Below, piece after piece: positions 1 to 36,049 of a DNA stretch of 36,049 nt. Under the pieces are notes generated by a model, which was not told where the DNA came from, did not search any database, and saw nothing but the letters and a program-made list of their open reading frames with translations. The position numbers and the translations under genes are program-made. Each line of letters starts with the position of its first letter. Position 1 is the first letter of the stretch. The stretch comes from Candidatus Fermentibacterota bacterium (lineage in GTDB: Bacteria; JAFGKV01). The stretch is taken from NCBI GenBank assembly GCA_030620115.1, contig JAUXFG010000022.1, positions 1 through 36,049 of the forward strand. Reading direction: 5' to 3'.

Positions 1-58
1 AGGGAGGATTGGGGTGATGAGGTGATGGGGTGATGGGGTGATGGGGAAGGATGGATAC
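1..58. repeat. degenerate GGGGTGAT word repeat
   Basis: Tandem, slightly varied copies of GGGGTGATG and GGGGAAGGATGG fill the first 58 bases, just downstream of the GT39-type gene on the minus strand. The same words recur at 9147-9205 and, reversed and complemented, at 9263-9300. No coding signal is visible. The left edge is cut by the window. Confidence 0.75.
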
Positions 59-64
59 ATTGAG

Positions 65-1645
65 TTATCCCCGCCCATTATCCTCTGTCTTCTCGTCCGG
101 CAGAATCCTCTTGTAGGCGACCACGTTGAGGATCGTATCACATGGGGCGTAGCAGGAATCAACGAGAGAGAAGAGTGGATAGTCCTCCATCCGATACTTG
201 CCCCAGTAGTGGAATCCTGAAGGGGAGAAGTCGTAGATAAGCGCCGGTTTCTTTTGGCGAAGGTCGGCCATAAGGATGGGCCAGTTCTCCCACACCACAT
301 CCGGCCAATGGTCGCTGTCAGGATTCATGCTGTGGGGATTGCCGGGAACATAGCCGGCCAAAGTTTGTGGGTACACGAATCGACCGGCAGGTTGTCTGCC
401 GGAATAGTAGTACACCGGAGAAGCATAGCCCCAGACAAAAATCCGGGCATCTACCGACGAGTTCCGCCGGGCATGATCGGCCACCGCGTGGAGAATTGGC
501 TTCTGTGACTCGAGGCCTCCTATGGCGAGCCAGACGTACGCAAAGAGGGTGAGACCTGCCAAGGGGATACCTGAGTACAAGAGCCCCCGGCGCCCCGGGC
601 GATCTTTTCTTTCCCATACGCCAGGCAAGAAGAGGCCGAAGAGCCCGCTCCAGGCCGGGACAATCTGGAGGAAGTAGTGGCCGAAGTACCTCCCACCCAA
701 GCTGAGGGCAAGGAAGGAAGCGCCCAGCCAGAGAAGGAGAAAGGAAGCAAGAGAAGCCTGTCGTGAAGTCATGGGATGGCGGGATCGAAGGCCCGACCAG
801 ATGACTCTCAAGGGGAGCAGAATCGCGAGCAAGTAGAAGAGGACGCGCACTAACCCATGGGGTTGATGATCCTCGAGAGAGAAGGAGACGATACCCAGAC
901 CCGACTGGATATACGATGCATTGGAGAGGAAGTTCCAGTGAATCGAAGGAGCAAGGGATCCGGTCCGAAGCAAGAGGGCGGCAACGACCATCGTGATAGC
1001 CGCGGCGCCGAAGAAAAGCCCCACCAGGTAGGAGAAGACGTGCCGCGCGCCTGACCTGTCCCTCAAGGAAGTGACGATTGCCCAAACCAGAAGCACCGGC
1101 AGTACGATCCATCCCTTCTGATAGCACAATCCTCCGGCGATTCCTGAGATGCCGGAGATAAGACCGCGAGAGAAGGCGGGGCCGGGAAGCCACCATGCCA
1201 ATACCGAGAAGACAAGAAACGGGTTCATGAGTTGTTCGCCGTTGGAGGCCAACATATCGTTTGGCAAGTAAACGGAAGAGCCGACAACATAGGCCAAGAA
1301 CGCCCATCGACCCGAGACTTCACCGCTCCCCCCGCTCTGAAGCATTCTCTTGATACCCCAGGCGCCCGCAAGTATCCAGAAGAGATTGAACCAATGGACG
1401 GCCAGGGTACTTCCCCCGCCGATCCAAAGCAGAACGGCGAATATCCAGTAGAGGAGGGGAGGTTTGTTGTCAGCGTAGTCAACGTAAAGCCGGCCACCGG
1501 CAAGGAGTTCTCGTGCGCAGACCCCGTGGCCCGCTTCATCCGTGTCGATCACCGGGAGAAGCAGCGCAGGGAATCGAAGCACGATCACAAGAGCTATCAT
1601 GAGTGCATGATACCTGATGGCGGGGATCTTGCCGATATCGCGCAT
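65..1645 (-). CDS. GT39/ArnT-type membrane glycosyltransferase
   Basis: This 526-residue polytopic protein has the GT-C (PMT/ArnT-like) layout. A first transmembrane helix (about residues 12-32) is followed by an acidic pair in DTDEAGHG (D34, D36-E37), the position of the catalytic Asp in this fold. Next comes a VDYADNKPPLLYW loop, typical of family 39 and 83 enzymes, then eight or more further hydrophobic segments and a soluble C-terminal part. Such enzymes move a sugar from a polyprenyl-phosphate donor to lipid or protein on the periplasmic face of the inner membrane. The ATG lies 5 bases after the stop of the O-antigen ligase-like gene, so the two probably form one transcription unit for surface-glycan assembly. 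Donor and acceptor cannot be told from sequence. Fold assignment is confident; substrate is unknown. Confidence 0.85.
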   Translation of the reverse strand: MRDIGKIPAIRYHALMIALVIVLRFPALLLPVIDTDEAGHGVCARELLAGGRLYVDYADNKPPLLYWIFAVLLWIGGGSTLAVHWFNLFWILAGAWGIKRMLQSGGSGEVSGRWAFLAYVVGSSVYLPNDMLASNGEQLMNPFLVFSVLAWWLPGPAFSRGLISGISGIAGGLCYQKGWIVLPVLLVWAIVTSLRDRSGARHVFSYLVGLFFGAAAITMVVAALLLRTGSLAPSIHWNFLSNASYIQSGLGIVSFSLEDHQPHGLVRVLFYLLAILLPLRVIWSGLRSRHPMTSRQASLASFLLLWLGASFLALSLGGRYFGHYFLQIVPAWSGLFGLFLPGVWERKDRPGRRGLLYSGIPLAGLTLFAYVWLAIGGLESQKPILHAVADHARRNSSVDARIFVWGYASPVYYYSGRQPAGRFVYPQTLAGYVPGNPHSMNPDSDHWPDVVWENWPILMADLRQKKPALIYDFSPSGFHYWGKYRMEDYPLFSLVDSCYAPCDTILNVVAYKRILPDEKTEDNGRG

Positions 1646-1650
1646 AGGAG

Positions 1651-2703
1651 CTAGTACTCGACCAATGACTGAATCCCAAGCCCCAGGATCACTGCTCGGG
1701 CTGCCAGGAGAAGTGCTTTGTCCAATTGGTCCGCGCTACTCCACTCGAGAGAACGCAGCTTTTTCCACCCGGACACCACGAGCCACAGGAAGACCGGCAG
1801 AGAGAGGAGTCCCAGTTCGCAGGCAAGATGGAGCCAGAGGCTGTGCGGTGTCGCAAGGAGCTGCGCAGCGCCCGCGGGAGGCGAGAGGGAGTAGTAGAGC
1901 CCGAAGGTGCCGAGGCCCGTGCCCAAGAGTGGATACTTGAGAGCAAGATTCGCAGCGGCTCGCCACGCCAATACTCTCTGCCAATCATCCCCCCTGAATG
2001 CCGGGTCGATGACGCCCGTGGCCAGAACCAGGCCGGTGAGTACTCCAATCACGAGGAGGAAGGAGATTCCGATCCTGGGTCGCGTTGCACCGAACAAGTA
2101 GGCTGCTTCCGCCACCAGTGCCAGCAGTGCCATGCGAGATGAGGTGAGCAGCAATACCACACAGAGGCCGACTGCATTGGAGATCAATAATGATCTCTCG
2201 ATCCGATTTCTTGTCAATGGTATGCATGTCACTACCAGGGGCCACGCCATAAGTACGAACCTCGCCAGTGCATTTGGAGTACCAAGGCTCCCCCAGACCT
2301 CGGCCCTCGTTGAGAGGTATTGATGCGTTCCCATAAGGATTTGCTGCAACGAAAGGAGCACGACCCCTGCCACCAGAGGGGTTCTCGCGCCGTGCGGAGA
2401 GAAAAGAGAAACCGCCAAGATGGTGGCGGCGATCCAGAGCGTCTTCTCCAGAAAGGCAAGGAATGCAACCCAGGGCACGGGAGATGACAGTGCACTCACA
2501 CCGGCCAATGCCAGCAGAAGGAGGAGTGGCTTCGGAAGGTGGCGCCACTGCGAAACCCTGAGACCCGCCAACGCACCGACCACCAGGGCGAGAAGCGCTG
2601 CAAATGGCACTGCAGCTTGAAGGTCAGGCCCGCCCGGCCATGGTGTCTGCTGAGCAGCGAGGATCATGATGATCAGCAACAGGATGCGTAGGGTTGGTTG
2701 CAT
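1651..2703 (-). CDS. O-antigen ligase/polymerase-like (Wzy_C) membrane protein
   Basis: About 350 residues with many hydrophobic helices and the Wzy_C/WaaL-type periplasmic region: a WQRVLAWRAA segment, then LLGTGLGTFG, then PHSLWLHLACELGLLSLPV, which matches the HN..L...E.GL.GL pattern of O-antigen ligases and polymerases. Such proteins join or polymerise undecaprenyl-linked glycans at the periplasmic face. I chose the ATG at 2703; in-frame ATGs at 2766-2793 would run into the start region of the divergent gene at 2771. The protein stops right after IQSLVEY, where relatives usually carry one more hydrophobic helix, so the C-terminus may be shortened. The following codons do not continue the helix. 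It pairs with the downstream GT39-type gene 5 bases away. Confidence 0.75.
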   Translation of the reverse strand: MQPTLRILLLIIMILAAQQTPWPGGPDLQAAVPFAALLALVVGALAGLRVSQWRHLPKPLLLLLALAGVSALSSPVPWVAFLAFLEKTLWIAATILAVSLFSPHGARTPLVAGVVLLSLQQILMGTHQYLSTRAEVWGSLGTPNALARFVLMAWPLVVTCIPLTRNRIERSLLISNAVGLCVVLLLTSSRMALLALVAEAAYLFGATRPRIGISFLLVIGVLTGLVLATGVIDPAFRGDDWQRVLAWRAAANLALKYPLLGTGLGTFGLYYSLSPPAGAAQLLATPHSLWLHLACELGLLSLPVFLWLVVSGWKKLRSLEWSSADQLDKALLLAARAVILGLGIQSLVEY

Positions 2704-2770
2704 GGCTATCTTCAGACCTCTGTGCGAATGAAACGGCCGTAACTGATGGCGAGAAGGTAGCAACATAACC

Positions 2771-4417
2771 ATGCCAAGGGAAGTAAAGATCAAAGCATCG
2801 ATCCTCCTAGCAAGTATGGCATACCTAATTGGGTGGATAGGACTTCTCCATCACGGAGCAGATGCGAGGGCTGTTCTCGTGCTCCTCTTGGCGTTCCTGT
2901 TGGCCAGAAGAGATGAGTCATATCTGCGCTCATTGTCGGGGCTTCTCCTCTTTACCACGTTGGCCTCATGCTCGACGAGGGCGTTCCAGTGGCCTGCCAT
3001 GGTCGTGCTTTGTCTGCTTGCCGCGCTGATGGTCCGGCCAACTCGCCCCAGACGTGATATTGAGACCGCCGTGCTCTATTCGACTATCCTGCTCCTCGTC
3101 ATGGCGGCGGCCCTGGCATTGACGGCCTCCGGCGATAGTGCCAGACTGCTGGTGACATTGGCTGCGGGCTGGTGGATGACCGTTCGGCTTGCCACCGGCA
3201 GACCCGGGCTCACGCAGCTCCGCTGGGCCACTGGACCTGCAATTCTTGCGTTTGTTCTACTGCTATGGGGATGGGCGTGGGGAGATGTGGCCGGTTTGGC
3301 TGAGCGGCGGGCGATTCAGTTGGTGGCCGAAGCACATCAGGAGGAGAACCGAAACAGAACTCTGTTCCTGTTGCAGCGAGCTGTCAAGGTTCACCCATGG
3401 CGTCCTGAGATATGGAACGATATTGGTCTAGTCGAGCAGCGGCGGTCGAACACAGAGGGTGCTTTTGATGCCTTCAAGAAAGGCTACTCGATTCGTCCGG
3501 GCGGCAAGAATCCTTGTCTCGGAGGGCTCGCCGAAACAGCGGTCTTGTTGAAGAAGTGGAGGACTGTGGTTGGTTTGCTCCGTGAAGGAGGCCCGCCGCT
3601 GGGGTCCATGCCTCGCGAGGCCGCGGTTCCCTTCGCAGTTGAGCTCTGGAGGGAACGACGCATGTCCTCTGCATTGGACCTTTTGAAGGCACAGCATGAT
3701 CTCTCCCCTGGTGGACGAGCACTCGCCGGATGGATCGCTTCCGAAATGGGGGACCATCGCTTGGCCTTGGATCTTCTGTCGTCACTTGTCGAATCTGGAG
3801 AGAGCTGCGGGGAGACAATATATCGTATTGGTATGGCATCACGAGTTCTGGGGCGAGAGCGGCATGCGCGGACGGTCCTTTCTGAGGGCGTAGAGCTGTA
3901 TCCTCTGCATCAGGGGCTCCGAAAGGCCAACGGGCTCGAAGCCTATACAGGATGCGCTCATCGAGTCGATCCTGGGGGAGATGGCATCTTGCTAGGGAAT
4001 ACGGTGTACCTTGTGGGCTGGGAGGCATGCCCCGATCCCGCCCATCAGGGCGACACCGTTACTGTTTGCACCTCCTGGGCTGTTGCAAAGCCACTTTTGG
4101 ATATGGTGATGATCCTGCACTTTGATCTTGGATCTCCCCCGCGATGGCGACTGAATGCCGATCATGCGCCAGTTGGGGGCAATCTACCCACGTCACGGTG
4201 GCCAGTGGGAGAAGTGATGATTGACACTGCTGAAGTCGCCATTCCAAGCGACGCTCCCTTGGGAACCTACAAGCTGTTCACCGGGCTCTGGGTTCCAGGG
4301 GATCAGGAGAGTCGGCTCCTCCCAGGAGTCAAGCATTCCCATCTCATCCCAAGGGGAGAGAAGCGAATTCCTTTGGGGGACATCGTGGTGGTTGCGCGTG
4401 AGCCGGCTCTTCGCTGA
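2771..4417 (+). CDS. membrane TPR protein with C-terminal beta domain of glycosyltransferase type
   Basis: This 548-residue protein has three visible parts. The N-terminal ~170 residues form several transmembrane helices. Residues ~180-390 contain tetratricopeptide-like helix pairs, clearest around WRPEIWNDIGLVEQRR and ARTVLSEGVELYPLHQGLRK. From about residue 400 there is a beta-rich domain with GDTVTVCTSW, NLPTSRWPVGEVMID and APLGTYKLFTGLW. I know that pattern (GDTV..TLYW..., PTSRW.PGEVV.D, PGTYRL.VGLY) from the C-terminal tails of bacterial GT39-type glycosyltransferases. The gene diverges from the O-antigen ligase/GT39 pair, which supports a role with membrane glycan machinery, perhaps as an accessory or scaffold. 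No catalytic motif is visible. The Shine-Dalgarno is weak, so the start is moderately certain. Confidence 0.75.
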   Translation: MPREVKIKASILLASMAYLIGWIGLLHHGADARAVLVLLLAFLLARRDESYLRSLSGLLLFTTLASCSTRAFQWPAMVVLCLLAALMVRPTRPRRDIETAVLYSTILLLVMAAALALTASGDSARLLVTLAAGWWMTVRLATGRPGLTQLRWATGPAILAFVLLLWGWAWGDVAGLAERRAIQLVAEAHQEENRNRTLFLLQRAVKVHPWRPEIWNDIGLVEQRRSNTEGAFDAFKKGYSIRPGGKNPCLGGLAETAVLLKKWRTVVGLLREGGPPLGSMPREAAVPFAVELWRERRMSSALDLLKAQHDLSPGGRALAGWIASEMGDHRLALDLLSSLVESGESCGETIYRIGMASRVLGRERHARTVLSEGVELYPLHQGLRKANGLEAYTGCAHRVDPGGDGILLGNTVYLVGWEACPDPAHQGDTVTVCTSWAVAKPLLDMVMILHFDLGSPPRWRLNADHAPVGGNLPTSRWPVGEVMIDTAEVAIPSDAPLGTYKLFTGLWVPGDQESRLLPGVKHSHLIPRGEKRIPLGDIVVVAREPALR

Positions 4418-4446
4418 GCGCAGACAGCGAGAAAAGGCCCTGCCGT

Positions 4447-4992
4447 TTAAACCAACAGCACGGCCGCAGCCAGGACGGTACACCAGGCCTTCTTGGGTAC
4501 TGACGCCGAGATGGCGATGCTGAATGAGGTAACGTCGCGGCCTGCCATATGCCACATCTCACGTTTCTCATCCCAGGCCTGATCCTCGTCGAACTTCAGC
4601 CCCAGGGTGCTGGCGAGCATGGAGGCTGCCAGATCCTCCGCACGATCCTCGGCTTCGTCTTCGTCGGTACCGAAGCCATGGAATTCGCTGAGATAGCCGA
4701 ATGATTGATCATGGATAGGCTTGGCACATCCCACGGCGGCTGCCAGGAGACGACTGTGTTCATTTGAGCTGAGCCTGCTCATTACCACAAAGGTGATGGT
4801 TCCAGGAACGATGAGCCTTGCACCCTCCTCTCTTGTGATCTGCTCGCATCCGGGGGGCAGTATGCTCGAAACTTGCACGATGTTCGTGTGTGCGATACCC
4901 GCGTCGCGCAACGCGAGCTCGAAGGAGTGAAGCTCATCCTTGTGCACACCCATTCCTCTGGTGAGGAAGAAACTCTTGGGAATAAGCGTCAT
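4447..4992 (-). CDS. pdaD: pyruvoyl-dependent arginine decarboxylase
   Basis: This 181-residue protein matches the PvlArgDC family, which converts arginine to agmatine. The proenzyme cuts itself between two serines and turns the second into a pyruvoyl group; the site is visible as VQVSSILPPGC (S42-S43). GYLSEFHGFG carries the conserved Glu (E103), equivalent to the catalytic Glu of the Methanocaldococcus enzyme. EDLAASMLASTLGLKFD is the typical C-terminal helix. I chose the ATG at 4992 because a strong Shine-Dalgarno (GGAGAGG) precedes it and the family N-terminus (PKSFFLTRG) starts there; a longer in-frame extension up to 5274 is only a shadow of speB. The stop of speB lies 4 bases upstream, so the two are translationally coupled. 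The product is the substrate of the neighbouring agmatinase. Confidence 0.95.
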   Translation of the reverse strand: MTLIPKSFFLTRGMGVHKDELHSFELALRDAGIAHTNIVQVSSILPPGCEQITREEGARLIVPGTITFVVMSRLSSNEHSRLLAAAVGCAKPIHDQSFGYLSEFHGFGTDEDEAEDRAEDLAASMLASTLGLKFDEDQAWDEKREMWHMAGRDVTSFSIAISASVPKKAWCTVLAAAVLLV

Positions 4993-4996
4993 GGTA

Positions 4997-5860
4997 TCAT
5001 CCTCTCCTGTGTGCCGCGACATACTTGGCGTACAGGCTGCAGATTCTGAGGGCGATTCGAGCAGCCACGCTCTCCGATACGGGGCTGCCTGGTTGGGGAC
5101 AAAGCTCACAAAGATCCGCTCCCACCACCCGGCGATGAGAAAAGAGGACCTCGAGGAATAAGGAAAGATCGTTCCAGGTGATGCCGCCGGGCTCCGGGTT
5201 TCCCACTCCGGGCAGGATTGATGGATCCAACCCGTCGAGATCCACGGAGAGGTACACGGTTTCCGGAAGCGCATCTACGATTTGCCGGGGCCAGTCGGCA
5301 GTCAATGAGTAAGCAGGGAATACCGTGACATCCTGGCGTGATTTCAGTGCGATGTGTTCGGCACGACTCATACTCCTGATGCCGAGCTGGGTCAGGGGAG
5401 CCAACTCGGCCAGCCGTCGGCCAACGCATGCATGGTTGAGCTTGTTTCCGTGATAGGTGTCTCTGAAGTCGGCGTGGGCATCTATCTGCACGATGCCGAG
5501 ATCCTTGAACCGTTCGGCGGCCGCGGTTGCTCCCGCAACTGCGATAGTGTGTTCACCCCCGAGAAGGAGAGGGAAACGATTCCCCAAAAGCTCCTGGATA
5601 AGATGTGCATGGAGCAAGGCGATCATGTCTTCCGCCCGGTCCAAGAGCTCTATCTCCGGGCGAGTCACGATACCGATGTCGAATGGCGCTACACCGACTT
5701 CGAGGTCGAAGAGCTCAATCTCGCTGCTGGCCTCGAGGAGTCTTCGCGGTCCGAACCTTGTTCCCGCGTAGAAGGTGGTAGTACCCTCATAGCCGCACGG
5801 CACCACGGCAATCCTGGGATCAGGGCTTTGAGGAGCGTCAACGCCGCCGAATTTTTGCAT
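4997..5860 (-). CDS. speB: agmatinase (ureohydrolase family)
   Basis: A 287-residue arginase/agmatinase-fold enzyme, full length for the family. The binuclear manganese ligands are all visible: H104 in GGEHT, D127-H129-D131 in IDAHADFRD, and D207 and D209 in SVDLDGLDPS; NPEPGG carries the later conserved Glu (E223). Agmatinase hydrolyses agmatine to putrescine and urea. Pairing with the pyruvoyl arginine decarboxylase just downstream makes agmatinase much more likely than arginase or formimidoylglutamase, and together the genes encode the two-step arginine to putrescine pathway. The ATG follows the pepA stop by 3 bases. No strong Shine-Dalgarno is seen, so coupling to pepA translation is likely. 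Confidence 0.93.
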   Translation of the reverse strand: MQKFGGVDAPQSPDPRIAVVPCGYEGTTTFYAGTRFGPRRLLEASSEIELFDLEVGVAPFDIGIVTRPEIELLDRAEDMIALLHAHLIQELLGNRFPLLLGGEHTIAVAGATAAAERFKDLGIVQIDAHADFRDTYHGNKLNHACVGRRLAELAPLTQLGIRSMSRAEHIALKSRQDVTVFPAYSLTADWPRQIVDALPETVYLSVDLDGLDPSILPGVGNPEPGGITWNDLSLFLEVLFSHRRVVGADLCELCPQPGSPVSESVAARIALRICSLYAKYVAAHRRG

Positions 5861-5863
5861 CTG

Positions 5864-7357
5864 CTAATCTGCCATAGGAGAGATGAGCTCCACCAGCGTG
5901 CCCACACCAAAACCTGTACCGCCCTCCGGGAATGCGGGCTGGGCCTTGTCGATCCAAGATGGCCCGGCGATATCGAGATGCGCCCACGGTGTTTCACCAA
6001 CGAATTCAGAGAGGAAAAGGCCAGCCGTGATGGCGCCACCCCACCGTTCTCCGACATTCTTCATGTCCGCCATCTTGGTCTCCAGCTGTTTCTTGTAGAA
6101 CGGGATCAGGGGAAGCTGCCAGATCAGCTCACCGGCGTGTTCTGAGCTGGAGAGGATGTTCTTGACCAGCTCCTCTGAGCTTCCCATGACCGCGGCGCAC
6201 AAACGACCGAGTGCCATGACGGATGCCCCGGTGAGTGTTGCCACATCTATGGCAGCCTCAGGGCCGTACTCAGTACCGTAGGCAAGCGCGTCTGCGAGCA
6301 CGAGGCGCCCCTCAGCATCGGTATTCATGACTTCCACCGTCTTCCCATCGTACATGTGGAGCACATCGCCGAGCTTCACGGCGCTCCCGCTGGGCATGTT
6401 TTCTGCCGCCGCCAAAAGGATTCTGATAGGCCGATTCGGGGCAAGCTCGGAGAGGATGGCAGAGATGCCAGCCAAAACAGCGGCTCCCGCCATATCGTGT
6501 TTCATTGTTTTCATGGAGTCTCCGGGTTTTAGACTCAGTCCTCCAGAATCGAAGGTGACGCCTTTGCCCACAAGGAGGAGCTCACCCATGTCGCTTTGCG
6601 AGGGTGTGTAGGACACCTCAATGAGCCTCGGTTCCACCGCGCTGCCGGCACCCACGCCAAGAATGCCTCCCATCCCCTTATTCTTGAGCCATTCGGGTCC
6701 GTGCTTTTTCACTTCCATTCCGACCCCAGCGAAGCCGGCAACCTTGTCGGCCAAGGAGGACGGCGTTAATGTGCCCGCAGGTTCGTTGACAAGGTCACGT
6801 GCGGTATTGATGGCCTTGGCCACGAGCTGCGCCCTGGAAACGGATTGCTCGAGCACCAGGGTATCTTGTCCCGGCCAAGAGAGAATGAGCAGATCGATGT
6901 CTTCTCTATTCTCGGTCTTCTTTTTGTGGGTGAAACGCTGGTGTGCGGAGAGTAACGCCCCTTCGGTAAGGAAGCGAGTTACCGTAGAACGACTCGACTC
7001 TTTGGGGAGCCGCCCGATGAGAGAGATGGTGAGTTTCTTGGCGCCATGTGATTTCGCCCGTTCCAGGGCGAGGCCGCCTGCTTGTCTGAGCTGCAGGCCC
7101 GTAGGAAGGAGCCCTTCGTCGAGACCGATGAGAAGAACGAGTCCCGGCCCAGGAGGAGCCATTCGCAGCACATGGACCTTGTCCCATGTTGCCTTGAACC
7201 CTTCCCGCTCCACGATCTTGGAGATATACCCGTCATGGGCGTGGTCGAGCTCGAGCAGGGCGGGATCTTCGCGGAGTGCTTCTGCCGTACAGAGCAGTGC
7301 CAGCGTGTCTTCAGGGGCAAGGCTTGTGAACGGTGATGAGGAGAGCTTGATTTCCAT
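5864..7357 (-). CDS. pepA: leucyl aminopeptidase, M17 family
   Basis: A 497-residue M17 cytosol aminopeptidase that removes N-terminal residues from peptides and uses two metal ions. The N-terminal half is the regulatory/hexamer domain. The catalytic half has every expected residue: K265 and D270 in VGKGVTFDSGG, K277 in LSLKPG, D288 in MKHDMAG, and D347, E349 and R351 in the family signature NTDAEGRL. The ATG at 7357 has a good Shine-Dalgarno (AAAGGA, about 8 bases upstream). It is the first gene of a pepA-speB-pdaD operon with 3-4 base spacings, which suggests peptide breakdown supplying arginine for polyamine synthesis, although this functional link is inference. PepA in some bacteria also binds DNA; nothing here tests that. 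Confidence 0.95.
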   Translation of the reverse strand: MEIKLSSSPFTSLAPEDTLALLCTAEALREDPALLELDHAHDGYISKIVEREGFKATWDKVHVLRMAPPGPGLVLLIGLDEGLLPTGLQLRQAGGLALERAKSHGAKKLTISLIGRLPKESSRSTVTRFLTEGALLSAHQRFTHKKKTENREDIDLLILSWPGQDTLVLEQSVSRAQLVAKAINTARDLVNEPAGTLTPSSLADKVAGFAGVGMEVKKHGPEWLKNKGMGGILGVGAGSAVEPRLIEVSYTPSQSDMGELLLVGKGVTFDSGGLSLKPGDSMKTMKHDMAGAAVLAGISAILSELAPNRPIRILLAAAENMPSGSAVKLGDVLHMYDGKTVEVMNTDAEGRLVLADALAYGTEYGPEAAIDVATLTGASVMALGRLCAAVMGSSEELVKNILSSSEHAGELIWQLPLIPFYKKQLETKMADMKNVGERWGGAITAGLFLSEFVGETPWAHLDIAGPSWIDKAQPAFPEGGTGFGVGTLVELISPMAD

Positions 7358-7407
7358 GATTCTTCCTTTGCATGAGACGAAGCTGGACTATTCTGTCACG
7401 ACGTTCG

Positions 7408-7436
7408 AAAATCTCCACTTAGGGTTTGTGTGTCAA
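7408..7436 (-). promoter_or_regulatory. candidate sigma70 promoter for pepA-speB-pdaD
   Basis: On the minus strand a perfect TTGACA (7431-7436) is followed after 17 bases by GATTTT (7408-7413), a poor -10. It lies 50 bases upstream of the pepA start in the divergent gap with the GT-C gene. The -35 and spacing are good and the -10 is weak. Confidence 0.4.
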
Positions 7437-7475
7437 TTGAAACGTTACCGTTCATGGATTTCAGGTTTCGTGAGA

Positions 7476-9119
7476 ATGAGACGCGTGGCACTTGTGGCAA
7501 TCGTTGGGCTTGCCGCGTTGCTGCGGCTTTGGAGTCTCGATCTATCGCCCTTCCATGACGTTGATGACATTCGTGATTGGGCCAGGGCCAAGCGTGTGGC
7601 GCAAGGCAAAGAACCATGGTGGCTTGGGCCGGATGCAGCAATCAGTACGGACAGAGGAGCGCGACTGCCCGGTGGGCTCTACTACCAATTGCTCGCGGGG
7701 GCGTATCGAATACGCAGAAGCCCTTTGAGTGGCATAGCGCTCACTGCGCTGATGGGGCTGGCTGCCGTTGGGCTGACGATTCCCCTGTCGCGGCTTCTTC
7801 TCCCGGGCTCTGCCGCCCTCCTTGTTGGTTTGATCGCTGCCACTTCGCCTGGTTGGGTGCTCGCCAGCAGAAGAATATGGAATCCCGACTTCCTCCCTTT
7901 CTTTTCCTCGTTTTTCTATTGGGGATTCCTCCTGTGGTTTCTCCGCTCCTCCCGGATGGGGTTCGTTATGCTGTTCGGAGCTGCAGGCCTCTTGGCTCAG
8001 CTTCATCTGTCGTCACTTGCGCTTGTTCCTCTGATGATGCTTGCCGCGTTTTCCTGTCTTTGGAAGCCAAGGCTTCTTCTGCTTGCTCTGCTGGCATTCC
8101 TTCTCCCACTTTCGACTTTTTTCATTCAGGACGCGAGGAACGGATGGTCTGGTTCCAACCGGTTGAGGGCAGTGGTGGCGGAGGTGGTGGCCGGCAGGGA
8201 GGGCAAGTCATCGGAGGGGCTGCCCAAACCTGTGTGCTGGCCTCTGCCTTATCTTCCCCCACTTGGCTCGTGTTCATACAGTGACGATACCATTGATAGG
8301 ACCGTGGCCGCTCTGTTGGTTTCGGATTCCCCGAAGCTGGAGGGCAATGCCCTTCTTGGCATCTACTGGAAACGCGGCCTCGGGAAGCTGATACGTTCCT
8401 TCAATCTCTGTGATCTTCCTTCCAAGGCCAGGGCGCACGGGCACTTGCCTCCAGGCATGAAGGCTCGGTTCTGGGTCGATACGCTCTCGTCCTTGTTTCT
8501 TACCGCGGCAGTGCTGCTGGGTTTCTTGGGGCTCCTGAAAGACTCCATCGGTGGTGAGCGACGTGCACGGCTGCTGCTTCTGCTTGCGATACCCTGTCTT
8601 GTCACTACTCTGATCTCCGGCGTCTCTGGCGCATATCACTTCTACTTCGTGTTTTTCCCCATTCCGGCCCTTGTCGCGGTGCGAGGCGCCACGAGTTTCC
8701 GTCGACTCAGAAGGGGCATGGTGATGGGGCTTGTCGCGGCGGCTCTTCTCAATGCGGGACTGCTTCTCGATCGGCGAATCCATCTCGAAGAGCTCGGCGG
8801 CACGCCGGAGTACGGTGTCCCCTATCGGTATCATCGGCAGGCGACCCAATGGCTGCAGTCGCAGGGAGTGCATGGAGTTCGGGATATCAAGGTGATGGGG
8901 GGGGCAGTCCACCCGTGGCAGTATTCCCTCCACCGGGGAGGCGCGCGCCCACGATTCCTCGTGATTGAGCCTGCGCTCCAACAGGTGTGTGGAGAAGAGC
9001 CAATGTTTTGCGGAGCTACTTGGCTTCGTAAGCGGGCACAATGGAAGAAGAACCTGTGTTTTGTCGCGGGCAGTATATGGATATGCAAGATCCCCGGCGA
9101 GACGGAGTCAGGAACGTGA
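7476..9119 (+). CDS. GT39-like membrane glycosyltransferase
   Basis: About 547 residues with a GT-C layout: a short first helix (VALVAIVGLAALLRLWSL), an acidic first loop (HDVDDIRDWARAKRVAQG) and a cluster of roughly ten further hydrophobic helices. No signal peptide cleavage site is apparent. The family takes sugars from polyprenyl phosphates outside the inner membrane; the exact sugar is unknown. The open frame extends far upstream through the antisense of pepA, but codons only look protein-like from the ATG at 7476. The gene diverges from pepA. Its stop at 9119 lies just before a low-complexity tract and the next GT-C gene, so the two may be co-transcribed. Confidence 0.8.
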   Translation: MRRVALVAIVGLAALLRLWSLDLSPFHDVDDIRDWARAKRVAQGKEPWWLGPDAAISTDRGARLPGGLYYQLLAGAYRIRRSPLSGIALTALMGLAAVGLTIPLSRLLLPGSAALLVGLIAATSPGWVLASRRIWNPDFLPFFSSFFYWGFLLWFLRSSRMGFVMLFGAAGLLAQLHLSSLALVPLMMLAAFSCLWKPRLLLLALLAFLLPLSTFFIQDARNGWSGSNRLRAVVAEVVAGREGKSSEGLPKPVCWPLPYLPPLGSCSYSDDTIDRTVAALLVSDSPKLEGNALLGIYWKRGLGKLIRSFNLCDLPSKARAHGHLPPGMKARFWVDTLSSLFLTAAVLLGFLGLLKDSIGGERRARLLLLLAIPCLVTTLISGVSGAYHFYFVFFPIPALVAVRGATSFRRLRRGMVMGLVAAALLNAGLLLDRRIHLEELGGTPEYGVPYRYHRQATQWLQSQGVHGVRDIKVMGGAVHPWQYSLHRGGARPRFLVIEPALQQVCGEEPMFCGATWLRKRAQWKKNLCFVAGSIWICKIPGETESGT

Positions 9120-9146
9120 GCAACAAGATCGCTTCGTCTTCTGAGA

Positions 9147-9300
9147 ATGGGGTGATGGGGAAGGATTGGGGTGATGGGGTGATGGGGTGTTGGGGAAGGA
9201 TGGGGAAGAACGGAATGATGGCTTCTCGGACAGATGAGATGAAAAGATCCCAATCCATCCGACCCAGTACCCCATCACCCCATCACCCCAGTGCCCCAAC
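9147..9300. repeat. word repeat GGGGTGAT with inverted copy
   Basis: Bases 9147-9205 are built of GGGGTGAT, GGGGAAGGAT and GGGGTGTT words like those at 1-58. Bases 9263-9300 carry the complement (CCCCATCACCCCATCACC), so the two halves could fold into a long hairpin. The tract spans the 5' end of the next gene; if translated it adds an unusual Met/Gly then Pro/His-rich leader. Confidence 0.75.
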
Positions 9301-11065
9301 CGCGAAGCGAAGCGGGGCCAGGCTCATAGTCGGCGTTACTCTTGCGGCATGCTTCATGTTTGGCCTCCGCTTCCGGGAGACTCGATTCACGGGTGACGAT
9401 GCATATATCAGCTACAGATACGCTCGGAACATCGCTCGTGGGGAAGGGCCTGTGTTCAATACCGGTGAGCGGGTGGAGGGGTATACCAATCATCTCTGGG
9501 TCCTTGTCCTTTCCGCGGGGGAGGTCATGGGAATCGAATCCGAGACGACTGCTCAGATTCTTGGTCTCGTATGCGGGCTTGGGATTGTGATTGTTGGCAC
9601 TCGTCTCGCTTTCTGCCTTTCTGGTGGGTCCATGTGGGTCATCTTGGTGCCGCTCTGTTTGGCCTTTTCCAGGGACGTTGTGGGATGGAGCAGTAGTGGG
9701 CTGGAGATGGGATTCTTTTCGTTTCTGATCCTTGCCGCTGCACTGGCGACAGTGCATGAGGGGCGCTCAGGATGGCGGCCCTACTCCATATGGCTGTCGT
9801 CTCTTGCCGCATTGACGCGCCCGGAAGGGTTTCTCTGGCTTATCGGTCTCGTGCTATTCAGCAGAGGGAGGGAAAAGGTGTGGCGTGCCGGGCTCTCCCT
9901 GGTCCTGGTGTTGCCTGCTCTGATCTTCAGAGTATCGTACTACGGCGAGCTCTTGCCCAATACCGCATTTGCCAAAGGGAGCATGTGTCCGGAGAGAGGG
10001 CTTTTCTATGCGGGAGAATTCCTGCGCGTTCATCCCGGGTTTCCCCTCTGGGCGCCTCTGGCTACCATGGCTCTGAAACAAGTGAGATATCTGGGTGGGA
10101 TTCTTCTTGTCTATCTTTCATATGTGCTCGCCGTGGGCGGGGATTTTATGGAATTCAGGATGATGGTGCCGATGATCGTTGTCTCGCTTTCCCTGGCGCC
10201 GATGGTTCTTCAGAGGCTGAGGTTACCGACAGCGCTGCTGTTGGCTCTTGGATGTTTGATCGGGGCGGGGTGGAGCACGGTGCACGGGTACCGGCAGCAT
10301 CCATCACCATACATGATCGAGAACATCGAGTCCCTTTCGGCCAATGCACAGTCGTGGGCCAAGATAGGTGCGTTCCTCGGGACCATGGCGAGGCGGGACG
10401 AGTTGATCGCAGTTGGCCCGGCAGGCGCAATTCCCTACTTCTCAGATCTGCCCACGGTGGACATGCTTGGCCTCTGTGATTGGTGGGTGGCGAGATTCGG
10501 AAGGCGTGCGAGTCAAGCGGCCGGTCACCAGAGAGTCGCCCCATGGGAGTATCTTGCACGAAGAGGTGTTGTGTGGCTGGTGGCACAACCCCAATTGAGC
10601 GCTCAGTCTCACCGCGGGGCTGAGAAGATATCGGTGCGAACCCCATGGGGACGGTATCTCATCATGGGCACCACCCTAAACCCTGACAGCCTGAGGCATG
10701 TGCTTGCTCAGAGAGGGTTTGAGGTGGCATTCCCCGAGCTTGATGCATGCCGACAGGAAGAACGGCGTGCACCGGAACGGTTGATCCAGGCCTGGAGGTT
10801 TTTTGGAGAGGGTGAATTCAGTCGAGCCCGGGAGGGGGCGCGGGGCGCCCGAGGGTCTGCGCATGCGCTGGGCGCCAGGTGGCGATGGCTCGTGCGGGAG
10901 GCATTGGACCTAGAAGAGAGCTGTGCGGAGGCGATGGGTGAAGAAGATGCGGAGAGGAAGCGGTGGGAGGAGATTGAGGAAGAAGTGCCTGAAAGATGGA
11001 GAAGTCGGCTGGAGCTTGTGAAGAGCCCGGGGTGTCGCCTTGACACGGTGGATGCCTCACGGTAA
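9215..11065 (+). CDS. GT-C glycosyltransferase, AftB-like
   Basis: A polytopic protein of about 616 residues. After the first helix (LIVGVTLAACFMFGL) it has TGDDAYISYRYARN followed by RVEGYTNHLWV, then TRPEGFLW, YYGELLPNTAFAKG and GGDFMEFRMMVPM. I recognise this set from a bacterial GT-C family that includes mycobacterial arabinofuranosyltransferase AftB and many uncharacterised homologues. The DD pair in the first loop is the likely catalytic site. The soluble C-terminal ~200 residues end in an acidic, helix-prone region. The start is uncertain: the ATGs at 9215, 9218 and 9239 are all possible, and all lie in or near a repeat tract. The first helix needs a start upstream of about 9330. The sugar and acceptor cannot be named. 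Confidence 0.78.
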   Translation: MMASRTDEMKRSQSIRPSTPSPHHPSAPTAKRSGARLIVGVTLAACFMFGLRFRETRFTGDDAYISYRYARNIARGEGPVFNTGERVEGYTNHLWVLVLSAGEVMGIESETTAQILGLVCGLGIVIVGTRLAFCLSGGSMWVILVPLCLAFSRDVVGWSSSGLEMGFFSFLILAAALATVHEGRSGWRPYSIWLSSLAALTRPEGFLWLIGLVLFSRGREKVWRAGLSLVLVLPALIFRVSYYGELLPNTAFAKGSMCPERGLFYAGEFLRVHPGFPLWAPLATMALKQVRYLGGILLVYLSYVLAVGGDFMEFRMMVPMIVVSLSLAPMVLQRLRLPTALLLALGCLIGAGWSTVHGYRQHPSPYMIENIESLSANAQSWAKIGAFLGTMARRDELIAVGPAGAIPYFSDLPTVDMLGLCDWWVARFGRRASQAAGHQRVAPWEYLARRGVVWLVAQPQLSAQSHRGAEKISVRTPWGRYLIMGTTLNPDSLRHVLAQRGFEVAFPELDACRQEERRAPERLIQAWRFFGEGEFSRAREGARGARGSAHALGARWRWLVREALDLEESCAEAMGEEDAERKRWEEIEEEVPERWRSRLELVKSPGCRLDTVDASR

Positions 11066-11068
11066 GGT
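11040..11068 (+). promoter_or_regulatory. candidate promoter upstream of FN3/membrane protein gene
   Basis: TTGACA (11040-11045) is followed after 17 bases by TAAGGT (11063-11068). The -35 lies inside the end of the preceding gene and the pair sits about 75 bases before the next ATG. The -10 is only partly consensus, so this is tentative. Confidence 0.35.
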
Positions 11069-11144
11069 ATATCCTTAAAAATATGCTCATGACACATCTA
11101 TTCCCGGCCGCACGACGGGATTCAAAGGACAGGAACGGCAACTC

Positions 11145-12320
11145 ATGTTTCTGACGATCATTCTCTCGATTTTTCTTCTTCAGGCGTCAGCGGTCTCTGA
11201 CTCCATCCGTGCCCCCAAGCCCGTCGAATCACTGGTGGCGATGGATGTCCCCAATGATGCGGGCGGCATGATATCGCTGACGTGGGAGATGCCGCCAGGC
11301 GGGGAGACCCTGACACAGTACCAGCTGGTTGAGAAGGCCGAGGAGCCGGGCAACTATGTCGTGGTGGACAGCTTGAGGCCTGATGAACGGCAATCACGTG
11401 TGTCCGGCCTGGAAGACGGCATCCCCGCCCAGTATCGGATTGTGCTTGTAGACCGGCTTGGTCGGAGAATACCGGGGATCCCCACTTCCGGCATTGCTTC
11501 CTCCAAACAGTGGCTCAATGCATCGAAATTGAATCTTCTGGTAATCGCCCTTCTTGTTTCTTTGTCAGTCCTCTTCTATATCCAGAAAGCCAAAAAGGGC
11601 GAGGCTCTGTTTATCAGAAAAATCGCGGGGCTCGAGGCGGTTGAAGAGGCGGTGGGCCGCGCCACCGAGATGGGCCGCGCTGTTCTTTTTGTTCCTGGGA
11701 TCAATGACATGGATGACGTGCAGACGTTGGCAGGGCTCTCCATACTCCAAACCATTGCACGGAAGACCGCTGAGTACGATACGCCGCTGGATGTACCGGT
11801 CTCGCGTTCCCTGGTGATGAGCGCAGGGCGAGAGACGGTGAAGGAGGCGTACCTCGCCGCAGGCAGGCCTGATGCCTACCGAGAGGATACGGTGCACTAC
11901 ATCACTGATGCCCAGTTCGGCTATGTGGCAGCAGTAGATGGCATCATGGTGAGAGAGAAGCCTGCCGCCACCTTCTACATGGGCGCCTTCTTTGCCGAAA
12001 GCCTGATCCTAGCGGAGACGGGCAATTCCATTGGAGCAATTCAGGTGGCAGGGACCGCCATGCCTGCCCAGCTTCCGTTTTTTGTTGCTGCGTGCGACTA
12101 CACACTGATTGGCGAAGAGCTCTTCGCGGCAAGCGCATACCTTTCACGGGACCCAAGGATGCTTGGCAGCCTTAAAGGACAGGACGTGGGGAAGTTTATC
12201 GCCATGGGGGCAGTGGCACTAGGAGCGCTGGCGGAGACGGTAGCCGCTCTCAGTGGAGAGACTGGCCCGGCAGTGATGGTGGCCGCTTTCCTGAAGAGAC
12301 TCTTCTCCATCAATTTCTAA
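11145..12320 (+). CDS. fibronectin III domain protein with membrane anchor and DUF6754-like C-domain
   Basis: The 391 residues start with a signal sequence (MFLTIILSIFLLQASAVS). A fibronectin type III-like domain follows (about 25-115, with ISLTWEMPPGG, YQLVEK and YRIVLVDRLG). A transmembrane helix spans residues ~127-146, and the last ~240 residues form a conserved domain. In that domain FVPGINDMDDVQTLAGLSIL, YDTPLDVPVS, GIMVREKPAATFYMG, LAETGNSIGAIQVAGT, CDYTLIGEELFAASAYLS and LGSLKGQDVGKF resemble what I remember as DUF6754, a family of unknown function. The orientation (outside FN3, inside C-domain) is inferred from the signal sequence and single anchor. Nothing in the neighbourhood fixes the role. 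It could be a membrane complex subunit; I would not name an activity. Confidence 0.75.
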   Translation: MFLTIILSIFLLQASAVSDSIRAPKPVESLVAMDVPNDAGGMISLTWEMPPGGETLTQYQLVEKAEEPGNYVVVDSLRPDERQSRVSGLEDGIPAQYRIVLVDRLGRRIPGIPTSGIASSKQWLNASKLNLLVIALLVSLSVLFYIQKAKKGEALFIRKIAGLEAVEEAVGRATEMGRAVLFVPGINDMDDVQTLAGLSILQTIARKTAEYDTPLDVPVSRSLVMSAGRETVKEAYLAAGRPDAYREDTVHYITDAQFGYVAAVDGIMVREKPAATFYMGAFFAESLILAETGNSIGAIQVAGTAMPAQLPFFVAACDYTLIGEELFAASAYLSRDPRMLGSLKGQDVGKFIAMGAVALGALAETVAALSGETGPAVMVAAFLKRLFSINF

Positions 12321-12445
12321 CCCGGACCGCCGGCATGTATCCCTCTTTCCGTGGTACCTGCATGTAAGAAGACACGGTCCGTCATCCTGCGGCCCTTTTC
12401 TTGAAGCCGAGAATCGACTAAATGACTATGACAGGGTCACGTCTT

Positions 12446-12688
12446 CTAGGACGTGAACATGTTGTTCGGCTCTATTTCGCCGAACCCGCAATAGGCACCG
12501 TCATCATAGGATAATGAGCCGGAGACAGAACCGGAGCCGGTACCAGGGCTGTGGCTGGAGCCGGTGTGATGACCCGTCACCGTCCAAACATAGCCATACG
12601 GAGTCGCCGTGGACTTGCCGCAAGCCAGGGCGGATGTTTCAAAGGTCTTCTCGGAATAGATCGAGGGCTTATAATAAGCTTTCTTCAT
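12446..12688 (-). CDS. candidate RiPP precursor peptide
   Basis: An 80-residue peptide encoded 123 bases downstream of, and on the same strand as, a radical SAM/SPASM gene. The N-terminal ~25 residues look like a leader: YYKPSIYSEKTFETSALACG fits a K-P-x-I-x-S-E-K-x-F-E-x-x-A-L-A-C pattern that I associate with small peptides beside radical SAM genes. The rest is a low-complexity core rich in Gly, Ser, Thr and His (PYGYVWTVTGHHTGSSHS, then GTGSGSVSGSLS) with a C-terminal YCGFGEIEPNN. Only two cysteines occur, C23 in the leader and C67 in the core. The ATG has a weak Shine-Dalgarno (GGAAG). The composition rules out a normal globular protein. Precursor status is inferred from size, leader-like pattern and neighbour. 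Confidence 0.7.
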   Translation of the reverse strand: MKKAYYKPSIYSEKTFETSALACGKSTATPYGYVWTVTGHHTGSSHSPGTGSGSVSGSLSYDDGAYCGFGEIEPNNMFTS

Positions 12689-12811
12689 CAGTATTACTTC
12701 CAGCGTCTCTTTCGTTCCTGAACGGAAAACGGCCAGTATCAGAATTCAATGCACATGACATAAGTAACTGACACCTGAGGTATCAAGGGAAAAATCGACG
12801 CACTCACTGCA

Positions 12812-13909
12812 CTATGGGTGTTGTTCCGTGGTGGATGATTCCTCGCGCAGCTCGTCCAGCAGGCCCGCCCGCAAACAAGCCCATGAGGAGGGGCCAAAGG
12901 CGTCTCCGTCAGATAACAACGCCTCGCCGGGGCATCTGAAACAGATGGGAAGCAGCCTGCAATCCCGGCAGCCCTCCAGATGCGCATTGATCGTTTTCCT
13001 CAACCTAATGAATATGGGGGCGGACCGCCAAATATCGTGGAATCGTTGGCTTCGGAGGTCACCTGCCACCATCTGAAACTGCACGCACGGCAGTACCTTG
13101 CCAAGGGGATTGACCGAGAAGAAATTCACCCCGGCCTTGCACATGTTGTCGATGAGCTTCGATTGCCGGCGAGACTCCCAACGCTGTTCCGAGTCGACGA
13201 CAAATAGACGCTTGGCCTCAACACCCAAAGCAGCACGAAGCTCACTGCCGTTGAGCCTATGAACCAGATTATCATGCGAACCATTGCTCTTGGGCGTCAG
13301 TAGCGGATCCTGGGCAAACGATGTGCCAAGTTTCTCCGATAGGGCGGCAAGATTCTCTTCATGTCCAAGGTTTTCTCTCATAAGAACACTTCGGATCTTC
13401 ACGCGTATGCCGCGCGAGACCATCAGTTCTATTCCGTGCAGCGTCTTCCTAAAACTGCCGGCCGACTTGGTTATGGCATCATGGGTCCCTGCATCCTCTC
13501 CATACAAACTCACACCGATCTCCCATGGCTTTAGATCCGCCAGGGCATCGGCCTGCTTCTCGCCAATCAAGGTCCCATTTGTGGACAGTTTGATGGAGAA
13601 ATGCAGACGCCTCGCCTCATCCAGGATTTCGAAGAGATCCTTCCTTAGGAAGACCTCACCGCCCGTAAAGGTGATTTCCATGGTCCCCTCGGAGGCGATC
13701 TGTCGCAGGATGTCTTTCCATTGGTCAGTGTCGAGCTCATGAGGCGTTTTGCGGCCTGGTTGTATCACATAGCAGTGAATACATTTCTCATTACATCTGT
13801 ACGTAAGCTCGAGTATCCCCGTCAGAGGGATTTGATTGCGGGAAGATCGGGTGACCAGAAGGCCATGAGGGCCGAGTATCGAGCGCTCTTCCTGGGCCGT
13901 GTTGTCCAA
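12812..13909 (-). CDS. radical SAM/SPASM peptide-modifying enzyme
   Basis: A 365-residue radical SAM protein. C39, C43 and C46 in YRCNEKCIHCY form the CX3CX2C motif for the SAM-binding iron-sulfur cluster, and FTGGEVF is the GGE motif. The C-terminal SPASM domain has C257, C275, C314, C317, C323, C326 and C345, enough for two auxiliary clusters. This arrangement is that of PqqE, MftC and other enzymes that build carbon-carbon or thioether links in ribosomal peptides. No PqqD-like recognition domain is visible at the N-terminus. The start is TTG at 13909, directly after the ornithine aminotransferase stop and with GAGGAG upstream; a later start would cut the conserved fold. The likely substrate is the 80-residue peptide downstream. 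An anaerobic sulfatase-maturing or other SPASM role is a less likely alternative. Confidence 0.88.
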   Translation of the reverse strand: MDNTAQEERSILGPHGLLVTRSSRNQIPLTGILELTYRCNEKCIHCYVIQPGRKTPHELDTDQWKDILRQIASEGTMEITFTGGEVFLRKDLFEILDEARRLHFSIKLSTNGTLIGEKQADALADLKPWEIGVSLYGEDAGTHDAITKSAGSFRKTLHGIELMVSRGIRVKIRSVLMRENLGHEENLAALSEKLGTSFAQDPLLTPKSNGSHDNLVHRLNGSELRAALGVEAKRLFVVDSEQRWESRRQSKLIDNMCKAGVNFFSVNPLGKVLPCVQFQMVAGDLRSQRFHDIWRSAPIFIRLRKTINAHLEGCRDCRLLPICFRCPGEALLSDGDAFGPSSWACLRAGLLDELREESSTTEQHP

Positions 13910-15124
13910 TCAGCCATTCTCCTCAGCGCCGCGCAAAACCTCTCCGATGATAGACAGGGCCCAGCCCATCTCCTCGTCACTGATGATCAGAGGAGGTGCG
14001 AACCGAACGATATTGCGATGTGTTTCCTTCGCCAGAAGGCCCTTGCACAATAGCTCCTCACACATGCGCCTGCCATCCACTTTGTCGGGGAAGAACTCAA
14101 CGGCATTCAAGAGTCCTCGTCCGCGCACCTCGGACACAAGAGGGCTCTGAAGGTCTCTTAGCTCGCTTCTAAAACGTTCACCCTGGCGTGTGGCATTGTC
14201 GAGGAGTTCCTTGTCTTCCAAGCTATCCAGAGCAGCCATGGCTACGGCGCAACCAAGAGGGTTGCCACCGAAGGTTGATCCGTGTTCACCGGGTTGGAAG
14301 ATGCCCAAGATGTTTCTTGACGAAACCACTGCAGACACGGGAAAGATGCCGCCGCCCAAGGCTTTGCCTAGGATAAGGACATCCGGTTTGGCATCGTCAT
14401 GCTCATAGCAGAAGAGTTTTCCCGTTCTGCCGAGCCCCGTCTGGATCTCGTCTGCCATGAAGAGTAGGCGACCTGCGGCACATATTTCCTTCACTGCTGA
14501 AAGATACCCGTCGGGAGGCATCTTTACCCCGGCTTCCCCCTGAATCGGCTCTACGAGGAAGGCGACAGTGTTCGGGGTGATTGCTTCTCTCAGTGCATCA
14601 GGATCGCCATAGGGCACCACCACGAAGCCAGGCGTGTACGGGCCGAAATCGTGGCGTGCAACAGGATCGGTGGAGAAGCTCACGATGGTAGTCGTGCGGC
14701 CATGGAAGTTCTCGCGGCAGACGATGATTTCGGCCTTCTCTTCTTCGACCTTCTTTGTCTTGTAGCCCCATTTTCGTGCCGTTTTGATGGCGGTTTCCAC
14801 GGCTTCGGCCCCCGTGTTCATGGGAAGCACCATCTCCATCCCGCAGAGATCGGCGAGACGATGACAGAAGAGACCGAGGAGGTCATTGTGGAATGCCCGG
14901 GAAGTCAAAGTGAGCCGTTCCAATTGGCGATGGGCCACCGCCAAGACGCCTGGATGGGAATGGCCAAGATTATGTGCCGAATATGCGCTCAGCATATCCA
15001 GATAGCGTTTTTCTTCAATGTCCCACACCCATACTCCTTCCCCCCGGGTGAGTACCACGGGGAGGGGATGGTAGTTATGCGCTCCGTACCGGTTTTCAAT
15101 GGCTATCACATCTCGAGTTGTCAT
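13910..15124 (-). CDS. rocD: ornithine-oxoacid aminotransferase (class III PLP enzyme)
   Basis: A 404-residue class III aminotransferase, full length. It shows the ornithine aminotransferase N-terminus (ENRYGAHNYHPLPVVL, then GVWVWDIEEKRYLDMLSAYSA), the NTGAEAVETAIK cofactor loop, MADEIQTGLGRTG with the PLP-binding Asp, and the Schiff-base Lys in ILGKALGGG. The enzyme transfers the delta-amino group of ornithine to 2-oxoglutarate and gives glutamate semialdehyde. Its ATG has a clear Shine-Dalgarno (CGGAGG). Its stop codon directly abuts the TTG start of the radical SAM gene, so the two are co-expressed. Whether it simply heads the operon or acts on the peptide or its ornithine content is unknown; the standard metabolic role is the safe call. 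Confidence 0.9.
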   Translation of the reverse strand: MTTRDVIAIENRYGAHNYHPLPVVLTRGEGVWVWDIEEKRYLDMLSAYSAHNLGHSHPGVLAVAHRQLERLTLTSRAFHNDLLGLFCHRLADLCGMEMVLPMNTGAEAVETAIKTARKWGYKTKKVEEEKAEIIVCRENFHGRTTTIVSFSTDPVARHDFGPYTPGFVVVPYGDPDALREAITPNTVAFLVEPIQGEAGVKMPPDGYLSAVKEICAAGRLLFMADEIQTGLGRTGKLFCYEHDDAKPDVLILGKALGGGIFPVSAVVSSRNILGIFQPGEHGSTFGGNPLGCAVAMAALDSLEDKELLDNATRQGERFRSELRDLQSPLVSEVRGRGLLNAVEFFPDKVDGRRMCEELLCKGLLAKETHRNIVRFAPPLIISDEEMGWALSIIGEVLRGAEENG

Positions 15125-15224
15125 TATTCAACCTCCGAACAATCAATACTCGCAGTGCGCGCGCATCGTGAGTTTTGATTACCGTTTTTCTCCACTGCTT
15201 CCCTGTGGCGCAAGGCGGTGGTAA

Positions 15225-15332
15225 GAGCTGACGAGTTTTCGCAATGCAGACGCGGAAGTTATCGAGGGTTTGACGAAGAAACAAGACTACTTGCCCGCAC
15301 TGTATCGATTTTTTGAAACGCGTGATATCTAG
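15225..15332 (+). pseudogene. possible C-terminal remnant of a lost gene
   Basis: Between rocD and the repeat element, one plus-strand frame reads for 35 codons without a stop and looks protein-like (FRNADAEVIEGLTKKQDYLP, then ALYRFFETRDI, then stop). There is an in-frame stop just upstream and no start codon. It ends exactly where the inverted-repeat element begins. It may be the tail of a gene cut by that element, or chance; a stretch this short is weak evidence. The rest of 15125-15224 shows nothing I can name beyond the rocD leader. Confidence 0.15.
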
Positions 15333-15526
15333 CCTGGACTTCTCACCGGCCTTCGAAGCGAAATGGCTGAGATGGCATTGCCCGCAAGGCTTGCGACCGA
15401 GGCCGACCGAAGGCGTATCCTCTGTGATACGTCGAGGGCGACCGACAGAGCGTAACGCAGTCCCGCGTCGGACGCGGGATGCCATATCCGCCGTTGTAGT
15501 AGAAGGCTGGTGAGAAATCCGGGCTA
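15330..15526. repeat. inverted-repeat element, TTCTCACC family, copy 1
   Basis: A ~197-base non-coding element with imperfect terminal inverted repeats. The left end TAGCCTGGACTTCTCACC pairs with the right end GGTGAGAAATCCGGGCTA, and over 26 bases 23 match. The interior shares GCAAGGCTTGCGACCGAGG and GAAGGCGTATCCTCTG with a second copy at 35507-35731 and holds a TCCCGCG/CGCGGGA hairpin. It encodes no protein, so it would need help in trans to move, if it moves. Confidence 0.75.
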
Positions 15527-15552
15527 ACCCCGGTCTCCCTCATCGGAACATC

Positions 15553-15580
15553 TTGACTACTGAACATTTGTACATATTAT
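15553..15580 (+). promoter_or_regulatory. promoter of small gene-dinB unit
   Basis: TTGACT (15553-15558), a 16-base spacer and TATTAT (15575-15580) form a near-consensus sigma70 promoter about 30 bases before the Shine-Dalgarno of the small gene at 15609. The spacer is occupied by a LexA-box-like palindrome, which suggests damage-controlled transcription. Confidence 0.6.
15561..15574 (+). promoter_or_regulatory. LexA/SOS box-like operator
   Basis: TGAACATTTGTACA has the GAAC-N4-GTTC layout of the Gram-positive-type LexA box with one mismatch in the second half (GTAC). It lies exactly between the -35 and -10 of the promoter before the small gene and dinB, where a repressor would block RNA polymerase. 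LexA-box sequence varies between phyla, so the match is suggestive. Confidence 0.5.
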
Positions 15581-15608
15581 AGGGGCCAAACCGGTGAAGG
15601 AGGTGTTT

Positions 15609-15863
15609 ATGCGAATCGAGGCCTTGGGCGAGTCGATTTCAGTTATCGGATTTTTTCAGGATGGTCGATTGAAACCGATACGATTTTTGTGGCGAGGACG
15701 AACTGTACCGGTTAAACATCTGGCATCACACTGGACATCCCGAGAGGGTCGGGATCTAAGGCATTTTTACTCAGTCTCTGATAATGGAAGTGACTACTAT
15801 GAGATATCATTCCATCCAAGGACATTCAAGTGGGTATTAGGCAGGGTTTTTTTGGAGGGATGA
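15609..15863 (+). CDS. small dinB-linked protein, DUF6504-like
   Basis: An 84-residue protein starting at the ATG at 15609, which has a near-perfect Shine-Dalgarno (AAGGAGG, 5 bases upstream); a GTG at 15594 is less likely. The sequence is beta-rich, with KPIRFLWRGRTVPVKHLASH followed by YYEISFHPRTFKWVLGRVF. It resembles small proteins (DUF6504 in my memory) encoded next to DNA polymerase IV or ImuB genes. Here it lies directly before dinB behind a LexA-box-like promoter, so it is probably part of the damage response. Its biochemical role is unknown. Like dinB, it is visibly AT-richer than most of the window. Confidence 0.65.
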   Translation: MRIEALGESISVIGFFQDGRLKPIRFLWRGRTVPVKHLASHWTSREGRDLRHFYSVSDNGSDYYEISFHPRTFKWVLGRVFLEG

Positions 15864-15864
15864 G

Positions 15865-15945
15865 AGGGGGATTTGGGAAGTGCTGGATTGCGGGAATGGG
15901 GGAAGGGGGGGGAGAATCTAGAATCTGGCAATCTGGGAAGTGAAA
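15865..15945. repeat. AATCTGG/GGGAATGG word repeat between small gene and dinB
   Basis: A purine-rich tract of short related words (GGATTTGGGAAG, GCGGGAATGGGGG, GAATCTAGAATCTGGCAATC). The last part matches 33190-33240 and, inverted, 35803-35825. It separates the promoter-proximal small gene from dinB by 126 bases without a recognisable terminator. Confidence 0.6.
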
Positions 15946-15989
15946 AGAGAAGATCAAGGACGAGATGACCAATAGAATTGGGTGGAGTT

Positions 15990-17201
15990 GTGAAAAGAAC
16001 CGTAGTTGTTCACCTTGATATGGATGCATTTTTTGCATCGGTTGAGCAGCGGGACCTGCCCTACCTTCGGGGTAGATCTGTGATTGTGGGGGGATCTCGT
16101 GAAGGGAGAGGGGTGGTTGCGGCCGCATCGTATGAAGCAAGAGAATACGGGATTCATTCTGCAATGAGTATGGCGATGGCCATAAAATTGTGCCCCGATG
16201 CAGTTTTTATTGAAGGAAATATTGATAAATATATAGATGCTTGCCGTAGAATATTTGATCTTTGCTCTCGTTGTTGTGATACGCTTGAAATTGTCAGCAT
16301 TGATGAAGTTTATCTGCTATTCCGTGAGAAGTGGAATGTGGTGGTTGAGAGATCAGCGATGTTGAAGGAAAAGGTATACGCTGAGACTGGATTGATATGC
16401 TCGATGGGAGTTGCGCCCAATAGGATTCTTGCGAAACTTGCATCTTCCATGGAGAAACCAAACGGATTTACCATCCTTTTGCCCAAAGACCTGCCTGGAA
16501 GCATTGCCTTTCTTCCAGTATCAAGACTGTGGGGAATAGGAAAGAAGACGGCTTCCCTCTTCAAAGCCGATGATATTACCACTATAGGAGAGTTGCTCAC
16601 CGCAGAGGAATGGAGAATACGAGCTCACCTGGGCACTCAGGGATTCGATCTTATCAAGACAGTATGTGGAGCGCCCGATAAACCTCTCCCTCCAACGAAA
16701 GAGAAATCCCTGGGGCACGAATTTACCTTTCACAAAGATCTTGAGCCATATGGATATTTCTGGTCTGAAGTACGAAGATTATGTGATCAAGTAAGTAGGA
16801 GGTTGAGGGTAAATCATTACCAGGGAAGAATAGTGCGGGTCAAACTACGGTGGAAATCATTCGAGACACATACACATCAGATGGTGTCAAATACTGATTT
16901 GCAAAACCCATTTAATCTTTACCGAGTAGCATCAAGATTGATCCACGATTTATTGAAGCCACGAAGAAAAATAAGGCTCGTCGGCGTCACTGTTGCTGAG
17001 ATCTATGATGCAATCGAAACAGATCTCCTCCACGTCATTTTCCCTGAAGTACGCGTACAACAGAAATTGATTTCGGCCATTGATACCATCTGGGACCGAT
17101 ATGGAGAGGAAAGTCTGATTCGAGCCTCTCTGATCCCAGCGAGGGCTCGTGGATTCACTGGAGTATCGGCTCCATTTTTCGCTTCTTCCTCCCCCGCTTG
17201 A
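15990..17201 (+). CDS. dinB: DNA polymerase IV (Y family)
   Basis: A Y-family polymerase of about 403 residues that copies damaged DNA with low fidelity. Visible motifs are the first metal Asp pair in HLDMDAFFASVEQRD, YEAREYGIHSAM, the catalytic SIDE in VSIDEVYLLF, and the helix-hairpin-helix LWGIGKKTASLF, followed by the little-finger domain. SIDEVYLLF departs from the usual SIDEAYLDV, but the catalytic Asp-Glu pair is kept. No C-terminal clamp-binding pentapeptide is obvious. I chose GTG 15990; the TTG at 15978 has no Shine-Dalgarno. The gene is AT-richer than its neighbours, a sign of transfer. Its 3' end overlaps the convergent glycosyltransferase gene by 47 bases, so antisense transcription over both tails is possible. 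Confidence 0.93.
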   Translation: MKRTVVVHLDMDAFFASVEQRDLPYLRGRSVIVGGSREGRGVVAAASYEAREYGIHSAMSMAMAIKLCPDAVFIEGNIDKYIDACRRIFDLCSRCCDTLEIVSIDEVYLLFREKWNVVVERSAMLKEKVYAETGLICSMGVAPNRILAKLASSMEKPNGFTILLPKDLPGSIAFLPVSRLWGIGKKTASLFKADDITTIGELLTAEEWRIRAHLGTQGFDLIKTVCGAPDKPLPPTKEKSLGHEFTFHKDLEPYGYFWSEVRRLCDQVSRRLRVNHYQGRIVRVKLRWKSFETHTHQMVSNTDLQNPFNLYRVASRLIHDLLKPRRKIRLVGVTVAEIYDAIETDLLHVIFPEVRVQQKLISAIDTIWDRYGEESLIRASLIPARARGFTGVSAPFFASSSPA

Positions 17202-18297
17202 TTTCGACCGTTCTCATGAATAGATCCTCAAGCCGAGAAATCATCCGATCAAGGGTGAATTCGCGTTCCACCCATTTTCGTCCTTCCAAGCCCATCTTGC
17301 GTCTCAGCCGTGGATTTACCACAAGGAGTGCTATGTGTTGGGCCATGAGCACCGGATCGTCGAGAGGAAAAAGGAAGCCATTGAGCCCATGGATCACGAG
17401 CTCCGAGTTGCCACCCACATCACTTACCACTACGGGCCTTCCTGCAGCCATGGCCTCCAGTACTGCCAACGACGCTCCTTCACTCCGTGAGGGAAGGATG
17501 AAGACATCAATGTGCCGCAAGAGTTCGGGGATATCTCTTCTGAAGCCCGCAAAAGTGATCCTATCCATCAGATCCATGGAGGCTGCTTTGTGCTGGAGTT
17601 CCGCTTTCATTGGCCCATCTCCCACCCAAAGAAAATGCACATTCGGGGAGAAGAGAAGAATGCTTGGGAGTGATTCCAGAAGAAGGTCGTGCCTTTTTGA
17701 GCCGATCAGGTCGGCGATCGTTCCGACAATGACTCTTCCCTTGGGGATGCCCAGCTGTTTTCGGAGACGCCGGGAAGGATTGAGCCGGGCATACGGAGAA
17801 ATATCTATCCCGTTTGGGATTACTTCTACCATGCTGGGAGGAAACCATCTGTGCCTTGTCAACGCGGATTCGATGCTATGGGAGGGCGTGATGATCTTGT
17901 CCACGAGATATCGATAGCTCGCCTTGTACTGAAACCGGTCCTTGACTCTGGGAACGACTTTCCTGAGCACAAGCGGAACTGAGGGGAAGAGCTTGTTCGC
18001 CAGTCCCGCAAGACGCACTTCTCTGTCGAACACCGTACAGATGAGGTCAATCTTTCTCCTGGCCATGAGGAAGGCGAGTTTCGCCACCGCGCCAAGATTG
18101 ATATCGCCCCGAAGTCCATGTTCGAAAACCTCGATGCCGTAGTCACGAGCCCGTTGTGACCAAGGCTGCCCCGGCTTGCAGATGAATGTGACATCGTGGC
18201 CGCGGCGTATGAATTCGGCGCCAATCTGGATCATCCAATACTCGCCCCCGGACGCCCGCTTGGTAGAATTGATGAATAGGAGACTCAGGCCATTCAT
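17155..18297 (-). CDS. family 4 glycosyltransferase (GT-B)
   Basis: A 380-residue GT4-type enzyme of the cytoplasmic face. The N-terminal acceptor half starts LSLLFINSTKRASGGEYWMI. The donor half has VIPNGIDISPY, VGTIADLIGSKRHDLLLES, FLWVGDGPMK and the E-x7-E motif in EGASLAVLEAMAAGRPVVVS. Such enzymes transfer sugars from nucleotide donors to LPS core, O-antigen or other glycans. The ATG at 18297 has AGGGAG upstream and overlaps the stop (ATGA) of a 79-codon open frame (18294-18533) that I do not trust as a gene. The 3' end overlaps dinB tail-to-tail. It belongs by content with the LPS genes to the right, though it is on the opposite strand to the next three genes. Confidence 0.88.
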   Translation of the reverse strand: MNGLSLLFINSTKRASGGEYWMIQIGAEFIRRGHDVTFICKPGQPWSQRARDYGIEVFEHGLRGDINLGAVAKLAFLMARRKIDLICTVFDREVRLAGLANKLFPSVPLVLRKVVPRVKDRFQYKASYRYLVDKIITPSHSIESALTRHRWFPPSMVEVIPNGIDISPYARLNPSRRLRKQLGIPKGRVIVGTIADLIGSKRHDLLLESLPSILLFSPNVHFLWVGDGPMKAELQHKAASMDLMDRITFAGFRRDIPELLRHIDVFILPSRSEGASLAVLEAMAAGRPVVVSDVGGNSELVIHGLNGFLFPLDDPVLMAQHIALLVVNPRLRRKMGLEGRKWVEREFTLDRMISRLEDLFMRTVEIKRGRKKRKMEPILQ

Positions 18298-18585
18298 CTA
18301 CATTCGCTCCCTGCCTCTCGAACATCTATGGTATCGTCAATGATCTTACGTACCCCGATGTCAATGCTGTGTTTCACTCGAAGACACTGCTCCCCCTGCC
18401 ATGGAATTCCTGATGCCGATCGCTCGTCACAATGCGTGAGATGGATTTTGGGTTTCCTGACGAAAAAATCAGCGGTCATCAGCCTTTTGCGGAGATTCCA
18501 AGGCAGTCTCGATAGACGTACGTTGTTTGTCAACAGATCTGCATCCTGTTGACGGATGTGGATTCGTCATCTATGTTTCGAAACC

Positions 18586-18960
18586 GTTCAGGGTTCAGGG
18601 TTCGGGGTTCAGGGTTCAGTGCGGCCTCTGATGGCACCGCGCCATCAGGTTTTTCAAGGAAGAGAGTACCGCAGATATGAAATGTACTCTCAAAGAAGAT
18701 GACGGAGGAAGGATGCAGAGAGATTCTTCGCTCCTTGGAGTCGCTCAGAATGACAGTGGTAGTGTGCAGAAGTAGGTGGCACTGCGTGTCATTCTGAGGG
18801 AGCGAAGCGACCGAAGAATCTGGGTGGGGGGAGGAGAGAAGGATGGGTTCAGGGTTGAGAGTACAGCTGGAAGAACAGGCCGTATGAGTTATGTACTCTC
18901 AAACAAGGGTTCAGGGTTCAGGGAACAGGGATTGATGGGTTGATGGGTTCGGAGGTTCAG
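18586..18960. repeat. GGTTCA word repeats and short inverted repeats in a long gap
   Basis: The 18298-19014 gap holds no convincing gene. GGTTCAGGGTTC words occur at 18586-18620, 18845-18855 and 18906-18952. Two hairpin pairs share one sequence: GAGAGTAC/GTACTCTC (18662-18669 and 18684-18691) and TTGAGAGTAC/GTACTCTCAA (18855-18864 and 18893-18902). A palindromic element sits between them at 18721-18822, so the two hairpins bracket it. Bases 18298-18585 show nothing I can name with confidence. Confidence 0.65.
18721..18833 (+). repeat. palindromic TCATTCTGAG element, copy 1
   Basis: About 102 bases (18721-18822) bounded by AGATTCTTCG and CGAAGAATCT; the two arms (CGCTCAGAATGAC and GTCATTCTGAGGGAGCG) pair imperfectly into one long hairpin. 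From 18724 to 18833 it matches the inverse of 35940-36049 with only a few differences. Similar GAATGAC/CTTCGCTCC hairpins are dispersed repeats in many environmental bacterial genomes. It encodes no protein. Confidence 0.8.
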
Positions 18961-19014
18961 AGGGAATCTGAACGTTGATTCATGGGTTTTGCATGGAGTA
19001 GATGTGAGGGAAAG

Positions 19015-19962
19015 ATGAAGATCAGTGGATTTTCGTTTGTGCGGAATGGAATAGAACTCTACTACCCGGTCGTTGAATCTATCTGTTCGATTCTTCCCAT
19101 TGTCGACGAATTCGTAATTGCCGTTGGCGCCGGTGATCCGGATGACACAACGCGGGAATGTATTGCTGGCATCAATGATGAGAAAATCAGGATTGTTGAT
19201 ACAATATGGGAAGAGAAATACTTCGACAGGGGAATCATCAATGCCATTCAAACGGATATCGCAAGAGAACAATGCGATGGTGATTGGCTTTTCTATCTTC
19301 AGGCCGATGAAGTCGTTCACGAGATGTACTTGCCGGCCATTCAATCTCGTTGCCGGGAGCTCGTAGATCGTCCTGAAATTGAAGGAATGCTGTTCCGGTA
19401 CAAGCATTTTTGGGGAGACTACGATCACTTCCATACGGGCCATGGCTGGTATCCATACGAAATCAGAATCGTCCGAAATAGGCCGGATATTCATTCATGG
19501 CAGAGCGCGCAGTCTTTTCGTCGCTTTGAAGATTATCAGAATCCCCGCCAGCCCTATGGCCATCACAAGCTCAAGGTTGCTCTCGTCAATGCAGAGGTGT
19601 ATCACTATGGCTGGGTGCGGCCTCCTCATCTGATGAATAAGAAGAACCGTGCGTTGAACGTCTTACACCGGGGAATAGCCCCAAACAAGGTTACTTCCGA
19701 TCAAGTCGCCCATGAATTCGACTACGGGCCCCTTGATCGTCTCGCCGTCTTTTCAGGAACGCATCCGAAGGTCATGAGCGAGATGATTGCCCGCATGAAT
19801 TGGCAAGAGAAGCTCCAATACTCAGGCAGAGCGGATCCTGCGCGGGAGCCACATAAGCATGAGAAGCTCAAATATCGCCTCTTGACATTCATAGAGAGGC
19901 ATCTTGGTCGAAACAGGCAGATCGGAGGATTCAAGAATTACATCCTTTTGAGGGATATATAG
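19015..19962 (+). CDS. family 2-like glycosyltransferase
   Basis: A 315-residue GT-A-type protein. It starts MKISGFSFVRNGIELYYPVV, has VIAVGAGDPDDTTRE in place of the usual VVDSGSTDGT loop, and has DWLFYLQADEVVHE where family 2 carries its metal-binding DxD-like acidic cluster. The C-terminal part is rich in His, Trp and Tyr and has no membrane helix. It likely transfers a sugar from a nucleotide donor during surface-glycan synthesis. The ATG at 19015 (GAGGGA upstream) is preferred over 18982. It begins a plus-strand run of three glycosyltransferases, separated from the next by a short inverted-repeat element. The sugar is unknown. Confidence 0.8.
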   Translation: MKISGFSFVRNGIELYYPVVESICSILPIVDEFVIAVGAGDPDDTTRECIAGINDEKIRIVDTIWEEKYFDRGIINAIQTDIAREQCDGDWLFYLQADEVVHEMYLPAIQSRCRELVDRPEIEGMLFRYKHFWGDYDHFHTGHGWYPYEIRIVRNRPDIHSWQSAQSFRRFEDYQNPRQPYGHHKLKVALVNAEVYHYGWVRPPHLMNKKNRALNVLHRGIAPNKVTSDQVAHEFDYGPLDRLAVFSGTHPKVMSEMIARMNWQEKLQYSGRADPAREPHKHEKLKYRLLTFIERHLGRNRQIGGFKNYILLRDI

Positions 19963-20023
19963 GGCGCATTTCTCTCCATCTCCGGCTGCTGCAGCCGTAA
20001 GTTGGTGAGAAATCCGAGTTAGC
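19959..20023. repeat. mini copy of TTCTCACC inverted-repeat element
   Basis: About 65 bases with ends ATAGGGCGCATTTCTCTCC and GGTGAGAAATCCGAGTTA surrounding a CGGCTG-CTG-CAGCCG hairpin. The ends are those of the elements at 15330-15526 and 35507-35731, with the interior missing. It starts at the stop codon of the preceding gene and could also act as a transcript end, although there is no T-run. Confidence 0.55.
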
Positions 20024-20078
20024 TCATCACGAGCACATCATTTGTCCATGACTGTTGGCAACATGCAAACAAGACGAT

Positions 20079-20840
20079 ATGAAGAATAGAATTTCTATAA
20101 CGATCATCACAAAAAACGAAGTCGATAATATTGAACGATGTCTACAATCTGTGATGTGGGCTGATGAGATTATTGTGGTGGATTCGGGATCAACCGACGG
20201 CACAACAGATATTTGCGAGAAGTATCATTGTCGCGTCTTTAAGACCGAATGGCTTGGTTTTGGAACCACAAAGAAACTTGCAGTCGAAAGGGCGTCCCAT
20301 GAATGGATCTTGTCCATAGACGCTGATGAAGTAGTGACACCAGAACTTAAGACATCCATCTTGGCGCTTCTTCGGGGAAATCCAGAGTGCAAGGGCTATC
20401 GCATCAGAAGAAGATCCTTCTATCTGGGGAAGATGATCCGATTCAGCGGCTGGCGTCGCGACCATCCCGTCCGGTTGTTTGACCGCCGATTCGGTGCGCT
20501 CAATGACCGAATGCTGCATGAATCCGTGGTTGTTCACGGTCCGGTTGGGGATATTCATGATCCTCTCATGCACTATTCCTACCCTACGGTGTCCTCTCAT
20601 ATTACAAAGATGATCCCGTACTCGGGGCTGGGCGCCGAGATCCTTCATGAACAGGGAAGATCGGCTACCATCCCATCGGCAGTCGCGAGAGGCATACTGA
20701 GATTTATCAGAATGTTTATTCTTCAGATGGGATTCCTTGATGGAAGGATTGGGTTTATTTTGGCCTATAACTCCGCGTATGGGGTATACCTCAAATACCT
20801 GAGACTATGGGAACTATCTCGCCAGGAATCCTGCACGTAG
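20079..20840 (+). CDS. family 2 glycosyltransferase, WaaE/KdtX-like
   Basis: A 253-residue family 2 enzyme: SITIITKNEVDNIERCLQSV, then EIIVVDSGSTDGTTDI for nucleotide-sugar binding, and ILSIDADEVVTPEL with the metal-binding acidic cluster. RDHPVRLFDRRFG and MLHESVVVHG are typical of the LPS-core beta-1,4-glucosyltransferase (WaaE/KdtX) group, to which I would assign it. A hydrophobic segment near the C-terminus (FIRMFILQMGFLDGRIGFIL) suggests membrane association. ATG 20079 is chosen because the family N-terminus begins there; the TTG at 20055 is weaker. The last 34 bases overlap the next glycosyltransferase gene, so the two are translationally coupled. Confidence 0.88.
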   Translation: MKNRISITIITKNEVDNIERCLQSVMWADEIIVVDSGSTDGTTDICEKYHCRVFKTEWLGFGTTKKLAVERASHEWILSIDADEVVTPELKTSILALLRGNPECKGYRIRRRSFYLGKMIRFSGWRRDHPVRLFDRRFGALNDRMLHESVVVHGPVGDIHDPLMHYSYPTVSSHITKMIPYSGLGAEILHEQGRSATIPSAVARGILRFIRMFILQMGFLDGRIGFILAYNSAYGVYLKYLRLWELSRQESCT

Positions 20841-21907
20841 ACACTGGACATAGCTGGCGGGGTGGGCAGCAACAGGCGGCCTATCTTGTAGAGGCCCTGC
20901 ATCTGGCCGGACATCGCGTGGCAATGGTGTGTCAGCCACATTCAAAGCTGGTTTCTTTCTGTCGCGATCGAGGGATCCCGTGTTTTCCAATCCCGATGTG
21001 GGGCGAATGGGATGCGCGTGCGGGGTTTCGGATTGCCGCGTTCAGCAGGAGATTCCGTTTTGAGATTCTGCACCTGCATACGTCTCATGCGTTGACCCTC
21101 GGACTCTGGGCCAAGCTTTTCCTTCGATCATTGAGACTGGTTGCTGTTCGGCGCGTCGAGCTTCATATCAAAAAACACGTCTTCTCTCATTGGAAATATG
21201 GGACAAAGAGACTGGACCGTATTGTGTGTATCTCTGAAGCGGTTCGCCAGGTGTTGATCGCGGACGGGATTTCGAGCGAGAAGATGGTTACTATTCACAG
21301 CGGGATTGATTTGAGTCGCTTTCAGGGCATGCCGCCTCAAACGGAATTGCGAGCGGAGCTCGGAATACCTGATAATCACTTGATCGTCGGCACTGTTGCG
21401 GCCATGGCGGGGCTCAAAGACTATCCCAATCTGTTGAAGGCGGCTCGATATGTTCTCTCGGCGGAAGAGAATGTCACTTTTTGCGCGGTGGGAGATGGAG
21501 CCCATCGCAAAAAGATTCTCCGCCTGGCAGTGACGCTTCAATTGGGGTGCCGGTTCATATTCGCCGGCTTTCAGAATGAGGTTGGTCGTTACTTGAGACT
21601 GTTCGATCTTTTCGTTTTGGCATCCAGAAAAGAAGGCTTGGGAACATCGATTTTGGATGCGCTCGCGGTGGGGCTCCCGGTGATCGCTTGTCGTACCGGC
21701 GGCATTGTAGAGGTTGTGGATGACGGCAAGAATGGGCTCTTGGTGCCGCCGCGGGATCCCCATGCATTCGCGGATGCTATGCTCAGTCTGATACGAGACG
21801 AGGATCTGAGAAAGCGTATGGCTCATCAAGCAAGGAAAAGCGTCGAGGCTTTTGATATTCGATTGAATGTACAGAAGAACATTCAGTTGTACCAAGACAT
21901 CTCGTAA
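20807..21907 (+). CDS. family 4 glycosyltransferase
   Basis: A 366-residue GT-B enzyme. ILHVDTGHSWRGGQQQAAYL is the glycine-rich acceptor-domain start. IHSGIDLSRF, VGTVAAMAGLKDYPNLLKAA and CAVGDGAHRKK mark the donor domain, and KEGLGTSILDALAVGLPVIA is the E-x7-E position, with Asp instead of the second Glu. It probably adds a sugar to the LPS core or another lipid-linked glycan from the cytoplasmic side. It overlaps the 3' end of the WaaE-like gene by 34 bases, which argues that both act on the same glycan. It converges on the heptosyltransferase-type gene with only 11 bases between stops. Confidence 0.88.
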   Translation: MGTISPGILHVDTGHSWRGGQQQAAYLVEALHLAGHRVAMVCQPHSKLVSFCRDRGIPCFPIPMWGEWDARAGFRIAAFSRRFRFEILHLHTSHALTLGLWAKLFLRSLRLVAVRRVELHIKKHVFSHWKYGTKRLDRIVCISEAVRQVLIADGISSEKMVTIHSGIDLSRFQGMPPQTELRAELGIPDNHLIVGTVAAMAGLKDYPNLLKAARYVLSAEENVTFCAVGDGAHRKKILRLAVTLQLGCRFIFAGFQNEVGRYLRLFDLFVLASRKEGLGTSILDALAVGLPVIACRTGGIVEVVDDGKNGLLVPPRDPHAFADAMLSLIRDEDLRKRMAHQARKSVEAFDIRLNVQKNIQLYQDIS

Positions 21908-21918
21908 CCGGTCACGGT

Positions 21919-22950
21919 TCAAAGGTCCAGAAGTGCTTTAACAACCTCCTGAGGGGTGATGCCGGTCAAGCACTTCTCGCCGCAGTTCGAGCGCCTTTTC
22001 CCGTGGAGCGAGCAGGGCCTGCATGACATCGGCCTCTCGAGTATTATGTCATCTGGTCCTTGTGGATAGAATCCCCATACTCTCGCGGTTGGGCCGAACA
22101 GGGCGACGACCGGCGTGCCAACCGCATTGGCGAGATGCATTGGGCCTGAATCCCCGCTTACCATCGCTGAAGCGTGTGAGATCACCGCGCAGGTTTGGCG
22201 GAGGCTTGTAATGTTCGTGAGGTCACGGGTCGTGTCGATCTCCCGAAGGAATGAGTTCGGATCCCGGCCTATCGCCACCCAGTCCCAACCCATGTCCCAC
22301 AAGAGGCCGGCGAGGGTAGACCACGCTTCCCGTGGCCAGGCTTTGGATGGATGCGTTGCATAAGGATGGAGCACCACCAGCGGGGTCCTGATCTTGCGTT
22401 CTTCGAGCATGAACCGAGCTGTATCAAGTTCCTCATTTGACAACTTGATCATTGGCAGCAATTCATCGGCGGGAGGCGCCGTGTTGTCCATGGCTAAGGC
22501 GTAGCGCTGGGGCACATTTGCCGAAAGCAACGTCTCTTCCGCGGATCTTTGCCGCCATTTCATATACAATCGCCGCTCAAGGCTGTATTTCGGGTAGCGA
22601 ACGACACGTCCGGACCACAGCCATGATAGAGTGCGAGAACGTAATGTGCCGTGAAGATCGATAAGCAACAGATCTCTGAATTCTTGGGCCAATTCGCGGG
22701 CCACGGACAGCCATGATCCGCGCAGTCTTTTCTGATCGATGCCAATGATTCTTTCTATGGCGGGATGACCTGAGAGAAGGGGAAGAAAATCAGCCTTGGT
22801 CAAGAAAATGAATCGGAGTCCTCTCGTCCGACGCCAGTGCTCCAGCACCCCCGTGGTGAGCATCACGTCGCCTAGTGAGCTCAATCTGAAGACAACAGCG
22901 AGATTTTCCAAGGCGGGGGTGTTTTTTTGACTGTTTCTATAGTGACTCAC
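21919..22950 (-). CDS. family 9 glycosyltransferase (ADP-heptose:LPS heptosyltransferase type)
   Basis: A 343-residue GT9 enzyme. FRLSSLGDVMLTTGVLEHWR is the N-terminal signature of WaaC/WaaF/RfaF proteins. VVLHPYATHPSKAWPREAW and SGDSGPMHLANAVGTPVVAL with FGPT are the donor-binding C-terminal motifs. Such enzymes add heptose to the KDO-lipid A core. A Cys-rich stretch near the end (MSCRPC, SNCGEKC) is common in this family. The start is GTG at 22950, with AAGGAT upstream; a slightly later start is possible. It lies downstream of kdsD and kdtA on the same strand, but a repeat-filled gap of about 400 bases separates it from kdsD. Confidence 0.9.
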   Translation of the reverse strand: MSHYRNSQKNTPALENLAVVFRLSSLGDVMLTTGVLEHWRRTRGLRFIFLTKADFLPLLSGHPAIERIIGIDQKRLRGSWLSVARELAQEFRDLLLIDLHGTLRSRTLSWLWSGRVVRYPKYSLERRLYMKWRQRSAEETLLSANVPQRYALAMDNTAPPADELLPMIKLSNEELDTARFMLEERKIRTPLVVLHPYATHPSKAWPREAWSTLAGLLWDMGWDWVAIGRDPNSFLREIDTTRDLTNITSLRQTCAVISHASAMVSGDSGPMHLANAVGTPVVALFGPTARVWGFYPQGPDDIILERPMSCRPCSLHGKRRSNCGEKCLTGITPQEVVKALLDL

Positions 22951-22968
22951 CGCATTCTATCCTTGAGC

Positions 22969-23003
22969 GTTCAAAGGTTCAGGGGTTCACCGTTCAGGGT
23001 TAC
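22969..23003. repeat. GGTTCA word repeat before heptosyltransferase gene
   Basis: CGTTCAAAGGTTCAGGGGTTC and CCGTTCAGGGTTA, the same words as at 18586-18620, lie just upstream of the GTG start of the heptosyltransferase-type gene. Confidence 0.55.
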
Positions 23004-23060
23004 CCGAAAACATCGTGAAGGTTGTTTTGATATCGCATCCCAACCATGAATTCATCCGCT

Positions 23061-23133
23061 GGAGGGCCACGCTCCGTCGTGGCCGTCTATGCCGCACAAC
23101 GCGGACGCGATGAAACGCGTCCCTCCATCATAC
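23061..23133. repeat. double-hairpin repeat, copy 1
   Basis: Two back-to-back hairpins: GGCCACG-CTCCGT-CGTGGCC and GGACGCG-ATGAAA-CGCGTCC. Bases 23088-23133 match 34001-34046 at 43 of 46 positions, with the last 33 identical. The remainder of the gap (23134-23346) shows no gene that I trust; a 69-codon open frame at 23141-23350 has no family features. Confidence 0.75.
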
Positions 23134-23346
23134 AAAGCAAATGGCGGTGAAGGTTGGATGTACGGACTTACTGAGAAGTTACCTGTTACGTACTGTTGGT
23201 TCAACGCGACGTAGATCTCACTTCGGATTTCGGTGTTGGACCACTTTGCTTACGGAAAAGAGGACCAACCCCGGGGTCCATCTCCGAACGATTTGGATTC
23301 TCAGTGAAGCCGAAACCTCTGAACGGCTACACGCCCGGATGAGTGA

Positions 23347-24324
23347 TTAGACGATTTCCGCCCGTAGGAGGTCGTGCAAATGTACGATGCCGACAACATG
23401 GTCTGTGGAATCAACGACGAAAAGGGCGGTGATAGAATGCTCCTGCATCAGGTGAACGGCATGTTCACACAGGCGTTTTGGTCCCACTGTTTTGGGGTTT
23501 CTGGTCATAACGTTCTTGACAGCCAGGGAGGAAAAGTCACGATTGGTCCTCAAAAGCCGGGAGAGGTCACCATTGGAGAAAACACCGACGAGTTCGCCTG
23601 AAGCATTCACCACCGCCACAACCCCAAGTCGCTTTGAGGCAAGCTCCAAGACCATCTCGGGTACCGAGGTCTCCTCTGTGACCAGGGGGATATGTTCATC
23701 CGTGAGCATGATCTCTTCCACGCGTCTCAGTCTGCGGCCGAGAGCCCCGCCGGGATGACGTATCGCATAGTCCTCTTCCGTAAATCCCCGCCTCTGAAGT
23801 AGTGCTACAGCCAGCGCATCACCCATGGCCAAGGCCGCAGTGGAACTTGCCGTTGGGACGAGCCCCAGAGGACAGGCCTCCTCGTCTACCCCCACGTCAA
23901 TGACAAGATCCGCCTCTTGTGCAAGCTGTGAATCTTTTCGACCCACGATCCCAATGATGGGGATGCCCAAACGGCGAACAAATGGGAGAATACCGCGGAA
24001 CTGCGGGCTTTCGCCACTATTGGATATCACGATCAATATATCTTCACTTCCAAGCACCCCGATATCGCCGTGAATGGCCTCGCCGAGACTGAGAAAGATG
24101 CTTGGGGTTCCTGTGCTGGCCAAGGTAGATGAGAGTTTCTGGGCAATGATTCCCGATTTCCCTGTGCCTGAGACAACCACCTTGCCTTTGCACTCATACA
24201 TCCACTGAACGGCCCGGCACGCTTCATCTCCGATCCGCGAAGCCAGATTAGTCAGTGCCCGGGATTCGATCTGCAGGACCTTCTCGAGTCGTTCCCTGAT
24301 CTCTCCTAAGTTGTCGGCGCTCAC
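23347..24324 (-). CDS. kdsD: arabinose-5-phosphate isomerase (KDO pathway)
   Basis: A 325-residue KpsF/GutQ/KdsD protein. The N-terminal SIS domain (about 30-180) has VVVSGTGKSGIIAQKL, LSLGEAIHGDIGVL and ISNSGESPQ. The linker YAIRHPGGALGRRL is characteristic of the family, and two CBS domains follow (about 205-325). The enzyme interconverts ribulose 5-phosphate and arabinose 5-phosphate, the first step toward KDO, the sugar that links lipid A to the core. The start is GTG 24324 with a strong GGAGG upstream. The gene lies between kdtA and a heptosyltransferase-type gene on the same strand, so inner-core synthesis genes are grouped here although repeats separate them. Confidence 0.95.
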   Translation of the reverse strand: MSADNLGEIRERLEKVLQIESRALTNLASRIGDEACRAVQWMYECKGKVVVSGTGKSGIIAQKLSSTLASTGTPSIFLSLGEAIHGDIGVLGSEDILIVISNSGESPQFRGILPFVRRLGIPIIGIVGRKDSQLAQEADLVIDVGVDEEACPLGLVPTASSTAALAMGDALAVALLQRRGFTEEDYAIRHPGGALGRRLRRVEEIMLTDEHIPLVTEETSVPEMVLELASKRLGVVAVVNASGELVGVFSNGDLSRLLRTNRDFSSLAVKNVMTRNPKTVGPKRLCEHAVHLMQEHSITALFVVDSTDHVVGIVHLHDLLRAEIV

Positions 24325-24554
24325 GATCTTCCTCCCTGCACGAGGGCGAGTGAGACATGCGGGCTATGACAAGAACAGAGGGCTATTCTATGCCCCAAGG
24401 CGCCAAGATGCAATGCCGTGAAGGGAAGTTAGCCGGTGGCCTGCTGTCATGAGGGAGTAGAGGCGCCACCATGACCCCGGATAGAACTTATTAAGTTTAT
24501 GCGCAGGAACTTAATCAGTTTGTGTGGAGGGTTTGCTTCATAGTTCGGTAAAAG

Positions 24555-24811
24555 TTCGGGGATGTTTCGGGACAGGCCGGGAAGTGCTTCACTCTTTCAG
24601 AACCATCCTTGCAATGACTGAGGCCCGGCGTCATCGCGAGCGGCAGCGCGGCGATCTCAATGGGCGGATGAGATTGCTTCGTCGCTACTCTTCTCGCAAT
24701 GACAGGTGGAGGGGCCAGGGTTCCGGGATCTCTCTACGGGATTCTGTATTCCTATCGTGATCCGTAGCGCGAGGCCGAGACCGTAAAACGAGAAAATGAA
24801 ACATCCCCGAA
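24555..24811. repeat. 257-base element with 14-base inverted ends and internal palindrome
   Basis: TTCGGGGATGTTTC (24555-24568) is repeated as its exact inverse at 24798-24811. Inside, 24630-24703 is an imperfect palindrome: GTCATCGCGAGCGGCAGCG against CGTCGCTACTCTTCTCGCAA then TGAC, with GATCTC and GAGATTGC near the middle. It resembles the CATTGCGAG/CTCGCAATG hairpin repeats seen in various environmental bacteria. It fills most of the 671-base gap between kdtA and kdsD. No gene is visible in 24325-24995. Confidence 0.65.
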
Positions 24812-24995
24812 ATTCGGACTAGTACTCCGTCTCGGAAGTTTTGTCCTCTGTTTTGGCAATTCAGAATGAGACGGTATTAGGAGATGATGAGACATCTCCA
24901 GATTCTACGATACGGGCGCGGGTGGATGACATTGCCGGCTGCTGTGAAGGATGTAGAATTGCCGGAAACAGGTACAGAACCTCTGAAACACGATA

Positions 24996-26279
24996 CTAGG
25001 AGCGCCGCAGGAGTCGATCAATGGAATCGGCGATTCGAGTGGAGGCGCCGAGTCTGGATTCCAAGAACTGTCTGGCGGCAAGGCCTAAGGCCGAAGCAGA
25101 AGAAGAATCGCGCAGCCAGGAATCCAAGACTGCCGCAAGCTCTGATTCGCCTTCTACTGCCAGAATGGTGCCGTTCTGAACCATCTCGGTGGCTTCAGGG
25201 GAGTTCTCGTGGAATGGGCCGATGACTACGGGTTTTCCCGACGCCACAGGCTCTATGACATTGTGAACGCGGGCGCGGAAGCTTCCTCCCACAAGGACGA
25301 AGTCGGCATGACGGTAAGATTCGGCAAGCACACCAACACGATCCAAGAGCAGAACACCCCATGATTCATTGCGCTCCAGCCGACTGAGACGCTTCACCTC
25401 CCATCCGGCTCCTCGAAAGAGCTGTTCAGCCGCATCCAGCCGCTTTTCCGTTGGTTCGTGGGGGACAATCACAAGAGACAAACCCGCGGCCGGGCCTCCC
25501 AAACGTGACAATGCGCCCACGAGTGCTCTCTCTTCCGGCGCATAGGTTGAGCCTGCAACCAACAGGGGTCTTGGGGCTCCGCGGAGAATCTCTTCCAGGG
25601 TTCCCAAGGAAGCGGCGCCAAGTGCGCGTTGCCATACCCGATCGAACCTGGAGTCACCCGCCACCTCAATCGGTGCATCAGGTCCGGTCAGTGTGCGCAA
25701 TCGACGCGCGTCTTGTTCCGTGACGGCACAGATGAGAGAAAGGAGAGAGTAGTAGCTCCTCTGGAATGGCAGAAGGGCGCTCCTGTACCGCCTCGATTTC
25801 CGGCGGAGGATCGCATCCACCAATATTACCGGAACCTCCAGGTCGAATGCTTCCCATACCAATCCAGGCCACACGTCTGAGCTCACGAAGACAATCAGAT
25901 CCGGGTTGAAGGACCGAAGGGTGCACCTAATTTCGGTCCGGTGCATGGGCAGATAGAAGAGCTGGTCGGCGTGCTGATATCCTCTTGCGTGTTCCAGGCC
26001 GGATGGGGAGAAAAAGGTGACCCACACGATTGCGCCTGGATGTCGCCCTTTCAATTCCTCGATGATGGGGCGGGCCTGCTCAAACTCGCCAAGACTGCTT
26101 GCATGGAACCAGAATCTCGGCGTCTTGTTGCCCAAGCGGGTTGGCCCCGCTACAGGCGCCCATCGGCGGTTCTCGAGCCCCCGCCGGACCTTCTGATTCC
26201 GAAGAGCGGCTATCCGGGCGCTCAGCTCGAACCCCGGAATAAAAACGGAATAGTACAGGCTACGCCACAGACGATTCAC
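24996..26279 (-). CDS. kdtA: 3-deoxy-D-manno-octulosonic acid (KDO) transferase
   Basis: About 427 residues with the WaaA/KdtA layout: an N-terminal membrane-associated segment (RLWRSLYYSVFIPGFELSAR), FWFHASSLGEFEQARPIIEE with the catalytic-type Glu, WVTFFSPSGLEHA, FVSSDVWPGLVWEAF, VAGSTYAPEE, IVPHEPTEK and FVLVGGSFRARVHNVIEPVA. In the last motif the usual GGSL...GGHNPLEP reads RARVHNVIEP, a modest divergence. The enzyme adds KDO to lipid A precursor at the cytoplasmic face. The start is ambiguous: GTG 26279 with GGGGGAT upstream, or TTG 26297. It is the first of three minus-strand inner-core genes. One cannot tell mono- from bifunctional enzymes by sequence. Confidence 0.92.
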   Translation of the reverse strand: MNRLWRSLYYSVFIPGFELSARIAALRNQKVRRGLENRRWAPVAGPTRLGNKTPRFWFHASSLGEFEQARPIIEELKGRHPGAIVWVTFFSPSGLEHARGYQHADQLFYLPMHRTEIRCTLRSFNPDLIVFVSSDVWPGLVWEAFDLEVPVILVDAILRRKSRRYRSALLPFQRSYYSLLSLICAVTEQDARRLRTLTGPDAPIEVAGDSRFDRVWQRALGAASLGTLEEILRGAPRPLLVAGSTYAPEERALVGALSRLGGPAAGLSLVIVPHEPTEKRLDAAEQLFRGAGWEVKRLSRLERNESWGVLLLDRVGVLAESYRHADFVLVGGSFRARVHNVIEPVASGKPVVIGPFHENSPEATEMVQNGTILAVEGESELAAVLDSWLRDSSSASALGLAARQFLESRLGASTRIADSIDRLLRRS

Positions 26280-26419
26280 TATGGTTATCCCCCGCAATCC
26301 CGCAGCAATTCAGCACCGCTACAATCACTTCATCAACATCGCGCATCTCAACCTCCAGACTAACCGAGCGATGAACAAGCCCGGAGAAATGGCAAGTGTC
26401 AAGCTGGCAACCGGACGTT

Positions 26420-26440
26420 CAGCCCGGACTTCTCACCAGC
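26420..26440. repeat. solo end of TTCTCACC inverted-repeat element
   Basis: CAGCCCGGACTTCTCACCAG is nearly the exact outer end of the elements at 15330 and 35507. A GTATC/GATAC pair follows but there is no opposite end, so this looks like a fragment. Confidence 0.5.
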
Positions 26441-26494
26441 CCCGTATCCCGTGGGCTGAGGATACGACTCCCTCGGGACATTCCAGGAGTGGGG

Positions 26495-26524
26495 TTGACA
26501 GCGGATGCCGCTCTCCCATAAAAT
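26495..26524 (+). promoter_or_regulatory. sigma70 promoter of tRNA-Ala
   Basis: TTGACA (26495-26500), an 18-base spacer and TAAAAT (26519-26524) lie 22 bases before the tRNA-Ala gene. A perfect -35 and a near-perfect -10 suit a strong stable-RNA promoter. It is the clearest promoter in the window. Confidence 0.75.
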
Positions 26525-26545
26525 GCTGCCGCTTTTTCTTGTTCC

Positions 26546-26621
26546 GGGGCTGTAGCTCATCCGGGAGAGCGCTTGTCTGGCAGACAAGAGGTAACGGGTT
26601 CGATCCCCGTCAGCTCCACCA
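26546..26621 (+). tRNA. tRNA-Ala (anticodon GGC)
   Basis: The acceptor stem GGGGCTG/CAGCTCC pairs fully with one G-T. The D-arm is GCTC...GAGC, the anticodon arm CTTGT-CTGGCAG-ACAAG reads GGC, and the T-arm is ACGGG-TTCGATC-CCCGT. The discriminator A and CCA (26619-26621) are encoded. Confidence 0.95.
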
Positions 26622-26763
26622 GGCTTTGTTCGGAACAATGTACAGAACCACACCACGGCAAGCATGCTTGAACGTACTACGCTCATTTCGCTTCCATGGA
26701 TACACTTGAGAGTATGGTGCTTTGGAACCCCGATGTCGGGCGGGGGCTAAACTCTCGATTTTT

Positions 26764-26839
26764 GCTGGTGTAGCTCAGCTGGTAGAGCAACGCATTCGTA
26801 ATGCGTAGGCCAGCGGTTCGAATCCGCTCACCAGCTCCA
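26764..26839 (+). tRNA. tRNA-Thr (anticodon CGT)
   Basis: The acceptor stem GCTGGTG/CACCAGC pairs perfectly. The D-arm is GCTC...GAGC, the anticodon arm ACGCA-TTCGTAA-TGCGT reads CGT, and the T-arm is AGCGG-TTCGAAT-CCGCT. CCA is encoded (26837-26839). The 142-base gap to tRNA-Ala has no clear terminator, so both may share the upstream promoter. Confidence 0.95.
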
Positions 26840-26966
26840 GTGGCCCGCACTGGGGCATCTGTCTTTACCTCCCTCGCTCTCCATGTGCCTAGCTCTCAGC
26901 CGATCCGCTTTCGATTCCCTTGCTCAAAAATGAAGAATGGCCCAGCTTCGTTGCATTATGACTAGC

Positions 26967-27038
26967 GATGCTGGTTGCTGGTCACTGGATACTGGATGGA
27001 ACCCAGATCGTTCCGTTCTCCTTCCAGCATCCAGCATC
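26967..27038. repeat. CTGGATGCTGG word repeat with inverted copy
   Basis: GATGCTGGTTGCTGG (26967-26981) and CCAGCATCCAGCATC (27024-27038) are inverse copies with one mismatch; between them lie CACTGGATACTGGATGG words. It sits between tRNA-Thr and the next gene. The rest of 26840-27119 shows nothing I can name. Confidence 0.55.
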
Positions 27039-27119
27039 AGCTCGCAGCTAACCCACAAACGTCGTCGCAAAACCTGACTCGTTTGTGAAGTTTCCAACCT
27101 ATTGAAGACGGATAGAGAG

Positions 27120-28712
27120 ATGTCGCAAATCAGAAAGATCAGAAAGCTCGGCTCGGCGGTTCTTCCGCACCCGGCAGCCCCCGCGCTTGTTGCATTAGGA
27201 CTTCACCTATGGCATCTCGGGCATGCCTCTCTCTGGGCTGATGAAGGTGCTACATTTGGTATTGCCCAACACGGGCTTGTCCCGTATGAGCATCCTGCCG
27301 CGTATTTCCGGTTCATGAGCATCTGGATGAAACTTCTCGGCGTTTCCGAGATTACGCTACGGCTCCCCTCAGCATGCTGCATGGCAGCCTTTGTTTTCGT
27401 AGTGTACCGAGCGGCTTCCGAGATGGGCGGCAGACATGCGGGGGTTTGGGCGGCGTGGTTTGCGGCGATCTCCCCCTTTGTTCGACTCGGCGCGCAAGAG
27501 GCACGGATGTATGCGCCATTGGCCCTCTTCCAGGCATTGGCATTCCTCGGCGTTCTCGAAAGCCTCGCCGGAAAAAGACGGGGTCTCGTTCTGTGGGGAA
27601 TCGGCACTGCGTTATCCATCTCGCTCCACCACCTCGGGTGGATAGCGTGCTGGCCTCTCTTCCTTCTGCTCCTGTTCCGGTCTCCGCGGAAACCGGTCTT
27701 GATGACAGGAGCCATCACCATGCTGGCGTGTTTTCCTCTGTTTCTCTCACTGCTGCGGCAGTTGTTATGCAGACTGCAGGGGAATCACCTGGGAACGACT
27801 CCGGGCTTCCCGGCCGCAGTAAAAAAAATAGCTGGTCAGGTCTACTACCTGGGTGCCGGATACTTCTTTACGCGTCTGGATGCGGGCTCGATAACCGATC
27901 TTCTGCGCTGGCCCACGATTTTCTTGGTATTGCTTCAGGTGGTGCTTCCGCTGGTTATACTTCTGTGGGGTGTGGCGCAGATCGTGGGCGCGGACCGCCG
28001 GCATGTGCTTCTTCTTGGGCTCTTTTTTCTCCCCACATTCCTTTTCCTGGCCTACGAAGGATCACCGGCCAATCTCTTGCTTCCCATCTATGGCGCCTAT
28101 GTTATCATACTGGGGATCGGGGCAGCCAAGCTTCATCGAGGGATTCCCCTCTCTTTGGCGGCTCTGTGGCTTGTGACGGTAGCAGCGCAGTCCGGACAGA
28201 GCAGCTATGCCATCCATCCGGAGGATTGGCGTGCGCTTTCCGGTGCGGTGAGCGCGACGGCCAGACCAGGCGATGCAATCTACCTGACCGGTTCCCGGAA
28301 TAGCCACTTCATCACTGACTTCTACCCCGTTGCCCCGGCGGTGCGTTATTCGGCAGTGGATAGTATGCTCCTTGTTTCGACATATGACGCACACCGCCCT
28401 CCCAAGTCACGGAGCATCGTACGTTCGGTGAAGCAGCTTTTTCGAGACCATGAGCGGGTATGGTTTGTATACATTGACTACGACATGCCGTTCATGGAAC
28501 AGACGGTGGACAGTCTATGGCGCCAGGCCGGTGTTGAGAGACGGCAGTATGGAGCAGGCCTCGAATTGCTGCTCCTAAGGCGGCCTCCGGCCGCAATCCC
28601 GCGCAGTACGCGGGATCAGAGGTCAAAGGTCAGCCGGACAACGTCGTCGCGAATCCCGCGCAGCGCGAGGTCGGCGAGCGTACGGAAATGGAGGGTGCAT
28701 GAGCTTTTTTAG
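27120..28712 (+). CDS. GT39-like membrane glycosyltransferase
   Basis: About 530 residues with a GT-C fold. The first loop holds LWADEGATFGIAQH (catalytic-type Asp-Glu), followed by LPSACCMAAFVFVVYRAA and the family-type QEARMYAPLALFQ. About nine hydrophobic helices come next, then a soluble tail (HPEDWRALSGAVSA, DAIYLTGS). The donor is probably a polyprenyl-phosphate sugar; the acceptor is unknown. ATG 27120 is chosen over TTG 27102. The last ~44 residues (after LELLLLRRP) are Arg/Ser-rich and are encoded by hairpin-bearing repeat DNA (28581-28616), so the natural C-terminus may have been replaced. The stop at 28712 lies inside the next gene, a 14-base overlap. Confidence 0.8.
   Translation: MSQIRKIRKLGSAVLPHPAAPALVALGLHLWHLGHASLWADEGATFGIAQHGLVPYEHPAAYFRFMSIWMKLLGVSEITLRLPSACCMAAFVFVVYRAASEMGGRHAGVWAAWFAAISPFVRLGAQEARMYAPLALFQALAFLGVLESLAGKRRGLVLWGIGTALSISLHHLGWIACWPLFLLLLFRSPRKPVLMTGAITMLACFPLFLSLLRQLLCRLQGNHLGTTPGFPAAVKKIAGQVYYLGAGYFFTRLDAGSITDLLRWPTIFLVLLQVVLPLVILLWGVAQIVGADRRHVLLLGLFFLPTFLFLAYEGSPANLLLPIYGAYVIILGIGAAKLHRGIPLSLAALWLVTVAAQSGQSSYAIHPEDWRALSGAVSATARPGDAIYLTGSRNSHFITDFYPVAPAVRYSAVDSMLLVSTYDAHRPPKSRSIVRSVKQLFRDHERVWFVYIDYDMPFMEQTVDSLWRQAGVERRQYGAGLELLLLRRPPAAIPRSTRDQRSKVSRTTSSRIPRSARSASVRKWRVHELF
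28581..28616. repeat. hairpin repeat inside 3' end of a glycosyltransferase gene
   Basis: CGGCC-TCC-GGCCG (28581-28593) and ATCCCGCG-CAGTA-CGCGGGAT (28596-28616) are perfect hairpins. A partial further copy (ATCCCGCGCAGCGCGAGG) follows at about 28653. The TCCCGCG/CGCGGGA hairpin also occurs in the element at 15330-15526. Confidence 0.55.
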
Positions 28713-29985
28713 GATCCAAGGCGGCGCCACATTAGAGGGGACCCTTACGCCAGGGGGAAACAAGAACGAAGCATTGCCGGTGTTGGCAGCGGCGCTGCTT
28801 ACCGAGGAGGAGGTACGAGTCGAAAACGTGCCACGCATCGCTGATGTGGAATCAATGATCGCCTTGCTACAGGCTCTCGGCGCCGACATGGAGTGGGTGG
28901 ACCGCCATGTCATTCGGATTCGCGCCAAGGGCACACTTTCGGCCTCCGCTCCTCCTGAGCACTATGGGAAGTTGAGGGCTTCGTTCCTCGTTGCGCCGCC
29001 ACTTCTGTCGCGATTGGGGCACGCGGAGCTCGGTCTGCCAGGGGGCGACAGGATCGGACGAAGGCGTCTGGATCCCCATCTCCAGGCCTTCTCCGCAGTG
29101 GGGGCCTCATGCGATTCCGCGGGGCAGAAGCTCACGCTGTCGACTTCACGCGATGGCCTTTCCCCCGGCAGTATCTGCTTGGATGAACCAGGGGTCATGG
29201 CCACGGAGAATGCGCTCATGCTGGCTGCCGCCGCGCCAGGCGAGTCAGTGATCTATCCTGCCGCTTGCGAGCCGCACGTGCAGGGTTTGTGCCGCATGCT
29301 TCAGGCCATGGGTGCCGAAATAGATGGGGTGGGAAGCAATAGATTGGTGATCCGTGGGAAGCGCGGGCTTGGGGGCTGCACGCACCGAATCTCACCGGAT
29401 CACATAGAAGTGGGCAGCTTCCTTGGGTTGGCTGCCGCCACGAAGAGTCTCCTCACCGTGGGGCCGGTAGACCCCGCCCAACTCGATCCTGTGCTCAGGC
29501 CGCTACGGCGATTAGGGGCGAAGATCGAGATACGTGGCTACCATGTGAGATGTGACGGGCGTGACGCCATGGTCGTCGAACGCGACTTTGGCGAGACGAT
29601 CCCACGGCTTTCGGACGGTCCGTGGCCCGCGACTCCCGCCGATCTCTTGAGCATCCTGGTGGTCACTGCGACGCAAGCCGCCGGTACCGTCCTGCTCTTC
29701 GAGAAGATGTTCGAGAGTAGGCTCTTTTGGGTAGACCGTCTCATCGCCATGGGAGCGGATGCCATCCTGTGTGACCCCCATCGAGTGGTGATCTCCGGGC
29801 CATCTCCACTGCGGGGAGCGCGTTTGGCCAGCCCGGACATCCGTGCGGGCATGGCCTTGCTCATTGCGGCTCTCGTGGCGGAGGGGGAGAGCGAAATTCA
29901 GAATATTACACAGATTGACCGGGGCTATGAAGCAATCGAGACCAGGCTGCGGGCCGTGGGCGCCCAGATCCAACGGATTCCCTGA
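28699..29985 (+). CDS. murA: MurA-like enolpyruvyl transferase with Cys-to-Asp active site
   Basis: A 428-residue EPSP synthase-fold protein of the UDP-GlcNAc 1-carboxyvinyltransferase family, which makes the first committed peptidoglycan precursor. GGNKNEALPVLAAALL carries the conserved Lys22-Asn23, and DIRAGMALLIAALVA and IDRGYEAIETRL are family C-terminal motifs. Two points stand out. The PEP-binding loop reads LPGGDRIGRR, so D117 replaces the catalytic Cys that fosfomycin alkylates. The usual PGFPTDxQAQ segment reads GPWPATPADLLS, keeping Asp but losing the Gln. This is a divergent subfamily, recalled from Gemmatimonadota-like genomes. It overlaps the upstream gene by 14 bases. A second MurA elsewhere or a different UDP-sugar substrate cannot be excluded. 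Confidence 0.85.
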   Translation: MSFFRIQGGATLEGTLTPGGNKNEALPVLAAALLTEEEVRVENVPRIADVESMIALLQALGADMEWVDRHVIRIRAKGTLSASAPPEHYGKLRASFLVAPPLLSRLGHAELGLPGGDRIGRRRLDPHLQAFSAVGASCDSAGQKLTLSTSRDGLSPGSICLDEPGVMATENALMLAAAAPGESVIYPAACEPHVQGLCRMLQAMGAEIDGVGSNRLVIRGKRGLGGCTHRISPDHIEVGSFLGLAAATKSLLTVGPVDPAQLDPVLRPLRRLGAKIEIRGYHVRCDGRDAMVVERDFGETIPRLSDGPWPATPADLLSILVVTATQAAGTVLLFEKMFESRLFWVDRLIAMGADAILCDPHRVVISGPSPLRGARLASPDIRAGMALLIAALVAEGESEIQNITQIDRGYEAIETRLRAVGAQIQRIP

Positions 29986-29986
29986 A

Positions 29987-31309
29987 ATGGTATGGCGTCC
30001 AGCGTTGGCCTTTCTCATGGGAGCCTGTTCCTTGTTGCCTGCACAGGGTGTCTCACCAGGATATGCTTTGGTGGAGAGCCGGCTCGCCTCCCTTCCTCCT
30101 CGAGCCGCGCTCGTTTTGATCGACTCCGCTGAAGCCGCGGGAGGTCTTCGAGCACATGTGGCCCAAGGCTTGAGGGCCAGAGCCATGAACAAGCCTGGGG
30201 AGTGGGAGCTGTGGGGAAACAAAGCCGGCGTGCAGTTTGCTGAAGCAATAGATGCCTATGAAACCCATGGCCTCGAGACAGAGGAGGATTCTGTCTCCTA
30301 CCATTCGCTCTTGCTCAATTGTGTCTACTACCATGGCCGGGCCGCACAGGCAGGTGACCGCAAGGACGCGGCGCAGCATGCTTCCCAGGAAATGGCCTGT
30401 ATCAGAACCGTGCTGGATTCCGCTCCACTGTTGTGGCAGAGGGCCGGGGCCAGCGTGGAGCTCGGACGATTCTACGCTCATCTTTCCCTTGGTCAGCCGC
30501 CGGGTACTCCCGACTCTTCATCTATTGCCAGAAGACTGCTTCGGATGGCTGCGGATGAATATCCAGGAACTGATGCCGCCGGACCGGCGCTTTGGCATTT
30601 GGCCTGGCTTGAGGCAGAGCTTGGCAACTATGACGAGGCGCGGGGGATTCTGGCCGACATGGAAGCAAACCTGACTTCAACGAAGTGGGCGCCTCGGGCG
30701 CGGGCTCTGCGCCGGCTCATCACGCGAAGCGAGCTGTTTCTCGACTCTGTCGTAATGGAAGAGGGCATGATGCGGCTCAGCGGTTGCGCGCGGAATCTTC
30801 AATCGAGGGTTCATGTGAGGATCGAGCAGGTGCGGACACAAGATTGGTTTTCCAAGGGGCGGCTTCCGCTCCCGGGGGAGCTGCACAGGGGTCGTCTCAT
30901 TGATCATACCGAGTTGGATGTTGGTACTGGGCCGGCAGGGGGGATGTGGTCAGCGGCCATAGACTGCCCGGGGCCTGGTCTGTATCGGCTTGTGGTGGAT
31001 TTTCAGGATAGCACTCTTCTCCACACGCTCGGTCTGTGGAACTGGATTCCTCCGCTTCGAGTGGAAGGCAAAAAGGCCTGCGTGGGATCAGTGCCATCCG
31101 GCGGCACGGTGATGCTGGGGGTTGGTGATGAAGCAGGCGGATGGTCGTGTCTTGGTGAGCGATCCATGGAGGCGCATACAGAGGTCTGCTGGGAGATAGG
31201 GGAGGAGAGGCCACTTCAGGCTTTGGGGGTGGGGTCTGGATGGTGCGGGTGGATAGGTCCATCCCAGTGGGCGCCTTCCTTCGAGCTTCTTGTGGAAAAG
31301 AAACAGTGA
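29987..31309 (+). CDS. secreted TPR-like protein of unknown function
   Basis: About 440 residues starting with a signal peptide (MVWRPALAFLMGACSLLPAQG). Residues ~25-250 are helical with tetratricopeptide-like repeats (ALWHLAWLEAELGNYDEARGI is the clearest), followed by a beta-rich C-terminal half with many Gly and Trp residues (about 270-440). I do not recognise a named family. The ATG begins one base after the murA stop, and the TGA overlaps the ATG of the following phosphodiesterase-like gene. The protein is therefore made in step with both, and it presumably acts in the periplasm, perhaps as a partner for the secreted phosphohydrolase. No catalytic motif is visible. Confidence 0.75.
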   Translation: MVWRPALAFLMGACSLLPAQGVSPGYALVESRLASLPPRAALVLIDSAEAAGGLRAHVAQGLRARAMNKPGEWELWGNKAGVQFAEAIDAYETHGLETEEDSVSYHSLLLNCVYYHGRAAQAGDRKDAAQHASQEMACIRTVLDSAPLLWQRAGASVELGRFYAHLSLGQPPGTPDSSSIARRLLRMAADEYPGTDAAGPALWHLAWLEAELGNYDEARGILADMEANLTSTKWAPRARALRRLITRSELFLDSVVMEEGMMRLSGCARNLQSRVHVRIEQVRTQDWFSKGRLPLPGELHRGRLIDHTELDVGTGPAGGMWSAAIDCPGPGLYRLVVDFQDSTLLHTLGLWNWIPPLRVEGKKACVGSVPSGGTVMLGVGDEAGGWSCLGERSMEAHTEVCWEIGEERPLQALGVGSGWCGWIGPSQWAPSFELLVEKKQ

Positions 31310-33144
31310 TGGCCCTTCCGAAAGCAATGTCCGGCAAACCCGGAATTCCATTGCGGCTCTTTTTGCCTTTCTTGGTTTGCATCCAGAGTTTTTTCTCCCC
31401 TGTCCTTGGTCAACGTCCCGTGGTCATCATTGGGTGGGACGGGGCTACATGGGAGATTCTTGACCCACTCCTCGACCAAGGGAGATTGCCTCATCTTGCT
31501 TCCCTGATGGGAAGAGGAAGAGCCGGGATCCTCGAATCAACGCCCTGTTTTGTTTCTCCCCCTGCCTGGGCGGCGATCTATACGGGCAAGAATCCTGCGA
31601 AGACGGGTATCTATCACTTCGGACGACGCGAGGATGATCTTCCGCATCTTGGTGATCTATCGGGAGATGATGTGCGTGCGAAATGGCTTTGGGAGATCCT
31701 CTCCGCAGAAGGAAGAAGTTGCGCGGTGGTCAATGTGCCCCTCACGTATCCTGCCAAGGCCATCAACGGCATCTGTATCTCAGGGGAGTTCTCGCCCTGT
31801 ATCCTTGCGCCTCCATTGCTTCTTGATGTGACGGATTGGGGCGGCGAAGCGGGGATCCATGGAGCGGCCATGAGTGCATCCACGTTCCTGCATGAGACAG
31901 AGGTGGATCTTATCCTCAGGCGCCCACGTGGTGGCACGCCGACCATCACGGTACGCAACGCGGAAAATGGGCTTTTCCTTGCCGGCCCGGAGATAGCCCT
32001 CAATGAATGGGCGCCGTGGTTCGAGGTGACCGTGGGAGGAGAGCGCGGATGGGCCAGAATCACCTTGAGAAGTGTACACAAGACCAAAGTCAGGCTGTGG
32101 CTTTCGCCCGTGTACAGGAAGATAGAGCACATGCCCGGGCCCATCACCTTTCCCGCTGCCTGGGCCGATACGCTTCTTCGGGAACACCACTATTTCCTCC
32201 CCTTTGTGCGCTGGAACTGGAAGCCGGCCGTGGAACACACCACCTGGTTCGGTGATCTCTGCTCTGATGTGCAATCCAGAAGAAGATGGGATTTCTTTTC
32301 ATGCGTCTTTCTGGCGCCGGATCATATGCAGCATCTCTATGGAGACGACGAGAAGACTATTGCGGTGCTCGAAGAGGTCGACCGGGTGACGGGAGACATA
32401 ATACGTGGCGCCCCGGAGAATGCGTTGATCCTTCTTCTTTCGGATCATGGCTTCGCCCGGTATGAGCGACGGATCGATCTGAACAGTTGGCTGGCGGAGT
32501 TAGGCCTTACCACATTTGGGAACCATGAGGAGGTACTCCCCGAGTCGAGCTTGGCATGGAGCACCATGTGGAGCGTGTATCTGAATGAGCGCTTGCTTTC
32601 CCAAGCAGAGATCAGTGCGCTTCAAGATCGGCTTGTACGCCTCGCCCCCACTGTGACGGACGCAGAACGAGGGTTTCGATCGCTTGGCCTTCTCCTCTCG
32701 AGGCGCGAAGATGTGTATCATGGACCCTTCCTTCGAGATGCACCACATCTTGTTGCCATCACCCAGGGAAGCCCGTACGTGCCGGAATTCTGGGATCGGA
32801 AGAACATCGGCAGCGGTCGAGCGCTCTACCGTGACACCGGTCTTCACGATTCCTGGGACCATGCCCTCGATGGGATAATCGTGGTAGCCGGTTCCGGCGT
32901 CAGACAGGAGGAGAAGAGATTCCGTGCATCGGTGTACGATGTGACACCAACGGTTTTGTCGTATGCGGGATTGCCTGTGGCTGACGATATGGATGGAAAT
33001 GTCCTCACCAACCTCTTCGAGTCCGGAACCATGGCAAGGGTCAAGACCTGCGAATCCTACGAAGGCCCATTGGAAGAGCCGGCCATGACTCCACGAACCG
33101 GTTCACTGGAAGACCGTTTGAGGGCTTTGGGGTATGTCCGATAA
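31309..33144 (+). CDS. secreted alkaline phosphatase-superfamily phosphodiesterase
   Basis: A 611-residue protein with a signal peptide (cleavage near residue 35, after VLG). The mature part begins RPVVIIGWDGATWEILDPLL, with a metal-binding Asp at 44. SPPAWAAIYTGKNPAKTGIY is the nucleophile region (Ser83 or neighbour), and APDHMQHLYG and LLLSDHGFARYE supply the later metal Asp and His residues. This is the type I phosphodiesterase/nucleotide pyrophosphatase pattern. The C-terminal RLRALGYVR is a tail I have seen on related proteins from poorly studied phyla. The substrate may be a nucleotide sugar, phospholipid or phosphoglycan; it cannot be told. The ATG overlaps the preceding stop (TGATG). 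Confidence 0.85.
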   Translation: MALPKAMSGKPGIPLRLFLPFLVCIQSFFSPVLGQRPVVIIGWDGATWEILDPLLDQGRLPHLASLMGRGRAGILESTPCFVSPPAWAAIYTGKNPAKTGIYHFGRREDDLPHLGDLSGDDVRAKWLWEILSAEGRSCAVVNVPLTYPAKAINGICISGEFSPCILAPPLLLDVTDWGGEAGIHGAAMSASTFLHETEVDLILRRPRGGTPTITVRNAENGLFLAGPEIALNEWAPWFEVTVGGERGWARITLRSVHKTKVRLWLSPVYRKIEHMPGPITFPAAWADTLLREHHYFLPFVRWNWKPAVEHTTWFGDLCSDVQSRRRWDFFSCVFLAPDHMQHLYGDDEKTIAVLEEVDRVTGDIIRGAPENALILLLSDHGFARYERRIDLNSWLAELGLTTFGNHEEVLPESSLAWSTMWSVYLNERLLSQAEISALQDRLVRLAPTVTDAERGFRSLGLLLSRREDVYHGPFLRDAPHLVAITQGSPYVPEFWDRKNIGSGRALYRDTGLHDSWDHALDGIIVVAGSGVRQEEKRFRASVYDVTPTVLSYAGLPVADDMDGNVLTNLFESGTMARVKTCESYEGPLEEPAMTPRTGSLEDRLRALGYVR

Positions 33145-33172
33145 CGTGTGTATCTCGTGGACGTCCAGTGAG

Positions 33173-33300
33173 AGGAGGATTTGGGAATGTATAATCTGGC
33201 AATCTTGAATCTGAAATCTGGAAGAATGGGGAAATCTGGAAGAATGGGGAAATGTTGGAATGGGGGAATGGAGGAATGGGGAGGAAGAATCTGGGTGGAG
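33173..33300. repeat. AATCTGG/GGAATGGGG word repeat
   Basis: Runs of GGAAGAATGGGGAAATCT, TAATCTGGCAATCTTGAATC and GGAATGGGGGAATGGAGG between the phosphodiesterase and HD-domain genes. Words match 15865-15945 and, inverted, 35801-35900. No terminator hairpin is seen. Confidence 0.65.
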
Positions 33301-33433
33301 GGATGGGAAGAAAGCGTGCAGCGCGCAGCGTTCAGATGACGGAGGAAGAAAGAGAGAAAGACTTGACGATAGAAGGTCGCCATGCACGGACTTATCGAGA
33401 AGGGACGAGAGAACGAACGAAATGGAGGAGGCT

Positions 33434-33988
33434 ATGCTGCTCAGTAGAGAGGAAGCGCTCGCGGCGCTCAAGAGACACATGAAGGACGAGGCCCTCCTGA
33501 AGCACTGCTACGGCGTGGAGGCAGGAATGCGCGGTGTCGCCCTGGCGTTAGGTGAGGACGAGGAGCTTTGGGCTCTTGCAGGCCTGCTTCATGATATCGA
33601 CTACGAGGAACACCCTGACGTGCATCCCCGGAAGGGCGTTGAATGGCTCGGGAGCATGGGCCTTCCTGATGAGTTGGTGCATGCAGTGGCCTCCCACGGT
33701 TCGGAGCGAACAGGTGCGCCCCGGAAATCGAAGCTCGATTGGGCGCTCTGGGGTGTTGACGAGCTATCAGGGTTGGTCAGTGCCACCGCTCTGGTCAGAC
33801 CCAGCAAGAAGCTTGAGGAGGTGAAGGTCAAATCGGTCAGGAAGAAAATGAAGGATAAATCGTTTGCCCGGGCTGTTGATCGTGCTGCTATCAGGGAAGC
33901 GGCAGCAGCCCTGGGTGTGGAGCTCTCGGTATTCATAGCCATGGTGCTGGAGGGTATGCAAGAGGCGCACGAGGAACTGGGGCTCTAA
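33434..33988 (+). CDS. HD-domain metal-dependent hydrolase
   Basis: A 184-residue HD-superfamily protein. HCYGVEAGMRGVALALG supplies the first His, LAGLLHDIDYEEHP the HD pair, and LVHAVASHGSE the next His; together these bind the metal ions for phosphohydrolysis. The C-terminal half is Lys-rich and helical (KKLEEVKVKSVRKKMKDKSF). Small HD proteins of this kind act on nucleotides or related phosphate esters, but the substrate is unknown. I chose ATG 33434 because GGAGG lies just upstream; ATG 33422 is the alternative. The gene stands alone between repeat-filled gaps. Confidence 0.85.
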   Translation: MLLSREEALAALKRHMKDEALLKHCYGVEAGMRGVALALGEDEELWALAGLLHDIDYEEHPDVHPRKGVEWLGSMGLPDELVHAVASHGSERTGAPRKSKLDWALWGVDELSGLVSATALVRPSKKLEEVKVKSVRKKMKDKSFARAVDRAAIREAAAALGVELSVFIAMVLEGMQEAHEELGL

Positions 33989-34000
33989 GGGCCTATAGCT

Positions 34001-34046
34001 TATGGCGCAGACCGCGGACGCGATGAAACGCGTCCCTCCATCATAC
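34001..34046. repeat. double-hairpin repeat, copy 2 (half)
   Basis: Matches 23088-23133 at 43 of 46 bases and contains the GGACGCG-ATGAAA-CGCGTCC hairpin. The first hairpin of copy 1 is absent here. Confidence 0.75.
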
Positions 34047-34049
34047 TTC

Positions 34050-34189
34050 ATCGGAATCGGCATCGCTATCGGGATCGAATTGAGGTATGATCATATGGCC
34101 CTCCGTCACGAGAATCTTGATGTTTGATGAAGGCGAGAGATATGGGGTGGCTTATTTCGATAGCGATTCCGATCCCGATTCCGATAGCG
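34050..34189. repeat. ATCGGA/ATCGCT word repeat, inverted pair
   Basis: ATCGGAATCGGCATCGCTAT at 34050-34078 and its near inverse CGATAGCGATTCCGATCC at 34157-34189 flank about 80 bases. They could fold together over some 22 bases with two mismatches. The tract sits between the convergent HD and aminotransferase genes. Confidence 0.6.
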
Positions 34190-34213
34190 TTATGGATTCC
34201 CGGACGAGGGGAT

Positions 34214-35410
34214 TCAATCCCGATACGTATCCAGCGCCGCCTCAAATGAATCCATGGCTTTCTCCAGGTCTTCACAGCAGAGGACATAGGCCAGGCGGGC
34301 TTCATTCCTGCCCAGACCAGGGGTGGCGTAGAAGCCTTCGGCGGGTGCAATCATGACGGTGGTGCCCTGATACCGATGCTCCCGCAGCAGCCATGCGGCG
34401 AAGTCGTCGGCGTTCTTGACCGGAAGGCGGGCGATCATATAGAAAGCGCCGCCGGGGAGCTTGCATCCAACTCCCATGTTCTTGAGTCGTCTGTAGAGGA
34501 GGTGGCGTCTGGCGTCGTATTCGGATAGGACGTCATCGAAGTATGACTGTGGGGTGTCCACCGCGCGCGCGGCGGCGATCTGATCCACCGTGGGGGGGCA
34601 GAGCCGCGCCTGGCCCAATCTCAGCACGGCGTCCATGAACTCCTGATTTCGGGATACGATACACCCCACCCGCGCACCGCAGGCGCTGTAGCGCTTGGAG
34701 ATACTATCCACTACGATGGCGTTCTTCTCGATGCCGGGGATCTCGAGAATGCTCGTGTGTTTCTCTCCATCGTACACAAACTCCCGATAGACCTCGTCTG
34801 CAATGAGATACAGGCCGTGTCGTTTCGCAATCTCGGCCACGCCCTCAAGTTTCTCTCTGGCGAACACGGCGCCAGTGGGATTTCCCGGACTGCACAGAAC
34901 AATCGCCTTGGTTTTGGGGCTGATAAGGGCTTCGAGCCGATCCAGCGCCGGCAGAGCGAAGTTCTCTTCCAGGGTAGTGGTAAGTGGTTTGATCTCAACG
35001 CCGGCCATGGTGCTGAAACCGTTGTAGTTCGTGTAGAAGGGCTCAGGGATGATGACCTGGTCGCCCGGATCAGCCACCGCCATCAGCGAGAAGATGATGG
35101 CTTCGCTTCCCCCCGTGGTAACGAAAATGTCGCGCTCCTCCAGTTCGATCCCGAAACGAGCGTAGTAGATAATGAGCTTGGCGATGTACTCCGGGATTCC
35201 TTGCGAAGGACCATAGGGAAGCACCTCATCACAAAATTCCTGATAGCCGCGCAGAAGCTCGGGGGGGCTCTTTATGTCAGGTTGACCAATATTCAGACGG
35301 AAGACTTTGGCGCCCGATGCTTGAGCCGATACGAGCAGCGGGTGGAGTTTTCGAATAGGAGAGGCCGGCATTGCCACGCCCCGACGGGAAACCAAGACTG
35401 CAGGAAACAT
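34214..35410 (-). CDS. class I/II pyridoxal phosphate aminotransferase
   Basis: A 398-residue fold-type I aminotransferase, close to aspartate aminotransferase-type enzymes in length and motifs: VFRLNIGQPDIKSPPEL, VTTGGSEAIIFSLMAVADPG, VLCSPGNPTGAVF with the cofactor Asn, YLIADEVYREFVYDG with the ring-binding Asp, SISKRYSACGARVG with the Schiff-base Lys, and GAFYMIARLP. The C-terminal Arg that binds the substrate carboxylate is probably the one in GRNEARLAYV. The exact amino acid is not clear. ATG 35410 is chosen for its strong Shine-Dalgarno (GGAGGATGAG); an upstream in-frame extension to 35488 lacks support. Confidence 0.9.
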   Translation of the reverse strand: MFPAVLVSRRGVAMPASPIRKLHPLLVSAQASGAKVFRLNIGQPDIKSPPELLRGYQEFCDEVLPYGPSQGIPEYIAKLIIYYARFGIELEERDIFVTTGGSEAIIFSLMAVADPGDQVIIPEPFYTNYNGFSTMAGVEIKPLTTTLEENFALPALDRLEALISPKTKAIVLCSPGNPTGAVFAREKLEGVAEIAKRHGLYLIADEVYREFVYDGEKHTSILEIPGIEKNAIVVDSISKRYSACGARVGCIVSRNQEFMDAVLRLGQARLCPPTVDQIAAARAVDTPQSYFDDVLSEYDARRHLLYRRLKNMGVGCKLPGGAFYMIARLPVKNADDFAAWLLREHRYQGTTVMIAPAEGFYATPGLGRNEARLAYVLCCEDLEKAMDSFEAALDTYRD

Positions 35411-35506
35411 CTCATCCTCCGGTAAGAGGCAGGGTTTGGATTGGAGCATTTCGAATCCGGGATGAAGATAGCCCAAAGCTCTCCTCACATCATCCCTGAT
35501 CTTGAA

Positions 35507-35731
35507 TAGCCCGCACTTCTCACCGGCTTTCGTCGCGAAGCGGCGTAGTTGGCTGTGGCTGCAAGGCTTGCGACCGAGGACCCCGGCTCTGTCAGGGCGT
35601 AGCCTGGCTCCGCCGTGGCGAAGCCCGAAGGCGTATCCTCTGCGATACGGTGAGGAGGCCGAAGGAGCGTAACGCCGCAGGCAGGGCCAAATGCGGCGCT
35701 GCAGCAGATAGTTGGTGAGAAATGTGGGATA
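35507..35731. repeat. inverted-repeat element, TTCTCACC family, copy 2
   Basis: A ~225-base non-coding element with ends TAGCCCGCACTTCTCACCGG and GTTGGTGAGAAATGTGGGAT. It shares the interior GCAAGGCTTGCGACCGAGG and GAAGGCGTATCCTCTG with 15330-15526, plus an extra ~40 bases between them (about 35580-35623). It lies upstream of the aminotransferase gene. 35411-35506 shows nothing else. Confidence 0.75.
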
Positions 35732-35800
35732 GGGTTGTCAGTTCTCAGCTATCGGCTATCCGCACACCAGCCGATCCTTCGTACCTTCCTGTTGAGATTA

Positions 35801-35900
35801 TAGATTGCCAGATTCCAGATTCTCCCTCGTCCTCCCAATCTCCTCTCTCATTCGACGTTGAATGTTGGATGTTGGATGTTCAATTCCCCAATCCCCCTCT
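35801..35900. repeat. CCAGATT and GTTGGAT word repeats
   Basis: AGATTGCCAGATTCCAGATT (inverse of 15914-15935) is followed by TTGAATGTTGGATGTTGGAT and CAATTCCCCAATCCCCC. Same style as the other word-repeat tracts. Confidence 0.6.
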
Positions 35901-35939
35901 TGGTCCTTGCCCCGTCATCTGAACGCTCTCTTCTCCTCC

Positions 35940-36049
35940 TCCTCCCCCACCGAGATTCTTCGGTCACTCCGCTCCCTCAGAATGACACGTAGCGCCACAT
36001 ACTTCTGCGCACTGCCACTGTCATTCTGAGCGACTCCAAGGAGCGAAGA
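35940..36049 (-). repeat. palindromic TCATTCTGAG element, copy 2 (reaches window end)
   Basis: The inverse of 18724-18833 with only a few substitutions over about 110 bases. The window cuts it at 36049. It forms the same long imperfect hairpin. Confidence 0.8.

Follow-up and report, generated by a model that had tools for sequence, protein, structure and literature searches.

An inverted-repeat element family in the window

The window (36,049 nucleotides) is contig C207 of the source genome, G000, an assembly of 4.10 Mb in 296 contigs. MurA, used as a marker for the host, matched proteins of a mixture of phyla at 49-56%. It contains four features of one repeat family: two full copies, a mini copy and a lone end (Table 1). 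All four had been described in an initial annotation of the window, and each is present where it had been placed. A covariance model made from family members matched the two full copies and the mini copy, all on the + strand. The ends had been given as 26 bases long. They are indeed inverted, and what is conserved in them is rather about 15 bases, CCCGSAYTTCTCACC, within a longer imperfect stem. It had also been noted that the ends flank no transposase, and at the loci examined we found none between or beside them.

Table 1. Positions of the elements and associated features. Positions are those of the window except where another locus is named.
Feature	Position	Strand	Length and sequence	Fold z	Covariance-model match	Remarks
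Full copy	15330..15526	+	197 bases; TAGCCTGGACTTCTCACC ... GGTGAGAAATCCGGGCTA	-6.5	15329-15527; 186.8 bits	Single hairpin
Full copy with an additional internal block of ~42 bp	35507..35731	+	225 bases	-4.6	35506-35732; 150.1 bits	
Mini copy	19959..20023	+		-2.4	19959-20022; 18.9 bits, E 0.0024	Two ends and a shortened stem, core deleted
Lone end	26420..26440	+				Followed by a decayed remainder
Palindrome A within a full copy	15461..15479	.	19 bp; TCCCGCGTCGGACGCGGGA			Replaces 7 bp of copies that have no palindrome A
Apical core of the 15330 copy (approximate)	15388..15460	+	GGCTTGCGACCGAGG...GGCGTATCC...GATACGTCGAGG...GTAACGCAG			Portion common to other genomes
Palindrome A			19 bp; TCCCGCGNCNGACGCGGGA			Inside elements and other repeats
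Palindrome B			16 bp; TCCGCCAGCTGGCGGA			Inside elements and other repeats
DDE_Tnp_1 transposase, intact-looking	L061 12-1751 (G000:C122)		579 aa			Near contig end; not flanked by the element's ends

The 8-mer TTCTCACC occurs 6 times in the window (1.5 expected). By itself this is weak evidence, because 3 of 100 shuffled sequences also had at least 6. The check that had been proposed, a search of the genome for the ends, was decisive. We found 234 forward and 230 reverse matches in G000 to the 16-base end TGGTGAGAAATSCGGG (up to two mismatches), compared to 0 forward and 1 reverse for the reversed pattern. It is this difference, and not the number of 8-mers in the window, that indicates that the family is real. 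BLASTN of the window copy against G000 gave 50 matches.

We paired ends in a sample of 1,266,882 bp (31% of G000, window included). The 245 ends in the sample gave 72 pairs less than 500 bp apart and left 101 ends unpaired; 34 of the unpaired ends were exact and 42 had two mismatches and are partly chance matches. The paired elements were 38-370 bp long, with a mode of 177-201 bp. Scaled up from this sample, G000 carries of the order of 200 elements, each about 180 bp when complete. The family has terminal inverted repeats, many copies and no coding capacity, as a MITE (miniature inverted-repeat transposable element) does.

The window also contains other repeats. Dispersed palindromic repeats are present at 34050-34185 and at 23088-23133 and 34001-34046. 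The sequences at 18725-18841 and 35933-36049 are an inverted pair of 117 bases, 89% complementary and 17 kb apart, of the type TGTCATTCTGAG...AGAATCT.

Insertion, nesting and target sites

We found that the elements of G000 have inserted into other sequences and into each other, and that some have been internally deleted. The elements on C17 (two), C183 and C90 sit within other dispersed repeats for which empty copies can be aligned. In these four comparisons, the joined flanks were about 4 nt longer than the empty site. A fifth candidate, at C184:20412, aligned poorly and is weak. In addition, the nested copies on C17 and C90 each consist of one element within another, at an identical position of the host element. 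Because the two share this position, the nested composite has itself been copied or moved. Two stretches of the window belong to repeats of the kinds that bear elements elsewhere: 24570-24806 is part of a dispersed repeat and is the empty version of the element-bearing sites on C90 and C183, and 34184-34050 is an empty copy of the repeat that bears the element on C17.

The bases flanking CCCGG...CCGGG read YTAR on both sides. The T and the A were present in 47 and 49 of 57 copies on the left and in 47 and 50 of 57 on the right (the set includes the nested copy on C17; that on C90 was excluded by its mismatches). The additional 4 nt fits a duplicated TA plus the terminal G/C of the element, or a decayed 4-bp duplication. 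A faithful 4-bp duplication fits poorly, since the two flanks are mismatched at several positions, both with one another and with the empty site. We looked for target duplications of 2-8 bp over the 57 copies and none was significant. The similarity between the two flanking 4-mers of a copy did not significantly exceed that in shuffled data (best p 0.08), and a target duplication is therefore unproved.

The element is a conserved hairpin with a preferred strand

The initial annotation had described ends and interior blocks. It had missed that conservation of a single-strand hairpin extends over the whole element, and that the apex of this hairpin is common to distant genomes in which the ends are different. 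Each of the two full copies in the window folds along its entire length into a single hairpin (Table 1). We aligned 20 full-length copies from G000 without reference to structure (alignment A1; 20 of the 23 listed references, the three with palindrome A at other sites being left out, as were two nested copies). Of 63 pairs in the hairpin, 27 had changes to both partners in one or more copies. In controls, the number of two-sided pairs was 11.2 +/- 2.2 (shuffled) and 6-12 (slid).

In 33 of 34 copies the + strand gave the better fold; its mean advantage over the - strand was 13.4 kcal/mol. Mispaired positions were also asymmetric. We counted these in the terminal stem, in which the register fixes the pairing; the pairs of the inner helices had been taken from an RNA fold, and such a fold is biased towards G-U. 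There were 49 G-T and 13 A-C cells in G000 (32 and 12 if one fixed G-T pair is removed) and 22 G-T and 5 A-C cells in G037, another genome with such elements, the cells being non-independent because copies share ancestry. The excess of G-T fits a folded single strand, in which G-T is tolerated; on the opposite strand the same mispairs are A-C. One long hairpin is conserved across copies, with a strand preference. The element is intergenic and an imperfect palindrome over its full length, with TA at its termini, all as in ERIC-type repeats.

Related elements in other genomes

Searches with short sequences suggested a family limited to one genome. An exact 22-mer had no matches elsewhere (records of the source genome itself may be absent from that search), and the end 15-mer matched once each in G001 and G002, which are of the same family as G000; this is the background level. 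Restriction to one genome was overturned by a covariance model made from A1 (R1), with which we searched 98 genomes including G000 (E<=0.001).

R1 matched in 9 of the 98 genomes, G000 and 8 of the 97 others, with E-values down to 1e-30. Only G001 among the eight shares its family with G000; the other seven are related at the level of domain only. Numbers of matches are minima, at most 27 candidates having been scored in each genome. There were at least 24 in G037 (best E 4.2e-21), at least 14 in G090 (best 1.2e-30), at least one in G051 (8.4e-18) and at least two in G001 (best 3.7e-10). G094, G045, G075 and G088 each had at least one or two weaker matches. Since 89 genomes gave no match, gross inflation of the E-values seems unlikely. 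A further match (33.7 bits) was found in G008, and the Deltaproteobacteria MAG CSMAG_220 (JAUVAN010000080.1) had a weak one (19.2 bits, E 0.016) in which the core can be recognised. Three queries against plasmids, two against E. coli, one against phages and three patterns run on viral contigs had no matches.

We also compared homologs to the 20 G000 copies by BLASTN. The set, used for the end search as well, had 28 sequences from 10 sources (twelve homolog loci) and included 6 of 21 G037 copies. This confirmed homology for some of them: fourteen of the 28 had matches at E<=0.05 and nine at E<=1e-4, the best being 5e-11 over 134 nt. The apex is nearly constant across genomes: AAGGC...GAC.GA...CGCAGGCGTAYCC....GGTACGTCGAGGA...AACGAAGCAG. 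The terminal stems vary, from CCCGGATTATTCATGAGG in many G037 copies to GGGGTTGTGAAATAATAATG in one G090 set and GCCCACGTTGAGCG in G001, and each is complementary to its partner. Some units of about 100 nt consist of the core without outer ends (L266 and L285-L288 in G090; L302 in G088). Most of them are followed by CCGAAGGG, and the two genomes are unrelated.

The fold is conserved in these homologs. In a cross-genome alignment (A2), which was fitted to the covariance model and is therefore biased towards structure, 88.6% of cells pair, compared to 64.2% in shuffled alignments, and 56 of 63 pairs are two-sided, compared to 37.4 (shuffled) and 34-39 (slid). The same hairpin as in G000 was recovered independently from 21 copies of G037 aligned without reference to structure: 18 of its 61 pairs were two-sided (shuffled, 7.2 +/- 1.7; slid, 3-6). 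The + strand folded better in all 21 homologs folded singly. A structure-blind alignment of mixed genomes, from which we expected the long stem, gave the 8-bp apical helix alone. We found no matching family in Rfam, either for the window at the gathering cut-off or in more permissive searches of loci (10 at E<=0.5, 6 at E<=1), in which the only matches were tRNAs and one group II intron fragment.

Genomic context

The 72 paired copies in G000 were in co-directional gaps (29), divergent gaps (15), convergent gaps (9), at sequence edges (13) or overlapping long ORFs (6), where genes were taken as ORFs of at least 200 aa, a crude proxy. Convergent gaps were not enriched, and we rejected a role as terminator. 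In co-directional gaps, the folded strand was the gene strand in 13 of 22 cases in G000, 8 of 13 in G090 and 9 of 11 in G037 (pooled 30/46, p 0.054). This is suggestive at most of an orientation bias towards co-directional genes, and a bias this weak offers little for an RNA acting in cis. Where the family of a neighbouring protein could be identified (7 of 10 proteins scanned), the neighbours were mutually unrelated housekeeping genes. Those in G090 include the operon genes for enolase, aconitase and transketolase.

Short palindromes within the element

The initial annotation had called the family MITE-like and attributed its size variants to internal deletion. We agree that it is non-autonomous and mobile, with inverted repeats, internally deleted copies and solo copies. 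Deletion explains the variation in size only in part; a further part, which had been missed, arises where a short palindrome (A or B) has taken the place of a segment of the element. Palindrome A had 110 forward and 103 reverse matches in G000 and none in 144 other genomes. Palindrome B had 112 exact copies in G000 and was present in 2 of the 144 (1 and 2 copies). Besides the one within the element at 15461-15479, the window has a short palindrome of these types at 28597-28615.

We compared copies with a palindrome to the best empty copy of the same sequence. For palindrome A, 67 of 68 copies, with complete flanks, were used. We found no empty copy to set against 26 of the 67 A copies and 31 of the 66 B copies. 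The palindrome stood in place of exactly 7 bp in 21 of the 41 comparisons with A and 21 of the 35 with B, 42 of 76 in all. The 42 cases are not 42 events, because they represent only about seven distinct combinations of site and type, spread over the element and two or more other repeat families. Other replaced lengths were 5, 9, 11, 12, 16 or 21-38 bp, and a number of the long replacements cover two known sites. The replaced segment starts with C and ends with G in 50 of the 76 best comparisons. No constant GTAG or CGTC tag stood beside the palindromes in the copies listed. We found no description of fixed-length replacement by short palindromes in the literature searched; if confirmed, the 7-bp replacement would be a mutation process for which that literature holds no description.

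Candidates for the enzyme that moves the element

We looked for a full-length element with a transposase among the 13 pairs of ends that are 0.8-4.1 kb apart within the first 781 kb of G000 and found none; these pairs were poor matches. The best long pair (C212) does not enclose a transposase. The ends bracket none of the 12 transposase loci in G000 (8 DDE_Tnp_1 and 4 Y1_Tnp), and we rejected both types as the mobiliser on that basis. For three of the four Y1_Tnp genes a family end lies about 0.75 kb or less from the domain match, on one side only.

Other candidates were also rejected. For IS630, PF13358 (DDE_3) had no matches in G000, and the control search was positive in 3 of 14 genomes. 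For IS1380, the ends of which those of the G037 element may resemble, we did not find PF13701 with matching ends in 10 genomes (the 9 that bear elements, and G002). At 1e-5, PF13701 was found only in G002 and G075 (both fragments) and G090 (below the cut-off), and family-like ends were beside none of these. In G000 there was a sub-threshold match to PF13701 in a 579-aa DDE_Tnp_1 protein. For reverse transcription, RVT_1 had no matches in G000, whereas E. coli and two other controls were positive.

Discussion

Relationship to known repeats

In anatomy, the closest system is ERIC (IRU, RU-1), described as a non-autonomous, intergenic imperfect palindrome with TA termini, a target duplication and a stable RNA stem-loop; in yersiniae, its orientation has been proposed to matter for mRNA stability (PMC2229807). 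The element of G000 is likewise a non-autonomous, intergenic imperfect palindrome with TA at its termini. Internal deletions occur in ERIC, and it is not known to have a transposase. In contrast to ERIC, the G000 element is longer and has a conserved internal core that is present in distant genomes with other ends. The element had no BLASTN match in 20,395 records from E. coli, a species that carries ERIC.

RUP of Streptococcus pneumoniae and other IS630-type MITEs are short, with inverted ends and insertion at TA (PMC2229807), and the G000 element is like them in each of these respects. It differs in that G000 has no PF13358 and in its structure; the part of PMC2229807 that we consulted reports no functional or structural motif for RUP. 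REPs are known inside longer palindromes (PMC3733652), and the likeness of REP, BIME and REPIN, as high-copy extragenic palindromes, bears on the short palindromes A and B. Unlike REPs, A and B have no constant GTAG/CGTC tag, and the consulted text of PMC3733652 does not mention a fixed 7-bp replacement.

Two repeats from Geobacter are also similar. The Chunjie MITE of Geobacter uraniireducens, of 178-235 bp, is intergenic and is described as having tens of copies and size variants (PMC10969869); compared by description only, it resembles the G000 element in size, intergenic place and size variants. In Geobacter metallireducens there are 24 predicted short RNA elements, intergenic and multicopy, with the central palindrome GRCGTAGCGCTGCTACGCC, which appear in the account available to us as RNA elements and not as mobile (PMC2700814). 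That palindrome resembles the apex GGCGTAYCC...GGTACGTC found here, a lead only, from the motifs and not from a full alignment. Judging from such likenesses, both may be members of this family seen earlier under other descriptions.

Origin and maintenance of the element

We think it probable that the element is non-autonomous and ERIC-like, that it is moved in trans, and that its transcribed strand is under selection for structure. The ~15-bp ends would be acted on in trans by a transposase, which would move the element into TA-centred targets (YTAR). The copy that supplied the transposase may have been lost, may lie in unassembled or unsampled parts of the genome, or may be part of an insertion sequence that looks unrelated. 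The + strand would be transcribed within neighbouring mRNAs, and the hairpin, with its ~70-nt apical core, would be retained since the RNA form matters. That form could keep an insertion in an operon harmless by folding, or it could serve in processing or bind a protein. The core would be a module, carried on other ends in other genomes and on its own, as units of ~100 nt, in two of them.

A plainer notion is that the family is an ordinary MITE, a palindromic insertion-sequence remnant with no function beyond its ends, in which pairing is inherited or is maintained by template-switch (quasi-palindrome) correction. The ends, the TA target, the internal deletions and the lack of genes all fit, as does gene orientation in G000, which is near even (13/9), and template switching during replication would also yield paired changes. 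However, correction of a palindrome should prefer no strand, and we found more G-T than A-C and better folding of the + strand in nearly all copies. Nor is a remnant expected to keep its apex in relatives at the level of domain that have different ends. We consider this explanation unlikely. The strand preference could also be that of an enzyme. If a Y1 (HUH) transposase moved the element as single-stranded DNA, in the manner of REP or REPIN, the preferred strand would be the one bound by the enzyme, and no strong transcription bias would be needed. G000 has four Y1_Tnp genes, three of them near a family end. However, there is an end about every 9-10 kb, so that three of four genes near an end is not significant, and the genes are not bracketed by ends. 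The Y1 mechanism is not known to leave inverted ends or flanks that look like TA-centred duplications, which also counts against it, and we regard movement of this kind as quite improbable.

Covariation and a conserved apex would also be found in a cis-regulatory RNA family, one that is not mobile and has spread with duplicated genes or by recombination, and the operon genes among the neighbours in G090, such as enolase, aconitase and transketolase, would fit it. The empty sites in unrelated repeats largely refute this, and the nested copy also counts against it. In addition, the neighbours are mutually unrelated and copies are found in every gene context. Of the explanations considered here, this one has the least chance of being correct. 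We return to the ERIC-like element moved in trans as the reading that we favour.

It is possible, and we put this forward as a doubtful proposal, that the family belongs to an undescribed class of mobile structured elements. In such a class, an apical core of about 70 nt, acting as RNA or ssDNA, would pass from one distant bacterial lineage to another on differing transposon ends and reach hundreds of copies. Its fold would be selected, and the core, rather than the ends, would persist across distant lineages. The elements of G000 would have been further edited by palindromes of 16 and 19 bp that replace a fixed 7 bp.

Small intergenic repeats are usually regarded as dead scraps of transposons, limited to one genus. 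Here a structured core recurs at high copy number, with different ends, in genomes that share only a domain, and its fold is conserved pair by pair. As a consequence, the role of ERIC-like repeats could be tested across many lineages. There would also be an RNA family to add to those in Rfam, where it is absent, and the question of which enzyme moves the element.
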